From Pseudoalteromonas sp. CO133X (GTDB lineage: Bacteria > Pseudomonadota > Gammaproteobacteria > Enterobacterales > Alteromonadaceae), in NCBI GenBank assembly GCA_004208945.1, contig SGPE01000010.1, positions 39,583 to 103,582 on the forward strand: 64,000 nucleotides of DNA, given 5' to 3'. A program made the position numbers and the translations under genes. The notes under the pieces are model-generated. The model made no database searches and was not told the DNA's origin. It saw nothing but the letters and a program-made list of their open reading frames with translations. Each line of letters begins with the position of its first letter. Positions within the stretch are counted from its first letter, which is position 1. Below are positions 1 through 64,000 of the stretch, piece after piece.

Positions 1-1
1 A

Positions 2-520
2 CGCAGCATTCCTTTACTCAAAAATACACCACTTTGCGCAATTTCGAGCCAATTTGATGACGTAGACAACAAATTGAAGCTTCACTTTCCTGTAAGTGAA
101 CCAATTTGGGCCTGCTTATCACATTCCCGTGGTTTTATTGGTGCAGCACTAAACCCTGAGCAAAATCAATTTGGTTTTGATATAGAACACTGTTCGAAAA
201 CACGCCCTTTTGTGAAGCTCGCCAAACATTTTTACGATCACAATGAAGTTAATTTAATAAGTGGCTTTTGCGATATAAATGAGCAAGCTGGATGCTTTTT
301 TAGGATTTGGACTCTGAAAGAAGCACTTGCCAAAGCAACATCGCAACCTATCGCTAAACTTTTGAGCCCAAATGTGTTTACTGAAATCGAAAAACATAAC
401 CTCACGGCCTCAAGTAACACACTGAATGATTTTGACATAAGCGTGGTGGCACAAAAAAGCACTGACTGGCAGTGCTCTTTTATTAACTTTAACGATTTAT
501 GCCGCGACTTGGCTTTCTAA
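2..520 (+). CDS. 4'-phosphopantetheinyl transferase superfamily protein, 5' end outside window
   Basis: The reading frame is open from base 2 with no stop, so the gene is cut by the left edge; the first in-window start (TTG at 74) is probably internal. Enzymes of this family transfer phosphopantetheine from CoA to a serine of an acyl- or peptidyl-carrier protein. Two family signatures are visible: the metal-binding GFDIE stretch and, about 50 residues later, the RIWTLKEALAKA helix that matches the WxxKEAxxK motif. The order and spacing suit a Sfp/AcpT-type enzyme, but the carrier-protein partner cannot be told. The gene converges on lysC and its last 24 bp overlap the lysC 3' end. Confidence 0.8.
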   Translation, partial: RSIPLLKNTPLCAISSQFDDVDNKLKLHFPVSEPIWACLSHSRGFIGAALNPEQNQFGFDIEHCSKTRPFVKLAKHFYDHNEVNLISGFCDINEQAGCFFRIWTLKEALAKATSQPIAKLLSPNVFTEIEKHNLTASSNTLNDFDISVVAQKSTDWQCSFINFNDLCRDLAF

Positions 521-1876
521 TAATCGACTATGAATAGCTTGAACAACAAGGTCAGACTCGCCCTGCTCCACCAAAAAGCACAGGTTATGTTTACTTGCAC
601 CATGACAAATTAAACGAATATTAAAATCACTCAATACTTGCATTAAGTTGGTCTCTTGCTGACGTAATTGAATCTCAGAGCCAATTAGAGCCACCAGCGT
701 TAAGTTGTTTTCAACCGACACATGGCAAAACTCAGAAAGCTTATCTAAACAGGCTTGATCCAGCTCAGGGCGTGATGCATTCGGTGCGTTATCTAACGTG
801 ATTGCCACACTGATCTCTGAGGTAGTAACCAAATCAACTGAAATATTAAATTCACTTAAGATAGTAAATACACGCGCTAAGAAACCGCTCGCAAGGAGCA
901 TTTCTGGGCTTTTAACCGTTAAAAGAATTTGGTTTTTACGCTGTGTGACTGCTCGAATACCTGGCTGCTCTGACTTTTCTTTTTCAATCCATGTGCCGCC
1001 TAATTGTGGCTCACGGCTCGAACCAACAAACACACTAATATGACTACGGCTTGCCGGTAAAATAGTAGCTGGGTGAAGCACTTTTGCCCCAAAGGTAGCC
1101 ATTTCAGCAGCTTCATCAAAGCTTAGCCTTGCAATAGGTGTAGCTTTTACACATAAACGCGGATCAGTACTGAAAATACCCACCACATCCGTCCAAATAT
1201 GCACACTCTTTGCGTTGATTGCTTCTGCTAGTAATGCCGCACTGTAATCTGAACCACCACGGCCTAAAGTCGTTGTTTGGTTATATTCATCACTGCCAAT
1301 AAACCCTTGTGTTACTACAACTTGCTCAGCTAACAATGGCACTAAATGTTTTTTTGCAGCAGCAGCTGTTGCAGCAATGTTTGGTGTGGCTTTAGCGAAT
1401 TGGCTATCTGTTTTTAATACTTTACGCACATCAAATCGCACAGCATCTAAACCCTGGCCACGCAACACTTGCGTAAATAAATACGATGATAAGCGCTCAC
1501 CAAAACTGAGCAGCTCGTCTTGCTCTGCCGCTGATTTAACCCCTTCGGTAGCAAGCACCTGAAATGCCCTTAAAGTCTCATTAAAGCCATGAGCTAAATC
1601 GGCATCAAGCGATAGCTCAGCTAAAATACTCTCTTGAATAGCAATAACACCCGTGATGTGTTCATCGCGCTCAGCAGCGCTCAAATCACGTTTACACAAT
1701 GCAACTAAATGGTTAGTAACGCCCGCACTGGCACTCACAGCAACAATACGTACTTGATCATCTGCACATACAATTTCTGCACAGCGGCTCATAGCATCAA
1801 AGTTAGCTACACTGGTGCCACCAAATTTTGCAACAACGTAATCTGATTTTATGTTGGCGGCTAATTGGGTATTCAT
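497..1876 (-). CDS. lysC: Lysine-sensitive aspartate kinase (AK III type)
   Basis: Phosphorylates aspartate to 4-phospho-aspartate, the first step toward lysine, methionine and threonine. The 459-residue protein begins with the aspartokinase signature (KFGGTSVAN near residue 18) and continues with the kinase core, including a GRGGSDYSAALLAEA stretch and a later TFGAKVLHPAT stretch. The C-terminal third looks like the two ACT domains that bind the feedback inhibitor. It is monofunctional, with no homoserine dehydrogenase part. The ATG at 1876 is preceded by AAGGAG. A lysine riboswitch lies in the leader, which supports the lysine-responsive LysC assignment over ThrA or MetL. Confidence 0.95.
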   Translation of the reverse strand: MNTQLAANIKSDYVVAKFGGTSVANFDAMSRCAEIVCADDQVRIVAVSASAGVTNHLVALCKRDLSAAERDEHITGVIAIQESILAELSLDADLAHGFNETLRAFQVLATEGVKSAAEQDELLSFGERLSSYLFTQVLRGQGLDAVRFDVRKVLKTDSQFAKATPNIAATAAAAKKHLVPLLAEQVVVTQGFIGSDEYNQTTTLGRGGSDYSAALLAEAINAKSVHIWTDVVGIFSTDPRLCVKATPIARLSFDEAAEMATFGAKVLHPATILPASRSHISVFVGSSREPQLGGTWIEKEKSEQPGIRAVTQRKNQILLTVKSPEMLLASGFLARVFTILSEFNISVDLVTTSEISVAITLDNAPNASRPELDQACLDKLSEFCHVSVENNLTLVALIGSEIQLRQQETNLMQVLSDFNIRLICHGASKHNLCFLVEQGESDLVVQAIHSRLLESQVAA

Positions 1877-1888
1877 GTCGTCTCCTTT

Positions 1889-1906
1889 TGTGGAAAACTA
1901 TCCACA
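1889..1906 (-). promoter_or_regulatory. Small hairpin next to the lysC ribosome binding site
   Basis: TGTGGA and TCCACA can pair around a 6-nt loop immediately upstream of the AAGGAG of lysC in the mRNA. It may be part of the expression platform of the lysine riboswitch, acting on translation start. The pairing is seen; the role is inferred. Confidence 0.4.
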
Positions 1907-1961
1907 GTAATTCAAGAAGAACTCGGCAAGGGGGTGCTTTGAAAATAAAGAGTAGTCCATG

Positions 1962-2126
1962 CCAGAAGCTCTCCACCTAGTTTGGTGACAGTTTTGAGGA
2001 TTCAGCCCCATAAACCGAAAAATAACCGTGACGTCCAGCTATTTTTCTCGGCGAGTACTTCCCTCATTAATGGTCATTGGCGTTCGTCACCTCACATTAA
2101 TTACCTAAGTATCGCACCTCTTCTGA
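1962..2126 (-). promoter_or_regulatory. Lysine riboswitch (L box) in the lysC leader
   Basis: Read on the minus strand, this stretch carries the conserved L-box blocks in the right order: GAGGTGCG followed by AGGTAA, then TGAGGG with GCCGAG, then GGGGCTGAATCCTC with TGTCACC, and finally GGTGGAG with CTTCTGG, which pairs with the 5' end. The blocks match the E. coli lysC leader as remembered, at similar spacing. Lysine binding would lower lysC expression. No strong poly-U terminator lies between it and lysC, so control is more likely at translation or RNA decay. Confidence 0.93.
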
Positions 2127-2154
2127 ATGTTAAGTTAACACTTGGTTAAAATAA

Positions 2155-2182
2155 CAAAGCCTGCTGTTAAAAGCAGGCTTTG
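2155..2182 (-). terminator. Rho-independent terminator of nhaD
   Basis: CAAAGCCTGCT and AGCAGGCTTTG form an 11-bp stem with a short loop, followed on the minus strand by a T-rich run. It lies just after nhaD and before the lysC leader, separating the two transcription units. Confidence 0.85.
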
Positions 2183-2215
2183 AAAGTTATCGTTTAGACG
2201 TCTAGCTGTCAAGTG

Positions 2216-3463
2216 TTAAATAAAACTTCCCGCTAGGTGTGAGCCATAATAACCCGCTGTGTAGGCTATTAATAAATACAGCGACATTTTTAAGTAACTC
2301 ATAAACGTTAATGCTTTGACTTTACTCATCGCAATAATACCCGCGGCAGACCCAATAATGAGCATTGAACCACCAACTCCTGTCGCATAGGTAAATGACA
2401 ACCACTGCTGAGGGCTCATAACAATGTCGGCTTTGAGTAATGCAGCTGTTAGTGGCACGTTATCAACCGCAGCCGATAACAAGCCCATTAAGTAGTTCGC
2501 ATACTCAGGAGCCATAAGCTCATATAAATGTGTAAATTGAGATAACACACCCACTTCTTTCAGTGCACCAACTAACAGTAATACCCCAACGAAGAACAAC
2601 AGTGTGTCGTATTCAATCTCACGAATATAATCGATGATTTTTTTGTTTACGTCTTTTTTGCGCATCAAGAATTGCGCAACCAAAAACATCAGCGACAAAC
2701 CAAATAAAAAGGTTAATAGCGGTGGCACACTATAAAGTACGCTCAAAGTTAAGGTGGCAATAATGGTCGAGAAAAAGATAACCGCAATGGTAATGTCGGT
2801 TTTTTCAATACGACGAGCCATTTGCTTTTCAAATACCACATTACCCGACATTCCTGCTGATAACATCACAGCCAGTAACGCAACGCTTGCAAGCGAAGGC
2901 GCAATAAGTAATAACAAGTTACCAATAGTGACTTTTTCATCGAGGAAAATCATTAAGGTCGTTACATCACCTGTAATAAGCGATACCCCACCCGAGTTCA
3001 CACTAAATACAATTAAGGTTGCGTATTTTATTAATTTTTTAGGGTCTAACTTCAGTGACATCACCACCGCAAGCGAGATCAAAGTTGCGGTTATATTGTC
3101 TGAAATCGATGAAAATAAAAACGCAAAACCACCAATCAAAAACATCAGCTTCCGTTCACTGATTTGATTTGGCATAATTTTATGCACAATATTTTGAATA
3201 AACCCTTTCGAGTTTAAATAAGCGACAAAGGTCATTGCAGCCATAAGAAATAACCACAACGTCGCTATTTCTAAAATATTATGATCAAGTTGATGTTGGA
3301 TAGTTTCTGGGGTTTGCCCATGAATTGGAGAGATAAACAAGATAATCCAGCATAAAGTGCCAAAAAAAAGCGTCGTTTTGGCCTTGTTTACATGGATAAT
3401 ATCCTCTATAACGATAAGCAAAAATGCCACCGCTATCAGGGTTAGGATAAGTGGGGTTACCAT
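2216..3463 (-). CDS. nhaD: NhaD-type sodium/proton antiporter
   Basis: Inner-membrane antiporter that exports Na+ (or Li+) in exchange for H+, important for salt and alkaline tolerance in marine bacteria. The 415-residue protein is almost wholly hydrophobic, with about 11-13 membrane segments. The N-terminal IEDIIHVNKAKTTLFFG stretch and the SSISDNITATL and FSVNSGGVSLITGD stretches are typical of the NhaD branch of the ArsB/NhaD superfamily; the polar residues within membrane helices (SDN, NSGG, DNVPLTAAL) are where this family handles ions. The ATG at 3463 has only a weak Shine-Dalgarno. It is a single-gene unit with its own terminator. Confidence 0.9.
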   Translation of the reverse strand: MVTPLILTLIAVAFLLIVIEDIIHVNKAKTTLFFGTLCWIILFISPIHGQTPETIQHQLDHNILEIATLWLFLMAAMTFVAYLNSKGFIQNIVHKIMPNQISERKLMFLIGGFAFLFSSISDNITATLISLAVVMSLKLDPKKLIKYATLIVFSVNSGGVSLITGDVTTLMIFLDEKVTIGNLLLLIAPSLASVALLAVMLSAGMSGNVVFEKQMARRIEKTDITIAVIFFSTIIATLTLSVLYSVPPLLTFLFGLSLMFLVAQFLMRKKDVNKKIIDYIREIEYDTLLFFVGVLLLVGALKEVGVLSQFTHLYELMAPEYANYLMGLLSAAVDNVPLTAALLKADIVMSPQQWLSFTYATGVGGSMLIIGSAAGIIAMSKVKALTFMSYLKMSLYLLIAYTAGYYGSHLAGSFI

Positions 3464-3611
3464 GGTGTTTGAACAACCTTTATAATAATGTAAAAATTGT
3501 AATTCGAGTGTTTCGGCGCGGATTCTAGCAGTATCTAAGTCATAAAACTATTCTCAATTAGATAAATTACTACTAAACGCTAACACCAAAATTTTGATTT
3601 ACTGGAGCCAT

Positions 3612-4886
3612 ATGATCCCAGCTAAAAAGTTATTAAATACCCTTACAGAGCATTGGGGGGTGTTAGAACTATTATTTAAACGTTTTAAGATGGCTGATTT
3701 CAGCTTAAAAGACGTACAAAATGCGATAAAACAAAAACAGCCAAGCTGGTCAAATGAACGTATTTATAAAGAAACAAATCGTTTATTGAATCAAGATATC
3801 ATTATTCCTCTTGCGAAGTCGTCACAATTAGAAATCAACCGTGCTATCGCTGATTTTGCGACCTTTTTATTGCAAGAAGAACACCTAGGTCTTGCCCAAG
3901 AAATCAGCGTGTTAGTTGATGACTTAGCGCGCCTAGGCAACCGCCTTGCCAAAGCGGGTGAAATTGAAGATTACGACGAGCTTCGCCGTTTCAGCCGGAT
4001 TATGGATGATCGGGTACGCAAAATAATGAAATTGTTTGCCCACAATGAAAACGCGATATTAAACATTGTTGAGCAAGCGAAAGCAGACAACGCCGTGCAA
4101 TCTTTGCAAAAACGCTATCAAGCAGTGATTGAAGCGTTTGATGAGTACATTGAACCTATGCTTGAAATGGTAGATATTCGTGGTGACTTCCACGCGTGCT
4201 TTAACACCATCGAAGCGCAAATTAGCGCGCAAATCGAGCAAATTGATCGTCTTGGTAAGTCATATCAAGACAAGCGCATGCTTGAGCAATTACGTACCCG
4301 TATTTTAGAAATGCATTTAGTTGGTCGTGAAAGTTTACGTAAAAGCGCCGATATGTTGATGCCACTGCGTGAAGAGTTACGCCGCAATAATCTAATTACG
4401 CGTCAAGCAGCTAAAGTGCTTGGTTTAGTGCGTAAAAATGGCGTCGATAACATGTTAAGTGCAGTACAGCCTAACTTTGTCTCAGACGCGCAACGCTTTT
4501 CACTTGGTCAGCAACGTCATATCGTGGCCTATATGGCAGGCTTAGTTGACTTTGAACACGATGAATATCAACTACCAGAACATGATGATGTGCCTGCCTA
4601 TCAAAGCCCGCATATTCCTGATTACAACGACGTTAAAACACAATTTAAAAAACGCTTTAAAAAAGCCAGCAAAAAAGCTCAGCCGCTGCTTAGTTTCTTA
4701 GATGAAAGCTACCCAGATTTAGAAGCTGACGAAATGCTGTTCTTGTATCAAAAATTAATTAGCGATGGCGACCTTGAAATTAGCCAAAGCCAAGAGAAAG
4801 TAAAAATAAAAATTGCCCAGCAACACTTCTCTCTTTACCCATTTAACTCATCGATTGCTGACGATCAAAAAGCAACAGAGCAATAA
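3612..4886 (+). CDS. mksF: MksF-type kleisin subunit of a MukBEF-like condensin
   Basis: First gene of a kleisin-MukE-SMC operon. The roughly 424-residue protein starts with a winged-helix-like region, is highly helical and charged in the middle, and ends with another compact domain, as expected for a MukF/MksF kleisin that bridges the SMC heads. I chose the ATG at 3612 because GGAG lies just upstream; an in-frame TTG at 3594 is less likely. Gene order (F, E, B), two bases to the next start and overlap between the next two genes match mukFEB and mksFEB operons. The assignment rests mostly on operon context and the downstream ATPase, as kleisin sequences diverge strongly. Confidence 0.78.
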   Translation: MIPAKKLLNTLTEHWGVLELLFKRFKMADFSLKDVQNAIKQKQPSWSNERIYKETNRLLNQDIIIPLAKSSQLEINRAIADFATFLLQEEHLGLAQEISVLVDDLARLGNRLAKAGEIEDYDELRRFSRIMDDRVRKIMKLFAHNENAILNIVEQAKADNAVQSLQKRYQAVIEAFDEYIEPMLEMVDIRGDFHACFNTIEAQISAQIEQIDRLGKSYQDKRMLEQLRTRILEMHLVGRESLRKSADMLMPLREELRRNNLITRQAAKVLGLVRKNGVDNMLSAVQPNFVSDAQRFSLGQQRHIVAYMAGLVDFEHDEYQLPEHDDVPAYQSPHIPDYNDVKTQFKKRFKKASKKAQPLLSFLDESYPDLEADEMLFLYQKLISDGDLEISQSQEKVKIKIAQQHFSLYPFNSSIADDQKATEQ

Positions 4887-4888
4887 CC

Positions 4889-5434
4889 ATGACAGATATT
4901 AATTTAGATGATTTAACACATCTGCAAGCTATTAATAAAAAGCTCACATCAGGCTACCACATTAGCGAACAAGACACGCTGATGTGGCAAGAGCTTGATC
5001 AACACATTGATGCTTATCGCGCGTTATTTAATGCCCTTGGCCATGACTTACAACACGATAGCCGTGGCTTTTACTATTTTGGCAGCGACGAAAGCACCCC
5101 AAACATGGGGAAAATTTCGCGTGCTATCGCACTAACTATCTACATCTTGATTGAGCACTATGCCAATACCGGTAAAGATCCAATGCGTGCCTTGTTTGAC
5201 GAGGTAAACGACCTTGAACTAATGCAAACCTTAGTGCAAATCAACAAGCACTTGTTTGATCAATTAGAAATCTTCTCAGGCTCAGATTTACGTAAAGACG
5301 TGTACCTTCGCATGGTGCGTTTAGGCCTTGCTCGCGAAGTAGAAAACGGCTTTATGCTGCAAGCACCCATTTATCGTTATATCGATGCATTAATGGAAGT
5401 AAACGAAGAAACCTACCTAGGAGAGGACGAATAA
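4889..5434 (+). CDS. mksE: MksE-type subunit of a MukBEF-like condensin
   Basis: Small (181 aa) acidic, largely helical protein between the kleisin and the SMC gene. MukE/MksE proteins are dimers of winged-helix domains that bind the kleisin and DNA. The size and the position two bases after mksF fit; the RLGLAREVENGFML stretch near the C-terminus looks like a winged-helix wing. The stop TAA shares its last base with the mksB ATG (TAATG), which implies translational coupling and stoichiometric synthesis. Confidence 0.78.
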   Translation: MTDINLDDLTHLQAINKKLTSGYHISEQDTLMWQELDQHIDAYRALFNALGHDLQHDSRGFYYFGSDESTPNMGKISRAIALTIYILIEHYANTGKDPMRALFDEVNDLELMQTLVQINKHLFDQLEIFSGSDLRKDVYLRMVRLGLAREVENGFMLQAPIYRYIDALMEVNEETYLGEDE

Positions 5435-8220
5435 TGCAAAGCCAAAGCCTTTACGGACTCAGCAAACTTGCACTTTTAAATACCGCTGGCTATGCAAAAT
5501 GCGTGATCCCTTTGGATAAAAGCAGCTCAATTTGTGCACCCAACAATACTGGTAAAAGCTCGGTAATTAATGCCCTGCAATTTCCACTGATCAATGATTT
5601 ACGTCTAACAGAATGGGATGGCCACGATTTAGACGAAACCCGAAAATTCTACTTTTCGTCAGATCAATCCTATATTTTACTCGAAGCCGATTTACCAAAC
5701 GGCCCAGTGGTGATTGGTGTTGCTGGCCTTGGTAAAATTGCTGGTTACGCGCATCAGTTTTTTTGCTATCAAGGTAAGTTGAACCTTGAGCACTACACCC
5801 AAGGCAAAACCATTGTAAAATTCACCAAGCTTTTTAATCACTTAAAAGACCAAGGTTTCAATCCAATTGAATTAAAAGCGCAAGAGCTAAACGCCCTACT
5901 CACTGGCGGCGCAACCCCGTTTGATGGCGATATCAACTTAAAGATGATCCCGCTTAACAACGTGCAAGATTCAGCGATTTATAAAGAAATTTTTCGCCGT
6001 ATCCTTAACTTGCATAAGTTAGGTGCCAGTGATGTTAAACGCTTTATGTTGCGTGTATTTGAGCGTCATATGTCAAACTCACGGGTCGATTTTTATGAAG
6101 TGTGGCGTCGCTCATTTGATAAAGTGAATCGCGCCAAACGTGAATTAAAAGCCCTTGAGTCAATGCAAGAGCCAATCGCAGCTCTTGAATCTATGCTTGA
6201 AAACCAAACAGTTTTAAAAGGTAAGCTTGCTGCCTATGCGCCAAAAATTGACCAAGCACTGATTGACTTTGAAACCTATCAACAAGAGCAACTCACTGAG
6301 CTAAATATTGCCCTTGAAGATATCGAACACGAAAAGCACGAGTTCGACCAAAAGCAACAGCTGTATATTCAGCAATCGCGTGATATTGAGCGTAAACAAA
6401 CTCAAATTGAACAATGGTTTTTAGACTATCGAGCGCTTAAATCTGAGTTTGAACTAGTTAACAAGGCCACTTTAAAAGTAAGCCTTACGCAGCTTAAGCA
6501 AGATTATGAATCGCTATCGCATTCGTTAAGCAGTGCCCAAGGTCAAAGCTTGCACACGCTAGATTACCGTATTAGCGAAACACAAAAGCAAATTAAGAGC
6601 TTAAAACTGCAGCTGAAGAACCTCGAGTTCAATTTATTCACCCGTATGCGTGAAGATTTGTCTTTAAAAGAAGTGGAAGAAATTTCGCGTATTCTAAACC
6701 CTGATATCTTATCATTTGCCACCACCAGCAATGGTGATGTTGATATCACAGACGAAGATGCCTTTGGTGAGTTTTTAGAGCTGTTATCAGCAAACGTGAA
6801 AGGCGGAGTACTGACTCTTCCTGGCGCAAGCATTAAACTGAAAAAACTAAGTCCTGTGCAAATGCAAACGGGCGAAAATAAAGAGCAACTAACCGCGCAA
6901 CTCGCTGCACTTGAAAATTCATTAAAAGAGTTTAAACAACAGCGCGAAGTGGCTGCTAATGTCGCCGAAAAGCAAAAAGAAAAAGATGCCTTATATGATG
7001 AACTAATGGCCTCTGAAGAAGCATTAAAACGCTTTGAACAATTTGAAGTGATGCAGCAATCTGTGGATGCGCAAACTTTGCTAAAAGAGCAATTAAATGC
7101 AGAGCGCGAACAAGTTGACGACTACCTGCAAGACATTCAAAAGAACAGTGGCTCAATTAGCGACCGTCGTTCAATTATCAAATCGAAAAAAGATTTGCTT
7201 GCGCGCCAAGCTGACCGTTTACGTCAAGTTAAATCTGAACGTATTGATCACACGCTTGATTTTTACTCTGGCAAAGTGACTCCATACATGATTGAAATCA
7301 GTATTGATTTTGATAACTTAAGCGATCTCATCCATCACTTTAACAAGGACTGCCAAGAGCTACGAAACTTTGATATCAACGTACGTAACACCTACATGCA
7401 TATTTACAATGCGGGTATTACTAAATTTGATAACGAAAACGATGAGTTTACTAAATACGAAAAGCTTATTAGCGCGTTTCATAACATTGATAACGAGCGT
7501 GATGCCGTTGAGCGTCAAGGCCGCGTTGCGTTAACCGAAGTCGCCGCCACCATTAAAGGCTTGCGCGAAGACTTAGACCGCCTACGCCGCGAAATGAATA
7601 GCTTTAATAAAGGGATTAGCCAGCACCGAATCTCTAACCTTCAAGCATTCAAAATTAATGTTATTCCGCGCAAGATGCTGGTTGATAGTATTGATACCAT
7701 TATCAGTACCTCAAATCAGTTTGAGCAAGGCGATACCCTCGATTTATTAAGCCAAGAGCCTTATAGCGAATCTGCGGTAAACGAAGCAAAAGATCATTTA
7801 ATTAAGCTTGCTTCAGAAAAAGCCGGTTTAACACTGACCGACTTATTCGATATTCGTTTTGAAGTGGTGAATCGTGCTGGTGACACTGAGCACTTCGAAA
7901 AAATCGATTCAGCAGGTTCTAACGGTACACGTATCACTATTAAACTATTATGCGGCATGCTATTCATTCGCTATCTATTAAGTGATCAAGAACAAAACCT
8001 GTATCGTATTCCTATTTATATTGATGAAGCGGCAGATATCGACCCACAAAACCAAAAAGCAATTATCGAAACGGCTCTGAGCTTTGGTTTTGTGCCTATT
8101 TTTGCTTCTGTTAAACCACAAGTAAGTTGCGACTACATTGTACCTATTCGTACAGTAAAAGATGGCGCACAAAACTGGGTAGACGAAAAAGACTGGATCG
8201 AAGTAGAACACAGTACTTAA
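5434..8220 (+). CDS. mksB: MksB-type SMC ATPase of a MukBEF-like condensin
   Basis: The 928-residue SMC-like ATPase organises chromosomal DNA or loops it, together with MksE and MksF. Visible parts in order: an N-terminal P-loop (APNNTGKSS, residues 35-43, with Ala in place of the first Gly), two long charged heptad-rich coiled-coil arms (roughly 240-420 and 485-720), a less helical stretch near 430-480 that may be the hinge, an ABC signature (SNGTRITIKLL from residue 829) and a Walker B (IPIYIDEAADID, D864 E865). The arms are much shorter than in MukB (about 1480 aa), which puts it with MksB/JetC rather than MukB. No JetD nuclease gene follows. Confidence 0.85.
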   Translation: MQSQSLYGLSKLALLNTAGYAKCVIPLDKSSSICAPNNTGKSSVINALQFPLINDLRLTEWDGHDLDETRKFYFSSDQSYILLEADLPNGPVVIGVAGLGKIAGYAHQFFCYQGKLNLEHYTQGKTIVKFTKLFNHLKDQGFNPIELKAQELNALLTGGATPFDGDINLKMIPLNNVQDSAIYKEIFRRILNLHKLGASDVKRFMLRVFERHMSNSRVDFYEVWRRSFDKVNRAKRELKALESMQEPIAALESMLENQTVLKGKLAAYAPKIDQALIDFETYQQEQLTELNIALEDIEHEKHEFDQKQQLYIQQSRDIERKQTQIEQWFLDYRALKSEFELVNKATLKVSLTQLKQDYESLSHSLSSAQGQSLHTLDYRISETQKQIKSLKLQLKNLEFNLFTRMREDLSLKEVEEISRILNPDILSFATTSNGDVDITDEDAFGEFLELLSANVKGGVLTLPGASIKLKKLSPVQMQTGENKEQLTAQLAALENSLKEFKQQREVAANVAEKQKEKDALYDELMASEEALKRFEQFEVMQQSVDAQTLLKEQLNAEREQVDDYLQDIQKNSGSISDRRSIIKSKKDLLARQADRLRQVKSERIDHTLDFYSGKVTPYMIEISIDFDNLSDLIHHFNKDCQELRNFDINVRNTYMHIYNAGITKFDNENDEFTKYEKLISAFHNIDNERDAVERQGRVALTEVAATIKGLREDLDRLRREMNSFNKGISQHRISNLQAFKINVIPRKMLVDSIDTIISTSNQFEQGDTLDLLSQEPYSESAVNEAKDHLIKLASEKAGLTLTDLFDIRFEVVNRAGDTEHFEKIDSAGSNGTRITIKLLCGMLFIRYLLSDQEQNLYRIPIYIDEAADIDPQNQKAIIETALSFGFVPIFASVKPQVSCDYIVPIRTVKDGAQNWVDEKDWIEVEHST

Positions 8221-8367
8221 TACAACATGTCATGGATGACTGTATTTACAATCAATTACAGTACTTTTTTTGAAATGTGCCATAGTAAATAAATAATCAT
8301 TCAGTTGAATTATTTTTGTGTTATGTTATCAAATAAGTAGTGGAAATTTTGCCAAGGAGCAAACAGT

Positions 8368-8916
8368 ATGAAAAACTTATTAATCGCCACGGCTGTATTA
8401 CTTTTAGCGGCTTGTGCCAAAACCCCTGATTGGGATTACGACAAATCAGCAGACTTTAGCAACTATCAAACTTTCTCTTGGGTTCCTAACGCGAGCCTAA
8501 CTAAGAATGTTGCAAACTACCAAATTAGCCCGTTAATGGAAAAACGTGTACGTGAAGCCGTTAATGCTGAGCTTGAAAAAAACGGTATGAAACTTGTTGA
8601 TATGGCACAAGCAGATGTACTTATTAACTACCATGCATCGGTTGATAAAAAAATCGACGTTGATACCTTTAATGTCGGTTACGGCGCACGCTGGAACTAT
8701 TGGGGCATGGGTTACAACACGCAAACAACTACTCGCGAATATGAAGTAGGCACACTGATTTTAGACGTGGTAGACCGCGCTTCTAACCAACTAGTTTGGC
8801 GTGGTGCAAAAGAAGGTCGTTTGCAAAAAAACCAAACACCTGAAAAACGCACTGAGATAATTAAAGAGACAGTTGCTAATATTCTAAGTAACTTCCCGCC
8901 AAAACCTCAGCAGTAA
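8368..8916 (+). CDS. DUF4136-type outer-membrane lipoprotein
   Basis: 182-residue predicted lipoprotein: hydrophobic signal ending in the lipobox LLAAC (Cys16), then a DWDYDKSADFSNYQTFSW start that is characteristic of DUF4136 proteins, whose function is unknown. The ADVLINYHASV and GTLILDVVD stretches are further family features. The ATG at 8368 follows CAAGGAG. It stands alone, with a terminator right after it and a 147-bp leader after mksB that shows no gene. Confidence 0.88.
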   Translation: MKNLLIATAVLLLAACAKTPDWDYDKSADFSNYQTFSWVPNASLTKNVANYQISPLMEKRVREAVNAELEKNGMKLVDMAQADVLINYHASVDKKIDVDTFNVGYGARWNYWGMGYNTQTTTREYEVGTLILDVVDRASNQLVWRGAKEGRLQKNQTPEKRTEIIKETVANILSNFPPKPQQ

Positions 8917-8936
8917 AGTGTTAACACACATCGTTT

Positions 8937-8964
8937 AAAAGCTCACAAATTGTGAGCTTTTTTG
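8937..8964 (+). terminator. Terminator after the DUF4136 lipoprotein gene
   Basis: AAAAGCTCACA and TGTGAGCTTTTTT pair around a very short loop and end in a T run. Confidence 0.85.
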
Positions 8965-9018
8965 TTTGTGATGATTAAAGTTTGCTATGATGCTGAAAGT
9001 AACTCTAAATGGAATTAG

Positions 9019-9037
9019 GGGTCTTAGAGAAAGACCC
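9019..9037 (+). other. Leader hairpin before the zinc-ribbon membrane protein gene
   Basis: GGGTCTT and AAGACCC form a perfect 7-bp stem with a 5-nt loop, ending 3 bases before the AAGGA of the next gene. It could modulate translation or mRNA stability; no T run follows, so it is not a terminator. Confidence 0.35.
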
Positions 9038-9050
9038 AAAAAGGAATAAA

Positions 9051-9350
9051 ATGAAATTAACTTGCCCAAACTGTAAAACTATAATAGCGACTAAAGATAT
9101 AAAAAAGGTTAACAAAAACAACCTCTTTATTGAAAATCAATGTCCCTCTTGTCAAGCATGGTTTTGCTTAAATAAAACACAGACGATTTTAAAAATCGTT
9201 GGTATTTCTTTATTGTTAATAACTAGCTTACTTAATATTTTTAATATTAAAACTGAATATAGCCTAGCTTTTTCGATCATTGGTTTTATAGGCATTTTTA
9301 TTGCACTCATCATCACTTTCTTTGGTAAATATGACGCGGTTAAAAAATAA
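9051..9350 (+). CDS. Small zinc-ribbon, two-helix membrane protein of unknown function
   Basis: About 99 residues. The N-terminus carries two Cys pairs (CPNC and CPSC, about 28 residues apart) that should form a zinc ribbon, followed by two closely spaced hydrophobic helices, so the ribbon probably sits at the membrane surface. The ATG at 9051 has AAGGA at the right distance; the in-frame ATG at 9009 would put the leader hairpin inside the gene. The next gene starts 20 bp before this one ends. The DNA is clearly more AT-rich than its neighbours. No specific family recognised. Confidence 0.65.
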   Translation: MKLTCPNCKTIIATKDIKKVNKNNLFIENQCPSCQAWFCLNKTQTILKIVGISLLLITSLLNIFNIKTEYSLAFSIIGFIGIFIALIITFFGKYDAVKK

Positions 9351-9675
9351 AAGAAAGTTAAAAGTAAAGTATGCTGATATCAGTGATACTAGAGTACTAC
9401 TGAATCAAATCGCCTTTACATTATTTTTATGGGTCACGGGAGTTACCTTAATAACTCTTGCTATAAGATTCATCTATGAAGGTTATATTTTGACTCCTAC
9501 AGATTACCGAACCGACTCTGACATTTATTTTTTCTCGACGACCCCCTTTTCATATGTCTTTAATCTCCTTTTTTACTTAGGGGGTGGCGCTTATTGTTTA
9601 GCAGCGCCCTATCTTTTTAGAAAACACTTTCCCCGCAAGAAAGACCAAAAATCAAATCACAGAAATACAAAATAA
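9331..9675 (+). CDS. Small two-helix membrane protein of unknown function
   Basis: About 114 residues with a basic N-terminus, a first membrane helix (LLNQIAFTLFLWVTGVTL region), a polar, tyrosine-rich loop, and a second helix before a very basic tail. The ATG at 9331 overlaps the end of the zinc-ribbon gene by 20 bp in another frame, so the two are probably translated together. AT-rich like its partner. Not recognised; possibly part of a two-component membrane module with the upstream protein. Confidence 0.55.
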   Translation: MTRLKNKRKLKVKYADISDTRVLLNQIAFTLFLWVTGVTLITLAIRFIYEGYILTPTDYRTDSDIYFFSTTPFSYVFNLLFYLGGGAYCLAAPYLFRKHFPRKKDQKSNHRNTK

Positions 9676-9867
9676 GTTTACTAAAACTAAACGCCATTTT
9701 AGTTGATCGCGCCCTGAAGTGACCCCCAGCATGGTTTTTTATTACCTTTTGAAATCTGGTTGGAGTGGTATAACTGAGTGATTCAGATACAATAGCCGCA
9801 ATTTTGCAGTGAGCGCTTATAGTGTTCACTGCCCTAGGTAAATCAAATACATTCAAGAGAGTTTTAG

Positions 9868-11706
9868 ATGGTACGCGCAGTACAGCTTACACTTCCCGCT
9901 TTATTCGTCACTTGCTCAGTGCTAGCAGAAGACGCAAACAATATTGAACAAATCACCGTTGAAGTCTCAGCAACCGCAAACAAGGAGCCTGTCGGCACTT
10001 TTGATGCGCCTGTATCAAATTTAGAATATGACCCCCGTGTAGATTTGCAATCGCGCAATATGGCTGAAGCACAAGCTGATGTAACCATCCGTGGTGGTAT
10101 TTTCGAAAATACCGGCTTTCGTGTTGGCAGTAGTACCTTATTCGACCCACAATCGGGTCACTACTTCGCTGAAATTCCTGTTGCGCCACAAATGCTTACT
10201 GGCCCTGCCATTTTAACAGGTGCTGATAACGCACTGTATGGCATGAACAGCTCTGTTGGTACAGTTTCATTTGGCTGGCGCCCTATCACAAGCACTGGGA
10301 GTGTTTCACTTGGCACTGGCACAAATGACTTTAACTTATTAAGCATTCATGCTGCCCACAGCCAAAAGCTTGAAAGTATGCCGGATTGGCGGTTAGGGTT
10401 TGAAGGTGAATATTCAAACTCGCAAAGTGATGGCTCAATTGATAATGGCGATCACGACTTTGAACGTGCCTCAGCGCGCATTCAACTTGCCAGTGACTCA
10501 TCACAAACTGATTTAATGTTCGGACGCCAAGAGAAATTTTTTGGTTGGCCGAACCTTTACACACCATTTAATTTTAACGAAACCGAAGAGCTTGAAACCA
10601 AGCTATTGATGCTAAACCACAAACAAATGTACGGTGAGAACAATAGTTTTGAAGTAACAGGTTATTATCGTAAACATAACGACCATTACATATTGTCTCG
10701 TGAAAACCCAGCTATGTTTGAAGCGTTTCACGAAACCACTGTTAAATCATTGGGTTTGTCGGGTCGTCATTCGCTCAATAATAGCTTTGCAGTTAACTAC
10801 TCAGGACAGTTTATTGCTGATTCAATTGAATCAACATCACTTGAAAACAACTTTACCTCACGCAATTACACTAAACTAAGTATCTTGCCTGAGTACAAGA
10901 CTGCCCTTGCATCTAATAAAGAACTTACTGTTCGTGTTGGTGCTGCATTTGATGATACTAACCGTGATAGCTCAGATACCTCTTTTATTGCCGATGCAAG
11001 CCTGAAAGTGGTTAATCAAAATGGCAGTGAACATACTTGGTATGCATCATACGCAGAAGCAACACAAGTGCCTGGTTACACCGCAATTGGCGGCAGTGAA
11101 ACGGGCGGATTATTTAGAAGTAATTACAACCTCGAGCGCGAAACGACCGATAACCTCGAGCTAGGTTTATTGATTGAAGAATCATCTTGGCGTTTAGATT
11201 CAGCTATCTTCTATCGTAAAGATAAAAACCTTACGGACTGGACTTATCGCTTTGATGCAACCTCAGCACGTTTTGCAAACCCAGTTGACATAGACACCTT
11301 AGGCGTTGAATTTCTAGCGAATAAATCGTTTGAAAGCACTGAGTTGATTGCCAGTTACACCTATTTAGAAAAATCAGAAGACTATGGCACGGCTGATATT
11401 GATGCCAGCTTTTATGCGCTTAACTACCCTGACCACCGTGTAACACTGGGTGCAGTATGGCAGCCTATGGATGTACTTGAACTGCGCATTGATAACGAAT
11501 GGCGTAAGCAACAAAGTAACCGCCTACGTAGCTCTGACGATGAAGCCTTCTTTACTCAATTAACGCTAAAATTCACGCCAGCTCAGCTTGAGAATGTATT
11601 TATCACTTTTGCTGCTGACAACATTTGGGATGAATCATTCGAAGAAGTCCCAGGTACTCCAGGCCGCGGCGAACAATACACGCTAAGCGCGACTTATACT
11701 TGGTAA
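9868..11706 (+). CDS. TonB-dependent outer-membrane receptor
   Basis: 612 residues with a signal peptide ending near VLAEDA, a short N-terminal IEQITVEVSA segment of the TonB-box kind, a plug domain (AEAQADVTIRGGIF and later LTGADNALYGMNSSVGTVSF), and a 22-strand-type barrel with alternating polar and aromatic residues that ends in a terminal aromatic (YTW). It imports a scarce ligand across the outer membrane using TonB energy. The plug is shorter and more divergent than in siderophore receptors, and the size is close to BtuB, but no cobalamin riboswitch was seen upstream, so the ligand stays open. Monocistronic. Confidence 0.85.
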   Translation: MVRAVQLTLPALFVTCSVLAEDANNIEQITVEVSATANKEPVGTFDAPVSNLEYDPRVDLQSRNMAEAQADVTIRGGIFENTGFRVGSSTLFDPQSGHYFAEIPVAPQMLTGPAILTGADNALYGMNSSVGTVSFGWRPITSTGSVSLGTGTNDFNLLSIHAAHSQKLESMPDWRLGFEGEYSNSQSDGSIDNGDHDFERASARIQLASDSSQTDLMFGRQEKFFGWPNLYTPFNFNETEELETKLLMLNHKQMYGENNSFEVTGYYRKHNDHYILSRENPAMFEAFHETTVKSLGLSGRHSLNNSFAVNYSGQFIADSIESTSLENNFTSRNYTKLSILPEYKTALASNKELTVRVGAAFDDTNRDSSDTSFIADASLKVVNQNGSEHTWYASYAEATQVPGYTAIGGSETGGLFRSNYNLERETTDNLELGLLIEESSWRLDSAIFYRKDKNLTDWTYRFDATSARFANPVDIDTLGVEFLANKSFESTELIASYTYLEKSEDYGTADIDASFYALNYPDHRVTLGAVWQPMDVLELRIDNEWRKQQSNRLRSSDDEAFFTQLTLKFTPAQLENVFITFAADNIWDESFEEVPGTPGRGEQYTLSATYTW

Positions 11707-11717
11707 CCAAAAACAAC

Positions 11718-11741
11718 AATGCCAGTCAATTGACTGGCATT
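11718..11741. terminator. Bidirectional hairpin between convergent genes
   Basis: AATGCCAGTC and GACTGGCATT form a 10-bp stem around AATT. The minus-strand side is followed by a T-rich run, so it best fits the YkgJ-type gene but can also end the receptor transcript. Confidence 0.75.
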
Positions 11742-11877
11742 CTCCTATCGCGTTACCGTCTAAGATATCTAACGAACCATAACCAAAATTATATTAAATG
11801 CCATAAATAAAACTTTGGTTATAAAAAACACAACTGATCCCACTAACCGTTAAAAAATGTTAAAGGTTTAATCTTTT

Positions 11878-12138
11878 TTAAGTCATCTGCTCAAGTTCAG
11901 TAATTAAATACAGTGCTTGTTCGTTAGTGGTGCCACACACATCAATAGTGGCAGAAAAGTCGCTACACACCTTAGGCCTTGATTCATCACCAAATAATTT
12001 ACATAGGTTATTATCGTCAAGTTGAATACAGCGCTCTCCCGCCGCTTTCCCGTTTGGCATTCCTGGTATCGGTGAGCTAATACTGGGTGCAATACAACAG
12101 GCGCCACAGCCTAATCTACATGCCATTTTATCTGTCAT
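11878..12138 (-). CDS. YkgJ-family cysteine cluster protein
   Basis: 86 residues with a metal-cluster Cys pattern: CRLGCGACC near the N-terminus, then single Cys residues in ERCIQL, NLCKLF, KVCSDF and IDVCGT. This is the spacing of the YkgJ/Fe-S-oxidoreductase-like zinc- or iron-chelating family, which has no firmly established role. The ATG is preceded by AAGGGG. It converges with the TonB receptor gene and is divergent from the RND pump genes. Confidence 0.85.
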   Translation of the reverse strand: MTDKMACRLGCGACCIAPSISSPIPGMPNGKAAGERCIQLDDNNLCKLFGDESRPKVCSDFSATIDVCGTTNEQALYLITELEQMT

Positions 12139-12283
12139 TGAGTACCCCTTTTAGAACCTTTGTAGCGTCTTTGTAATATGTGCAATGCTTTGTTACATCT
12201 TCAAACGCCTTGTAAACACTTTATTGCGTATGCTTAGCCTATCAAGTTTATTTTAATTACCGTCAACCGTGAGGGACTATCCC

Positions 12284-13456
12284 GTGGCTAGTAAAAAACA
12301 AATCATTCTTCCTATCGCCGTATTAGTCGGTGGCCTAGGAATGGCTTTTGCGTTTGCTTCAATGAAACAAGCGCCGGTCGAAAAACCAGAACAAGACAAC
12401 CGTCCGCTTGTATCAATAAAACCATTGAACTTTGATGCTATTACGCTCGATGTAAAATCACATGGAATCGTGAAGCCAAAAAACCACACGGAGTTAGTCG
12501 CACAAGTCAGTGGCCAAGTTGTGTCACTGTCTGAGCAATTTGTACAAGGTGGATTTGTTAAGCAAGGCGACATTCTAGCACGTATTGATCCAAATGATTA
12601 CGAAGCAGCACTAATCGAAGCAGAAGCAGGCCTTGCTCAAGCCAGTTCGGCTCTTGAAATTGAACGTGCGCAGGTATCTGTAGCGCAAGCTGAATGGGAT
12701 CGCATCAAAGGTGACTCAAACCAAGTTATTCCGTCAAAGTTATATTTACGCAAACCTCAGCTTGCTGAAAAATTAGCAAGCTACCGCGCTGCACAAGCGA
12801 GTGTAAAACGTGCAAAACGTAATTTAGAGCGCACTTACATTAAAGCACCTTATGATGCCATTATCGACGAGCGATTAATTAGCTTAGGCAGTGTGGTAAA
12901 CCCTGGCAGTCGCTTTGGTAGCTTAAGCTCAACCTCTATAGCAGAGGTTCGTCTTCCAGTTGCTGATAAAGACTTGCAATACCTAAACAACCAGGGCATT
13001 GGTGCAAATGTGTCAATCAGTGCTGAATTTGCAGGTAAACAAACAACATGGCAAGCAACTATTGTTCGCAGCGAAGGCGTTGTTGACCAACGTAGCCGTA
13101 TGAACTACTTGGTTGCTCAAGTCGCAACGCCTTATGAGCAAAAACAACCTTTACGCTTTGGCTCATATATTAATGCGACGATTGAAGGCCGTGCCCTCGA
13201 TAATGCTATTATCGTACCGCACCACTTAGTTAAAGATAAAAAAGTCGCTGTATTACAAGATGGCGAAACACTGACATTCAAAACGCTGAATATCGTGCGT
13301 GAGCAAAATGGCATGGTGATCGCTGATAATGGCTTGGCTAATGGTGAAAAGTTAATTACCTCTGCACTTGAGTATCCCACAGAAGGTATGGCTGTAAAAC
13401 TCGATAACGCTGAATTGAGTGTACCTACAACACAATTAGCACTGAAAGAGGAATAA
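12284..13456 (+). CDS. RND efflux periplasmic adaptor (membrane fusion protein)
   Basis: Periplasmic adaptor that links an RND pump to an outer-membrane channel. After an uncleaved N-terminal membrane anchor come a lipoyl/biotinyl-like half (HTELVAQVSGQVVSLSEQF), a helical hairpin rich in Ala, Gln and Glu, the second lipoyl half (TYIKAPYDAIIDERL) and a beta-barrel. I prefer the GTG at 12284, which has GAGGG 8 nt upstream; the GTG at 12269 would swallow that site. Four bases separate it from the pump gene. No outer-membrane factor gene follows, so the pump must borrow one such as TolC. Confidence 0.9.
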   Translation: MASKKQIILPIAVLVGGLGMAFAFASMKQAPVEKPEQDNRPLVSIKPLNFDAITLDVKSHGIVKPKNHTELVAQVSGQVVSLSEQFVQGGFVKQGDILARIDPNDYEAALIEAEAGLAQASSALEIERAQVSVAQAEWDRIKGDSNQVIPSKLYLRKPQLAEKLASYRAAQASVKRAKRNLERTYIKAPYDAIIDERLISLGSVVNPGSRFGSLSSTSIAEVRLPVADKDLQYLNNQGIGANVSISAEFAGKQTTWQATIVRSEGVVDQRSRMNYLVAQVATPYEQKQPLRFGSYINATIEGRALDNAIIVPHHLVKDKKVAVLQDGETLTFKTLNIVREQNGMVIADNGLANGEKLITSALEYPTEGMAVKLDNAELSVPTTQLALKEE

Positions 13457-13460
13457 GGCC

Positions 13461-16400
13461 ATGACCACACATAGAGAAAAAGGCCTGATAGCGTGGTTTG
13501 CTCGTAACCCTGTTGCGGCAAACTTGCTGATGATTTTCATCTTAGTGGGCGGCTTGCTTACTGCAATGTCAGTTCGAAAACAAATGTTTCCACAATTCGA
13601 AAGTAATTGGATCAGCATTCAAGCAATTTACCCAGGTGCTGCGCCACAAGAGGTTGAAGAAGGTATTACCATTAAGGTCGAGGAGTCTTTAGAAGGGCTC
13701 GAAGGTATAAAGCGTTTAATCACTTATTCAAATCGTGGCTTTTCACAAGCATGGGTCGAAATAGAAGAAAAATACGACCCGCAAGAAGTACTCGATGAAA
13801 TCAAGATGCAAGTGGATTCAATAAACACCTTCCCTGCCGAGATGGAACGCCCTATTGTTCGCCGCGACAAGTTTGAACAAGAAGTGATGATCCTTGCGCT
13901 ATATGGCGATATGAGCAACTACCAACTCAAAGAACTTGGTAACGACATAAAAGACGAGCTACAAGCTTTACCGCAAATCAACTTGGTCAACTTTTATAGT
14001 GGTTTGAACTACGAAATTGGCATTGAAATTAGCCCAGATAAACTGCGTGAATATGGTTTAACTTTCCGTGATATCGCAACCGCAGTGCGTAGTTTTTCAG
14101 CGAATATGTCCGCAGGTCAAATTCGCTCTGAAAATGGTTATATTTCGATGCGAGTTGAAAACCAAGCATATCGTGGTAAAGAGTTCGAAAACCTTCCTTT
14201 ATTACACCTTCCAGATGGCGCGCAAGTATTACTGGGCGACGTAGCAACGATTAATGATGGCTTTGAAGAAGGCTTACAATACTCTAAATACAATGGCAAA
14301 AACTCACTGACATTCGAAGTCAATGCATCAAAAGATCAAGATATAACCAAAGTTGCCGCTGTTCTTAAAAAATACCTAGCAGATAAAGCCCCACAATTAC
14401 CTGCAGGTGTAAAACTATCGCCTATTGTAGATTTAACTTACTACCTTGAAGGTCGTCTAAACATGATGATCGACAACATGGTTTGGGGTGGTATTTTAGT
14501 TATGGTAGTACTTGCCCTATTCTTACCATTACGCTTAGCATTTTGGGTCATGATGGGCCTGCCTGTTTCATTCCTTGGTGCATTTTTAATGATGCCTTTG
14601 GGCTTTTTAGATATCACCATCAACTTAGCCTCTTTATTTGCATTCATACTGGTGCTGGGGATTGTGGTTGATGATGCCATTGTAGTCGGTGAATCGGCCA
14701 GTGCTGAAATTGAAAAACACGGCCACAGCCTTGATAACGTAGTACGCGGCGTAAAACGCGTTGCCATTCCTGCCACCTTTGGTGTGCTAACCACAATTGC
14801 AGCCTTCTTACCACAAACGCTGGCATCTGGCCCAGGCTCAGCCTTCTCTAAAGCTATTGGTGGTGTGATTATCCTTTGCTTAATCTTCTCTTTGATTGAA
14901 TCAAAACTGATCCTGCCTGCTCACTTAGCAGCAATGAAAAATAAACCAGCGAATCCCAAAAATCCGTTACATCGCTTACGCTTAGGAATGGATAATGGCT
15001 TAAAAAGTTTTATTGATAATTACTACACACCATTTATTGGTCACTGCATACACTACCGTTATACCGTGATCGTAGGCTTTATATGTGTATTGATTGTCAG
15101 CGGCGGCATGTTTGCAGGTGGATTAGTAAAATTTGTGGCAAACCCTAAGATCCCACATGATTTTCCACGAATTTCTATAGAAATGAACCTGTCATCTTCT
15201 GAACAAGCTACACTCGAAACAGCTCAAACTATTGAAAAACTAATTTTAGATGTCGATAAGCAACTTGAAGAGCAATATGGACAAGCGATGATCCGCGACT
15301 TATCGGTTAGCCTGCGCGGCCGAACAAGTGCACGCATTATGGCGATTTTAGTTGAACCAGACTTACGCCCTATTGATACCTTCCAATTAAGTGCAATGTG
15401 GCGTGAGCAAATGCCACCACTGCCTGGCGTGAAAACACTAAACATTGAAGACAGTATCATGAATGGCGGTCGTGATGATGGCGATGTTAGCTTCCGCTTA
15501 GAAGGTAAAGACATCAATAAGCTCAAAGAAGTGGCCGCTAAACTAAAAGAAAAGCTTAATGGTATGCAAGGTGTGGGTGATGTTAATGACTCACTGCAAT
15601 CAGCAACCGATGAAGTACAACTTGAGCTTAAACCGCTTGCTTACAGCCTTGGTTTAACGTTATCAGACGTTGCATCACAAGTCAGCTTTAGCTACTACGG
15701 TCTTGAAGCACAACGTATCTTACGTGACGGTGAAGAGATTAAAGTGATGATCCGCTACCCTCGTGAATCTCGTAACGCGGTAAGTGACATCACAGATGCA
15801 CGGATCATTACACCAACTGGTGTAGAAGTTCCCCTTGCAGAGGTCGCAAAAGTAAATATTGTTGATGGTGTAAACCGTATTCGTCGTGAAAATGCAAAAC
15901 GTACTGTAAACGTTTGGGCTGCGGTTAACACAGACCAAGCAGAACCATTTGCCATTGCGAAAGAAATTCGCGATGAATACTTACCTAGCCTACTGAAAAG
16001 CTACCCTGGAGTTGAAAGTAATGTAGCCGGTCGCATTCAAGAAGAAATGGACAGCGTTGCAGAGCAAATACGTGATTTTGCTTTATCTATGCTGATTATC
16101 TTTGCATTGTTAGCCATTCCACTGCGTTCATATTCACAGCCGTTCATTATTATGTCGGTTATTCCATTTGGTGTGATAGGTGCCATGTTCGGTCATATGA
16201 TTTTAGGTATGACCATGAGTAGCCTATCGGTATTCGGTATCATCGCTGTTGCTGGTGTGGTAGTGAATGACTCGCTGGTTATGGTTGATTTTGTTAATAA
16301 AGCGCGCGCCGAAGGAGTTGCGATTAAAGATGCTGTCATGCAAGCAGGTGCTCGTCGTTTTAGAGCAATACTACTTACTTCAATTACCACATTTATCGGT

Positions 16401-16613
16401 GTCTTACCGATTATAATGGAAACAAGCTTACAAGCGAAAATTGTCATTCCTATGGCGGTTTCACTTGCTTTTGGTGTGCTGTTCGCCACGGTGATCACAC
16501 TTATCTTAATTCCATGTCAGTACGTAGCACTAGAAGACTTTAAGCGCTTAATTAGCAAGCTAAAAGGTAAAAAGGCTGCACCTGAAGCTGAGTTACATAC
16601 AAGCAGTCACTAA
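13461..16613 (+). CDS. RND-family efflux transporter permease
   Basis: 1050-residue inner-membrane pump of the AcrB/MexB superfamily, driven by protons, that exports drugs, bile-type compounds or other amphiphiles. Visible are the N-terminal helix (FARNPVAANLLMIF), a first periplasmic porter domain, the helix 2-6 block with the proton-relay GIVVDDAIVVGESA motif, a second porter domain, and the last helix block (IIAVAGVVVNDSLVMVDFVN). It lacks the FFxxFN-type start of classical HAE1 pumps and resembles the VmeX-like/MexK-like environmental RND group; substrate unknown. It forms an operon with the adaptor 4 bases upstream and a terminator follows. Confidence 0.92.
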   Translation: MTTHREKGLIAWFARNPVAANLLMIFILVGGLLTAMSVRKQMFPQFESNWISIQAIYPGAAPQEVEEGITIKVEESLEGLEGIKRLITYSNRGFSQAWVEIEEKYDPQEVLDEIKMQVDSINTFPAEMERPIVRRDKFEQEVMILALYGDMSNYQLKELGNDIKDELQALPQINLVNFYSGLNYEIGIEISPDKLREYGLTFRDIATAVRSFSANMSAGQIRSENGYISMRVENQAYRGKEFENLPLLHLPDGAQVLLGDVATINDGFEEGLQYSKYNGKNSLTFEVNASKDQDITKVAAVLKKYLADKAPQLPAGVKLSPIVDLTYYLEGRLNMMIDNMVWGGILVMVVLALFLPLRLAFWVMMGLPVSFLGAFLMMPLGFLDITINLASLFAFILVLGIVVDDAIVVGESASAEIEKHGHSLDNVVRGVKRVAIPATFGVLTTIAAFLPQTLASGPGSAFSKAIGGVIILCLIFSLIESKLILPAHLAAMKNKPANPKNPLHRLRLGMDNGLKSFIDNYYTPFIGHCIHYRYTVIVGFICVLIVSGGMFAGGLVKFVANPKIPHDFPRISIEMNLSSSEQATLETAQTIEKLILDVDKQLEEQYGQAMIRDLSVSLRGRTSARIMAILVEPDLRPIDTFQLSAMWREQMPPLPGVKTLNIEDSIMNGGRDDGDVSFRLEGKDINKLKEVAAKLKEKLNGMQGVGDVNDSLQSATDEVQLELKPLAYSLGLTLSDVASQVSFSYYGLEAQRILRDGEEIKVMIRYPRESRNAVSDITDARIITPTGVEVPLAEVAKVNIVDGVNRIRRENAKRTVNVWAAVNTDQAEPFAIAKEIRDEYLPSLLKSYPGVESNVAGRIQEEMDSVAEQIRDFALSMLIIFALLAIPLRSYSQPFIIMSVIPFGVIGAMFGHMILGMTMSSLSVFGIIAVAGVVVNDSLVMVDFVNKARAEGVAIKDAVMQAGARRFRAILLTSITTFIGVLPIIMETSLQAKIVIPMAVSLAFGVLFATVITLILIPCQYVALEDFKRLISKLKGKKAAPEAELHTSSH

Positions 16614-16631
16614 TCTTTCTCATCCCAACCT

Positions 16632-16664
16632 AAAACGCTTGGTAAGTTTCTTGCCAAGCGTTTT
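16632..16664 (+). terminator. Terminator of the RND pump operon
   Basis: AAAACGCTTGG and CCAAGCGTTTT form an 11-bp stem with an 11-nt loop, ending in a T run. Confidence 0.85.
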
Positions 16665-16819
16665 GTCATATAAAGAGAAATAAATGCGACATAGCACCAA
16701 AACTCAGGTACGGTATAAAAGTTAATCAATCGTATAGTAAAAAACACTTTCAATAGATGAAAAACAAGGAGTTAAACCTAAAAAATAAAATAGAACAATA
16801 ATCACAACAAGGGAAAAAA

Positions 16820-18262
16820 ATGAAAACATTAGAGAACTATTTAAAGCCATTAATGCTGGTATCTGTATTGCTCTTTGCAAACCTTGCTTTTAGTAAAGAA
16901 AAAGCACAGCAAATGGCTGACTTTATTCAAGAGTTTCATAATTATAAACAGTTTAATGGTAACGTCTTAGTTGCTAAAGAAGGCAAAATACTTTTTGAAA
17001 AAAGTTATGGTTATGCCAACTTCGAATGGGATATAAAACATAGCAAAAATAGTAAGTTTAGGATTGGCTCAATTACAAAGCAATTCACAGCGATGCTAAT
17101 TCTACAACTAGCTCAACAAGGCAAACTCAAGCTTGACGAACCATTAGCAACCTACCTACCCGATTATAGGCAAGATTCCGCGAAGAAAATAACTATTCGC
17201 CAAATACTTAACCATACATCAGGTCTTGGTAATTACACACAAACAAAAGACTTTGGCGAGAAATACAGCAGAAACCCATATAGCGTTGATCAGTTTATCC
17301 GCCTGTTATGTAGTGATGATTTATTATTTGAGCCTGGCACACAATTTCGCTATAGCAACTCAGGCTATTTTATTTTAGGGGCAGTAATCGAAAAAATAAC
17401 AGGAAAACGCTACCAAGATGTCTTGCAGGAAAATATTCTAACACCACTTAAAATGGCTAATACAGGCTACGATTCTCACAGTAAAATAATAAAGTACCGT
17501 GCATCGGGTTATGCTAATAACCTAGCAGGTTATAGCAACACTGACTATCTAGATATGTCCATTCCTTATGCTGCAGGTGCAATGTACTCAACCGCACGTG
17601 ATTTATTAAAATGGGATCAAGCTCTTTACTCTAACCAACTGTTGACTGCTGAATATAAAAAGCAAATGTACCAAGTATCTAACCAACGAGATTATGCGCT
17701 CGGCTGGGAGGTTAAAAAGTTAGATAAAGATCAATATGGTAAAGCTTTGACTCAAATACAGCATGGCGGTGGTATTAATGGCTTTAATGCATTCATTAGC
17801 CGAGTTATTGAAGATAAACTCCTAATCGTTATTTTAAATAACACAGGTGGTGCACCATTAACCTCCATGACTAATGGGCTTCTCAATATTTATTACGAAA
17901 AGCCTTATGAAGCGGCTACTGAGCATGCTGATAGCATACTATACAAAGCACTTAAGGTTGGCGGTATTGCTGCACTAAAAGAAAAATATGCAGAGCTCGT
18001 CACTCATCATAAAACGCCTCGTGAACGAACGATTAATTACTTTGGCTATGAATTAATGCAAATGAATAAATTAAATGCAGCGGTGGCAGTATTTGAACTC
18101 AATAGTCAGCATTATCCCGACTCTGCCAATACCCATGACAGCCTAGGTGAAGCCTATTTAGCAGTTGGGGAAAAGCAAAAAGCGCTCATCAGTTATAAAA
18201 GAGCCCTTGAGTTAGATCCTGAAAGTGAAAGTGCAAAAAACGCTATTAAGCAACTTCAATAA
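16820..18262 (+). CDS. Secreted beta-lactamase-fold serine hydrolase with C-terminal TPR
   Basis: 480 residues. An N-terminal signal peptide (cleavage near AFSKE) is followed by a class C beta-lactamase/DD-peptidase-like domain with all three catalytic elements: SITK (Ser84, Lys87), YSN (residues 178-180) and the HGG box in a QHGGGINGF stretch. After the hydrolase domain the C-terminal 100 residues contain at least one clear TPR (THDSLGEAYLAVGEKQKAL). Members of this family are esterases, peptidases or D-amino-acid hydrolases; a true beta-lactamase role is not implied. The ATG at 16820 has AAGGGA upstream. Monocistronic. Confidence 0.88.
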   Translation: MKTLENYLKPLMLVSVLLFANLAFSKEKAQQMADFIQEFHNYKQFNGNVLVAKEGKILFEKSYGYANFEWDIKHSKNSKFRIGSITKQFTAMLILQLAQQGKLKLDEPLATYLPDYRQDSAKKITIRQILNHTSGLGNYTQTKDFGEKYSRNPYSVDQFIRLLCSDDLLFEPGTQFRYSNSGYFILGAVIEKITGKRYQDVLQENILTPLKMANTGYDSHSKIIKYRASGYANNLAGYSNTDYLDMSIPYAAGAMYSTARDLLKWDQALYSNQLLTAEYKKQMYQVSNQRDYALGWEVKKLDKDQYGKALTQIQHGGGINGFNAFISRVIEDKLLIVILNNTGGAPLTSMTNGLLNIYYEKPYEAATEHADSILYKALKVGGIAALKEKYAELVTHHKTPRERTINYFGYELMQMNKLNAAVAVFELNSQHYPDSANTHDSLGEAYLAVGEKQKALISYKRALELDPESESAKNAIKQLQ

Positions 18263-18266
18263 AGAC

Positions 18267-18291
18267 GAAGCCACCGAAGGTGGCTTCTTTT
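18267..18291. terminator. Bidirectional terminator between serine hydrolase and ribB
   Basis: GAAGCCACC and GGTGGCTTC pair around GAA, with TTTT on the plus side and a weaker T-rich run on the minus side. Confidence 0.85.
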
Positions 18292-18295
18292 AATT

Positions 18296-18955
18296 TTAGC
18301 ACGCCTGTTTTTGATTAAGCTCGATATAGGCTACCAAGTCTTCAATCGAGACGACAGGCATAGCATGCGCAGTGGCAAACGTGCTTACCTCTGGTAAGCG
18401 AGCCATTGAGCCATCTGGGTTTGTTAATTCACAAATAACTCCAAAAGGCGCTAATCCCGCTAACTGCATTAAATCAACTGACGCTTCAGTATGACCTCTA
18501 CGAACAAGCACCCCGCCTGTTTGCGCACGTAAACCAAACACATGGCCTGGGCGAGATAAATCTTCTGGTTTTGCTTTTTCTGCTGTGGCTGCTTTAATTG
18601 TGGTGACGCGATCAGCCGCTGAAACGCCTGTTGTTACACCCGTTTTAGCTTCAATAGTGACAGTATACGCAGTTTTGTTCTGACTGGTGTTATGCTCAAC
18701 CATTTGCGGTAAGTCGAGTTGTTTAACACGCTCATCGCCCATACAAAGACACACAATACCGCTGCCTTCACGGATCATCATGGCCATTTGTTCGGTTGTT
18801 AGGTGCTGTGCTGAATACACAAAATCACCTTCGTTTTCACGGTTTTCGTCATCTACCACAAGCACGCCCTCACCTTGCTGCAATGCAGCAATAGCACGTT
18901 CAACGCGTTCAAGTGGTTCGCCAAACTGGCTTAGTAAAGAAGACTGAATCATCAT
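18296..18955 (-). CDS. ribB: 3,4-dihydroxy-2-butanone 4-phosphate synthase
   Basis: Converts ribulose 5-phosphate to the four-carbon precursor of riboflavin plus formate. The 219-residue protein carries the family's acidic active-site loop ([13 protein letters not shown]), the GRxR-like substrate loops ([12 protein letters not shown]) and the [10 protein letters not shown] motif. It is the single-domain form, without a GTP cyclohydrolase II part. The ATG pair at 18955 has only a weak Shine-Dalgarno. The long leader holds an FMN riboswitch and an attenuator, so expression should fall when FMN is plentiful. Confidence 0.95.
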
Positions 18956-19009
18956 TTTTAATACCTATTAAATTAAATATGAAAAGATTCAGGACATTGA
19001 AAGGCACAG

Positions 19010-19034
19010 CAAAAAAGACCACCCGAGGGCAGCC
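19010..19034 (-). terminator. Riboswitch-controlled attenuator upstream of ribB
   Basis: On the minus strand GGCTGC pairs with GTGGTC-like bases across a CUCG-type tight loop and is followed by six T residues, between the FMN aptamer and ribB. Its position fits the expression platform: formed when FMN is bound, stopping transcription. The stem includes G-U pairs. Confidence 0.65.
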
Positions 19035-19061
19035 AATTACTGTTTTATAGATTAACTATAT

Positions 19062-19204
19062 TCTCTTTCATCCGGACTATCACCGTCGGCTCTGGCCTCT
19101 CACCAGATCTGCTGACCTTTAACCAAAGTTAAAGCGCTCGCGGGCTCACTTAACATCGATAAGTATACCGCCGGTGGGGAATTTCACCCCGCCCTGAGAA
19201 TGTT
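19062..19204 (-). promoter_or_regulatory. FMN riboswitch (RFN element) controlling ribB
   Basis: On the minus strand the conserved RFN blocks occur in order: TCAGGGCGGGGTGAAATTCC with CCACCGGCGGT, then GAGCCCGCGAGCG, GGTCAGCAGATCTGGTGAGA, GCCAGAGCCGACGGT and finally ATAGTCCGGATGAAAGAG. This is one of the most recognisable aptamers and the match is near complete. It senses FMN in the ribB leader. Confidence 0.97.
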
Positions 19205-19252
19205 GCTTAATCATAAAGACGAATAAGCTCGGTTATTCTATACCTAAAATAA

Positions 19253-20191
19253 TTAGTTATCGAGTACCTGCTTATCTAAAATGCCTTTTTCAATCAGTTG
19301 ATTGAGAATCGCCTTCGTTTTTTCTCGACATATATCTCTCACTAAACGAACAGCAGGTGTGATTGACTGCCTGCTTGGGCAAATTAGCCAAAGCTCTGCA
19401 CAAAGGTGTGGGTAATTTTGCATAACAGGTACGACCCGCCCTGTTAACAAATCATCACTGATATCTATGCATGATTTCACAGCAAGGCCTTTACCAGCCA
19501 CGCACCAACGCCTTACTAGGTCACCATCATTAGACGCACGGCGGCCTTGCATTTTCACCTTAAAACGCTCGGCTCCATTGGTAAATTCCCAGACATTATT
19601 GATGATATCTTGCAGTTGATAAAATAGGCCTTGATGCTGATTTAACTCATCGGGATGTGTCGGCGCGCCATATTCAGCAATATACTCTGGTGTTGCACAT
19701 AGCAGCCTTGGCACATTACATATTTTAAATCCATATAGGTTTGAGTCTGATGGCGAGCCATAACGTAGTGCAAAATCAACTGAGTCTCGGTAAAAGTCGA
19801 CATTACTATCACTGATATGCGGTCGCATGCTGAGTTTGGGATACTCATCCAAAAGCTCATCTAACCAAGGGATAATAATATTGCGCCCCAAATCTGAAGA
19901 AAGTGCAACCCTTAGCTCTCCTTCTATTTCATCATGCTCGCCTTTTAGCGCAAGTGTTGCCTGCTCAAGTGTCGCTAATGCTTGTTGGCATTGCGGTAAA
20001 AAACGCTCTCCCGCAGTTGATAATCTTAAGTGACGAGTGGTACGAACAAAAAGCTCTGCGCCAAGGGCTGCCTCTACTCGCTTTATTGCAGCACTCGCGG
20101 TCGCAGCGCGCATATCTAACTTAGCCGAAGCTTGAGTTATACTACGAAACTCCGCCACCTTAAGGACTAATTTGAGATCTTCAACCTGCAT
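19253..20191 (-). CDS. LysR-family transcriptional regulator
   Basis: 312 residues: N-terminal winged helix-turn-helix (SITQASAKLDMRAATASAAIKRVEAALGAELFVRTTR spans roughly residues 17-53) followed by a periplasmic-binding-like effector domain. It belongs to the CrgA/AaeR-like group by look. The gene is divergent from the nitroreductase gene with 101 bp between them, the usual arrangement for a LysR regulator and its target. Effector unknown. Confidence 0.93.
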   Translation of the reverse strand: MQVEDLKLVLKVAEFRSITQASAKLDMRAATASAAIKRVEAALGAELFVRTTRHLRLSTAGERFLPQCQQALATLEQATLALKGEHDEIEGELRVALSSDLGRNIIIPWLDELLDEYPKLSMRPHISDSNVDFYRDSVDFALRYGSPSDSNLYGFKICNVPRLLCATPEYIAEYGAPTHPDELNQHQGLFYQLQDIINNVWEFTNGAERFKVKMQGRRASNDGDLVRRWCVAGKGLAVKSCIDISDDLLTGRVVPVMQNYPHLCAELWLICPSRQSITPAVRLVRDICREKTKAILNQLIEKGILDKQVLDN

Positions 20192-20292
20192 ATTAACTAA
20201 AATTTTTGATAATGTTTATTTGATTATGCGCTTTATCGTAAAGTATGCAAGGCGTACACTGCACCTAATGTTATACATGCGGGAGCAATTAC

Positions 20293-20949
20293 ATGACACA
20301 CCCTATTATTTCTGACTTACAACGCCGTTATACAAGTAAACGCTACGATGCATCAAAACACGTTAGCCAAGAAGATTTAAACATTATTTTAGAAGCGTTA
20401 CGTTTATCGCCTTCATCAATAAATTCTCAACCTTGGAAATTTGTTGTCATTGAGTCTGAGCAAGCAAAACAACGTCTTCACGATAGTTTTGCTAACAAGT
20501 TTCAATTTAATCAGGTGCATGCAAAAGCGGCATCACACACTATTTTATTTGCCTATAATCCAAGCTATAAACGTGAAGATTATGAAAAAGTAATTGATGC
20601 TGATATCGCTAACGGCCGAACTAAAGCTGAAAATAAAGAGCAAGCCTTTGGGGCGTTTGCCTTTGTCGATTTAAATACCGATGAACAAGGCAATAATGCT
20701 GCATGGACCAAGTCACAAACTTACATCGCTTTGGGTAATACTATGCACACAGTGGCGCGTTTAGGTATTGATTCAACGCCGATGGAAGGTGTTGATAAAG
20801 AACTGCTGAGTGAGTTATTCGCTGATGAGTTAGAAGGGTATATTTGTGAAGTAGCCCTTGCTATCGGCTACCATGAACCTGAACAAGATTACAACGCGGC
20901 ATTACCAAAATCACGATTAGATAAAAATACGGTGATTAAAGTAATTTAA
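20293..20949 (+). CDS. nfsB: NfsB-like FMN nitroreductase
   Basis: Oxygen-insensitive NAD(P)H nitroreductase or dihydropteridine reductase-like flavoenzyme, 218 residues, the usual length. The FMN-binding RRYTSKRYD start, the SPSSINSQPWKFVVIES block and the C-terminal AIGYHEPEQDYN block with basic end match NfsB. It acts in the cytoplasm on nitroaromatics and quinones. The ATG follows GGGAGCAATTAC. Likely controlled by the divergent LysR regulator. Confidence 0.88.
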   Translation: MTHPIISDLQRRYTSKRYDASKHVSQEDLNIILEALRLSPSSINSQPWKFVVIESEQAKQRLHDSFANKFQFNQVHAKAASHTILFAYNPSYKREDYEKVIDADIANGRTKAENKEQAFGAFAFVDLNTDEQGNNAAWTKSQTYIALGNTMHTVARLGIDSTPMEGVDKELLSELFADELEGYICEVALAIGYHEPEQDYNAALPKSRLDKNTVIKVI

Positions 20950-20975
20950 TAACCCTTTTAATAGCTTGAATTAAT

Positions 20976-21007
20976 ACCTTGAAGTGAGTTGAAGTTCGCT
21001 TCAAGGT
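20976..21007. other. Inverted repeat between convergent nfsB and rhlE
   Basis: ACCTTGAAG and CTTCAAGGT can form a 9-bp stem with a 14-nt loop. There is no T run on either side, so it is a weak terminator candidate at best. Confidence 0.4.
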
Positions 21008-21018
21008 TCATCGTCATA

Positions 21019-22422
21019 TTATTCGCCAGTCGACTTTTTACGAGAATGTGCAGTGCCTGACACGCGTGTTCGCTTGTTAAAAGGTTTTTTACTTTGAGTT
21101 TTAGCCGCAGATGACTTTCCACCTGTTGGTTTATTTGTGCCTTGTTGCCCTTTATTTTGCTGTGGCCGCTTTGCCGTTTTAGGTTTTGGCTTTTGTGTTT
21201 GCTCTTGATCTGGACTTTTCGGCTTTTTTGGTTTCTTTGGTTTTTTAGGCTTTATTGGTCGTGTATCAAGTGGCTTTTCTGCAACTGGCTTAGTTGGCTC
21301 AAAACCTGACTCTGTAGCACGCGGAATTAATTGCCCAATAAAACGTTCAATCCCATAAAGGTCATCTGCATCATCAGCGGTTACAAATGAAATTGCATGT
21401 CCCGACGCGCCAGCTCTACCCGTTCGACCAATACGATGAACATAATCTTCATATACATTTGGTAAGTCATAATTAACTACATGCGGTAGCTCAACAATAT
21501 CTAAGCCTCGTGCCACGATATCAGTGGCAACTAATACTCTTACATCACCATTTTTGAAACCTTCAAGTGCTTTGACACGCGCCCCTTGCGACTTATTACC
21601 ATGTATAGCTGCACCACTGATATCATCGCGCTCAAGTTGCTTAACCAAACGATTAGCACCGTGTTTCGTGCGACTAAAAACCAACACCTGTTGCCAATCA
21701 TTGGCGCGAATTAAGTGGCTTAGCAAAGCTGTTTTTCTTGACTTATCAACAGCATAAACTGATTGCGTCACTGTTTTTGCAGTGGTATTTTTTGCTGCAA
21801 CTGAAATTTCTACCGGATCGTTAATTAAGCCCTTTGCCAGCGCACGGATTTCATCTGAGAAGGTCGCAGAAAACATCAGGTTTTGACGCTTAGCAGGTAA
21901 TTTAGCAATGATGCGCTTAATATCATGAATAAACCCCATATCAAGCATACGGTCTGCTTCGTCGAGGATAAGCACTTCTAAATCATCAAATTTAATCGCA
22001 TTTTGGTCATGTAAATCCAACAAGCGACCAGGTGTGGCGACAAGAATATCAACGCCTTTGCGTAGACGCATCATTTGCGGATTAATTTTAACACCACCGT
22101 AAACAACAAATGAGCTTACATTTGAATGCTTAGCATATTGCTCGACGTTTTCGCTCACTTGTAAAGCAAGCTCTCGCGTTGGAGCCAGAACAAGTGCACG
22201 CGCACGATTTGCACCTGCTTTTTTACCCTTTGCTAATAACTCAATGAGTGGCAATGTAAAACCTGCCGTTTTACCCGTTCCTGTTTGCGCTGCCGCCATA
22301 ACATCACGGCCAGCAATAATTGCAGGAATTGCCTGTGTTTGAATAGGCGTAGGTGTTTCATAGCCTTTTTCTAAAACCGCATTAACTAAAGACTGTGATA
22401 ATCCTAAGCCATCAAAACTCAT
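21019..22422 (-). CDS. rhlE: DEAD-box ATP-dependent RNA helicase, RhlE type
   Basis: Unwinds or remodels RNA, probably in ribosome assembly and RNA decay, with a role in cold growth. The canonical motifs are all present: [32 protein letters not shown], and [10 protein letters not shown]. The core is followed by a roughly 95-residue basic tail with a run of [10 protein letters not shown] units and Gln/Lys-rich segments, probably for RNA binding. I start at the ATG at 22422 ([10 protein letters not shown]), preceded by GAGAGA; an in-frame TTG at 22440 is less likely. Confidence 0.93.
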
Positions 22423-22605
22423 AGTGTCTCTCAAATTCAAAAAATCAGCTGAATTGCCGAAGTGCGCGCATTATACCTAGGATAGTCAATAATGCATGGA
22501 ATTATTTTATTAAAGGAAATTTCGGCACAAACGTAACCTTAGCACCTGAAGCACATGTTTAGCGCTTCGCTCCTTGTGTATTTTCCAAAGGTAATGTGAA
22601 ACAAA

Positions 22606-22626
22606 TGCTACACGTGCAGTGCTACA
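22606..22626 (+). promoter_or_regulatory. Candidate activator site upstream of aldA
   Basis: Two identical heptamers TGCTACA (reverse complement TGTAGCA) with exactly 7 bp between them, centred about 120 bp upstream of the -24/-12 promoter. The same 7-7-7 layout with related heptamers occurs upstream of the porin and PQQ-dehydrogenase promoters. Inferred to bind the AcoR-like activator. Confidence 0.5.
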
Positions 22627-22732
22627 CCTGCTGCAAGGTATACCTTTATGAATCGGTGAAGCCCTCACCAGTTTATTATAAAAAGTTCTAAAAATCATAT
22701 GGTTGAAATCTCCAACAAAAAATAGTTAAACA

Positions 22733-22748
22733 TGGTGCGCAGATTGCT
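22733..22748 (+). promoter_or_regulatory. Sigma-54 (-24/-12) promoter of aldA
   Basis: TGGTGCGCAGATTGCT has TGG and TTGCT in the required register (GG and GC 10 bp apart). Transcription would start near 22759 and leave a 5' leader of about 70 nt before the aldA ATG. Confidence 0.65.
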
Positions 22749-22829
22749 GAATGCCCTTTGCAACGACACAACTGTTTTAGCTAAATCCATGTGTCAGAAG
22801 CTTTTTTATCTAATTTAAGAGAATGACCT

Positions 22830-24269
22830 ATGTCTAATATTCCAGTATATCAAAATTATATTAATGGCCAGTTTGTGCAGCATTCAGCCAACTATATTGA
22901 AGTAATGAACCCTGCTAACGGAGACGTATTATCTAAAGTTCCCAGCGCAGACAAGGTTGAAGTAGAACAAGCCATCCATGCAGCAAAACAAGCACAACCA
23001 GAGTGGGCAAGTAGACCCGCAATCGAGCGTGCGCAATACCTCCATAAAATTGCTGAAAAAATACGGCAAAACATTGACAGGCTCGCTCTTGTGATAACGC
23101 AAGAACAGGGGAAAGTGTTGAGCTTAGCCAAGGTAGAAGTCAACTTCACTGCCGACTACCTCGATTATATGGCGAGTTGGGCTAGACATATCGAAGGCGA
23201 GATCATTACCAGTGATAGAAAAGGTGAAAATATTTTTCTATTCAGAAAACCGCTAGGTGTTGTTGCCGGTATCTTACCTTGGAACTTCCCCTTTTTTCTC
23301 ATTGCAAGGAAGATGGCACCCGCTTTAGTTACCGGTAATACCATCGTCATCAAACCAAGTGAAGAAACCCCTAATAACTGCTTTCAATTCACCCAACTCC
23401 TCGATGAAGTTGGTTTACCTAAAGGTGTGTTTAATGTGGTATGCGGATCAGGACGAAATGTTGGCCAAGCCCTTTCTTCTAGCGAAGATATAAACATGAT
23501 TAGCTTTACAGGGAGTGTAGAAACAGGCTCTGTTATTATGTCTGCCGCAGCAAAAAATATCACCAAAGTAAACTTAGAGCTTGGAGGGAAAGCACCCGCA
23601 ATTGTGCTTGATGATGCTGATATAGATCTTGCAGTAAGTGCCATCAAAGCATCACGTATAACCAACACAGGACAAGTATGTAATTGCGCCGAGCTTGTCT
23701 ATGTACACGCTAAGGTTGCTGATGAGTTTATTAGAAAAATATCCGATGCCATGGCATCAACACGTTATGGTGACCCACAACTAGACCCTGATATCGAAAT
23801 GGGCCCGCTGGTTAATAAATCTTGCTTGAATAAAGTAGCCAGTATGGTTGAACAAGCTATTGCAGAGGGGGCAAAAGTGGCAACTGGCGCAAAGGTAGCC
23901 GACACCGACAGTGGCTACCATTACCAACCCACTGTGTTGGTTAACTGCCATGCCGATATGGAAATTATGCGCAAAGAGATTTTTGGTCCTGTACTGCCCA
24001 TTCAAATCGTTAGCAGTTTAGAAGAAGCCATTGAACTTGCAAACTCATTAGAATACGGACTCACTTCTTCTGTCTATACTCAAAGTCTTAGCCAAGCTAT
24101 GCGTGCCATAGAATTACTCAATTATGGTGAAACCTATATAAATAGAGAAAACTTTGAAGCTATACAGGGATTCCATGCAGGCACCAGAAAATCAGGAATT
24201 GGTGGCGCTGATGGCAAACACGGTTTGTATGAATTTACGCAAACGCACGTCGTGTATATGCAGAACTAA
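22830..24269 (+). CDS. aldA: Lactaldehyde/glycolaldehyde dehydrogenase
   Basis: NAD-dependent aldehyde dehydrogenase that turns lactaldehyde into lactate or glycolaldehyde into glycolate. It is 479 residues, the same length as E. coli AldA, and I see long near-identical stretches: ILPWNFPFFLIARKMAPAL, NTIVIKPSEETPNN, AAKNITKVNLELGGKAPAIV, TGQVCNCAE (catalytic Cys), GETYINRENFEAIQGFHAG and KSGIGGADGKHGL. That places it in the AldA group, not generic ALDH. It has its own sigma-54-type promoter and sits next to a porin and a PQQ-alcohol-dehydrogenase operon, so it most likely takes the aldehyde those enzymes make. Confidence 0.9.
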   Translation: MSNIPVYQNYINGQFVQHSANYIEVMNPANGDVLSKVPSADKVEVEQAIHAAKQAQPEWASRPAIERAQYLHKIAEKIRQNIDRLALVITQEQGKVLSLAKVEVNFTADYLDYMASWARHIEGEIITSDRKGENIFLFRKPLGVVAGILPWNFPFFLIARKMAPALVTGNTIVIKPSEETPNNCFQFTQLLDEVGLPKGVFNVVCGSGRNVGQALSSSEDINMISFTGSVETGSVIMSAAAKNITKVNLELGGKAPAIVLDDADIDLAVSAIKASRITNTGQVCNCAELVYVHAKVADEFIRKISDAMASTRYGDPQLDPDIEMGPLVNKSCLNKVASMVEQAIAEGAKVATGAKVADTDSGYHYQPTVLVNCHADMEIMRKEIFGPVLPIQIVSSLEEAIELANSLEYGLTSSVYTQSLSQAMRAIELLNYGETYINRENFEAIQGFHAGTRKSGIGGADGKHGLYEFTQTHVVYMQN

Positions 24270-24294
24270 TCTAAGTTAATTTATCAAAAAATAA

Positions 24295-24316
24295 AGCCGC
24301 AACACATGTTGCGGCT
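24295..24316. terminator. Terminator shared by convergent aldA and porin genes
   Basis: AGCCGCAAC and GTTGCGGCT form a 9-bp stem around ACAT. The minus-strand side is followed by TTTATTTTTT, so it is a strong terminator for the porin gene and a weaker one for aldA. Confidence 0.8.
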
Positions 24317-24348
24317 AATACTGAATCATTTAAGCCATCCAGTTAAGC

Positions 24349-25551
24349 TTAAAAGCTAACTGATGCTTCAACAATAACACCATCCCACTCTGTGCCGTCG
24401 CCAACCCCAAATAACGTCGTTCCTCCCCCTGAAAATTGTTCTTCTTCCTGTCTAACATACTCTAATTTGAATAAGGTGGAATCATTCATCCACCAGCCTC
24501 CCCCAACTTGGAGTCGAGTCGCGGTATTATTATTGTTGATATTGCCACTTTCGTTGTCAGACTCAGCATAGCGAGCGGCTAGATAAAAATGCTTGTTAAA
24601 AGTATATCGCCCCTCAATAGACCAAAATTGCATTTCTGACTCTTGCTCAATGTAACTAGTCTGAAAACTCCCCTGCCCATTAGCCCAACTAACATCGTCC
24701 TCGGCTCGACCATACAAAGCATGCAGTAAAATAGTGTCAGTCATGTATTGAATGTCAGCTTGCCATATAAACGCATCCACCCCAGGCACAATGAGAGGAT
24801 GTGTAGCTCGTGCATTAGGCGCTGTGCTGGCAAACTGATAATTATCGCCGTCGCCAACCGCAATTAACGACCCCGCAGATTTGCCTGTAACTGCACTTAT
24901 TTCGTGATTGGTGGAAAAAACACCTGCGCCAAACGATAGGCCATTAGTTAAATTATAAGTACCACGTAAGCCAAGGTTGTACCCCCGATTATCTGAAAAA
25001 TCCGCAAAAAAATCAGGTACTGAAATAGTTCCATCCCAAGTTACTGTACTGCCATTATTTAATGCATGTACACCATAAAACCAGATACCTTCTTCGGCAG
25101 TGATCATATCGACAAGGCTATTTCCCACAAACGGATTAGTTTGCACTGATGCGCCATCGGAATAACGCAAAAAGTTTTGTGTGGTCGAAACAACATTACC
25201 AAGCCTCACACCTACATCTTGATTAATCTGGTATTGGATCCACGCTAAATCTTGACTAATACTCGCGCTGCCATCATTCCAATCATTCGGCTCTTCAGCA
25301 AGCTCTGCAAAAATAGAAAGTTGATCCGTGACTTGTGCATTAATATTGAGGCCAAATCGTAAGCGATGAAACCCTGAGTCAGTTTTAGCATTGCCTGGAT
25401 CTGCTGCTGCCCCCTCAACCTCCATCCCAGTTTGCCAACTTTGCATAATGCCACCAGATAATTCAATTCTGTCTAGCCAACTTTCCGCACTCATAGCGCT
25501 AAAACAGGCTAAACTCAATGACGTTGCTACTGCTATTTTATTTAATTTCAT
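24349..25551 (-). CDS. Outer-membrane porin-like beta-barrel protein
   Basis: 400 residues with a signal peptide (cleavage after SAMSA), amphipathic strands throughout and a C-terminal Phe, as in trimeric porins. The family is not certain; phosphate-selective-porin-like and DUF-type alginate/hydrocarbon porins are alternatives. The gene lies between aldA and the AcoR-like regulator and has a near-perfect sigma-54 promoter plus a paired TGTNGCA-type site, so it belongs to the same regulon. A role in letting the alcohol or diol substrate across the outer membrane is inferred. Start ATG is preceded by AAGGGA. Confidence 0.8.
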   Translation of the reverse strand: MKLNKIAVATSLSLACFSAMSAESWLDRIELSGGIMQSWQTGMEVEGAAADPGNAKTDSGFHRLRFGLNINAQVTDQLSIFAELAEEPNDWNDGSASISQDLAWIQYQINQDVGVRLGNVVSTTQNFLRYSDGASVQTNPFVGNSLVDMITAEEGIWFYGVHALNNGSTVTWDGTISVPDFFADFSDNRGYNLGLRGTYNLTNGLSFGAGVFSTNHEISAVTGKSAGSLIAVGDGDNYQFASTAPNARATHPLIVPGVDAFIWQADIQYMTDTILLHALYGRAEDDVSWANGQGSFQTSYIEQESEMQFWSIEGRYTFNKHFYLAARYAESDNESGNINNNNTATRLQVGGGWWMNDSTLFKLEYVRQEEEQFSGGGTTLFGVGDGTEWDGVIVEASVSF

Positions 25552-25593
25552 TATTATGTTTCCCTTATGAAGTGTACTTCGAACATAAGGGAT

Positions 25594-25609
25594 GGCAAAG
25601 ACTATGCCA
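25594..25609 (-). promoter_or_regulatory. Sigma-54 (-24/-12) promoter of the porin gene
   Basis: Minus strand TGGCATAGTCTTTGCC: TGGCA and TTTGC in exact -24/-12 register, the best of three such sites around the AcoR-like regulator. Start of transcription would be near 25584, about 30 nt before the ATG. Confidence 0.8.
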
Positions 25610-25703
25610 TTGAAATAAAAACAAACAACAAATTGATTTCAAAGTATTTTTTGCATTAAATACATTGAAGCGTATTCAGTTTAATTCCTTAAAATCAAAC
25701 TAA

Positions 25704-25734
25704 TGTCGCAGGTCAATTGTCACATTTTGCTACA
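25704..25734 (-). promoter_or_regulatory. Candidate activator site upstream of the porin gene
   Basis: Plus strand shows TGTCGCA, 7 bp, TGTCACA (25704-25724), then 3 bp and TGCTACA (25728-25734). The first two repeat the 7-7-7 layout seen upstream of aldA and the PQQ dehydrogenase, and lie about 100 bp upstream of the -24 element. Confidence 0.5.
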
Positions 25735-25761
25735 TACATCGACAGCAAACAAAACCCACTC

Positions 25762-27744
25762 TTAGCAAGCATTATTAGGCTGAACAATCTTATACTTTTC
25801 CATTTTCCTATACACTGTAGAGCGACACACATTAAGCTCTTCAGAAACAGACGTTATATTCCAACGATGTTTTTTAAGCGTTTCAATTAGTAATTGCTCT
25901 TCATGGCAGGCAGTAAATTTAGCTAAGGCTTTTTCCTTTTTAAAAGAGCCCGCCGTTTTATGATCTGTTAGTGAAGAAAAGTGTTCGATTAAATCATCTG
26001 GAAAACAATTAATGGTTATTTCAGCTCCTTCACACACAGCTACCGCATACTTAATTACGCTGATCAGTTGTCTTATATTGCCAGGCCAAAAATAAGATTC
26101 GAGTGCTCTTTTTGCATCATCGGCTATGCTCAAACCATGCACCGCCATGCATTCTCGTTCGAGTATGTTGTCAATAATAAACGATTTATCAGACCGTTCT
26201 CGAAGTGCTGGTAACTTTAAAACCATACCGTTAAGACGATAATAAAAATCCTCTCGAAACTCTTTTAATTCAATAAGTGTTTTTAGATCTTGGTGTGTTG
26301 CAGAAATCACTTGTAAATCTAATGCGATAGGCTCAATCCCCCCAAGAGGCATAGTTTCGCGCTCAGCTAAAACTCGTAATAGCCGAGTTTGAAGTTGTAC
26401 CGGCATATCACCTATTTCATCTAAGAAAAGTGTGCCGCCATTTGCCTGCTCAAGCTTACCTTTCATACCTTTTTTGTGTGCCCCCGTAAAGCTACCGCCT
26501 AGGTAACCAAACAGCTCACTTTCTATTAATGTTTCAGGTATCGCGGCACAGTTTAGCGCCACAAATGGTTTATCAGCACGAGGACTCGATTCATGAATAG
26601 CGCGCGCAAACGCCTCTTTGCCTGTTCCTGTCTCACCGGTAATCATAATAGGTATATCTTTATCAGCGACCAAAAGTGCCCTACGAACAAGCTGCTGCAT
26701 AGAGGCATCTTCACCATTCAATTCATTAATCGGCGGGTGTTTAGTGAATGTTTTACTCTGCACTTTTGGCTCTGCTTGTGCCAATGGCAATACCTTACTT
26801 TTTGGCACCTTTAAGGTTATTTCGACGTTTTCTGACAGCAATGGAAGTTGCACATTAACCGCATTATTTCCTCCATTTGTTTTACTTAGTAAACGATCAA
26901 GAGACAAACCAATAAATTGCTCAACATTAATACCTAGCAACGATTGATGCGATTGAAAATGAGACATAAAACAAAAAAATGCCGCGTGATTTGCACCAAT
27001 AATTGTACCTTTCTCATTAATCGCGATGAGTTGCTCTTGGGTGATATCAAAAAAACTTTCAGCCGACTTTATACTTAATATAAGTTGGTTTTTATAGCTT
27101 GTATGCAAATAGCTATTTTCAATCATGCGCCCATATAACATCACCATTTTGAGTGTCATGAGCTGATGGTGCTTATTTTGGTCAGCGCCAATACACGACG
27201 CGTTTAAGCAACCCAGCAACTCTCCCATGGGATCAAAAATAGGTGTAACGGAGCAACTTAACTCTTTATGACTTGCATAAAAATGTTCAGCCTTATGAAT
27301 GATCAAAGGGGTTTTTTCAATAAGACATGTGCCAATACCATTTGTACCTACTTGATTTTCAGCCCACCTTGCACCAATAAGTAGGCCTGATTGCTTACTC
27401 AAACTTTCCTCTTGAGTAGATAAACTCGTTGCTAAGGTTAAGCCTGTGGCATCAGTTAAAATTGCAGAGTAGCCGGCATCGGCAATACGATTAGCTAAAC
27501 CAACAAGGCCGCACTTCCCCGTATTTAAAAAGGTCTCTCGGAGCTGGAGTTGCGATCGCATTTCGCTGGAAGAAAGTACCTCAACTTCATTAGACGCATA
27601 GGGGTCTAAGCCATAATTGAGCAAACTTCGCTTCCATGATCGCGCGATATATTTAGATGGTTGAATGTTACGTAGTTGAAATTCTGCGGACATAAACGAC
27701 TGAGCACTACTAACGTCCATAGGTTGTGGAGTGTGTTTCATCAC
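25762..27744 (-). CDS. AcoR-like sigma-54-dependent transcriptional activator
   Basis: 660-residue enhancer-binding protein. Order of parts: N-terminal AcoR-type segment (IARSWKRSLLNYGLDP, residues 33-48), a GAF-like sensor (about 70-215, with VGTNGIGTCL), a PAS-like stretch (about 225-330), the AAA+ domain with Walker A GETGTGKE (370-377), the sigma-54 contact loop GSFTGA (417-422; consensus GAFTGA), Walker B LFLDEIGD (439-446), and a Fis-type helix-turn-helix (about 629-650). The start is GTG 27744 or ATG 27741 behind GGAG. It lies in the middle of three sigma-54 promoters and is the obvious candidate to activate them. Its effector is probably the alcohol or aldehyde. Confidence 0.92.
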   Translation of the reverse strand: MMKHTPQPMDVSSAQSFMSAEFQLRNIQPSKYIARSWKRSLLNYGLDPYASNEVEVLSSSEMRSQLQLRETFLNTGKCGLVGLANRIADAGYSAILTDATGLTLATSLSTQEESLSKQSGLLIGARWAENQVGTNGIGTCLIEKTPLIIHKAEHFYASHKELSCSVTPIFDPMGELLGCLNASCIGADQNKHHQLMTLKMVMLYGRMIENSYLHTSYKNQLILSIKSAESFFDITQEQLIAINEKGTIIGANHAAFFCFMSHFQSHQSLLGINVEQFIGLSLDRLLSKTNGGNNAVNVQLPLLSENVEITLKVPKSKVLPLAQAEPKVQSKTFTKHPPINELNGEDASMQQLVRRALLVADKDIPIMITGETGTGKEAFARAIHESSPRADKPFVALNCAAIPETLIESELFGYLGGSFTGAHKKGMKGKLEQANGGTLFLDEIGDMPVQLQTRLLRVLAERETMPLGGIEPIALDLQVISATHQDLKTLIELKEFREDFYYRLNGMVLKLPALRERSDKSFIIDNILERECMAVHGLSIADDAKRALESYFWPGNIRQLISVIKYAVAVCEGAEITINCFPDDLIEHFSSLTDHKTAGSFKKEKALAKFTACHEEQLLIETLKKHRWNITSVSEELNVCRSTVYRKMEKYKIVQPNNAC

Positions 27745-28020
27745 CTTGCTACTCCGTTCTATTGTTGTCGGGCAATTTAAGTAGCAGCATTAGGCTGGAA
27801 CTATAAAAGCCTCAGTCTTTGTTTCTAAAACTATCACAGAAATTTAATCTAACAATACGCCTTTTACCCTATTTTAATTTTGATTCATGATAATTTTGCA
27901 ATACAAAAACATGTATCTCGGTTAAAAAAGCCGCTCACATTGATTTATTTTTGAGACAAGTGTCAAACTCTTAGCATCCTCTCTTCAAGCTATAAATTAT
28001 TCTGCATATAGGTGTCTCAT

Positions 28021-28041
28021 TGTTGCATTTAAGTTGCGACA
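28021..28041 (+). promoter_or_regulatory. Candidate activator site upstream of the PQQ-dehydrogenase operon
   Basis: TGTTGCA, a 7-bp spacer, then TGCGACA (reverse complement TGTCGCA), giving an imperfect palindrome. It is centred about 115 bp upstream of the -24 element, an ordinary distance for an enhancer-binding protein site. Part of the shared 7-7-7 pattern. Confidence 0.5.
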
Positions 28042-28144
28042 CCTGTTTCTCTTTTCGTACGAAAAAATACATTCAATAACCACCAAAAGAAAAATATCAA
28101 CTAAATATCAAATAGTTACCGACCTTGAAATTACTAAAAACTGT

Positions 28145-28160
28145 TGGCATATAATTTGGT
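28145..28160 (+). promoter_or_regulatory. Sigma-54 (-24/-12) promoter of the PQQ-dehydrogenase operon
   Basis: TGGCATATAATTTGGT: TGGCA and TTTG in register, with G in place of the usual C of the -12 GC. Transcription would start near 28171, about 30 nt before the ATG at 28200. Confidence 0.65.
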
Positions 28161-28199
28161 ACTAAGGTCATTCAAACTAAAACACCTTCAGAGGTTACA

Positions 28200-29996
28200 A
28201 TGAAAAAAATGACAAATTTGAATCTGGCTTACCTAAATTGCTGTTTAATATTCACTGGGATGTTGATCAACACACACGCATCAGCGGCCAGTTTAACTAA
28301 GCTCACAAAAGAAATTAAAAACTATAAACCAGTTACGCAAAAAAGGCTGAATGAAGCAGACCCAAAAGACTGGCTACTACCCAAAGGCAATTACGAAGGA
28401 TGGATGTATAGCAAGCTGACGCAAATAAACAAAAAGAATGTTAAGTCTTTAAAGCCAGTATGGACGTACTCAACAAACTTAGATTCTGGTCACGAAGCCC
28501 CTGCCCAAGTAAACAATGGCGTTATGTTTGTTTCTACGCCTTACAATCATGTAATTGCGTTAGACGCTAAAACAGGGCAAGTTTTTTGGCGCTATACGCA
28601 CGACAACCCTTATGATTTATCAGTTATGCACAATACTAGCCGCGGCATCGCTCTGTGGGATGATAAGGTTTACGTAGCAGGACTTGATGGCACGTTAAAT
28701 GCCCTTGATGCAAAAACCGGTGAGCGAGTTTGCCAAGCACAAATCGGCGACTGGAGTACAGGTGCATATATCACCTCTGCACCTACACCTGTAAAGGGCA
28801 AGATTCTTGTGGGCCCCTCGGGTGGTGAATATGGTGTCCGTGGTTTTTTGGAAGCAATGGACGCTAAAACATGTAAACAAGCCTGGCGCACATACAGTGT
28901 ACCAGGCCCTGGAGAGGCAGGACACGAAACGTGGAAAAAAGAAGGTAAGCGCCCAGATGCATGGAAGTATGGTGGTGGCAGCATGTGGATGCCTGGTAAC
29001 TATGATCCAGAAGCGGATGTACTTTATTGGGGAGTGGGTAACGGTTCACCTTGGTTAGGTGATCAACGCCCAGGGGACAATTTATACGTTGCCTCCTCCA
29101 TTGCTATGAACCCCGACAGTGGCAAAATTGTTGGTCATTTCCAATATCATCACAATGATTCGTGGGATTGGGCAGCCATGAATGCGCCTATGCTCGTTAA
29201 TTTCAAAAAGGGTAATAAGACGGTTAAAGGCTTAGTCTCTCCCCAGCGAAATGGTTATTTATATTGGCTAGAGCGTAGCAACGAGGGAAAAATTAGCTAT
29301 GTCGAAGGACAGCCGTTTGTAAAAAATAACGCATTTAAATCATTAGATAAAGAAACTGGACGTCCTACTTATGATTACAAACATGTGCCTGTAACAGGCA
29401 AACGCGTTGATTATTGCCCAAGTCTATGGGGCGGTAAAAACTGGCCATATGAAGCCTATAACCCCGAAACAGGCATCATCTATGTTCCTGCCAACAACAA
29501 TCTTTGTAATTCTTTTATTGGTAAATTTCAAGATGATGTCGAGCCTGCTTCAGGACAGTTCTGGGCTGGTATCGACATACCCGATCTAGATGTTTACCTA
29601 GACAATCCTAAAAAAGGAGTAGGTCAACTGCAAGCGTGGAATATCAATACACGTAAAAAAGTTTGGCAACATGACTTTGGCAAAACCATGAATTGGGGCT
29701 CTGTGCTATCCACTGCTGGTGGCATTGTATTTAACGCAGGTACTAACGATCGTATTTTACGCGCGTTTGATTCGCAAACTGGCGATGTGTTGTGGGAGTT
29801 CCCTCTTAACTCGACAGCTATTGCCCCACCAGTGAGCTATGAAGTCGACGGTAAACAATACATTGCCATTACCGCAGGTTACGGTGTGGATGCACATTGG
29901 ACAAATAGCGTGCTGGCAGAAAAAGATAAATCAGGCGAGTGGATTGCTGATGTACCTGAAGGTGGCGTGATTTGGGTATTCGCTTTACCTAATTAA
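28200..29996 (+). CDS. PQQ-dependent alcohol dehydrogenase (quinoprotein), periplasmic
   Basis: 598 residues: signal peptide (cleavage near HASAA), then an eight-bladed propeller of the methanol/ethanol dehydrogenase family with tryptophan-docking repeats such as VIALDAKTGQVFWRY, LNALDAKTGERV and LRAFDSQTGDVLWEF. Metal ligand Glu210 (GGEYGVRG), the GNGSPW loop (Asn281) and catalytic Asp323 (SWDW) are present. Residue 325 is Ala, not Asp, which by the known rule points to a Ca2+ rather than lanthanide enzyme. The vicinal Cys pair that precedes NRG in most relatives is replaced (VMHNTSRG, 142-149). There is no cytochrome domain, so electrons must go to a separate carrier, possibly encoded downstream. 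Confidence 0.92.
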   Translation: MKKMTNLNLAYLNCCLIFTGMLINTHASAASLTKLTKEIKNYKPVTQKRLNEADPKDWLLPKGNYEGWMYSKLTQINKKNVKSLKPVWTYSTNLDSGHEAPAQVNNGVMFVSTPYNHVIALDAKTGQVFWRYTHDNPYDLSVMHNTSRGIALWDDKVYVAGLDGTLNALDAKTGERVCQAQIGDWSTGAYITSAPTPVKGKILVGPSGGEYGVRGFLEAMDAKTCKQAWRTYSVPGPGEAGHETWKKEGKRPDAWKYGGGSMWMPGNYDPEADVLYWGVGNGSPWLGDQRPGDNLYVASSIAMNPDSGKIVGHFQYHHNDSWDWAAMNAPMLVNFKKGNKTVKGLVSPQRNGYLYWLERSNEGKISYVEGQPFVKNNAFKSLDKETGRPTYDYKHVPVTGKRVDYCPSLWGGKNWPYEAYNPETGIIYVPANNNLCNSFIGKFQDDVEPASGQFWAGIDIPDLDVYLDNPKKGVGQLQAWNINTRKKVWQHDFGKTMNWGSVLSTAGGIVFNAGTNDRILRAFDSQTGDVLWEFPLNSTAIAPPVSYEVDGKQYIAITAGYGVDAHWTNSVLAEKDKSGEWIADVPEGGVIWVFALPN

Positions 29997-30007
29997 TTTA
30001 CCAACTA

Positions 30008-30033
30008 AGCGAAAAGCACGCGTGCTTTTCGCT
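30008..30033 (+). terminator. Perfect palindrome between PQQ dehydrogenase and Rieske genes
   Basis: AGCGAAAAGCACG is followed directly by its complement CGTGCTTTTCGCT, giving a 13-bp inverted repeat with no spacer and only TTC after it. It probably acts as a leaky terminator or 3' stabiliser that keeps dehydrogenase mRNA more abundant than the downstream genes. Confidence 0.5.
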
Positions 30034-30083
30034 TTCACGTATTAATAACAAAGACGCTAATCTTATAAAAATAAAGGTATCTT

Positions 30084-30743
30084 ATGACACAAAATGCATC
30101 TTCAAAGAAAATCATCGATTTGCCATGCTCACAAAAAATTAACGACGACGATGTAGCTCAAAACCACCCTGACAATTATTTTCGTCGTGATTTTGTAAAA
30201 TATCTCGCTATCGCAATCCCAATAATGAATCTTCCTTTAAGCTCTGGGGTAAATGCAACCACTAAGCCTGAACGACGTCCTCCTCAAGCAGGAGATCGAC
30301 TCACGTATTTCCAAAAATCAAAACGTGGGCAGATTATTAAGCTGTCGGATTTAAAAGAATTAGATAAACCTCTGCTGGTTGTTCCTTTTGATGTTGAGAA
30401 TAATGTGGTTAAAGATGGCTCTCGCTACAACCAAATACTGCTTCAAAAGTTACCCAGTGAATTACTCTCAGCAGAAACAAAAAAACGTTCAGACCAAGGT
30501 GTTATCGCTTATTCAGCAATTTGTACACATGCCGGTTGCCCTGTCACCGGTTGGATGGCTGATGAAAAAAACTACATGTGCCCTTGTCACCAATCTGTTT
30601 TTAATCCTAAAGATAGCGGCGTCGTTGTGTCTGGTCCTGCTACACGCGGGTTACCTGCAATTGGGCTAAAAATTGAAGCCGATGAAATTATCCTAACCAA
30701 TACATTTAATAGCTGGATTGGTTTTGGCAAAAGACCCAAATAA
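30084..30743 (+). CDS. Tat-exported Rieske [2Fe-2S] protein
   Basis: 219 residues. A 33-residue N-terminal extension leads to a twin-arginine signal (RRDFV, 34-38, followed by a hydrophobic run), so the folded cluster protein is probably carried by Tat and may stay anchored. The Rieske ligands are clear: Cys147-x-His149 and Cys166-x2-His169, with Cys152 and Cys168 placed for the usual disulfide. It resembles the iron-sulfur subunit of cytochrome bc-type complexes, but no cytochrome b gene is near. Next to a cytochrome-less PQQ dehydrogenase it is likely an electron carrier or part of the oxidase route. AAAGGTAT lies before the ATG. Confidence 0.85.
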   Translation: MTQNASSKKIIDLPCSQKINDDDVAQNHPDNYFRRDFVKYLAIAIPIMNLPLSSGVNATTKPERRPPQAGDRLTYFQKSKRGQIIKLSDLKELDKPLLVVPFDVENNVVKDGSRYNQILLQKLPSELLSAETKKRSDQGVIAYSAICTHAGCPVTGWMADEKNYMCPCHQSVFNPKDSGVVVSGPATRGLPAIGLKIEADEIILTNTFNSWIGFGKRPK

Positions 30744-30755
30744 TGGAGAAGCATC

Positions 30756-31217
30756 ATGAATATTCAAAAAGGTTTACTCAATTTAATAACCCTAATCATC
30801 ATTATTTTAATGCCCATGAAAGCGCTTAGTGCGGCTAAACCTATAACAGGTGTGAGCTGCCAAGAAGGCTTTTATATCCTTACACCAGATAAACATATCC
30901 ATTGGATAAGGGATCAACAAAAAGAGCGCACGCTTGTTTATTCTGAAGGTGACGATATTTATGCCATGGCTGAGTGTGGCACAGGTGTAATAACAGTATT
31001 TGAAAACAAACAATTGCAAACACCCCACTATAGCGCTTATTACAGCCCTAATTGTAGGAATATTGGCACAGAAGTAGGTGAAACAAAAAGCATTTATCAA
31101 GGTGAAGTTAAAATAAATCACATACAAGCAACACCTAAAAGCCTAAAAATACGTCTTGCTAACAATGCACTTTTCAGTAGCAATAGCTGTACTGATCTTG
31201 CGATGCAAAGCGAGTAA
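30756..31217 (+). CDS. Periplasmic four-cysteine protein of unknown function
   Basis: 153 residues with a clear signal peptide (hydrophobic run ending KALSAA). The mature part holds four Cys (in VSCQEG, AECGTG, PNCRNI and NSCTDL), enough for two disulfides, and is rich in beta-type segments. The start is 12 bp after the Rieske stop and the stop is 3 bp before the next gene, so it is part of the operon. No family recognised; an accessory or folding factor for the electron-transfer proteins is possible. Confidence 0.7.
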   Translation: MNIQKGLLNLITLIIIILMPMKALSAAKPITGVSCQEGFYILTPDKHIHWIRDQQKERTLVYSEGDDIYAMAECGTGVITVFENKQLQTPHYSAYYSPNCRNIGTEVGETKSIYQGEVKINHIQATPKSLKIRLANNALFSSNSCTDLAMQSE

Positions 31218-31220
31218 GCA

Positions 31221-34200
31221 ATGAAAGACACACGTTATTATCTTGCTTTCACGCTAAGCGCTTTAGCAGCAGCTTGTTTGTTTAATTACTCAGCGGCTAG
31301 TAACAAAGACAATGAAGAAGAACAAGCACTTAAGCAACTGCTAAACACCCTAAATGATAGTTATAAGTTAACAATTGACGTCACCGCTCCTCATTTAAAT
31401 ACTCCCATGTTTACACTAGGCATGGAGCTATTTTTTAGCAAAGCGTTGAGTGGCAATCAAGATGTAGCCTGTGCAAGCTGTCACCACCCATTTCTAGCAG
31501 GTGGTGACAGCCTTAGCTTACCCATAGGTGAAGCTCCCTATGATGAGGATATAATTGGCCCTGGCCGCTGGCATGACTGGCAACGCTCAGCAGATCCAAA
31601 AGCAGATGGCGCCCCGAATGTAGCACGGCATTCACAAACAATTATTAATGCTTCTTTGTACAAAGAAGCCATGTTCTATGATGGCCGTATTTTTGTACTT
31701 GAAAATGATACTAACAAAGCGGATACCCCCCTACCTCACCGCACCCCTGACAGTAATTTATGGCAAGGAGATCAGTTAGCAGGAAAAAACTTACTTGCAA
31801 CACAAGCTCGTTTCCCTGTTGTTTCAAGTGATGAAATGCGAGGCTATACTTTCGCAGCTGCCAGCACCAATGAAGACACCCGACACAAATTAACAAAACG
31901 CTTACAGCAACACGATAAAAACCAACAATGGCTTAAGCTATTTCGCAATGCCTTTAATGATTTACATGCCGCACCAGAGCAGCTTTTTACCTTTGAGAAT
32001 ATTGCAACCGCAATTTCTTACTACCAATCAACCCAACTATTGATTAACACTCCATGGTTTAATTACCTTAACGGAGAGAGTGATGCAATGACTCCCAGCC
32101 AAAAACGGGGGGCACAGTTATTCTTGAAGTCAGCTAAACAAGGTGGTGCTGGCTGTATAGAATGTCATACGCCCCCTATTTTTTCTGACGAGAAATTTCA
32201 CAATATTGCTGCGGTACAGGTCGGTCGCGGCAAACAGCCAAGTGGTGAGGACTACGGTCGGCGAGGGGTTACACAAAAAGACGACGATCGTTATAAATTT
32301 AGAACACCATCTCTGTTAAATGTTGCAGCAACAGCACCCTACACTCACTCTGGTGCGTTTATAAATTTAGAATCGGTCATTAAGCACCACCTTGATCCTG
32401 CCAAGTCGTTGCAGAATTTTGATTACAGCTTTGCCGACAACCCACAACTAAGTTATGTCGCGAGCTTATTATCAAATAGCAAACTCAATTCTCACCGTGC
32501 ACTAGAGCAATTACAAAATGAACAACAAAAAGGAGTCAGTCTACTGGCATCAGGCATTACCTTATCTGATGCTCAGCTCTCTGATTTAATTGCCTTCTTA
32601 AATAGCCTCACCGACCCTTGCATCAATAGTCGAGAGTGTATGTCTAAATGGGTCCCCACTGAAACGGATAAAGCGCCAGATATACACCGTTTAAACGCAC
32701 GGTTTAAACCTTTTACAGCACCGCCTCAGCCAATAAGCAGAATATCTCACACAGAAAGTAATTTACCGCAAATGTCATTCGACAACGCGAATATTAAGCC
32801 GGCGTTATTATTAAGTGATATGGAATTTGGCTGTAAATCCCGTACTTCAATCCCACCACAAAACACGAGCGCTGCAAAACGTTTTGATGAAGTATCACTT
32901 GATGCTGGCATAAGTCATCAACACCATATAACTTGGCAAAACTACACCCTATTATCAGCGCAACGGCTACTTTTTAGTGGCGGCGTTGCTATGGGTGACA
33001 TAGATGGTGACTGCTGGCCTGACATCTTCTTTCCTACGGGTGACGGTGCCCCTGATAAACTATATCAAAATCAGCGTAATGGGCATTTTTCAGATATTAC
33101 TCGCTCTTGGGGTATTACCCAAAAGGAGCTATCCAATGGCGCAGCGATGGTGGATATTGATGGCGATGGTGATTTAGATATTTTCACCTCAAACTTGCTT
33201 CACCCTCATCTACCTTCCGTTAACAGTCAAGTAAACAAACACCCTCACCATCAAAGCCCCACTCTCTATCTTAATGAGCAGCAACACGGCTTTATTGTAA
33301 GTCATGATATTGGTTTGAATACCCAGCTTACTAGCTGGTCTTTCGCTTTTGCCGACTATGATAAAGACGGGGATGTCGATATGCTAACCAACCATTGGCG
33401 TGGGCCTGGCCTTGGTGGCCAGCTTCCTAATCACTTATGGGAAAACACAAGCCAAGAAAATACGCTGACATTTCAAGCGCAAGATGAGACAGCAGGTTTG
33501 CTTGATTTGATAGGAAGCACCGACTTTACTTTTACCTCTAATTTTTCGGATTTTAATAATGACGGTTGGCTAGATTTATTATTTACTGCGGACTTTGAAA
33601 CCAGCCAAGTCTATAAAAACCTGCAAAATGGGCGGTTTGAAAAAGTGACGCATGAACACTCGATTCATGATCAAAATGGAATGGGCGCAGCCATAGCTGA
33701 TTTTGATAACAATGGCACATTAGACTGGTTTGTAAGCAGTATTTGGGATCCAAATGGTCAGCCTGAAGGTAGCTGGGGAGTGATAGGTAATCGTCTATAC
33801 AGTAACCAAAACAATCAGTTTATAGATATCACTGAACAAGCGGGTGTAGACAAAGGGTTATGGGCTTGGGGAGCATGCTTTGCTGATTTTAACAACGATG
33901 GCTGGCTAGACCTATTTCATGTTAATGGTTTTGATCTGCCCAAACAGCTAAGCAAACGCTTTGCTAACCCTCGCGCTTATCAAAAACTAAAACTCGCTAT
34001 GGCTGAGTTTGAAAAAACACACAGCCGCTTATTCATTTCAAATCAAGATGGTACCTTTACAGAACAAAGTAAGCTTTGGGGGATTGGCGATCAACTCTCT
34101 GGCCGAGGCGTTGCGTGTGTCGACTATGATCGGGATGGCGATATCGATATTGTAATAAATAATCATCAACAGGCTCCTCTGCTCTATAAAAATCGACATA

Positions 34201-34517
34201 ATGATGAAAGTAAAGACAGTTACCTTTCCATTAGCTTGCGCGATACAACAAAAAATACGCGCGCACTAGGCGCTAAAGTGTACGTTACTGTTGGCGAAAC
34301 AACTCAATTACAGGAAGTTCAAGCAGGCGGAAGCTTTCTAAGTGGCGCCCCTTCCACCCTGCACTTTGGTTTAGGACAGGCCTCGCAAGCTGACACGATC
34401 AAAATTGTATGGCCTGATAAAACAAACACAGTAAGTACTTTTACAAATGTACCTGCCAATCAATTTATTTATATCACTACCGACTTAACAGCTAACCTTA
34501 AAAAGTATCGAAAATAA
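31221..34517 (+). CDS. Di-haem cytochrome c peroxidase/MauG-like domain fused to FG-GAP repeats and ASPIC/UnbV domain
   Basis: 1098-residue exported protein. After the signal region comes a MauG/CcpA-type di-haem domain with two CxxCH sites (CASCH at 84-88 and CIECH at 312-316) and the downstream FRTPSLLNVAATAPYTHSG block typical of that family. From about residue 590 to 990 there are at least seven FG-GAP/VCBS-type calcium-binding repeats (for example DIDGDGDLDIF, DYDKDGDVDML, DFNNDGWLDLF). The C-terminus is an ASPIC/UnbV domain (GAKVYVTVGETTQLQEVQAG and IVWPDKTNT). In this operon it may accept or pass electrons from the PQQ dehydrogenase, or protect against peroxide; the fusion itself is unusual. 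Confidence 0.88.
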   Translation: MKDTRYYLAFTLSALAAACLFNYSAASNKDNEEEQALKQLLNTLNDSYKLTIDVTAPHLNTPMFTLGMELFFSKALSGNQDVACASCHHPFLAGGDSLSLPIGEAPYDEDIIGPGRWHDWQRSADPKADGAPNVARHSQTIINASLYKEAMFYDGRIFVLENDTNKADTPLPHRTPDSNLWQGDQLAGKNLLATQARFPVVSSDEMRGYTFAAASTNEDTRHKLTKRLQQHDKNQQWLKLFRNAFNDLHAAPEQLFTFENIATAISYYQSTQLLINTPWFNYLNGESDAMTPSQKRGAQLFLKSAKQGGAGCIECHTPPIFSDEKFHNIAAVQVGRGKQPSGEDYGRRGVTQKDDDRYKFRTPSLLNVAATAPYTHSGAFINLESVIKHHLDPAKSLQNFDYSFADNPQLSYVASLLSNSKLNSHRALEQLQNEQQKGVSLLASGITLSDAQLSDLIAFLNSLTDPCINSRECMSKWVPTETDKAPDIHRLNARFKPFTAPPQPISRISHTESNLPQMSFDNANIKPALLLSDMEFGCKSRTSIPPQNTSAAKRFDEVSLDAGISHQHHITWQNYTLLSAQRLLFSGGVAMGDIDGDCWPDIFFPTGDGAPDKLYQNQRNGHFSDITRSWGITQKELSNGAAMVDIDGDGDLDIFTSNLLHPHLPSVNSQVNKHPHHQSPTLYLNEQQHGFIVSHDIGLNTQLTSWSFAFADYDKDGDVDMLTNHWRGPGLGGQLPNHLWENTSQENTLTFQAQDETAGLLDLIGSTDFTFTSNFSDFNNDGWLDLLFTADFETSQVYKNLQNGRFEKVTHEHSIHDQNGMGAAIADFDNNGTLDWFVSSIWDPNGQPEGSWGVIGNRLYSNQNNQFIDITEQAGVDKGLWAWGACFADFNNDGWLDLFHVNGFDLPKQLSKRFANPRAYQKLKLAMAEFEKTHSRLFISNQDGTFTEQSKLWGIGDQLSGRGVACVDYDRDGDIDIVINNHQQAPLLYKNRHNDESKDSYLSISLRDTTKNTRALGAKVYVTVGETTQLQEVQAGGSFLSGAPSTLHFGLGQASQADTIKIVWPDKTNTVSTFTNVPANQFIYITTDLTANLKKYRK

Positions 34518-34533
34518 AAAGGAATTGATAAAT

Positions 34534-35685
34534 ATGAATTTAAACCAATGTGTTAACTATCATGATTTTGAAAAACTCGCTAAACAACGCCTACCTAGCC
34601 CTATTTATAACTATATTGCGGGGGGTGCCGATGATGAAGTAACCATGCGACGCAACACTGAAGCATTTAATCAATGTGATTTAGTGCCCAATGTACTCAG
34701 AGGTGTTCAGCACGTTGACCTTAGCACCGAAGTTATGGGGCAAAAACTTAAACTACCTATTTATTGTTCTCCAACAGCTTTGCAACGCTTATTTCATCAC
34801 CAAGGCGAACATGCTGTAGCGGGTGCAGCTGAAAAATTTGGCACCCTATTTGGCGTGTCATCCCTAGGCACCGTATCAATGGAGAAAATAGCAAAAGATT
34901 TTGATATTCCTCAAGTTTATCAGTTTTATTTTCATAAAAATCGCGATTTAAACAAAGCAATGATGGACCGTGCAAAAGCCTGTGGTGTTGAAGTCATGAT
35001 GTTGACTGTTGACTCAATTACAGGTGGAAATAGAGAGCGAGATTTACGCACAGGGTTTTCAATTCCTTTCAGGTTAACTATGTCTGGTATGTGGGAGTTT
35101 ATTCGTAAGCCGAACTGGGCCATAAACTATTTACTGCATGAAAAGTTTTCGCTCCCGCAACTACAAGAGCACATAGATATGAAAGGAAATAGCTCTTCAA
35201 TCGGTGACTACTTTACCAATATGCTAGACCCTTCAATGAACTGGCAAGATGTCGCAGATATGGTCAAGTATTGGAATGGTCAATTTTGCCTTAAAGGTAT
35301 TATCAGCGTCGAAGATGCTAAGCGCGCTGTTGAAATAGGCTGCACGGGTATTGTGGTATCAAATCATGGCGGGCGACAATTAGATGGCTCACGCAGCTCG
35401 TTTGATCAACTGGCTGAGATTGTAGATGCGGTTGGCAATGACATTGATGTGTTATTTGACAGCGGCGTACAACGGGGCTCACACGTACTCAAAGCGTTGT
35501 CGATTGGCGCAAAAGCGGTTGGGATTGGTCGAATGTATCTTTATGCACTTGCAGCTGCAGGCCAACCAGGCGTTGAGCGAGTACTTGGTTTGATGCAAAG
35601 TGAAATTGAGCGAGATATGAAACTCATGGGCTGCACCAACATCAGTCAATTACAACGACATCACGTTAAATTTCGACGCGAATAA
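34534..35685 (+). CDS. FMN-dependent alpha-hydroxy-acid dehydrogenase (L-lactate dehydrogenase family)
   Basis: 383 residues, the length of LldD/lactate oxidase/glycolate oxidase enzymes, which oxidise L-2-hydroxy acids to keto acids and pass electrons to quinone or oxygen. The catalytic SNHGGRQLDGS block and the phosphate-binding DSGVQRGSHVLKALSIGAK...GIGR block are intact, as is the N-terminal PIYNYIAGGADDE stretch. I start at the ATG at 34534 with AAGGA upstream; a TTG at 34525 is in frame. Substrate is not fixed by motif: lactate and glycolate are the best candidates because AldA makes exactly these acids. It lies 16 bp after the di-haem gene. Confidence 0.88.
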   Translation: MNLNQCVNYHDFEKLAKQRLPSPIYNYIAGGADDEVTMRRNTEAFNQCDLVPNVLRGVQHVDLSTEVMGQKLKLPIYCSPTALQRLFHHQGEHAVAGAAEKFGTLFGVSSLGTVSMEKIAKDFDIPQVYQFYFHKNRDLNKAMMDRAKACGVEVMMLTVDSITGGNRERDLRTGFSIPFRLTMSGMWEFIRKPNWAINYLLHEKFSLPQLQEHIDMKGNSSSIGDYFTNMLDPSMNWQDVADMVKYWNGQFCLKGIISVEDAKRAVEIGCTGIVVSNHGGRQLDGSRSSFDQLAEIVDAVGNDIDVLFDSGVQRGSHVLKALSIGAKAVGIGRMYLYALAAAGQPGVERVLGLMQSEIERDMKLMGCTNISQLQRHHVKFRRE

Positions 35686-35726
35686 AACACCCAAATACAA
35701 CAAGATTTACACAAAGGAGGTCAACC

Positions 35727-37787
35727 ATGGCCCTTAATTATAAAAAAATACCTTTGTATTTATCAGCGATAATCTGCGCTTGGTCAATACCCGTCGATGC
35801 TTTTGCAGCTAATCAACCACACACCCTGCCATTGGAAATTATTGATGTCACCGCGTCACGATTACCAAGGGAGCTTTACAACACTCCCGCAGCTGTCACA
35901 CTTGTTGATGGGCAACGTGAATTTCAACTACAAGAAGCTTTACAGTTGGATGAAGCTCTGCAATTTGTGCCTGGTGTGTACTTTCAAAACCGCTATCATT
36001 CTGCGCAAAATCTACGTATTTCTATTCGTGGCTTTGGTTCTCGCGCACCGTTCGGTGTAAGAGGAATGCAATTACAAGTAGATAATATCCCCTACACTTT
36101 ACCCGATGGGCAAACTCAAGTAGATGATATTGAACTTAACGGTATAGACCAATTACATGTGACTCGCGGCGCAGCAACCGTCCAATACGGTAACGGCGCA
36201 GGAGGGGCAATTAATATCAGTACAAAAAATGGCGAAACATTCAAAGGTGTCACTTTAAACCTTGATGTCGGTAGTGATGACTTATATAAGTTAAACGCAC
36301 AAGCAGGAACCAGCAACAACACTGGCAGTGCCTATATCAGTGCAAGCCATCTCAACTTTAATGGCTATCGAGAGCAAAGTCAGGTTGAAAAAACCACTTT
36401 GCGCGGTAAGTTTATTTGGAATATTAACGACAGTAAAACACTCACTGTAATCACTTCACTCATGGACATGCCAACATCCGAAGACCCAGGCGGGCTAACA
36501 AGAACCCAAGTTAATGAAGATCGACGTCAAGCCACTTTTATGGCTAAACGATTAGACAGCGGACAGCAGGTCGAGCAACAAACCCTAGGTTTAACTTTAC
36601 GAGATAGTTCGTTCGAAAATACCCAGTGGATGATTAATCTATTTACAACCCATCGCGATTTTGAACAACAACTGCCATTTCCTGGCAGTAGTTTAATTGC
36701 CTACGATCGCTGGTTTTATGGAAGTAGTTTTGAAATAACCCAAGACTTCCGAGCAAATAAACGACCGATTCGCCATACATCGGGGGTTGAAATACGTAAG
36801 CAAGAGGATGACCGGCAACGCTTTAGCGTCTCCCCTAACGCTGAAATAACAAGGCAAACGGTTGATGAGCTGCAAGAAGCAAGGTCAATGAGTGCCTTTA
36901 GTATTGTAGATTGGCACCTTAACGACGCTGTAATTTTAACCACTGGGGTACGCTACGATGATTTAAAAATGTCAATTGACGCTCACTTAGCGCAAAGTGG
37001 TGTTGGTTCAGGTCAACGTAACTATCATGAGTGGAATGGCAATTTAGGGCTTAGCTACCGGCTGGGTTTAAGGCATCAGTGGTATGCTAATTTAGCCACC
37101 TCTTATGAATCACCAACCTTTACAGAGTTTGCCAACCCACAAGGTGCAGGCTTTAACCCATTTTTAAAACCTCAAGATTCTTTAAGCCGTGAGTTAGGTG
37201 TTCGAGGTGAGTTGAGTGACATTCAATACGACATCACTTTGTTTGCAACCAAAGTGACTGATGAAATAATTCCCTATGAAATTGACGGTCTAAGATTTTT
37301 TGAAAATGCTGGCAAAACTGACCGAAAAGGCCTTGAGTTAGCTTTTAAGTGGCAACTCAATGAACAATGGCAATGGCGAAATGCGCTGACATTGGCTCGC
37401 TATCAATTCGATAACTTCACTCCACTAAGCGGTGATAATGTAAACGGAAATCGTATGCCTGGCTTACCAAGGCAACAGTGGGTCAGTCAAATTAACTGGC
37501 AGTATAATAAATGGCGAATTGAATTTGAGACAAGTTATACCGGTCGGTTCTATGCCGAAAATAGTAACGACACACAAATAAAACAAAATTGGCTATTTAA
37601 CACACGCGCTTCCTACTCGCTATCACCTTCTGTATCGATAAAAGCGGGGATACGTAACTTATTCTCAAAAGATTATTTTGCAAATGTACGTATTAACGCA
37701 AATGCTAATAGAGATGTGAGCCAACGCGGTTACTTTGAGCCAGCACCTGAACGTAATCTCTATTTTGGTCTGAGCGCAAAATTCTAA
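35727..37787 (+). CDS. pqqU: PqqU (YncD)-like TonB-dependent receptor, probable PQQ importer
   Basis: 686 residues: signal peptide (ending AFAANQ), TonB-box-like LEIIDVTASR, plug domain and 22-strand barrel ending in Phe. It resembles E. coli YncD, now called PqqU, the outer-membrane PQQ transporter, in many signature stretches: NTPAAVTLVDG, SIRGFGSRAPFGVRGMQL, PYTLPDGQTQ, EDPGGLTRTQV, FFENAGKTDRKGLELAF, GNRMPGLPRQQ and YFEPAPERNLYFG. It is the last gene of the operon that starts with a PQQ enzyme, a context that fits PQQ uptake into the periplasm. Strong AAAGGAGG site before the ATG. Identity by remembered comparison, not by search. Confidence 0.8.
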   Translation: MALNYKKIPLYLSAIICAWSIPVDAFAANQPHTLPLEIIDVTASRLPRELYNTPAAVTLVDGQREFQLQEALQLDEALQFVPGVYFQNRYHSAQNLRISIRGFGSRAPFGVRGMQLQVDNIPYTLPDGQTQVDDIELNGIDQLHVTRGAATVQYGNGAGGAINISTKNGETFKGVTLNLDVGSDDLYKLNAQAGTSNNTGSAYISASHLNFNGYREQSQVEKTTLRGKFIWNINDSKTLTVITSLMDMPTSEDPGGLTRTQVNEDRRQATFMAKRLDSGQQVEQQTLGLTLRDSSFENTQWMINLFTTHRDFEQQLPFPGSSLIAYDRWFYGSSFEITQDFRANKRPIRHTSGVEIRKQEDDRQRFSVSPNAEITRQTVDELQEARSMSAFSIVDWHLNDAVILTTGVRYDDLKMSIDAHLAQSGVGSGQRNYHEWNGNLGLSYRLGLRHQWYANLATSYESPTFTEFANPQGAGFNPFLKPQDSLSRELGVRGELSDIQYDITLFATKVTDEIIPYEIDGLRFFENAGKTDRKGLELAFKWQLNEQWQWRNALTLARYQFDNFTPLSGDNVNGNRMPGLPRQQWVSQINWQYNKWRIEFETSYTGRFYAENSNDTQIKQNWLFNTRASYSLSPSVSIKAGIRNLFSKDYFANVRINANANRDVSQRGYFEPAPERNLYFGLSAKF

Positions 37788-37803
37788 AACGGTCTCATTT
37801 AAT

Positions 37804-37833
37804 AAAAAGGTGGATTATTTAATCCACCTTTTT
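37804..37833. terminator. Bidirectional terminator ending the PQQ operon
   Basis: AAAAAGGTGGATT and AATCCACCTTTTT form a strong 13-bp stem with a 4-nt loop and T runs on both strands; it also ends the convergent oxygenase gene. Confidence 0.9.
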
Positions 37834-37845
37834 AAATTTAAACAA

Positions 37846-38688
37846 TTACTTTACGCCTAGCTCACGTAAACGCTCTTGTAAGTAGCTGTCGGCTGTGTAG
37901 CGCTCAGAGAGTACAACATCAGGGCGCGGGTGTAAGAACAATGGTAACGAAATACGTGATTTCGTAGACGCTTTACCCGTTGGGTTGATTACGCGGTGAA
38001 TCGTTGATGGGAAGTAACCACCTGACGCTTCTTGTAGCATGTCACCAATATTGATGATCAAGTTACCAAAATCACATGGTACGTCTAACCAACCACCATC
38101 TGTTTTTTGTACTTGTAAACCTGGCTCATTGGCCGCAGGTAAAACAGTTAATAAGTTGATGTCACCGTGTGCCGCAGCACGAATTGCGCCTGGCTCTTCA
38201 TCACCTGTCATTGGTGGGTAGTGAAGAATACGCAAAAGTGTTTGCTCAGAGTTAGCAATCATATCTTTAAGGTCGATAGAGAACTTAGCGCGCACATCTT
38301 CTGGTGCTTCAGCTTGAACCCAGCTTAATAATGTAGCTGCAAACTCATTAGCTAAACGGTAGTACTCACGGATTTCTTCTTCTAACTGTGCTGGAACACG
38401 GCCTTTTGGATAAACGTGGTAATACTCTTTAATATCTTTAACGGTAAAGCCTTTTGCAACTTCTGACACTGATGGTGGGAAATAACCATCTTGTGTTTCT
38501 TTTGAAAATAAAAACTCGTGCTTTTGCTCAGAATTAAAGAATTCTTGCCAATTTTTGTAAATAGACTCAACTAATGACTGAGGGATTGGGTGATTTTTTA
38601 ATACACCGAAACCTGTGTTTCTTAGTGACTCAACAAATTGAGCGGCCGCATCGCTCGCTTTATAATCAACGGTAGGTAAATGTTGCAT
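37846..38688 (-). CDS. 2-oxoglutarate/Fe(II)-dependent dioxygenase, isopenicillin N synthase-like
   Basis: 280 residues. The double-stranded beta-helix iron site is visible as HGD in RAAAHGDINLLTVLP and a distal His in STIHRVINP, followed by the 2-oxoglutarate-binding RISLPLF (Arg-x-Ser). The N-terminal DAAAQFVESLRNTGFGVLKNH block is the DIOX_N-type region of this family. Substrate is unknown; bacterial relatives include flavonol-synthase-like and gibberellin-oxidase-like enzymes and some ethylene-forming types. The start ATG is at 38688. It is a single-gene unit with a 240-bp upstream gap shared with the divergent hydrolase-OsmC gene. Confidence 0.85.
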   Translation of the reverse strand: MQHLPTVDYKASDAAAQFVESLRNTGFGVLKNHPIPQSLVESIYKNWQEFFNSEQKHEFLFSKETQDGYFPPSVSEVAKGFTVKDIKEYYHVYPKGRVPAQLEEEIREYYRLANEFAATLLSWVQAEAPEDVRAKFSIDLKDMIANSEQTLLRILHYPPMTGDEEPGAIRAAAHGDINLLTVLPAANEPGLQVQKTDGGWLDVPCDFGNLIINIGDMLQEASGGYFPSTIHRVINPTGKASTKSRISLPLFLHPRPDVVLSERYTADSYLQERLRELGVK

Positions 38689-38929
38689 TGTCTTTTCCAG
38701 TGAATAAGGTTCTAGAAGTCTGTGCTAAGCTTAGCATTTCTTCATTATAGCGCTTCGCGAGGATAGAGAAACACAAGTAAAAACATAAGGACTTATGTCC
38801 GCTCCTGTTTTGTTAACGCCTTAGTTTTGATACAGATCAACCACTTCAAAAATTTAAGGAAAAGTTCAAAAGTAAAAACAAGTTCAACGGGTCTATTCTT
38901 AAATATTAAATAAAAGTAGGGTTTATATC

Positions 38930-40135
38930 ATGCGCAAAAAAATAACATTTCAAAGCGGTGAGCTAACACTTGCAGGACAACTTGAGTACCCTGCAAACGA
39001 TGTAAAGTTTTACGCTCTATTTGCTCACTGCTTTACATGTGGAAAAGATATAGCAGCTGCAACCAGAATAAGCCGCGCACTAGTTCAACAAGGCATTGCC
39101 GTGTTACGTTTTGACTTTACCGGTTTAGGTAATAGCGATGGTGATTTTGCTAACAGCAATTTCTCCTCCAACATCCAAGACTTGATCGCCGCAGCAGAGC
39201 ATTTACGTGAAAACTTTAAAGCACCACAGTTACTCATTGGCCATAGCTTGGGAGGTGCTGCAGTGCTTGCAGCCGCTGATAAAATTAATGAAGTACAAGC
39301 CATTGTGACTATTGGTGCGCCATCGGATGCTCAGCATGTAAGTCATAACTTTGCAGCCCAAATAGATGAAATTAACAGCCAAGGAAAAGCAAAAGTAAAC
39401 TTGGCAGGTCGTGAATTTACCATTAAAAAGCAATTTTTGGATGACATAGCACAGTATGATCGAAGCCATATCAGTAAATTAAAACGTGCTTTATTAGTGA
39501 TGCACTCCCCTATCGATACAACCGTTGATATTAGCGAGGCAGAAAAAATTTACGCCTCAGCGAAACATCCTAAAAGCTTTATAAGTTTAGATGACGCCGA
39601 CCACCTACTCAGCAACAAAGTGGATGCTGATTATGCTGCAGGGGTAATCGCATCATGGGCAACGCGTTATATTGATTATGAAAAAGAAAGTTACACGGCT
39701 CAATTATTGAATGGGAGTGTACTTGTTGAAGAAAAAGATCACGTTTTTACCCAATATGTCAGTACAAAAGATCATACTTGGCTTGCTGATGAACCATTAA
39801 AGGTAGGGGGTAGTAACTTAGGACCCGACCCTTACCACCACTTACTTGCAGGCCTTGGCGCTTGCACATCAATGACTCTTAGAATGTACGCTAGTCGCAA
39901 AAACTTACCGTTAGAACATATTAAAGTTGAGCTTAATCATACACGTGACTACCACCAAGATTGCGATGATTGTGAACACAACAATAAGCTAGAAGCAATC
40001 ACGCGTAAGATTACACTAGTAGGTGACCTTACGGGTGAACAACGACAGCGTTTGCTCGAAATAGCAGATAAGTGCCCTGTGCATAAAACCCTTCATAACA
40101 ATCCATTAGTGATTAGTGAACTCGTGAATAAATAA
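38930..40135 (+). CDS. Bifunctional alpha/beta hydrolase-OsmC fusion protein
   Basis: 401 residues. The first 250 form an alpha/beta hydrolase with nucleophile elbow GHSLGG (Ser106) and a late DADHLL His motif. The last 140 form an OsmC/Ohr-like domain with the two redox Cys in [14 protein letters not shown] and [10 protein letters not shown]. OsmC proteins reduce organic hydroperoxides. This fusion is a recurring architecture in proteobacteria, so it is a known composite rather than an artefact; the physiological substrate is not known. The ATG follows AAAAGTAGGG. Monocistronic. Confidence 0.9.
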
Positions 40136-40138
40136 CCT

Positions 40139-40167
40139 GTTAGCGCGTTAAAAAATAACGCGCTAAC
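40139..40167. terminator. Hairpin between convergent hydrolase genes
   Basis: GTTAGCGCGTTA and TAACGCGCTAAC form a perfect 12-bp stem with a 5-nt loop. T runs are weak on both sides, but the position between convergent genes supports a bidirectional terminator. Confidence 0.7.
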
Positions 40168-40168
40168 T

Positions 40169-40906
40169 CTACTTAACTGTTTTTTCTAAGAAAAGCGTCA
40201 GTTGCTTTGTCATCTCTTCAACTAACCATTTCGGCCCGCCATCATACATGTCGTTATGGCGAGAATTAGGAATTACAGTTTGCGTTACAGGATACACAAC
40301 TAGCTCCTCATCAGTTAATAACACCCTATCATCCGCTGGGTAATCGCTACCACGTAGCGTAAGCACTGCAATATGTTTGTTTCGAGGTATCAGCATACGA
40401 CGATGATCAAGGGTGATCAGCTTAGAGACCTTAGCAGGATAAATAGCGGCATATAATGCTGCAATATCACCTCCATTTGAGTGCCCAAATAAAGTGAGCT
40501 GATTAAAGTCATACGCAGGATAATGCTTTGCAAGTTCTACGGCTAAAAACTCAAGGGTTTGCACGCCACGGTGCCAGTTTTCCATGCGTGTGGTCATGTA
40601 TGGTGGCTCAGGGTTTAAACTCGGATCGCCTTTTAATTCATGTGCAACTTCAACCGTTAAATAACCATGCTGATGAAAAACTTGCTGAGCAAATTGATAG
40701 TCTGTATGTGCCATACCATAGCCTGCCCCAATAAACGCCACGGGGCATTTTTTCTTTACCGTGCATGTGCTATCAGCTGCTGTGATAGTTACTGGAATAT
40801 GGCGCGCCCGCTCAGTATCAAACAGCGTCTCTGTTTGATTTGCAAAGGCTGTTTGCCCGCTAAGGGTTAACGCGAGCATTAGCGCCGCTTTTTTAATATT
40901 TAACAT
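40169..40906 (-). CDS. Secreted alpha/beta hydrolase
   Basis: 245 residues with a signal peptide (ending TAFANQ) and an alpha/beta-hydrolase fold: oxyanion region AFIGAGYGM, nucleophile elbow GHSNGGD and a C-terminal His in NSRHNDMYDGG. Probably a periplasmic esterase or amidase; substrate unknown. It is the last gene of a four-gene minus-strand run and starts one base after the acetyltransferase stop. Confidence 0.8.
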   Translation of the reverse strand: MLNIKKAALMLALTLSGQTAFANQTETLFDTERARHIPVTITAADSTCTVKKKCPVAFIGAGYGMAHTDYQFAQQVFHQHGYLTVEVAHELKGDPSLNPEPPYMTTRMENWHRGVQTLEFLAVELAKHYPAYDFNQLTLFGHSNGGDIAALYAAIYPAKVSKLITLDHRRMLIPRNKHIAVLTLRGSDYPADDRVLLTDEELVVYPVTQTVIPNSRHNDMYDGGPKWLVEEMTKQLTLFLEKTVK

Positions 40907-40907
40907 A

Positions 40908-41495
40908 CTATAACTGCTCTAATTTGAATTCTAAGCTACGTTTAACCATAGGCCATTCACCATCAATAATTGAAAACACCACGGTATCACGTACGCATCC
41001 ATCGGCCATTATTTGGTGATTTCGAAGCACCCCATCTTGTTTCGCTCCTAAGCGAGCAATGGCATTGCGCGAAGCCTGGTTATGCCAATGGGTACGAAAC
41101 TCAACGGCAATCACATTAAGTGTTTCAAATGCATAACTCAGCAGCAGTTTTTTACAATCAGTATTAACCCCAGTACGCTGAAAACGCTTGGCATACCAGG
41201 TATAGCCAATTTCTAAGCGGCGGTTTTTACTGTCGATATTACAAAAGCGAGTTGAGCCTATCACCTCATCGGTGTGTTTATCGATGACAGCAAATGGTAA
41301 TGCGCGACCAAGTACTTGTTGTTCAAACGCCATACTTAAATAATCGTCAACACGTTCTTCATTGGGCACCGAGGTAAACCAAAGCTCCCAAAGCTTTCCA
41401 TCTGAAGCGGCATTTACTAAAGCATCACGGTGCTCAAGCGTTAACGGCACTAATTTAACAAATTGACCTTCTAAGGTGATGGGACTTAAATCCAT
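40908..41495 (-). CDS. GNAT acetyltransferase, RimJ/RimL-like
   Basis: 195 residues of the GNAT fold. The EIGYTWYAKRFQRTGVNT stretch is the acetyl-CoA pyrophosphate-binding region of the RimJ/RimL/YjcK branch, and HNQASRNAIARLGAKQDGVLRNH is the typical motif B. Substrate may be a protein N-terminus, an amino acid or a small amine. Overlap-tight with the downstream hydrolase and 31 bp after the pentapeptide gene. Confidence 0.88.
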   Translation of the reverse strand: MDLSPITLEGQFVKLVPLTLEHRDALVNAASDGKLWELWFTSVPNEERVDDYLSMAFEQQVLGRALPFAVIDKHTDEVIGSTRFCNIDSKNRRLEIGYTWYAKRFQRTGVNTDCKKLLLSYAFETLNVIAVEFRTHWHNQASRNAIARLGAKQDGVLRNHQIMADGCVRDTVVFSIIDGEWPMVKRSLEFKLEQL

Positions 41496-41526
41496 AACTT
41501 TCCTTAACCTTAATTAGCAATAATAT

Positions 41527-42117
41527 TTAATCAACCAGCTCTATATCGAGCCCTGCTAATAAATCCAAAGCTGCATAGCGTTCAAATTTAGCTTTGCTGA
41601 TATTATTAGCAGTTATATCAATGGTAAAATGGCTGGCACCAATAAAATTAGCGTTACTGAGATTTGTTTGTTGAAACAAGCTGTCACGAAAATCAGTGTC
41701 AGTAAAATCAGCAGATGTTAAATCTGCATGCCTAAAATCAACATCTTTGGCAAAACAGCTGCGCATTTTTAAAGCCTTTAAACTAAGCTCAAAAAAGCTG
41801 CTGTGGCTAAGCTCGCAGCCAACAAAACTCACAGGGGCACGGCTGGCGAGTAGCGGCCAATCAACATCATTAAAACGCACACTGGTTAATTTACACTGTT
41901 TAAAGCTGACCTCTTCGAGTGAGGTGTATCTCAGCCCAAGCGCAGCTAAATTGCAGTTTTTGAACTCACACTCTATAAATCGGCAATTTTCAAACTGGCT
42001 ACTGCTAAAGTCACAGTCAATAAATTCACATTGCTCAAACTCGCAATGTGAAAACGTTTGTCCCGCTAAATTAACCTCAAAGGTTTGTTCAAAATAAAGT
42101 GAATGACTTTTGATCAC
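41527..42117 (-). CDS. Pentapeptide-repeat protein, Qnr/McbG-like
   Basis: 196 residues of A(D/N)LXX-type repeats, for example CEFEQCEFIDCDFSSSQFEN and ADLTSADFTDTDFRDSLFQQ, which fold into a right-handed four-sided helix. The length, the break in the repeat run near the middle and the non-repeat C-terminus (YAALDLLAGLDIELVD) resemble Qnr and McbG, which mimic DNA and shield DNA gyrase. Chromosomal Qnr-like genes are common in Vibrionaceae and other marine gammaproteobacteria. The start is a GTG overlapping the stop of the upstream gene (GTGA), so it is translationally coupled. Quinolone protection is inferred. Confidence 0.8.
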   Translation of the reverse strand: MIKSHSLYFEQTFEVNLAGQTFSHCEFEQCEFIDCDFSSSQFENCRFIECEFKNCNLAALGLRYTSLEEVSFKQCKLTSVRFNDVDWPLLASRAPVSFVGCELSHSSFFELSLKALKMRSCFAKDVDFRHADLTSADFTDTDFRDSLFQQTNLSNANFIGASHFTIDITANNISKAKFERYAALDLLAGLDIELVD

Positions 42118-42320
42118 GCGCTCGTCTCAATATCTTTTTTAAGCGCCAGTACAGCAATAAAAATTAGGCCAAATAATGGCATAAAACCTAAAAGCCCACC
42201 GATTATGGCGACGATTACAGGTGTTGTCGTTTTACGTTTACCTAAGTAATAGCTAATAACGGCAAAAAACGGGATTAAAATCAAAATGAAAAAACCGATG
42301 AAGCTTCCACTTACGCTCAT
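42114..42320 (-). CDS. Small two-helix membrane protein of unknown function
   Basis: About 68 residues, two membrane helices separated by a short basic turn (GKRKTTT). The ATG at 42320 has a strong AAGGAG; the upstream frame to 42362 is less likely. It is the first gene of the run small protein, pentapeptide protein, acetyltransferase, hydrolase, and is coupled to the second by a GTGA overlap. Confidence 0.65.
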   Translation of the reverse strand: MSVSGSFIGFFILILIPFFAVISYYLGKRKTTTPVIVAIIGGLLGFMPLFGLIFIAVLALKKDIETSA

Positions 42321-42363
42321 GCCCACTCCTTGAAGAACATATTTAAAAACATTTAAGCACAAA

Positions 42364-42393
42364 AAAACCCTAAGGCATACACCTTAGGGTTTT
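42364..42393 (-). terminator. Terminator of aspS
   Basis: AAAACCCTAAGG and CCTTAGGGTTTT make a 12-bp stem with a 6-nt loop, followed on the minus strand by a run of T. Confidence 0.9.
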
Positions 42394-42424
42394 CATTAAA
42401 CCTTATAATTCAGTTTATTATGAA

Positions 42425-44194
42425 TTATTCAGTGTCTTTCGCTACAACATCAATGGCAAGCTCAGTTAATGCATCTGCATTTGCTTTGCTTGGTGCATCT
42501 GTTAATAAACATGATGCTTGAGTTGTTTTAGGGAAAGCAATAACGTCACGAATGTTATCAGTACCGCATAACAGCATAACTAAACGGTCAAGACCAAACG
42601 CAAGACCTGCGTGCGGTGGAGTACCGTATTTAAGTGCGTCAAGTAAGAAACCAAACTTGTCTTGTTGCTCTTGCGCTTCGATACCTAAAATTCTAAATGC
42701 TGTTTCTTGCATGTCTGCATTGTGAATACGTACCGAACCACCACCAACTTCATAGCCGTTTAAGACCATGTCGTATGCATCTGATAATGCACCTGCTGGG
42801 TTTGCTTCAAGCTCTTGGGCAGAAATACCTTTTGGTGCAGTGAATGGGTGGTGAACCGCATGCAGTGTACCTTCATCGTCTTCTTCGAACATTGGGAAGT
42901 CAACAACCCATAAAGGTTTCCAGCTATCAAGATCAGTGATACCTAAATCAACACCAATCTTAAGACGTAGTGCACCCATCGCTTCGTTTACAACGTTGCG
43001 CTTGTCAGCACCGAATAAAATGATATCGCCAGATTGCGCGTTAGTGCGCTCAAGTAACTGGTTGATCACCTCTTCATTTAAGAACTTAGCGATTGGTGAT
43101 TGTACACCTTCAACGCCCGCAGCACGGTCGTTAACTTTCATCCATGCTAGGCCTTTCGCGCCATAGATACCGATGAATTTAGTGTAATCGTCGATTTGTT
43201 TACGAGAAAGCTCAGCACCACCTGGTACAGTTAATACCGCAACACGGCCTTTTTCGTCATTAGCAGGACCAGAGAACACTTTAAACTCAACGTCTTTTAC
43301 TAAATCAGCAACGTCTACAAGTTGCATTGGGTTACGTAGGTCTGGTTTATCAGAACCATATAAACGCATTGCTTCGCTGTAAGGCATTACTGGGAAGTCG
43401 CCTAAGTCAACGTCTAGTAATGATTGCCACATTTCGCGGATCATTTTCTCAGTCATTGCACGCACTTCATCAGAGCTCATGAATGACGTCTCTAAATCGA
43501 TTTGTGTGAATTCTGGCTGACGGTCAGCACGTAAATCTTCGTCACGGAAACATTTAACAATTTGATAGTAACGGTCGAAACCCGACATCATTAATAATTG
43601 TTTAAATAACTGTGGCGACTGAGGTAAAGCGTAGAAGCTACCTTTGTGAACACGGCTAGGTACTAAGTAATCACGCGCACCTTCTGGTGTTGCTTTTGTC
43701 AGCACTGGAGTTTCAATGTCTAAGAAACCGTTGTCATCTAAGAAACGACGCACAAAGCTGCTCGCTTTTGCACGAAGTTTAATACGGTCGCTCATTTCAA
43801 GACGACGTAAATCTAGGTAACGGTATTTTAAACGGCGCTCTTCAGAGTTTTGCTGATTAAAATCAAGTGGTAATGGCTCTGAACGGTTGATGATAGTTAA
43901 GCTTGTGCCTAAAATTTCAACTTCACCTGTTGCCATGTCTTTATTTACTTGGCTATCAGGGCGTGCGCGAACAACACCTTTTAACTGCACACAAAACTCT
44001 TGGCGTAGTTTATTAGCAGTATCCATTAATCCTTCTACTTCCGGATCAAATACCACTTGTACTAGACCTTCTCTGTCACGTAAATCGACGAAAATAAGGC
44101 CACCAAGGTCACGGCGTTTGTTGATCCAACCACATAGTTCAACTTCTTGATCTACGTGAGATTTATTTAGCTGTCCGCAATATATAGAGCGCAT
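42425..44194 (-). CDS. aspS: Aspartyl-tRNA synthetase
   Basis: Charges tRNA-Asp with aspartate. 589 residues from the ATG at 44194 ([10 protein letters not shown]), which has AGGA upstream; a longer frame to 44281 lacks homology-like sequence. The N-terminal OB-fold anticodon domain ([26 protein letters not shown]), class II motif 2 ([20 protein letters not shown]) and motif 3 ([15 protein letters not shown]) are intact, as is the bacterial GAD insertion. It is at the head of the aspS-yecE-cmoA-cmoB neighbourhood known from other gammaproteobacteria. Confidence 0.97.
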
Positions 44195-44421
44195 AGTATT
44201 CCTGTCAGTTAAAGACTTATAGCCGCCTGCTCTTAAGAGTTCGCTATTTTGAGAGCAAAAGCCACTATACAAAGTAATCATTTAAGGCAGAGCATTATAC
44301 CCAAACCATCGCAAAATGCGAGTGCCAGCAGTGCCTGTCAGGGGCTAAATATACACCCCGACTTCTGAGCAAACATTTCTTTTGTTACACTAAGCAAAGT
44401 TTAAATTTATTGGTTGATTTA

Positions 44422-45270
44422 ATGCTGTATTTAGGTTGTCCGCAGTGGTCTAGCACCGCATGGAAAGGAAATTTACTCTCTAGTCACTGTAAAAGCGCCG
44501 ACATGCTCAGTGAGTATGCGCAATGCTTTAATTCAGTTGAGGGCAACACCAGTTTTTATGCTGACCCAAGTCATGAGTCATTGTTACGCTGGCATGATGC
44601 GGTACCCGAAGACTTTAAATTTACTTTTAAGTTTCATCGGCGTTTTAGTCACGAATTACAACTGACTAATATAAATAGTGAGCTGAATGCATGGCTAAAC
44701 TTATTTGAGCCAATTTTTGCCAAAACAGGGCAAATTATGTTGCAGTTACCCAGTGCCTTTGGCCCGAATGCCCTGCCACTACTAACTAACTTTATTGCCC
44801 AGTTACCAAAACAGCTTAATTACGGCGTAGAAGTTCGTCACCCTGCCTTTTTCCAAAAAGGAGAGGCTGAAATTCGTTTAAATCAGCTATTGATTGAAAA
44901 TAATATAAACCGCATCAGCATGGATACTCGCGCTTTATTTGCTGTACCCGCCGATAACGATGCATTGATTGATGCACAAAAGAAAAAGCCTCATTTACCT
45001 GTGCATGCAATCGCTACAAACAATAACCCACTGGTGCGTTTTGTTATTGCAAGCTTAGATCACGAATACAAATCCTATTACCAACCTTGGCTCAAAAAAA
45101 TAAACCAATGGCTCGAAGAAGGTAAATCACCTTATGTATTTTTTCATACCGCAGATAATCGCCAGTCACCACTTTTAGCAAGACAATTTTGCCAAGATTT
45201 AGGTTACAATCACCCCGTGCTTGCGCCTTTTATAGGTGAACGCGAAGCAAGCCAAAGCAGTTTATTTTAA
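44422..45270 (+). CDS. yecE: YecE-like DUF72 protein
   Basis: 282 residues of the DUF72 family, a TIM-barrel-like fold of unknown biochemical role. Characteristic stretches: LGCPQWSSTAWKGN at the N-terminus, FNSVEGNTSFYADPS, FKFTFKFHRRFSH and YGVEVRHPAFF. I chose the ATG at 44422; a TTG at 44410 is in frame. The gene follows aspS divergently, as yecE neighbours aspS in E. coli. Confidence 0.9.
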   Translation: MLYLGCPQWSSTAWKGNLLSSHCKSADMLSEYAQCFNSVEGNTSFYADPSHESLLRWHDAVPEDFKFTFKFHRRFSHELQLTNINSELNAWLNLFEPIFAKTGQIMLQLPSAFGPNALPLLTNFIAQLPKQLNYGVEVRHPAFFQKGEAEIRLNQLLIENNINRISMDTRALFAVPADNDALIDAQKKKPHLPVHAIATNNNPLVRFVIASLDHEYKSYYQPWLKKINQWLEEGKSPYVFFHTADNRQSPLLARQFCQDLGYNHPVLAPFIGEREASQSSLF

Positions 45271-45283
45271 TTTCAGAGTGCAT

Positions 45284-45778
45284 ATGAAAGATTACAGCCG
45301 TTATTTTCAAGGTTACCCGCCCCATATTATTGAGCAAGTGTTACAGCTATTTAATGGCGACAAAGCTGCAAACTATCTAAAGGGCAAATACCCTGACGCA
45401 CATAGCATTACCAGCGACAAAGCTTTATACAATTACGCCACGGAGCTAAAAAAGCGTTATCTTAAAAATGCCCTGCCTTTTGGCCGTGCCGCGTTCAAAA
45501 AACAAGGCGATATGGTCACCAATGCATTAGGTACCCATACTTTTCGTATGCAAGGTAAAACCCGTAAACACGACCTAGCCATTAATAGCGATTTACTTCG
45601 CGCACCTGAGCCTTTACTCAAAGCGCTCGTCGTACATGAACTGGCTCATTTTAAAGAGAAAGACCACAACAAAGCATTTTATCAACTATGTTGTCACATG
45701 GAGCCGCAATACCATCAACTAGAACTGGATTTAAGAATATTCAACGTATTAGTCGGTGAAGGAAAAAATCCTTACTAG
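45284..45778 (+). CDS. YgjP-like/M48-type metal-dependent hydrolase
   Basis: About 164 residues. The C-terminal half holds a zincin site, HELAHFKEKDHNKAFY, with the HExxH helix and a following HxxxF block as in DUF45/YgjP-type metallopeptidase-like proteins. Start ATG at 45284, 14 bp after the yecE stop, so the two are probably co-transcribed. The upstream extension of the frame overlaps yecE and is not used. Enzyme activity is unproven for this family. Confidence 0.8.
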   Translation: MKDYSRYFQGYPPHIIEQVLQLFNGDKAANYLKGKYPDAHSITSDKALYNYATELKKRYLKNALPFGRAAFKKQGDMVTNALGTHTFRMQGKTRKHDLAINSDLLRAPEPLLKALVVHELAHFKEKDHNKAFYQLCCHMEPQYHQLELDLRIFNVLVGEGKNPY

Positions 45779-45809
45779 ACTGCCTAGTTTAAGTGAAATC
45801 GGCAGCGCT

Positions 45810-46820
45810 TTATTCAACTTCAAACCTTATTTGACCAATTAGCTGCCCTGATTCTGTAACCACTTTAACTATCCATTTGCCAGATGAATCTGCAGGGAAA
45901 TTCGTTTTATGACTCCACGCCCTATAGCCCTTTTCCCGTCCACCCGATATTTCTAATGGAATACGCTCAACCTCTTTACGGTTATGCACCCATACATGGT
46001 AAATTTTTTCATTCAAGCCTCTCGGGGCTTTAACAGCGCTAAAGCTATATAGACCTTTTTGATGTAAAGCATGCTCGGTTAATTTTTGAATCGGCTCTAT
46101 TGGTTTACGGGCTTGTTCGTCAAGCTGATACGACATGCTCATATCGGTTAAGCGCAGTGCCGCAGGCGGCACAAAGCTACGTAACTGCCATAAACCTGCA
46201 CTGAGCGCTCCTAATAGCAAGACAAGTAATGGAAAACGCCACCATTTTGCATTAGGCATTAAGTTACCTAAGCTTGGTATGGTAAAGATAACAGCTGTAA
46301 TGAGCGCAATTTCAAAGCTCTGGCTGGTGGTAAGTTGGAATAAAATAGGTAAAGTAACTGAGATTACAACAAATAACGAAAAGTTATGAAAAACAGTAAA
46401 TAACACACTGTGTTTAGCGAGTTTTTTATAATAAAGCGGATCGACAACAGAGATAAATGCGCACAGTGCAATTAAACCAGTAAATGCAGCCTGAGGGTGA
46501 TCCCACGTTGTTACCGCTAAAAAAAACGGCAGTGCAAAAAACAAACTCTCTTGCTGCACAACCTGTAATGCAAAACGCATAAAATTGGGAGACACAGCCA
46601 AACCAAATTGCTGTTCAACTTTATCCCGTAACCAGTTATCTAGAATTAACCAAACCCAGCTTACAAGTAAAAGTATAGAAATAACTTGCGAGAATGACTC
46701 TTTTCGCTCAACGAATATAAAGCTTGCAACCCCACTGCAAAAAGCCAACACCGCCATAAGACCAGGGCGCTTTTGCATTGCTATGACAAATTTTGTTATA
46801 AAGTCTTTTAAGTAATTCAT
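45810..46820 (-). CDS. DUF5924/DUF2914 membrane protein
   Basis: 336 residues. About seven hydrophobic helices in the first two thirds are followed by a soluble C-terminal domain with YHVWVHNRKEVERIPLEI, GYRAWSHKTNFP and GKWIVKVVTESGQLIGQI, which fits DUF2914. The N-terminal membrane part is DUF5924-like. Function unknown; possibly an envelope protein with a periplasmic domain. It converges with the YgjP-like gene and is divergent from the next gene. Confidence 0.8.
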   Translation of the reverse strand: MNYLKDFITKFVIAMQKRPGLMAVLAFCSGVASFIFVERKESFSQVISILLLVSWVWLILDNWLRDKVEQQFGLAVSPNFMRFALQVVQQESLFFALPFFLAVTTWDHPQAAFTGLIALCAFISVVDPLYYKKLAKHSVLFTVFHNFSLFVVISVTLPILFQLTTSQSFEIALITAVIFTIPSLGNLMPNAKWWRFPLLVLLLGALSAGLWQLRSFVPPAALRLTDMSMSYQLDEQARKPIEPIQKLTEHALHQKGLYSFSAVKAPRGLNEKIYHVWVHNRKEVERIPLEISGGREKGYRAWSHKTNFPADSSGKWIVKVVTESGQLIGQIRFEVE

Positions 46821-46968
46821 GCAATCATAAAATCCGTTTAAGAGTATGTGATTAAAGCATAAATTGGATGAATGTAGGCTTTAAAAACGAGCTTTTAGTT
46901 CAATGCAGTTAGACATTTAGATGAAGCTAACAAGCAATAAGTATTATTTTCAAAAAGGAACAAATGGA

Positions 46969-47463
46969 ATGTTATATAGGATCTTGATAATGCTTTTATT
47001 ACTCTCTAAGTGTATAACTGCAAATGCATTTGAAGATTATAGTTTTTTTAATGGTGAATGGAATTGCAAAATGAAATCAGTATTACCAGACGATGCAATA
47101 CTAGAAGTTGATAGCCATATAACTACTTCAATCGAAGATTTAAACTCATACGCAAGAAGCTTTTTTAAAATTTACTTCAAACAAAACCCTAATGTGGCCT
47201 CTATTATTTCTGTAGAATCCTCAGAAAAAATGGATTTTGAGGGTGATATCATGATCAGCTTTGATTCCTATACCCATAAAACAAAACTAATCAAAGATGA
47301 TCTAAATTTATTTTCACCAGAGTCTGTGAAAAGCTTTACTCGAGGGCCTTCAGTGACAGTTAAATCAAAAATCAAAAAAATAGACGATGAGACTATTACG
47401 TTAATTGGGATCCCAGACAAAGATGTTATCAATTGCTCTAAAGCACAAAAAAGCGCGGTTTAA
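46969..47463 (+). CDS. Secreted protein of unknown function
   Basis: About 164 residues. Signal peptide MLYRILIMLLLLSKCITANA, then a mature part with a Trp-x-Cys start (GEWNCKMKS) and a second Cys near the end (VINCSKAQ), suggesting one disulfide linking the ends of a small beta-rich domain. I chose the ATG at 46969, which has AAGGA upstream, over an ATG at 46921 because it gives a proper signal peptide. AT-rich. Not recognised. Confidence 0.6.
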   Translation: MLYRILIMLLLLSKCITANAFEDYSFFNGEWNCKMKSVLPDDAILEVDSHITTSIEDLNSYARSFFKIYFKQNPNVASIISVESSEKMDFEGDIMISFDSYTHKTKLIKDDLNLFSPESVKSFTRGPSVTVKSKIKKIDDETITLIGIPDKDVINCSKAQKSAV

Positions 47464-47470
47464 ACCGCGC
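47453..47470. terminator. Palindrome between convergent genes
   Basis: GCGCGGTTTAAACCGCGC is a perfect 18-bp palindrome overlapping the stop of the secreted-protein gene and followed by a T-rich stretch; likely terminator or part of a repeat element. Confidence 0.5.
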
Positions 47471-47509
47471 CTCTATTTTCCCTGACGGCTGAAAGCCAAA
47501 GTCGTTGGG

Positions 47510-48190
47510 TTACAGCCCTAACTCTGCCATAAAATCATCATCTGCGTCATCAACTTGTGATGATGCTTTTTGCTTTTCAGCTTTTTGTTTAGCTTCGTTT
47601 TCGATGATGTCATCTGGATCAACGGCTTCTGAAATATCAAAGTCATGTAGTTTGATAAATTCAGTTTTATCCATTGCTAGTTCTAGATAGAAAATATTTT
47701 GCTTCGCTGTAGTGAATGTTACACGGCGAGCTTGTGGTCTATCCATGGTAGTATCAACAGAGATTTGCACCTGCTTGTTAATCGCCATCATTTTAGGTTG
47801 GTTTTGAGTGATTGATGTATGCAGCTGCTCTCTTACCTTAGAGGTAAAGTCGCCCACAATTTGGTTCATCAGCTCACCTAATACATTAGCAACATCATCT
47901 GATAAATGGCTTTGCGCAATTTCATCTTCTGGCATCCCCATATTACGCATATAGTCATGGTAGATTTCCATGGCTGCTTGCGCTGTGAAATTAGTAACAA
48001 CTAGGCCTGTAAAGCCACCATCGAACAATACAAAACAGCCAATATCTGGGCGCATACAGGTACGGGTAATTTTTTGCACCATCGCAGAATAACTAATATT
48101 GTTACCACTTGCTGATGACAATACACCAGTTACTGAATGACACAGAGTTGATAAGATATCTTCGGTACTGATCACTTTGCTTTTAGTCAT
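47510..48190 (-). CDS. DUF3334 protein with a CheX/CheC-type phosphatase motif
   Basis: 226 residues from the ATG at 48190, which has AGAGAAG upstream. The middle contains E106-x2-N109 (LGELMNQIVGDF) and Pro132, i.e. the E-x2-N-x22-P arrangement of the CheC/CheX/FliY phosphatases that dephosphorylate CheY. The rest fits the uncharacterised DUF3334 family of marine gammaproteobacteria. The C-terminal 40 residues are acidic and low in complexity. No chemotaxis genes are in the window, so a CheX-like role is inferred from the motif only. Confidence 0.72.
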   Translation of the reverse strand: MTKSKVISTEDILSTLCHSVTGVLSSASGNNISYSAMVQKITRTCMRPDIGCFVLFDGGFTGLVVTNFTAQAAMEIYHDYMRNMGMPEDEIAQSHLSDDVANVLGELMNQIVGDFTSKVREQLHTSITQNQPKMMAINKQVQISVDTTMDRPQARRVTFTTAKQNIFYLELAMDKTEFIKLHDFDISEAVDPDDIIENEAKQKAEKQKASSQVDDADDDFMAELGL

Positions 48191-48308
48191 TAAACTTCTC
48201 TTTTTTGTACTTGTTATTGATAATTCTAGCCAAGCTACTGAATTTATCACTGACTATCCAGTTAAAAATGCTAAAATAGCGGTATTATTTTTTAAAGAGA
48301 CTGTTCAC

Positions 48309-49034
48309 GTGACGCAAAAAGACAGTATTTATGCCACTGAGCAAGCGGTTAAAGACTTTAGCTTTGACCAACATGTAGTAGAAGTTTTCCCTGATATGAT
48401 CCAGCGCTCGGTGCCAGGCTATGCCACCATAGTAAGCACCATGGGTAAGCTGGCTGGCGAGTACGCGCAAAGCAATTCAAACCTATACGACTTAGGCTGT
48501 TCACTTGGTGCAGTAACGTTAAGTATGCGCCGTAATATTCGCACCGATAACTGTAATATCATTGCGGTCGATAACTCACAAGCGATGGTTGAACGCTGTA
48601 AATTACACTTACAAGGTTTTCGCTCTGACGTGCCGGTCACCGTTACGCTGGGTGATATAAACGATTTAGCAATCGAGAATGCCTCTGTGGTCGCGATGAA
48701 CTTTACTCTACAGTTTATTCCACCTGAAAAGCGCCAAGCGGTGCTTGAAAAGATTTATGCAAATTTAAAACCTGGCGGCGTTTTGTTGCTTAGCGAAAAA
48801 ATTAAAGGTGAAGATGAGCAATGCGATAATTTGCTCATTGATTTACACCATGATTTTAAGCGTCATAACGGCTATTCGGAGCTTGAGATCAGCCAAAAGC
48901 GTACGGCTATCGAAAACGTCATGCGCCCTGATCATTTATCTATCCACTTAAACCGATTAAGTGAAATTGGTTTTAGCCAAACGCAAGTGTGGTATCAATG
49001 TTTTAACTTCTGCTCGATGATTGCAATCAAGTAA
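48309..49034 (+). CDS. cmoA: Carboxy-S-adenosyl-L-methionine synthase
   Basis: Makes carboxy-SAM from SAM and prephenate for the 5-oxyacetyl modification of wobble uridine in tRNA. About 242 residues from the GTG at 48309 with AAAGAGA upstream. Recognised from [15 protein letters not shown], the SAM site [25 protein letters not shown] and the [19 protein letters not shown] block. The next gene, cmoB, uses the product. Confidence 0.95.
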
Positions 49035-49062
49035 TCATCACAACGATATAAAAGAGTATTTC

Positions 49063-50031
49063 ATGTCTCAATGGTTTAACCAATTTTACGCTGCGATTGC
49101 ACAAAGCCCGCTTAGTCACTGGCTCGAAACTTTGCCAAGTCAATTAAAGCACTGGGAACTAGAAGCCAGCCACGGCGATTTACCTAAATGGCAAAAAGTG
49201 CTGAAAAACTTACCTGAAGTAAGCACCAACCATGTAAACCTTCAGAATAAAGTACAAATTGGCACCGGTGATGAGCTATCTGAAGGTCAGCAAAAACAGT
49301 TAACGCATTTATTAAAGCGCATGATGCCATGGCGTAAAGGGCCATTTAGCTTGCACGGTATTGAGATTGATACTGAGTGGCGCAGTGATTGGAAATGGGA
49401 TCGTTTACTGCCGCATATCGAACCGTTAAAAGGCCGCACTGTGCTTGATATTGGCTGTGGCTCCGGTTACCACTTATGGCGCATGCGCGGTGAAGGCGCA
49501 AATTTTGTGGTGGGTATTGATCCATCCGATTTATTCTTATGCCAATTCCAAGCGATTAAACACTACCACCAAGATGAAAACGTGCATTTATTACCGCTAG
49601 GTGTAGAGGCTCTGCCTGAGCTAAAAGCATTCGATACTGTGTTTTCGATGGGTGTTTTATATCACCGCCGCTCACCTATCGACTTTTTAGCACAGTTAAA
49701 AGCGCAGCTTCGCCCAGGTGGTGAGCTGGTACTTGAAACCCTGGTTGTTGAAGGTGATGAGCATACAGTCTTAGTGCCAACTGACCGTTATGCCAAAATG
49801 CGTAATGTGTGGTTTATTCCAAGCACCGCGGCATTAAAACTATGGATGGAGCGTGTTGGCTTTAAAGATGTACAAGTTAAAGACTGTGCAATCACAACGC
49901 TTGAAGAACAACGTAAAACCGAGTGGATGGAAAACGAATCACTGGTCGACTTTTTAGATCCAAATGACACCAGCAAAACCATCGAAGGTTACCCTGCCCC
50001 TCTTCGCGCTATTTTAACCGCGAAAGCTTAA
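49063..50031 (+). CDS. cmoB: tRNA U34 carboxymethyltransferase
   Basis: Transfers the carboxymethyl group of carboxy-SAM to 5-hydroxyuridine-34 of tRNA. 322 residues from the ATG at 49063 with AAGAG upstream. SAM-fold motif [32 protein letters not shown] and [14 protein letters not shown] are typical CmoB stretches. It starts 28 bp after cmoA stop and forms an operon with it. Confidence 0.95.
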
Positions 50032-50047
50032 GCCAAATTTGGCTCTC

Positions 50048-50083
50048 GGTTTTAGGCTCTGAACAAACCAAGAGCCTAAAACC
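50048..50083 (+). terminator. Terminator-like hairpin after cmoB
   Basis: GGTTTTAGGCTCT and AGAGCCTAAAACC form a perfect 13-bp stem with a 10-nt loop; a T run follows about 20 nt later. A second short palindrome (AGCCAAATTTGGCT) just before it overlaps the cmoB stop region. Confidence 0.7.
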
Positions 50084-50224
50084 CAATAGCTAATTCCTTT
50101 TTTAGCGGACAACTGTCCTTGTCAAGTCGGTTAAAGTGATTTTTCAACTAGCCGCGCCATTGCAATTGTTGTAAAATACGCGCGTTTCTAAGCAACCCAC
50201 ATGCAACTTTTTTGAGGAAAACCT

Positions 50225-51277
50225 GTGAGCGAACAAAAACAGTCTCTTAGCTATAAAGACGCGGGCGTAGATATCGATGCCGGTAATGCACTTGTTGAGC
50301 GTATTAAAGGCGTAGTTAAAAAAACCAGACGTCCTGAAGTAATGGGCGGTATCGGTGGTTTTGGCGCACTTTGCGAACTACCAACTGGCTATAAAGAGCC
50401 TGTACTGGTTGCTGGCACAGACGGCGTTGGTACAAAACTACGTTTAGCTATTGATCTTAAAAAGCACGACACAGTGGGTATTGACCTTGTTGCTATGTGT
50501 GTAAACGACCTTATCGTACAAGGTGCTGAGCCACTATTTTTCCTTGACTACTATGCAACTGGTAAATTAGACGTAGATACTGCGGCTGATGTTGTAACTG
50601 GCATTGGTAAAGGCTGTGAGCTTTCTGGCTGTGCATTAATCGGCGGTGAAACTGCTGAAATGCCTGGTATGTATGACGGCGAAGACTACGACATGGCTGG
50701 TTTCTGTACGGGTGTTGTAGAAAAATCAAAAATTATCGACGGTACGAAAGTGGCTGCAGGCGACCAATTAATCGCACTTGCATCAAGCGGTCCTCATTCA
50801 AACGGCTTCTCATTAATTCGTAAAGTACTTGAAGTATCTGGTGCAGACACAAGCGCAGAGCTTGAAGGCAAAACACTTGGCGATCACCTTTTAGAGCCAA
50901 CTCGCATTTACGTTAAACAACTACTTGAGTTATTCAAGCAGGTTGACGTTCACGCGTTATCGCACATCACGGGTGGTGGTTTCTGGGAAAACATCCCGCG
51001 CGTACTTCCTGAGTCTGCAAAAGCAGTAATCAAAGGCGACAGCTGGGAATGGCCTGTTGTTTTCAACTGGTTACAAGAAAACGGCAACATCACAACTCAC
51101 GAAATGTACCGTACATTCAACTGCGGTGTAGGTATGGTTTTAGTTGTTCCTGCTGACAAACTTGAGCAAAGCTTAACAATTCTTAAAGATCTTGGCGAAA
51201 ATGCATGGCACATCGGTGAGATCCAAGATGCAAAAGCAGGTGAAGAGCAAGTAGAAATTTTAGGTGGTCGTGACTAA
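50225..51277 (+). CDS. purM: Phosphoribosylformylglycinamidine cyclo-ligase
   Basis: AIR synthetase, fifth step of purine synthesis. 350 residues from GTG at 50225 behind GAGGAAAACCT. Conserved blocks [46 protein letters not shown] and [13 protein letters not shown] are intact. Its TAA shares a base with the purN ATG (TAATG). Confidence 0.97.
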
Positions 51278-51924
51278 TGACCCCTTGTCGTCTTGTTGTA
51301 TTAATTTCTGGTAGCGGTTCAAACCTTCAAGCCATCATCGACGCCTGTGCGCGCGGTGAAATCAAGGCCGACATCGCCGCTGTAATTAGTAATAAAGCCG
51401 ACGCCTATGGCCTTGAGCGAGCTAAAAAAGCAGGTATACAAACACGTGTACTTAGCCATAAAGATTTTGACTCGCGTGAGGCCTATGATGCTGAGTTAAT
51501 GGACATTATTGACAGTTTTGAACCAAATCTGGTTGTATTAGCTGGTTTTATGCGTATTCTAACACCTAGCTTAGTGCAAAAATTTAAAGGAAAAATGTTG
51601 AACATTCATCCTTCTTTGTTGCCTAAGTACCAAGGGCTGAATACCCATCAAAGAGCAATAGATGCAAAAGATGAGGTTCACGGCGTAAGTGTTCACTTTG
51701 TAACTGAAGAGCTAGACGGCGGTCCCGTTGTGCTTCAGGCCAAAGTGCCGGTACTCGAAAACGATACCGCAGACACACTTGCGCAACGTGTTCATCAACA
51801 AGAACATATAATCTATCCTTTGGTGGTCAAGTGGTTCAGTGAACAACGACTCAAGATGGAAGCAGATTATGCAGTTTTTGACAAAAAGAAACTTCCTGCA
51901 CACGGCGCACATTACCCAGAATAA
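51277..51924 (+). CDS. purN: Phosphoribosylglycinamide formyltransferase
   Basis: GAR transformylase using 10-formyl-THF. 215 residues with the ISGSGSNLQAIIDA start, the VVLAGFMRIL stretch and the catalytic NIHPSLLPKYQG block with its Asn and His. Overlaps purM by one base and its own last 56 bases overlap the following gene in another frame. Confidence 0.96.
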   Translation: MTPCRLVVLISGSGSNLQAIIDACARGEIKADIAAVISNKADAYGLERAKKAGIQTRVLSHKDFDSREAYDAELMDIIDSFEPNLVVLAGFMRILTPSLVQKFKGKMLNIHPSLLPKYQGLNTHQRAIDAKDEVHGVSVHFVTEELDGGPVVLQAKVPVLENDTADTLAQRVHQQEHIIYPLVVKWFSEQRLKMEADYAVFDKKKLPAHGAHYPE

Positions 51925-52654
51925 AAAACGAAGTGCCCTACTCGCATGTGTGGGCACTTTATTACTTCCTACCAGTGTTTTAGCTGGCGACCTCACTCAA
52001 TACCAAGCCAAATACGATGTACTTCGTAAAGGTGAAACCCATGGTAAAGCGGTACGTGAACTAAAAAAAATCAACGATGGCAACTATGTACTTACCTATC
52101 ATAGTGAAATTGAATGGATGATTTTTTCTGATTCACGAAAAGAAACCTCCGAATTTAGTTACCAAGATCATAAAATATCACCTCTTAGCTACGCTATGGA
52201 GCGAACAGGAACAGGGCCAGATAAAGAATATACGCTCAAGTTCGATCCTGTTCACAAGCAGGTCAACAGTAACCAAAGTAAATACCCACTGAAATTCGAT
52301 TGGTCAGATGATTTCCAAGACTCTTTATCGTATCAAGTACAGGTTCGCGAAGAATTAAAGCAAGGTAAAACGCAGCTTTCTTATCCTCTAGTAGATAAAA
52401 AAGGCAACCTGCGTAATTATGATTTTGAAGTCATTGGAACAGAAATGATTTCATTGCCAATTGGTAATATAGATGCAATTAAAGTAAAACGCTTATACGA
52501 CAACAATAAACGTCAAGCCCTTGCTTGGTTTGCCCCTGAAATGGACTACATGTTGGTTCGCATGTGGAAAGGTGAAAAAGGTGTCGAACAGTTTGAAGTA
52601 CAACTTAACTCATTCACTGTCACAACACCTGTTACCGTAGCTAATGATAAGTAG
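51869..52654 (+). CDS. DUF3108 periplasmic protein
   Basis: About 261 residues. N-terminal basic stretch and signal peptide (hydrophobic run ending TSVLAGDLTQY), followed by the DUF3108 fold: YQAKYDVLRKGETHGKAVRELKK, YTLKFDPVHKQV, and YDFEVIGTEMISLPIGNIDAIKVKR with FAPEMDYMLVRMW. Function unknown. I chose the ATG at 51869, inside purN, because it gives a full signal peptide; an in-frame start at 51839 is also possible. It is the third gene of the purMN operon. Confidence 0.88.
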   Translation: MQFLTKRNFLHTAHITQNKKRSALLACVGTLLLPTSVLAGDLTQYQAKYDVLRKGETHGKAVRELKKINDGNYVLTYHSEIEWMIFSDSRKETSEFSYQDHKISPLSYAMERTGTGPDKEYTLKFDPVHKQVNSNQSKYPLKFDWSDDFQDSLSYQVQVREELKQGKTQLSYPLVDKKGNLRNYDFEVIGTEMISLPIGNIDAIKVKRLYDNNKRQALAWFAPEMDYMLVRMWKGEKGVEQFEVQLNSFTVTTPVTVANDK

Positions 52655-52757
52655 TCGCGATTTTACATCGCGAAAAGCGTCTACATCACACTAAGGTATC
52701 AGCGTTTGGGTAAATTTATCTATTAAAAGTCGCGGGGTAAACCCGCTACTACCTTAG
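52655..52757. repeat. Possible palindromic intergenic repeat element
   Basis: Between the DUF3108 stop and the amidotransferase stop lie two GTCGCG-based hairpins (TCGCGA...TCGCGA at 52655-52673; GCGGGGTAAACCCGC at 52731-52745) and an inverted CTAAGGTA/TACCTTAG pair (52691-52698 and 52750-52757) that brings them together. The layout resembles REP/BIME-type or small non-autonomous elements; only one copy is seen in the window. Confidence 0.35.
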
Positions 52758-53518
52758 ATTAATTCGCCCATTTTAAACAACGCAAACTCACCTGGCTCCA
52801 TTTTTTGCCAGCGTTCATCATTAGTGAGCGGCCTTGTTGCAATGACAGTAACCACATCGTTCGGTGTGGTTTCTTTTTGAAAATCAACCACCATATCAGC
52901 ATCAATTAATGTCGCTTTGCCAAACGGCGCACGGCGTGTGATCCAGTGCAGATTATTAGTGCAATATGCCAACACATACACACCGTCAGTAAGCAACATA
53001 TTAAACACCCCCTTTTCACGTAAAGTGTGCGCAAGTTTAGCTACATAACGAAATACGGATGCCATATTTGAAGGACGTTTTGGGTATTTTTCTCGCACTT
53101 TATCAAGTAACCAGCAAAATGCTAATTCACTGTCGGTATTTCCAACCGGTCTATAATGCTCAGGTTTTAAATCATGATAATTAGAAAGTTGACCATTATG
53201 AGCATACGTAATTTCACGCCCCCATAGCTCACGAGTAAATGGGTGGGTATTTTCAAGACATACACGACCACGATTCCCCTGACGAATATGGCTTATCACC
53301 GAAATACTCTTTATTGGGTAAGCTTTCACAAGCTTGGCAATCTCAGACTGGCAACTTGGCTCTGGATCTTTAAACGTACGACAGCCTTTTCCTTCATAAA
53401 AAGTAATACCCCAACCATCTTTATGCGGCCCAGTATTCCCCCCACGCTCTAATAACCCTGAAAAACTGAAACAAATATCCGTTGGTACATTGGCCGACAT
53501 GCCAAGCAACTCACACAT
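52754..53518 (-). CDS. yafJ: YafJ-type class II glutamine amidotransferase
   Basis: 254 residues with Cys2 as N-terminal nucleophile (MCELLGMSANVP), the GPHKDGWGITFYEGKG block, SHIRQGNRG and NTHPFTRELWGREITYAHNGQL, all typical of the YafJ branch of Ntn glutamine amidotransferases. It should hydrolyse glutamine to ammonia for a synthase partner that is not known. Monocistronic. Confidence 0.92.
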   Translation of the reverse strand: MCELLGMSANVPTDICFSFSGLLERGGNTGPHKDGWGITFYEGKGCRTFKDPEPSCQSEIAKLVKAYPIKSISVISHIRQGNRGRVCLENTHPFTRELWGREITYAHNGQLSNYHDLKPEHYRPVGNTDSELAFCWLLDKVREKYPKRPSNMASVFRYVAKLAHTLREKGVFNMLLTDGVYVLAYCTNNLHWITRRAPFGKATLIDADMVVDFQKETTPNDVVTVIATRPLTNDERWQKMEPGEFALFKMGELI

Positions 53519-53829
53519 AAAACTCTATACCTATTATACATAATGAAAGAATTGCATCGCAATGCAGTTTTGCTCGCAGCTATTGTTAAACATAGTGGCA
53601 CTGTTAGCAACTAGCTCCCTAATTTTTTATAAACTCGATGGGTAAACTATTAAATATATGATGGTAATTTCAAAAATAACCGCTTAAATCAGCTTACTTT
53701 GATCTAATGTACAACTTGTTCAAATAAACACAGCAGTAATTACTGTTTTATCCTTGTTCCCCTCTTGATAATTGCTTGTTCTAGCGCTACTCTAAAAGAG
53801 GTGGTCTGACCTCTATTAAGGAATAATCA
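53519..53829. other. Intergenic region upstream of fadE
   Basis: 311 bp between divergent yafJ and fadE. No gene seen. Near the fadE end it holds a possible promoter (TTGATA at 53765-53770 and a poor TACTCT 17 bp later) and the palindrome described as a FadR-type operator. Confidence 0.5.
53797..53814 (+). promoter_or_regulatory. Candidate FadR operator at fadE
   Basis: AGAGGTGGTCTGACCTCT is a palindrome with 6-bp arms whose core TGGTCTGACC fits the FadR consensus TGGTCNGACC. It sits 15 bp before the fadE ATG and would cover the transcription start, fitting repression lifted by acyl-CoA. Inferred. Confidence 0.5.
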
Positions 53830-56286
53830 ATGACTCTCATATTTTTACTAGGTTTACTCGTGCTGCTTAGCGTTGCGAGTTACCACAGATCAAGCTGGAA
53901 TACCTGTTTAGGTATTGCCATTGCGACTTTACTTGTTGGCACATTTGCTGGCGCGTTTGGCGCAATTAGTTGGCTACTATTCTTACTTATTGCTGTGCCA
54001 CTTTCTGTGACTAGCATTCGTCAACAATACATCATTAAACCAATCTTTGCTGCGTTTAAAAAAGTAACACCGACTATGTCGGATACTGAAAAATCAGCCA
54101 TTGATGCTGGTACTACATGGTGGGAAGCGGATCTATTCTGTGGCCGTCCTGACTGGAACAAATTACATCAGTACCCTGCTCCGAAATTAACAATCGAAGA
54201 GCAAGCGTTTATTGATGGTCCAGTTGAAGAAGTATGTAGCATGCTAGATGACTGGCACGCAACACACGAACTAACTGATTTACCGCAAGATGTTTGGCAA
54301 TACCTAAAAGACAACAAATTCTTTGCCATGATCATCAAAAAAGAATACGGCGGTTTAGAGTTTTCTGCTTATGCACAATCATGTGTACTGCAAAAGCTAA
54401 CAAGTAAATCAACGTTACTATCTTCTATCGTAGGTGTACCTAACTCGTTAGGTCCTGGTGAGCTACTTCAGCACTATGGTACTAAAGAGCAAAAAGATCA
54501 TTACTTACCACGCCTTGCAAGTGGTCAAGAAATTCCATGCTTTGCTTTAACATCACCAGAAGCAGGTTCTGACGCAAGTGCTATCCCTGATTACGGTGTT
54601 GTATGTAAAGGTCAATGGAACGGTGAAGAAGTTGTTGGTATTAGCCTAACGTGGAACAAGCGTTACATTACTCTTGCCCCAGTTGCTACTGTACTTGGCC
54701 TTGCATTTAAACTACAAGATCCAGACGGTTTACTCGGTGAAGACAAAGAACCTGGTATTACTTGTGCGCTTATCCCAACAGATACTCCAGGAGTAGAAAT
54801 TGGCCGTCGTCACTTCCCGCTAAATGTTCCATTCCAGAATGGTCCTACTCGCGGTAAAGACATCTTCGTACCACTTGATTACATCATTGGTGGCCCGAAA
54901 ATGGCGGGTCAAGGCTGGCGTATGCTTGTTGAATGTTTATCTGTTGGTCGTGCAATCACATTGCCGTCTAACTCAACAGGTGGCATTAAAACAATTGCGC
55001 TTGCAACAGGTTCTTACAGCCGTATTCGTCGTCAATTCCGTTTACCTATTGGTCAAATGGAAGGTGTTGAAGAGTCATTAGCAAAACTGGCAGGTTACGC
55101 ATACAGCTCTGATGCAGCTGTAAGCATGTCTACAGGTGCTGTTGACCTTGGTGAAAAGCCATCGGTTGTATCTGCGATTATCAAATATCACTTAACTGAG
55201 CAAATGCGTGAAGCAACAATTCACGGCATGGATGTTCACGGTGGTAAAGGCATTATGCTTGGTCCAAACAACTACTTAGGTCGTGGTTACCAAGGTGCGC
55301 CAATTGCAATTACCGTAGAAGGTGCAAACATCTTAACGCGTAACATGATCATCTATGGTCAAGGTGCGATTCGCTGCCATCCATTCGTGTTAACAGAGCT
55401 AGGTGCTTGTGCGATTGAAGACCGTGAAGAAGCATTGTCAGTATTCGATAAAGCGTTAATGGGCCACATTGGCTTTACAATTTCGAACCTAGTTCGTACT
55501 AAGTGGTTAGCCTTTACTAATGCTCGCTTCACAAGCACGCCATACAAAGACGAAACAGCGGAATTCTACCGTATTGCATCTCGTTTCAGTGCGTCGTTAG
55601 CATTAATGTCGGATATCAGCATGGCGGTGTTTGGTGGTTCATTAAAGCGTAAAGAGCGTATCTCTGCACGTTTAGGTGACTTACTAAGCTACTTATACCT
55701 TGTATCTGCAACACTTAAACGCTACAACGATGAAGGCCGTAAAAAAGAAGATTTTGCGCTTGTTCAATGGAGCTGCCAAGATCACCTTTACCACTGCCAA
55801 CGTGCACTTGCTGACTTAATCAATAACATGCCATCTGCACCACTTCGTGCAATGCTAAAAATCATGTTATTCCCATTCGGTCGTCCTGTTCGTAAGCCTA
55901 CTGATAAACTTGAGCACAAACTTGCTCACTTATTACAAGTACCAAGCGAAACTCGTAACCGTTTAGCTAACTACATTTACCTTAAAAACGAGCCGCTTAA
56001 CCTTGTGGGTCGTCAAGAGCAAACGCTTAAAGACGTACTCGAAGTTGAACCGCTGTTTAATAAGGTATGTCGTGAAAAAGGCGTAAAACTGCCTTTCTTC
56101 CAACTTGATAAAGTAGCGCAAATGGGTCTGGAAGCAGGCATTTTAAGCCAAGCAGAAGCCGACAAACTAGCCGCAGTTGAAAAAGCCCGTCTTGACGTTA
56201 TTAACGTTGACGACTTTGACCCTGCTGACTTAGTTGCTGGTAAAGTTGCTCGTGGCGAAGGCAATAAAAAAGCGGATGCCGCTTAA
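53830..56286 (+). CDS. fadE: Acyl-CoA dehydrogenase FadE
   Basis: First step of fatty-acid beta-oxidation: acyl-CoA to trans-2-enoyl-CoA. 818 residues, the long FadE form (E. coli about 814) with two N-terminal membrane helices before the catalytic part. FAD/substrate motifs: [59 protein letters not shown] and [22 protein letters not shown] precedes the ATG. The stop overlaps the stop of the convergent ABC membrane-protein gene by four bases. Confidence 0.96.
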
Positions 56287-57377
56287 GCAATAAACAGTAT
56301 TCCAATTGTTATAACAAACCAAACCAGCGCATAATGCGCTGGTTTTTTTTGCGCTAAATATTGCTGTAATAAACACCATACTGCCCCGATAATTATTAAA
56401 AGCATGTTAGTGCCGAGCATGCTTATAAGTACCACGAGAGCCAGAACAAAAAATACTAGGCTAGGTAAAAAGTGGCTTATATAAAACTGCTTGCCTTGGC
56501 TGACACTTTGAAAAAATAACCGATATTTATTAAAAACAGCCATGCAATCAAACTGCAGTGAGCTCGCTAGCAACACGCATACTGAAAAAGCAGTAGCTTG
56601 TATCAGGTCACTAAAGTCGTTACGGATTGTAATTAGCTGCAATAAAGCTAACAACAGTGCAACTAGTACTGCTCCACGCCAAATTAAGCTCCAACTGTGC
56701 TGTATAAAGTAGCTAAGCCAGAATAAACCAAACGATTGCACTTTCAATTTATGACTCATTCTTACAGGTGGGAGCAAAGTCGAACAGCAGAAAATAGCAA
56801 CAAAACCCAAAAAGTAGTGCAGCGAAGTAAAACTTACAGGCAGTAATACCAATACAAAACTTATTAAGAAGCTATAAAAGAGCGCAAGTGGCCTATAAAG
56901 AACAAATACCCCACAAAACCATTGCAACAACATGAACAAAAGAAAATGAGGCACTTGTAGCCATTGCTTTAGTGATAGATCCATTGCTATTAATAAACTC
57001 GCAATAAGCCAAGCATTACTTAAAAATAGTAATTTGCAGTCAACGCACACTCGCCAAGAAGATTTAAATAAACTGCGCTGAAATGCCCTGTTTTGCGCAT
57101 TTTTAATGGCTGGGGCCATGGCCCATAACATCACAGATTCAAGTAAAAGATAAACCACTGCTAATTTTGCACCGTAAGCAGGTGCTGCATGGCTATCAAC
57201 TATTTTTCCAAGCCCTAAAAACAACAGTAAAGCCAAACCAAGAAATGCAGGACCCAGTACGAGTGCGAACAGCAAGCTAAAACTCTTTAGCTGAGACAGC
57301 ATACTTTTAAGGGTAGTCGTATATGCTAGATATCGAAAAGAGAGGAATGGGATGTATCTGGCAAAGTAGTCAATCAT
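56283..57377 (-). CDS. Multi-pass membrane protein, probable ABC transporter permease
   Basis: 364 residues with about ten hydrophobic helices and no clear soluble domain. Not matched to a known family by eye. The ATG at 57377 overlaps the stop of the ATP-binding gene (ATGA), so the two are coupled and should form one transporter; the GTG at 57389 is a longer alternative. Substrate unknown; ABC-2-like exporters of lipids, peptides or drugs are possible. Its 3' end contains the fadE terminator on the opposite strand. Confidence 0.7.
56321..56350 (+). terminator. Terminator of fadE, inside the convergent gene
   Basis: AAACCAGCGC and GCGCTGGTTT around a 5-nt loop, followed by six more T residues, about 35 bp after the fadE stop. 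It lies within the last codons of the minus-strand membrane-protein gene. Confidence 0.88.
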
Positions 57378-57964
57378 AATGATGAACACTCAAAACCGTG
57401 CTGTAAAAATACCTCCGGTTCATGGCTTGTTATGATGATCTGCCCATTAGGTTTATCATTGAGGTAGCTATTAAGCAATTTGAGTAAAAATCGAATGCTT
57501 TCTTGGTCTAATGCTGCACTCGGTTCATCTAACAACAAAAATGGGGCTTGCTTTAAAAAAGCAATAATAAGCTGGCACTTCTTTTGATTACCACTCGACA
57601 AAGCACTAAAACGGGTATTGAGGTGCTCATCAAACCTAAATCCGGTAATAAGTTGCTCTGGCATTTCTTTCTTTAACGCCTTACAACTAAGTTCAATAAT
57701 TTGTCGCGCGGTTAAAAAATTGGGCAGCGCAATACGGTCACTGGCAATCGAAACATAACTTTGAACAGATTCAATTGTTTCACTATTGAACAAAACATAC
57801 CCTGATTGTGGATTTTCGAGGCCTGCAATGATCATCAGTAATGTTGTTTTTCCCTTGCCATTAGCTGCTTGTAAACAGGTTTTTTTGTCGTTGAACTGCT
57901 TATTATAATTTTTAAAAACTTGAGCTGAAGCGAAACGCTTATTGAGGTCTTTAATTTCTATCAT
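57374..57964 (-). CDS. ABC transporter ATP-binding protein
   Basis: 196-residue single ATPase domain, short like CcmA-type subunits. Walker A is AANGKGKTT (residues 33-41) with Ala in place of the first Gly, the signature is LSSGNQKK, and Walker B is FLLLDEPSAALD followed by a switch His (TSHEPEVF). It is coupled by an ATGA overlap to the membrane gene downstream. Divergent from the S9 peptidase gene. Confidence 0.9.
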   Translation of the reverse strand: MIEIKDLNKRFASAQVFKNYNKQFNDKKTCLQAANGKGKTTLLMIIAGLENPQSGYVLFNSETIESVQSYVSIASDRIALPNFLTARQIIELSCKALKKEMPEQLITGFRFDEHLNTRFSALSSGNQKKCQLIIAFLKQAPFLLLDEPSAALDQESIRFLLKLLNSYLNDKPNGQIIITSHEPEVFLQHGFECSSL

Positions 57965-58113
57965 GATTATTCCTTTAATTGTGGAAAAATACTAACACAC
58001 TGGTGTCCACATTTAGTTACATGATTTGTAACAAATATCGACGCTCGAAGGCTTGCGTTTATAAATTGAACAAGTAAGACTCTATTGCGGAAAAATAAAA
58101 AGGAATAATTACA

Positions 58114-60039
58114 ATGAAACCGAGTTTCCAATTAGCAGCCATTGCTTGTGCGCTCAGCCTTGCAATAGCAGGATGTTCACAGTCAAACCAATCAACAACT
58201 AATACTAATAACCAACAGCAAGTCCAAACAGTTAAACAATATGATGCTGAGACCTTTTTTGATACAACCTCAATTATGGGTAGCAGTTTTTCACCGAAGG
58301 GCGACAAAGTACTAATAAGCAGCGACGAAAGCGGTATTTATAGCTTGTACGAAGTCGATATTAAAACCGCCAAGAAAACCCGTTTAACAGATTTTGAAGA
58401 CAGTACTTATGCAGTCGCTTATTTCCCTAACGATGAGCGCGTACTATTTACTAAAGACTCAGGCGGTAACGAGCGCTATCACATCTATGTTCGTGAAACA
58501 GATGGCACAGTTAAAGACCTCACTCCAGGTGAAGAAACTAGAGCAGGGTTTGCTGGCTTTACTGAAGACGGTAAACACTTCTTTATAACCAGCAATCAAC
58601 GCGACGCTAAATTTATGGATCTGTACCGCGTTGATACTAACAGCTATGAAGTGACCCCTGTTTATCAAAATACTATGGGGCTTGATGTCGGTGCAATCAG
58701 CCCTGATGGCCGTTTTATTGCTTTATCGAAAAACAATTCGAACAAAGACAGCGATGTATTCATTCTTGATACTCGCAAAAAAACGCTTAAACCAGAACTC
58801 ATCACTCGCCATGACAACGATGCCAAATACGGCCCTGAAACCTTCTCAAGAGACAGTAAATCACTGTATTACTCAACCGATGCCAAAGGTGAGTTTGCAG
58901 AAATTTGGCGCTATGATTTAACGACTGGCGAGCATAGCCCTGCCCTCAAAGATGAATGGGATGTGAGCTTTATTTACTTCTCTAAATCTGGTCGTTATCA
59001 AGTAAGTGGTGTTAATGCTGACGCGAGCACTAAGGTGTCGATAATCGATACCACCACAGGTAAAGGCATTGCTATGCCATCATTACCGGCTGGTAACTTA
59101 CGTGGTGTAAACTTCTCTGCTGATGAAAAAACCATGGCGTTTTACTTGAATTCAGATACCTCACCAAGCAACTTATTTGTGTGGCAACTTGGTGAGTCGA
59201 AAGCGAAACAGTTAACCAACACATTAAGTGATGCGATTGATCAAAATGACTTAGTTGAAAGCACAATTGTACGCTTTAAAAGTTTTGATGGTTTAGAAAT
59301 CCCTGGGGTTTTATATAAGCCTAAGCAAGCTAACAGCAACAACAAAGTACCAGCTTTAGTTTGGGTGCATGGCGGCCCAGGCGGACAAAGCCGCACAGGT
59401 TATAGTGCAATGCAGCAGCATCTAGTCAATCATGGTTATGCCATTTTTGCAGTCAATAACCGTGGCAGCTCAGGTTATGGTAAAACCTTCTTTCATTTAG
59501 ATGACAAAAAGCATGGCACTGACGATTTACAAGATATCGTTTATGGTAAAAAACACCTGCAAAGCTTAGATTGGGTTGATGCAGACAAAATTGGCATCAT
59601 GGGAGGGAGTTACGGTGGTTTCATGACTGCTGCAGCACTTGCTTTCGAACCTGAAGAATTCAAAGTAGGTATTAATATCTTTGGTGTAACAAACTGGGTT
59701 AGAACCTTAAACTCGATCCCACCATGGTGGGAGAGTTTTAAAAAGGCGCTGTATGATGAAATGGGCGACCCCGCGACAGACGGCGAACGTCACCGTGCAA
59801 TTTCGCCGCTCTTTCATGCTAAAAACATCACTAAGCCATTAATGGTGATCCAAGGTGCTAACGACCCACGGGTTTTACAAGTTGAAAGCGATGAACTTGT
59901 TGCCGCTGTAAAGGCAAATGGTGTGCCTGTCGACTATGTGTTATTTGATGATGAAGGCCATGGTTTTACTAAAAAGGAAAACCGTATTAAAGCCTCAAAC
60001 GCATACCTTGAGTTTTTAAATACCTACTTAGATAAGTAG
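58114..60039 (+). CDS. S9-family prolyl-oligopeptidase-like lipoprotein peptidase
   Basis: 641 residues. Lipoprotein signal with lipobox IAGC (Cys21) and a Ser/Asn/Gln-rich linker, then a seven-bladed propeller of WD-like units (for example SPKGDKVLISSDESGIYSLY and SPDGRFIALSKNNSNKDSD), then the alpha/beta-hydrolase catalytic domain with GGSYGGF (Ser499) and a C-terminal DDEGHGF His. It probably trims peptides at the cell surface, as in dipeptidyl-peptidase-like and acylaminoacyl-peptidase-like enzymes. AAGGA before the ATG; terminator follows. Confidence 0.92.
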   Translation: MKPSFQLAAIACALSLAIAGCSQSNQSTTNTNNQQQVQTVKQYDAETFFDTTSIMGSSFSPKGDKVLISSDESGIYSLYEVDIKTAKKTRLTDFEDSTYAVAYFPNDERVLFTKDSGGNERYHIYVRETDGTVKDLTPGEETRAGFAGFTEDGKHFFITSNQRDAKFMDLYRVDTNSYEVTPVYQNTMGLDVGAISPDGRFIALSKNNSNKDSDVFILDTRKKTLKPELITRHDNDAKYGPETFSRDSKSLYYSTDAKGEFAEIWRYDLTTGEHSPALKDEWDVSFIYFSKSGRYQVSGVNADASTKVSIIDTTTGKGIAMPSLPAGNLRGVNFSADEKTMAFYLNSDTSPSNLFVWQLGESKAKQLTNTLSDAIDQNDLVESTIVRFKSFDGLEIPGVLYKPKQANSNNKVPALVWVHGGPGGQSRTGYSAMQQHLVNHGYAIFAVNNRGSSGYGKTFFHLDDKKHGTDDLQDIVYGKKHLQSLDWVDADKIGIMGGSYGGFMTAAALAFEPEEFKVGINIFGVTNWVRTLNSIPPWWESFKKALYDEMGDPATDGERHRAISPLFHAKNITKPLMVIQGANDPRVLQVESDELVAAVKANGVPVDYVLFDDEGHGFTKKENRIKASNAYLEFLNTYLDK

Positions 60040-60056
60040 TAAAACAGTAAAGGTTA

Positions 60057-60082
60057 AAGGCCGGTTTTATACCGGCTTTTTT
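60057..60082 (+). terminator. Terminator of the S9 peptidase gene
   Basis: GCCGGT and ACCGGC pair around TTTAT and are followed by a run of T. Confidence 0.85.
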
Positions 60083-60297
60083 ATGCAAAATACCTGTATA
60101 CAAGCAAAATTTAGTATTTCATACAGTACTGTACGAAATACTGTATGAATTTAGTGGTAGATTTTTCACCTTTTTAGCTCTTCAAAGAAAATCATAGCTA
60201 CATGTTTAATAACAACTAAATATTTTTAATTAAAATAAAACTGAACTATTGGTTAAAAAATAGCAAAAAAGTACTTGCGCAAAAACACTGTATAAAC

Positions 60298-60317
60298 TAC
60301 TGTATACACATACTGTA
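60298..60317 (+). promoter_or_regulatory. LexA (SOS) box upstream of the SulA-like gene
   Basis: TACTGTATAC followed by ACATACTGTA agrees with the E. coli LexA consensus at 17 of 20 positions by hand count; the right half is ACTG rather than ACAG. It overlaps a second box. Confidence 0.65.
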
Positions 60318-60330
60318 TAAACAACCAGTG
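60311..60330 (+). promoter_or_regulatory. Second, overlapping LexA-type box
   Basis: TACTGTATAA followed by ACAACCAGTG: CTGT and CCAG at the correct 8-bp spacing (consensus ACAG). It ends about 10 bp before the ATG of the SulA-like gene. Confidence 0.55.
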
Positions 60331-60340
60331 AGTGAAAGTT

Positions 60341-60778
60341 ATGTTACAGCCAATTACATTAAGAACAGTTAAAAGCTACCAACAAGATAACGACAAAGCG
60401 TCTGTTAATTTAATTCAAATTGAAGACGAAATATCAGCAACCTTTGAGTTATTAAAAGTATTGCATCATTACAATAGCCAAAATGCATGGACACTATTAA
60501 TTGCCCCTGACCATGTACCTAGCAAAGCATTATTAGATTCGTGTTCGATTGATACCAGCAAACTACTTGTGATCAGACAAAAGCATTTAGTTAACCTTGA
60601 GTACGTACTTAGCTCAGCATTACATAACGGTAATTTTGCTGCTGTGATCACATGGACAGATATTGTAAACAATCACCAACTTGATTCGATGAACTTAAAC
60701 CTTGAGCAGGCATCAGCTAAGTTTTATTGCTTTACAAAAAGCGCTCAATTAAACAATTTAGTACCCCAGCCACAATAG
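60341..60778 (+). CDS. sulA: SulA-like SOS cell-division inhibitor
   Basis: 145 residues. The central WTLLIAPDHVPSKALL, DTSKLLVIRQKHLVNLEYVL and ALHNGNFAAVITW run closely follows the order of SulA elements (WQLWLTP, TKVMQISQLS, ALRTGNYSVVIGW), the RecA-like fold that binds FtsZ and blocks division during DNA damage. It is shorter than E. coli SulA (169 aa) at both ends. Two overlapping LexA boxes lie directly upstream, which supports the call. I chose the ATG at 60341; a GTG at 60332 is in frame but would overlap GTGAG, the best ribosome site. Confidence 0.75.
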   Translation: MLQPITLRTVKSYQQDNDKASVNLIQIEDEISATFELLKVLHHYNSQNAWTLLIAPDHVPSKALLDSCSIDTSKLLVIRQKHLVNLEYVLSSALHNGNFAAVITWTDIVNNHQLDSMNLNLEQASAKFYCFTKSAQLNNLVPQPQ

Positions 60779-60818
60779 GCTTGTTAAAATAACAATTTAC
60801 AGTTTTAGGTAAGTTGTT

Positions 60819-61298
60819 ATGACATCACTCACACACCCCCTTTGTCCTTGTGGCAGCGAATCGACTTACGAGCTTTGCTGCCAGCCTTTTCATACCGGTG
60901 CAAGCCAAGCTGATACCCCAGAGCAACTTATGCGTTCTCGTTTTAGTGCATACGCGCTAAAAGATGCAAAATATGTATTTAGTACTTATGTACAAAGCCA
61001 GCAAGCCGCGAACTCGGTTCGCGAAATTAAAGATTTTTCAAATAGCTGTCGTTTTACCAAGCTAAACGTTTTAGATACTGAATATAACGAGCAAGAAGGT
61101 TTTGTAGAATTTAAAGCAAATTACTTTTACCAAAACTTGTATTGTGAGTTACACGAAAAGTCGCGTTTTATTAAAGAAGATGGACTATGGCGTTACCTTG
61201 ATGGTGATATAACACCCGTTGCAGATATTAAAATTGGCCGTAATGACGAGTGCCCTTGTGGTAGCGGCAAAAAATATAAAAAGTGTCACGCAATTTAA
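60819..61298 (+). CDS. ychJ: YchJ-family SEC-C protein
   Basis: 159 residues with a SEC-C-type zinc motif at each end ([17 protein letters not shown] and [13 protein letters not shown]) and the central YchJ domain ([21 protein letters not shown]). The motif normally binds one zinc; function is unknown. 40 bp after the SulA-like gene but with a separate T-rich spacer. Confidence 0.93.
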
Positions 61299-61309
61299 AT
61301 CACGGCTAT

Positions 61310-62125
61310 TCACTTTTTATATAGCCAATCTAAACCTTGACTGGCCGTTGTAGGGAAAGCCGTTGCGTGGTGGGCATGTGGAATAACAAATAAATTTGTC
61401 ATCACGTGTTCGCCACTTTGCTTATTAATTTTATCTACTAATTGTTTAGTACCAAAAACCATTTTTTCACCTTCACTCTCTTCAAGCTCACCCACTGCGA
61501 TGTAAACTTTTGTAGTGTTGGTAGCTGGTTTTACAGCCATAGCTAATATTGAGTTTTCTTTAAACCACACTGATGGACTGCCAATAATATAGCTTGAAAA
61601 AAGCGTCGGCTCGGTAAATAAGGTATAAGCAGCAAACAGGCCCCCTAATGAATTACCGACAAGTGTCTTTTGCGTGCCAGTTCGATAATGGGTGTTAATA
61701 TAAGGAATAACAGTGTGTTTTAAGTAATTTAAATGTTGCTTTGCGCCCCCTGTAGCACGTTTCCATGTCTTATCAACAAACGGTGTGTAATCATGAATTC
61801 GGCTATTTAGCCCTGATATGCCCTTTTGATAACCAACGGCAACAAGAATTACTTCCTCAATGGAGCCTGAATTCATCATAAAACGGCTAGCACCTGAGGC
61901 TATAGGCAAACTGTAATTGGCGTCTAACAGATAAACCACAGGGTAACGTTTCTGGTTTTGTTTTTGATAGCTACGTGGCAGTTTGATAGTAATGGGGTAT
62001 TCGTTTTCTGTATGTTTACCTTTTAGCAAAACTGTATCAGTGCGCGGCAGAGTAAAGGGTTCAGCCCAAGCGGTAAAGCTTGTCCCAAAAATACAGAACA
62101 TCAAAATAAAAAGTATATTAGGCAT
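61310..62125 (-). CDS. Secreted esterase-like alpha/beta hydrolase (IroE/esterase D-like)
   Basis: 271 residues. Signal peptide ending TAWAEP, then an esterase-D-type fold: RYPVVYLLDANYSLPIASG, nucleophile GNSLGGLFAAY and a C-terminal HAHHATAFP His. Relatives include siderophore esterases and trehalose mycolyl-type enzymes; no siderophore genes are present, so the substrate is open. ATG at 62125 with AAAGGA upstream; its start is 3 bp beyond the stop of the preceding gene. Confidence 0.85.
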   Translation of the reverse strand: MPNILFILMFCIFGTSFTAWAEPFTLPRTDTVLLKGKHTENEYPITIKLPRSYQKQNQKRYPVVYLLDANYSLPIASGASRFMMNSGSIEEVILVAVGYQKGISGLNSRIHDYTPFVDKTWKRATGGAKQHLNYLKHTVIPYINTHYRTGTQKTLVGNSLGGLFAAYTLFTEPTLFSSYIIGSPSVWFKENSILAMAVKPATNTTKVYIAVGELEESEGEKMVFGTKQLVDKINKQSGEHVMTNLFVIPHAHHATAFPTTASQGLDWLYKK

Positions 62126-62127
62126 CG

Positions 62128-62769
62128 TTAATCCTTTAGCCATTTCTTAATGGGTAACACCCACTCATCTTTTGGCTCATAAAATGCGCCATGAGAGAGC
62201 CCTGTATTAATGCTTATTTCTTCGAACTTAGTAACTTCACTCCTATCAATTAAAAATTGGCAAGAGCCAACCTGATCTGAACGTTCAAAGATTGAGTAAA
62301 CCTTACCGTATGCCCTAACTGATGGATGCTTTTTAATTAAACCGGCACACCCTGCTAATATTATTAAGTTGATATTTGTGCGTTTAAGTTCATTGGCTGC
62401 CAGTACCGATAATGCCCCACCTCGTGAAAAACCGACCAGACTAATATGCGACTCAGGAACACCTGCCTTTAATAAAATGTCGACATCAGCAGCTAACTTT
62501 TTAGCAAATAAAAATGGGGCTGTGCCTTTTTTTCGGTGGTATGCAATTAAGTTATAGGCTGGATCTGCTAGTGCTTTTTTAATTGCAGGAAAATCATAAA
62601 TGCCATATTTTGGATGGCGTGGACGAGTGTGCTCACCTTCGACGATGTAACCATGAGAATAAAAAACATAATGCTCATTGCTATTGAAGCTACTGGGAAG
62701 CTCATCATAAATAGTATTTGCTTGGACTTGGCATCCGCAAATAACGAGTAGTAATAAAAAACGGCGCAT
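62128..62769 (-). CDS. Alpha/beta hydrolase, periplasmic
   Basis: 213 residues with a signal peptide (ends VQANTIYDE; a Cys at residue 11 and 13 makes a lipoprotein possible) and an alpha/beta-hydrolase core: HGYIVEGEH, nucleophile GFSRGGALS and a late His in GLSHGAFYEP. It is the first gene of a two-gene unit with the esterase-like hydrolase. Substrate unknown. Confidence 0.8.
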   Translation of the reverse strand: MRRFLLLLVICGCQVQANTIYDELPSSFNSNEHYVFYSHGYIVEGEHTRPRHPKYGIYDFPAIKKALADPAYNLIAYHRKKGTAPFLFAKKLAADVDILLKAGVPESHISLVGFSRGGALSVLAANELKRTNINLIILAGCAGLIKKHPSVRAYGKVYSIFERSDQVGSCQFLIDRSEVTKFEEISINTGLSHGAFYEPKDEWVLPIKKWLKD

Positions 62770-62835
62770 ACTAATCCATAGCTAGGCAATAAAAATGGGC
62801 CATAAGGCCCACTCTTAGATTCGCTCGTTTGACGT

Positions 62836-63135
62836 TTACTCTTCGTCAAACTCTTGTAATTGTCGCTGTGCAGGACGCGCTAAGATTTCAACATAAAACG
62901 TCATAAGTCCTTTGGCTTCAATATCGCTAATGCATTTGTTGATCTCTGCCACATGCACAACCTGTGCATCTTCTGCAGATTCGCCAAACTTACAGTCAAA
63001 CGCCCAATAATCAGCCCCTTCAGGAAGTGTTTTGTTGCGTTCACGTTTTAAGTATTTTTTTACTTCGTGTTTGGCTGCATCAACCATACGAGGATATTTG
63101 ATTTTCTCATGGTTAAGCGTGAATGTTTTTTTCAT
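62836..63135 (-). CDS. DUF6172 protein
   Basis: 99 residues from the ATG at 63135 (MKKTFTLNHEKIKYPR) with AGGA upstream. The order AKHEVKKYLKRERNKTLPEGADYWAFDC fits the DUF6172 family, a small conserved protein with no known role. Highly charged, no membrane helix. Confidence 0.8.
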   Translation of the reverse strand: MKKTFTLNHEKIKYPRMVDAAKHEVKKYLKRERNKTLPEGADYWAFDCKFGESAEDAQVVHVAEINKCISDIEAKGLMTFYVEILARPAQRQLQEFDEE

Positions 63136-63296
63136 TATGGTCCTAATAACTTGATTCAATAGTCATGGCATAAAGCCACTAGGTCGCATTATAACAAGCA
63201 CATTTAAAATTAGCTGTAGTTTTTAATAATACGCTGAAATTTCCCTATATTACCTATTGTAGCGTACAAGAAAGTTATGACAATTGAATTAATTAT

Positions 63297-63812
63297 TTAA
63301 GCTGTCGCTAAGTACAAAGGCTGATGAATTAATTCGTCTTTTAAGCCATCATAAAAAGCCGCTGCATCCATTTGTGGTCGCTCTGTAACACTATTATTAG
63401 TGTAATAACGTTTTCTAACCGCAGGTTCGCAATTATCAATGACATTTAATGGCACATGGCATTTATCATCACGAATTGTCAGTGGCTCTGGGTTTAAACA
63501 TTGACGTAAACGAATGTCTGTAAGTCCACCACTTAGAAGACGAAATGCATTTTGCTCGCCAATTAGCATGTCAAATTGCTCTGGTGCTAATGCTTGCTTT
63601 GGTCCCGCCCCTAATTCATTACGTAGCGCTTGCTCAGATATTTGGGTGTTAGCTAACTCTGATTTTGGTAGGTGAAACTGACTAAAGTCGAGCACATCAT
63701 GAGAGAGCATTGCCAATAGTAAAGCAAATTCTCCACTGCGTTGCTCATGAACACTTTTATTAAGACGATTATCAAGTTGACTCTCATTGAGTAACAAACC
63801 ATCAATTTGCAT
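63297..63812 (-). CDS. VC2046/SO_2500-like conserved protein
   Basis: 171 residues, soluble, no signal peptide. It resembles the small gammaproteobacterial VC2046 family, of unknown function, by length and by stretches such as NESQLDNRLNKSVHEQRSGEFALLLAMLSHDV and RLRQCLNPEPLTI. The family call is from memory and less certain. Monocistronic, next to a tRNA gene. Confidence 0.6.
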   Translation of the reverse strand: MQIDGLLLNESQLDNRLNKSVHEQRSGEFALLLAMLSHDVLDFSQFHLPKSELANTQISEQALRNELGAGPKQALAPEQFDMLIGEQNAFRLLSGGLTDIRLRQCLNPEPLTIRDDKCHVPLNVIDNCEPAVRKRYYTNNSVTERPQMDAAAFYDGLKDELIHQPLYLATA

Positions 63813-63881
63813 AGACTTTAGCCGAATAGTTTCAAGATTAACCAGTTATCGGCATTAATCCATTTTTCTTTAGTTTTTTTC

Positions 63882-63909
63882 TTTACTTAAATAATCAGTT
63901 TGCTATTAT
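63882..63909 (+). promoter_or_regulatory. Promoter of the tRNA-Tyr gene
   Basis: TTTACT and, 16 bp later, TATTAT with an extended TGC in front; a GC-rich discriminator (CAGCGCCG) follows, as is common in stable-RNA promoters. Confidence 0.6.
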
Positions 63910-63924
63910 CAGCGCCGTTGCATT

Positions 63925-64000
63925 GGAGGGGTTCCCGAGCGGCCAAAGGGATCAGACTGTAAATCTGACGGCTCAGCCTTCGCTGGTTCGAATCCAGCTC
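63925..64000 (+). tRNA. tRNA-Tyr (GTA anticodon), 3' end beyond window
   Basis: GGAGGGG acceptor start, D-arm TTCCCGAGCGGCCAAAGGGA, anticodon loop CTGTAAA, a long variable arm typical of tRNA-Tyr, and the T-arm GGTTCGAATCC. The acceptor 3' half is cut off by the right edge. Confidence 0.95.

Follow-up and report, generated by a model that had tools for sequence, protein, structure and literature searches.

A candidate heptamer-pair operator of an AcoR-like sigma-54 activator and its predicted three-promoter regulon in Pseudoalteromonas

Introduction

In the window (the whole 64,000-nucleotide stretch of Pseudoalteromonas sp. CO133X DNA that was analysed), the aldA gene, a putative porin gene and a run of PQQ-related genes are each preceded by a promoter of the -24/-12 type and, farther upstream, by two short heptamers with 7 bp between them. 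The gene for an AcoR-like activator lies among them, which raises the question of whether the heptamer pairs represent a single type of operator through which this one protein might control all three promoters, as the original prediction had proposed. Our analysis leads us to consider the pairs very probably to be upstream activating sequences (enhancers) of the AcoR-like activator. The sites, their rarity, their position with respect to promoter-like boxes and their conservation together with orthologous activators are matters of observation. What emerges is a specific operator for one clade of AcoR-like proteins and a small three-promoter regulon, both proposed from sequence alone.

The gene cluster and its promoters

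The features of the cluster are listed in Table 1. The only open reading frames of at least 120 aa between the three promoters are those of aldA, the porin and the activator. Assignment of the porin is based on weak profile matches, and among seven aligned orthologs Porin_4 was matched in one (1.3e-6) and KdgM in three (0.0047 at best). The PQQ genes are spaced as though they form one operon, which would encode, in order, a PQQ alcohol dehydrogenase (TIGR03075, above cut-off), a Rieske protein, a 153-aa protein, a protein with CCP_MauG and FG-GAP/UnbV_ASPIC matches, an FMN-dependent alpha-hydroxy-acid dehydrogenase-like protein and a PqqU-like TonB receptor.

Table 1. Coordinates of genes, promoters and candidate regulatory sites within the window
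Feature	Coordinates	Strand	Remarks
aldA operator, TGCTACA-N7-TGCTACA	22606..22626		exact match
aldA third heptamer, TGCTGCA	22629-22635		2 bp from pair
IHF-like word at aldA, AATCATATGGTTG	22693..22705	+	1 mismatch to WATCAANNNNTTR
aldA -24/-12 promoter, TGGTGCGCAGATTGCT	22733..22748	+	conserved in ortholog alignment
aldA, aldehyde dehydrogenase	22830..24269	+	NF007497/PRK10090, 771 bits, above cut-off of 500
Putative outer-membrane porin, 400 aa	24349..25551	-	weak Pfam porin matches
Porin -24/-12 promoter, TGGCATAGTCTTTGCC	25594..25609 (25609-25594)	-	
IHF-like word at porin, AATCAATTTGTTG	25626..25638	-	exact consensus match
Porin operator, forward TGTCGCA-N7-TGTCACA; gene strand TGTGACA-N7-TGCGACA	25704..25724		exact match
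Porin third heptamer, TGTAGCA	25728-25734		3 bp further upstream of pair
AcoR/EatR-like sigma-54-dependent activator, 660 aa	25762..27744	-	profile matches to AAA+ and HTH domains
PQQ operon operator, TGTTGCA-N7-TGCGACA	28021..28041		inside longer conserved block from 28012
IHF-like word at PQQ, TATCAAATAGTTA	28106..28118	+	exact match, 26 bp from -24 box
PQQ operon -24/-12-like promoter, TGGCATATAATTTGGT	28145..28160	+	-12 box off consensus
Putative PQQ operon	28200..37787	+	read from gene spacing

The positions predicted for the three promoters proved to be correct throughout, but the -12 box of the PQQ promoter reads TTGG and not TTGC. The general pattern that accompanied the prediction, TGGC-N8-TTGC, needs correction to N7, since with N8 it fits none of the three promoters. 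The aldA and porin promoters both conform to GG-N10-GC, and the PQQ promoter reads GG-N10-GG. When the window was aligned with five orthologs, the sequence TTGGCAT was invariant at the PQQ promoters, and the -12 box was TTGG in the window and in genome G057, and TTGA or TTGT in the other four; judged by this alignment, the PQQ -12 sequence is a conserved off-consensus box. The rearranged gene run of genomes G1172 and G1129 has a consensus -12 box in its place.

A scan of the genome for TGGYRYRNNNNTTGC returned 71 matches versus 37 for a control pattern, so that about half of the sigma-54-like matches are background; the PQQ promoter is missing from this list because of its TTGG box. The gap between the nearer heptamer and the -24 box is 106 bp at aldA, 94 bp at the porin gene and 103 bp at the PQQ genes.

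The heptamer pairs and their rarity

All three heptamer pairs were found again at the positions given in the original prediction, with exactly 7 bp between the heptamers. The single description that best fits all the half-sites is TGYNRCA, which gives the full consensus TGYNRCA-N7-TGYNRCA. We had earlier used the strict inverted pattern TGTNRCA-N7-TGYNACA and replaced it once the sites of plasmid pTE101a (see below) had been seen; the strict pattern fails on the aldA site and has four matches in the genome. The prediction had also distinguished two pairs with heptamers in the same direction from one inverted pair. This contrast falls away because TGYNRCA is its own reverse complement: the direct or inverted look of a pair is set solely by its Y and R letters, and one porin half-site, TGTCACA, has no direction at all.

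The consensus has exactly three matches in the window, which are the three reported sites, as against a mean of 0.22 in shuffled sequence, where one of 100 shuffles reached three. With one mismatch allowed, the window is unenriched (four found, 3.86 expected). The 4.44-Mb genome contains eight exact pairs, three of them in the window, and two matches to a reversed control pattern; pairs with one mismatch number 180. All five exact pairs outside the window lie inside coding sequence, four of them in frames of 231, 467, 358 and 283 aa and the fifth in a short frame whose translation resembles a cold-shock protein; the 231-aa frame and the short cold-shock-type frame also hold the two outside matches of the strict inverted pattern. 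No sigma-54-like box (TGGY-N7-TTGC-like) occurs within 250 bp downstream of any of these five pairs. Four of them are free of such boxes within 250 bp altogether, and the remaining one (L141) has TGGCATTATTTGTGC 76 bp upstream on the + strand, within the coding frame and on the side opposite to that expected for a promoter served by an enhancer.

When the sigma-54-like matches were compared with the eight exact pairs, an upstream pair was present only at aldA (107 bp) and at the porin gene (95 bp), measured start to start. The genome-wide scan thus bears out the proposed association, in that the pair is rare and not as common at random positions. No further target of the regulon was found in this genome by exact pair match; weaker targets may exist.

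Conservation in orthologous gene clusters

Close orthologs of the activator are infrequent. At E 1e-100 it was detected in two of 147 genomes of close relatives, own genome included, the other being G057 with 99% identity, and at 1e-145 in eight of 395 genomes of the family, again with its own genome included. The plasmid collection yielded one close ortholog, on pTE101a of A. macleodii Te101 (NZ_CP018322.1, locus L036), which is 65.9% identical. The pTE101a cluster resembles that of the window in gene set, order and directions and in having all three operators, and differs from it in being plasmid-borne and in having one more small gene between the porin gene and aldA. All of its pairs have the N7 spacing (TGTTGCA-N7-TGCGACA at PQQ, TGCTGCA-N7-TGCGACA at the porin gene and TGCGACA-N7-TGCTACA at aldA). 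Further clusters encode activators with 64% (G574), 56% (G972, G989 and G933), 46% (G1172) and 44% (G1129) identity. The aldA pair of G574 is TGCGACA-N7-TGCGACA, and the aldA spacing is N8 in G989 and G933. In G057, which belongs to the same genus, both heptamers of the PQQ site are identical to those of the window and three of the seven spacer bases have changed.

For a quantitative comparison we used 14 promoter regions, chosen as one representative per lineage; this choice omits the near-duplicates L034, L151, L152 and L154, the site-less L052 and L155, and the upstream regions of the G1172 PQQ and aldA genes, which lie behind the Rieske gene inside a gene run and are not immediately preceded by a site. 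An exact N7 pair is present in 10 of the 14 regions (10 of 16 with the two G1172 regions included), and 1000 dinucleotide shuffles gave a mean of 0.01 and a maximum of 1. Single heptamers number 36 versus 6.0 expected. The spacings are dominated by N7, with 10 pairs, followed by N3 with three, N6 and N8 with one each, and other spacings with one or two. The four misses consist of an N6 pair, an N8 pair, an N7 pair with one mismatch and, at the G1172 porin gene, two heptamers 14 bp apart. The window and pTE101a had served to define the consensus, so that a fair test is provided by the held-out regions from the other three lineages, where an exact pair was found in four of eight (4000 shuffles: mean 0.003, maximum 1).

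Eight loci of the clade, together 169,211 bases, contain 12 exact sites, every one of them before the expected genes, against 0.14 expected from base composition; these loci are partly dependent on one another, L034 being a 99% relative and L150/L151 and L153/L154 close pairs. L152 has no exact site, and there is none in L052 (Stutzerimonas, activator 48% identical) or in L155 (G929, 41-42%). In the alignments the heptamers and -24 boxes stand out as conserved islands, separated in the orthologs by about 90-128 bp, or by 141 bp in G1172 and 138 bp in G1129. The latter two, which are the most distant clusters, have a TGGC-N7-TTGC promoter downstream of the site that was spotted by eye and afterwards located by script. 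Comparison of orthologous loci accordingly showed that the pair is retained upstream of all three kinds of gene (aldA, porin and PQQ), with some regions lacking it.

The activator and its recognition helix

The activator is composed of an N-terminal sensor region, a Sigma54_activat AAA+ domain at residues 343-509 (PF00158, 3.8e-66) and a Fis-type HTH at residues 615-651 (PF02954, 1.1e-9). No Pfam GAF match was obtained for the N-terminal region at E 0.001. The loop predicted to contact sigma-54 is GSFTGA here; L052, L155 and the close orthologs have either GSFTGA or GTFTGA, and six more distant aligned members have GAFTGA (four), GAFTGG (one) or GTFTGG (one). Many gammaproteobacterial members of the family are similar over the full length, N-terminal region included (about 38-42% identity over ~95% of the length). 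Among them, the protein annotated as EatR on a Pseudomonas aeruginosa plasmid has the same domain order and is 38.8% identical over 94% of the length. Identification of the activator as DhaR (NF008485) was considered and rejected, at 264 bits against a cut-off of 551.

Activators whose clusters carry the sites share the helix segment [VI]CRST[VI]YRKM, whereas many distant AcoR/EatR members have SRNTLYRK where this clade has the CRST segment. To compare the DNA around such members, we used 53 loci (589 kb) of other family members, drawn from the best 80 matches listed and from a sample of 369 genomes. The strict inverted pattern TGTNGCA-Nk-TGCNACA, with k from 0 to 25, was absent from the 53 loci at N7 and occurred once each at N3 and N5, and the looser N7 pair was found twice against 0.41 expected; the N7 rule is therefore not family-wide. 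Near other family members there are 38 sigma-54-like sites, and a single one of them (L027) is preceded by an N7 pair; the sole matching promoter of the Stutzerimonas activator has no heptamers. The correlation between helix and site fits an operator that would be specific to one clade of activators. A few heptamer clusters were also seen near the distant members L038 and L027.

Third heptamers and IHF-like words

Some of the regions contain a heptamer in addition to the pair. At the porin gene, the window and pTE101a share the layout 7-3-7-7-7, and G574 has 7-3-7-6-7; at aldA of the orthologs, a TGATGC block related to the third heptamer of the window comes next to the pair.

Between operator and promoter we looked for words resembling WATCAANNNNTTR, which we take to be the IHF consensus. 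At the PQQ promoter, the window, G057, pTE101a and G933 all have an exact IHF-like word, which stands 26 bp away from the -24 box. Across 12 representative regions (those of G1172 and G1129 left aside), exact words number three versus 0.27 expected, and none of 500 shuffles reached three. Words with one mismatch show a weak excess in the same regions (seven versus 4.2, a result attained by 6.8% of shuffles), and at several aldA and porin promoters the best IHF-like words differ from the consensus at two positions.

Alternative explanations and a predicted mechanism

The three pairs had been picked out by eye as TGTNGCA-like, and it is conceivable that they are a chance similarity, in keeping with the one-mismatch count at its chance level in the window and with the large background among genomic sigma-54-like matches. 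We find this hardly credible in view of the enrichment of exact pairs in the window and a conservation among orthologs that far exceeds the shuffles, held-out regions included. An improbable but less extreme alternative is that another regulator, such as a repressor or a global factor, binds the pairs and co-controls the three operons and that the AcoR-like protein binds elsewhere. The genome does encode other regulators, including 15 further loci that resemble the AAA+ domain of the activator. A global regulator fits poorly, however, because none of the remaining exact pairs in the genome precedes a sigma-54-like box; the pairs sit at an enhancer-like distance from the sigma-54 boxes and track the activator across genomes, and the promoters have no frame of 120 aa or more between them apart from those of aldA, the porin and the activator.

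A different question is whether the unit of recognition is one 21-bp operator or two to three independently bound heptamers, for which 7 bp would be merely the commonest of the spacings 3, 6, 7 and 8. The third heptamers at porin genes and at aldA of the window, the N6 and N8 variants and the occurrence of direct as well as inverted arrangements all speak for independent binding, and the dominance of N7 over every other spacing speaks against it; we regard independent binding as the less likely of these possibilities, though one to be taken seriously.

Under the reading of the pairs as enhancers of the AcoR-like activator, a single operator type for the protein encoded in between would be supported by the rarity of the pairs, their promoter position and their conservation in orthologs. 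Binding by this activator, the use of IHF, the inducer, the operon structure and the pathway are what we infer beyond these sites. The N-terminal region of the activator might sense a compound consumed or formed in the oxidation of short-chain alcohols or diols, and its Fis-type HTH would bind the TGYNRCA heptamers, spaced 14 bp from centre to centre and situated 94-106 bp upstream of the -24 boxes. A bend of the IHF type between operator and promoter could then bring the AAA+ ring to the sigma-54 RNA polymerase, whereby three transcripts, those of aldA, the porin gene and the PQQ-dehydrogenase operon with its PQQ-receptor-like gene, would be switched on together.

Relation to known systems

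Upstream activating sequences (UAS) have been reconstructed as motifs for the sigma-54 enhancer-binding proteins of Clostridiales (PMC6615313). As described in the available part of that report, they lie upstream of -24/-12 promoters, mostly by 100-250 bp, and the targets mostly adjoin the activator gene; 32 orthologous groups have multiple UAS per operon, and fifteen groups have motifs of the form TGT-N10-12-ACA. To the extent covered there, these systems and that of the window are alike in their Fis-type HTH activators, in the location of UAS upstream of -24/-12 promoters and in their local targets, and a local sigma-54 regulon with UAS ~100-250 bp upstream is an already known kind. The window differs from the fifteen TGT-N10-12-ACA groups, as far as these are described in the same source, in that its unit is a pair of self-symmetric heptamers 7 bp apart. 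Assignment of the sites to the TGT-N10-12-ACA class was rejected: where a site has TGT as its first and ACA as its last triplet, these outer triplets are 15 bp apart.

A search of the literature, supplementary tables aside, returned no account of this regulon or of a heptamer-pair operator, and the available parts of PMC8784404 and PMC8427195 contain no operator of this form. The operator appears to be new for this clade of AcoR-like activators. We would go only tentatively further and suggest that quasi-symmetric TGYNRCA pairs 14 bp apart are read regardless of direction (direct at aldA, inverted at PQQ), in a grammar unlike that of inverted TGT-N10-12-ACA sites, and that they couple the sensing of an alcohol to the acquisition of a cofactor, PQQ, for which the organism has no detectable pqqC. 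A footprinted site would help to decode recognition by Fis-type helices because the relatives of the activator are numerous: in 201 plasmid records a single place covers at least 80% of it.

The predicted pathway and the supply of PQQ

From the profile assignments, the PQQ alcohol dehydrogenase, the aldehyde dehydrogenase and the alpha-hydroxy-acid dehydrogenase could jointly oxidise a short-chain alcohol or diol. One such route would lead from 1,2-propanediol by way of lactaldehyde and lactate to pyruvate. An alcohol, a diol or its aldehyde is the probable inducer, and the regulon leads to the prediction that in marine bacteria an alcohol-induced PQQ enzyme is co-induced with a PQQ-receptor-like gene.

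Some of the marine bacteria concerned seem unable to make PQQ. Among ten genomes or records searched, pqqC was present in four (G574, G1172, a Pseudomonas and a Stutzerimonas) and was not found in the organism's own genome, which is rated 100% complete, in G057, G972 or G933, in the Halomonas genome of L041 or in plasmid pTE101a. With no pqqC found and a PqqU-like receptor encoded in the PQQ gene run, the organism probably imports PQQ. Scavenging of the PqqU type is already known to be widespread, according to the available part of PMC12124388. At E 1e-20, the receptor matches only PDB 9c4o and 6v81 among solved structures (4e-69 and 2e-69), these two relatives being YncD and a PQQ transporter. 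The last gene of the PQQ run thus resembles the PqqU/YncD importer in its structure match, and differs from it in scoring below the NCBIfam cut-off for PqqU (NF041535, 306 bits against 1200) and in its location behind a sigma-54-like promoter.

Spread of the gene cluster

There are signs that the cluster formed by aldA, the putative porin gene, the activator gene and the PQQ gene run has spread horizontally, since in Alteromonas macleodii the entire cluster is carried on a plasmid (pTE101a), close to transposases of the Tn3 and IS200/IS605 families, and since the activator was found in just one other genome among the 147 relatives searched.

Features of the cluster in the window
Feature	Position	Remark
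Putative porin	24349-25551	
AcoR-like activator	25762-27744	sigma-54 contact loop GSFTGA, not GAFTGA
PQQ promoter	28145-28160	-12 box off consensus
1098-aa protein	31221-34517	MauG/cytochrome c peroxidase part, FG-GAP repeats and UnbV_ASPIC domain
PqqU-like TonB receptor	35727-37787	last gene of the PQQ gene run

Activator, promoter and half-sites

The close orthologs of the activator likewise carry S or T at the second loop position (GSFTGA or GTFTGA). All five aligned orthologs share with the window an off-consensus -12 box at the PQQ promoter (TTGG, TTGA or TTGT), while TTGGCAT is invariant in the same alignment. Judging from sequence, related half-sites may extend beyond the operator-bearing activator clade, because clusters of TGTCGCA/TGCGACA or TGTTGCA/TGCAACA, with heptamers spaced by 5 and 7 bp, lie upstream of sigma-54-like sites at the loci of two distant family members (L038, 3419-3437; L027, ~1332-1460).

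Proteins of the cluster

For the window's putative porin itself, neither Pfam nor the PDB sequences gave a significant match, and porin-family matches are weak and confined to some of its orthologs. Only two of the 22 order-level matches to the 1098-aa protein cover its full length (its own and that of G574, a genome with an orthologous cluster); the remaining 20 cover the N-terminal half. In a search over ten genomes or records, pqqC was not found in the window's own genome, which encodes the PqqU-like receptor, nor in its same-genus relative G057, in G972 and G933 or on pTE101a, and was present in G574 and G1172.
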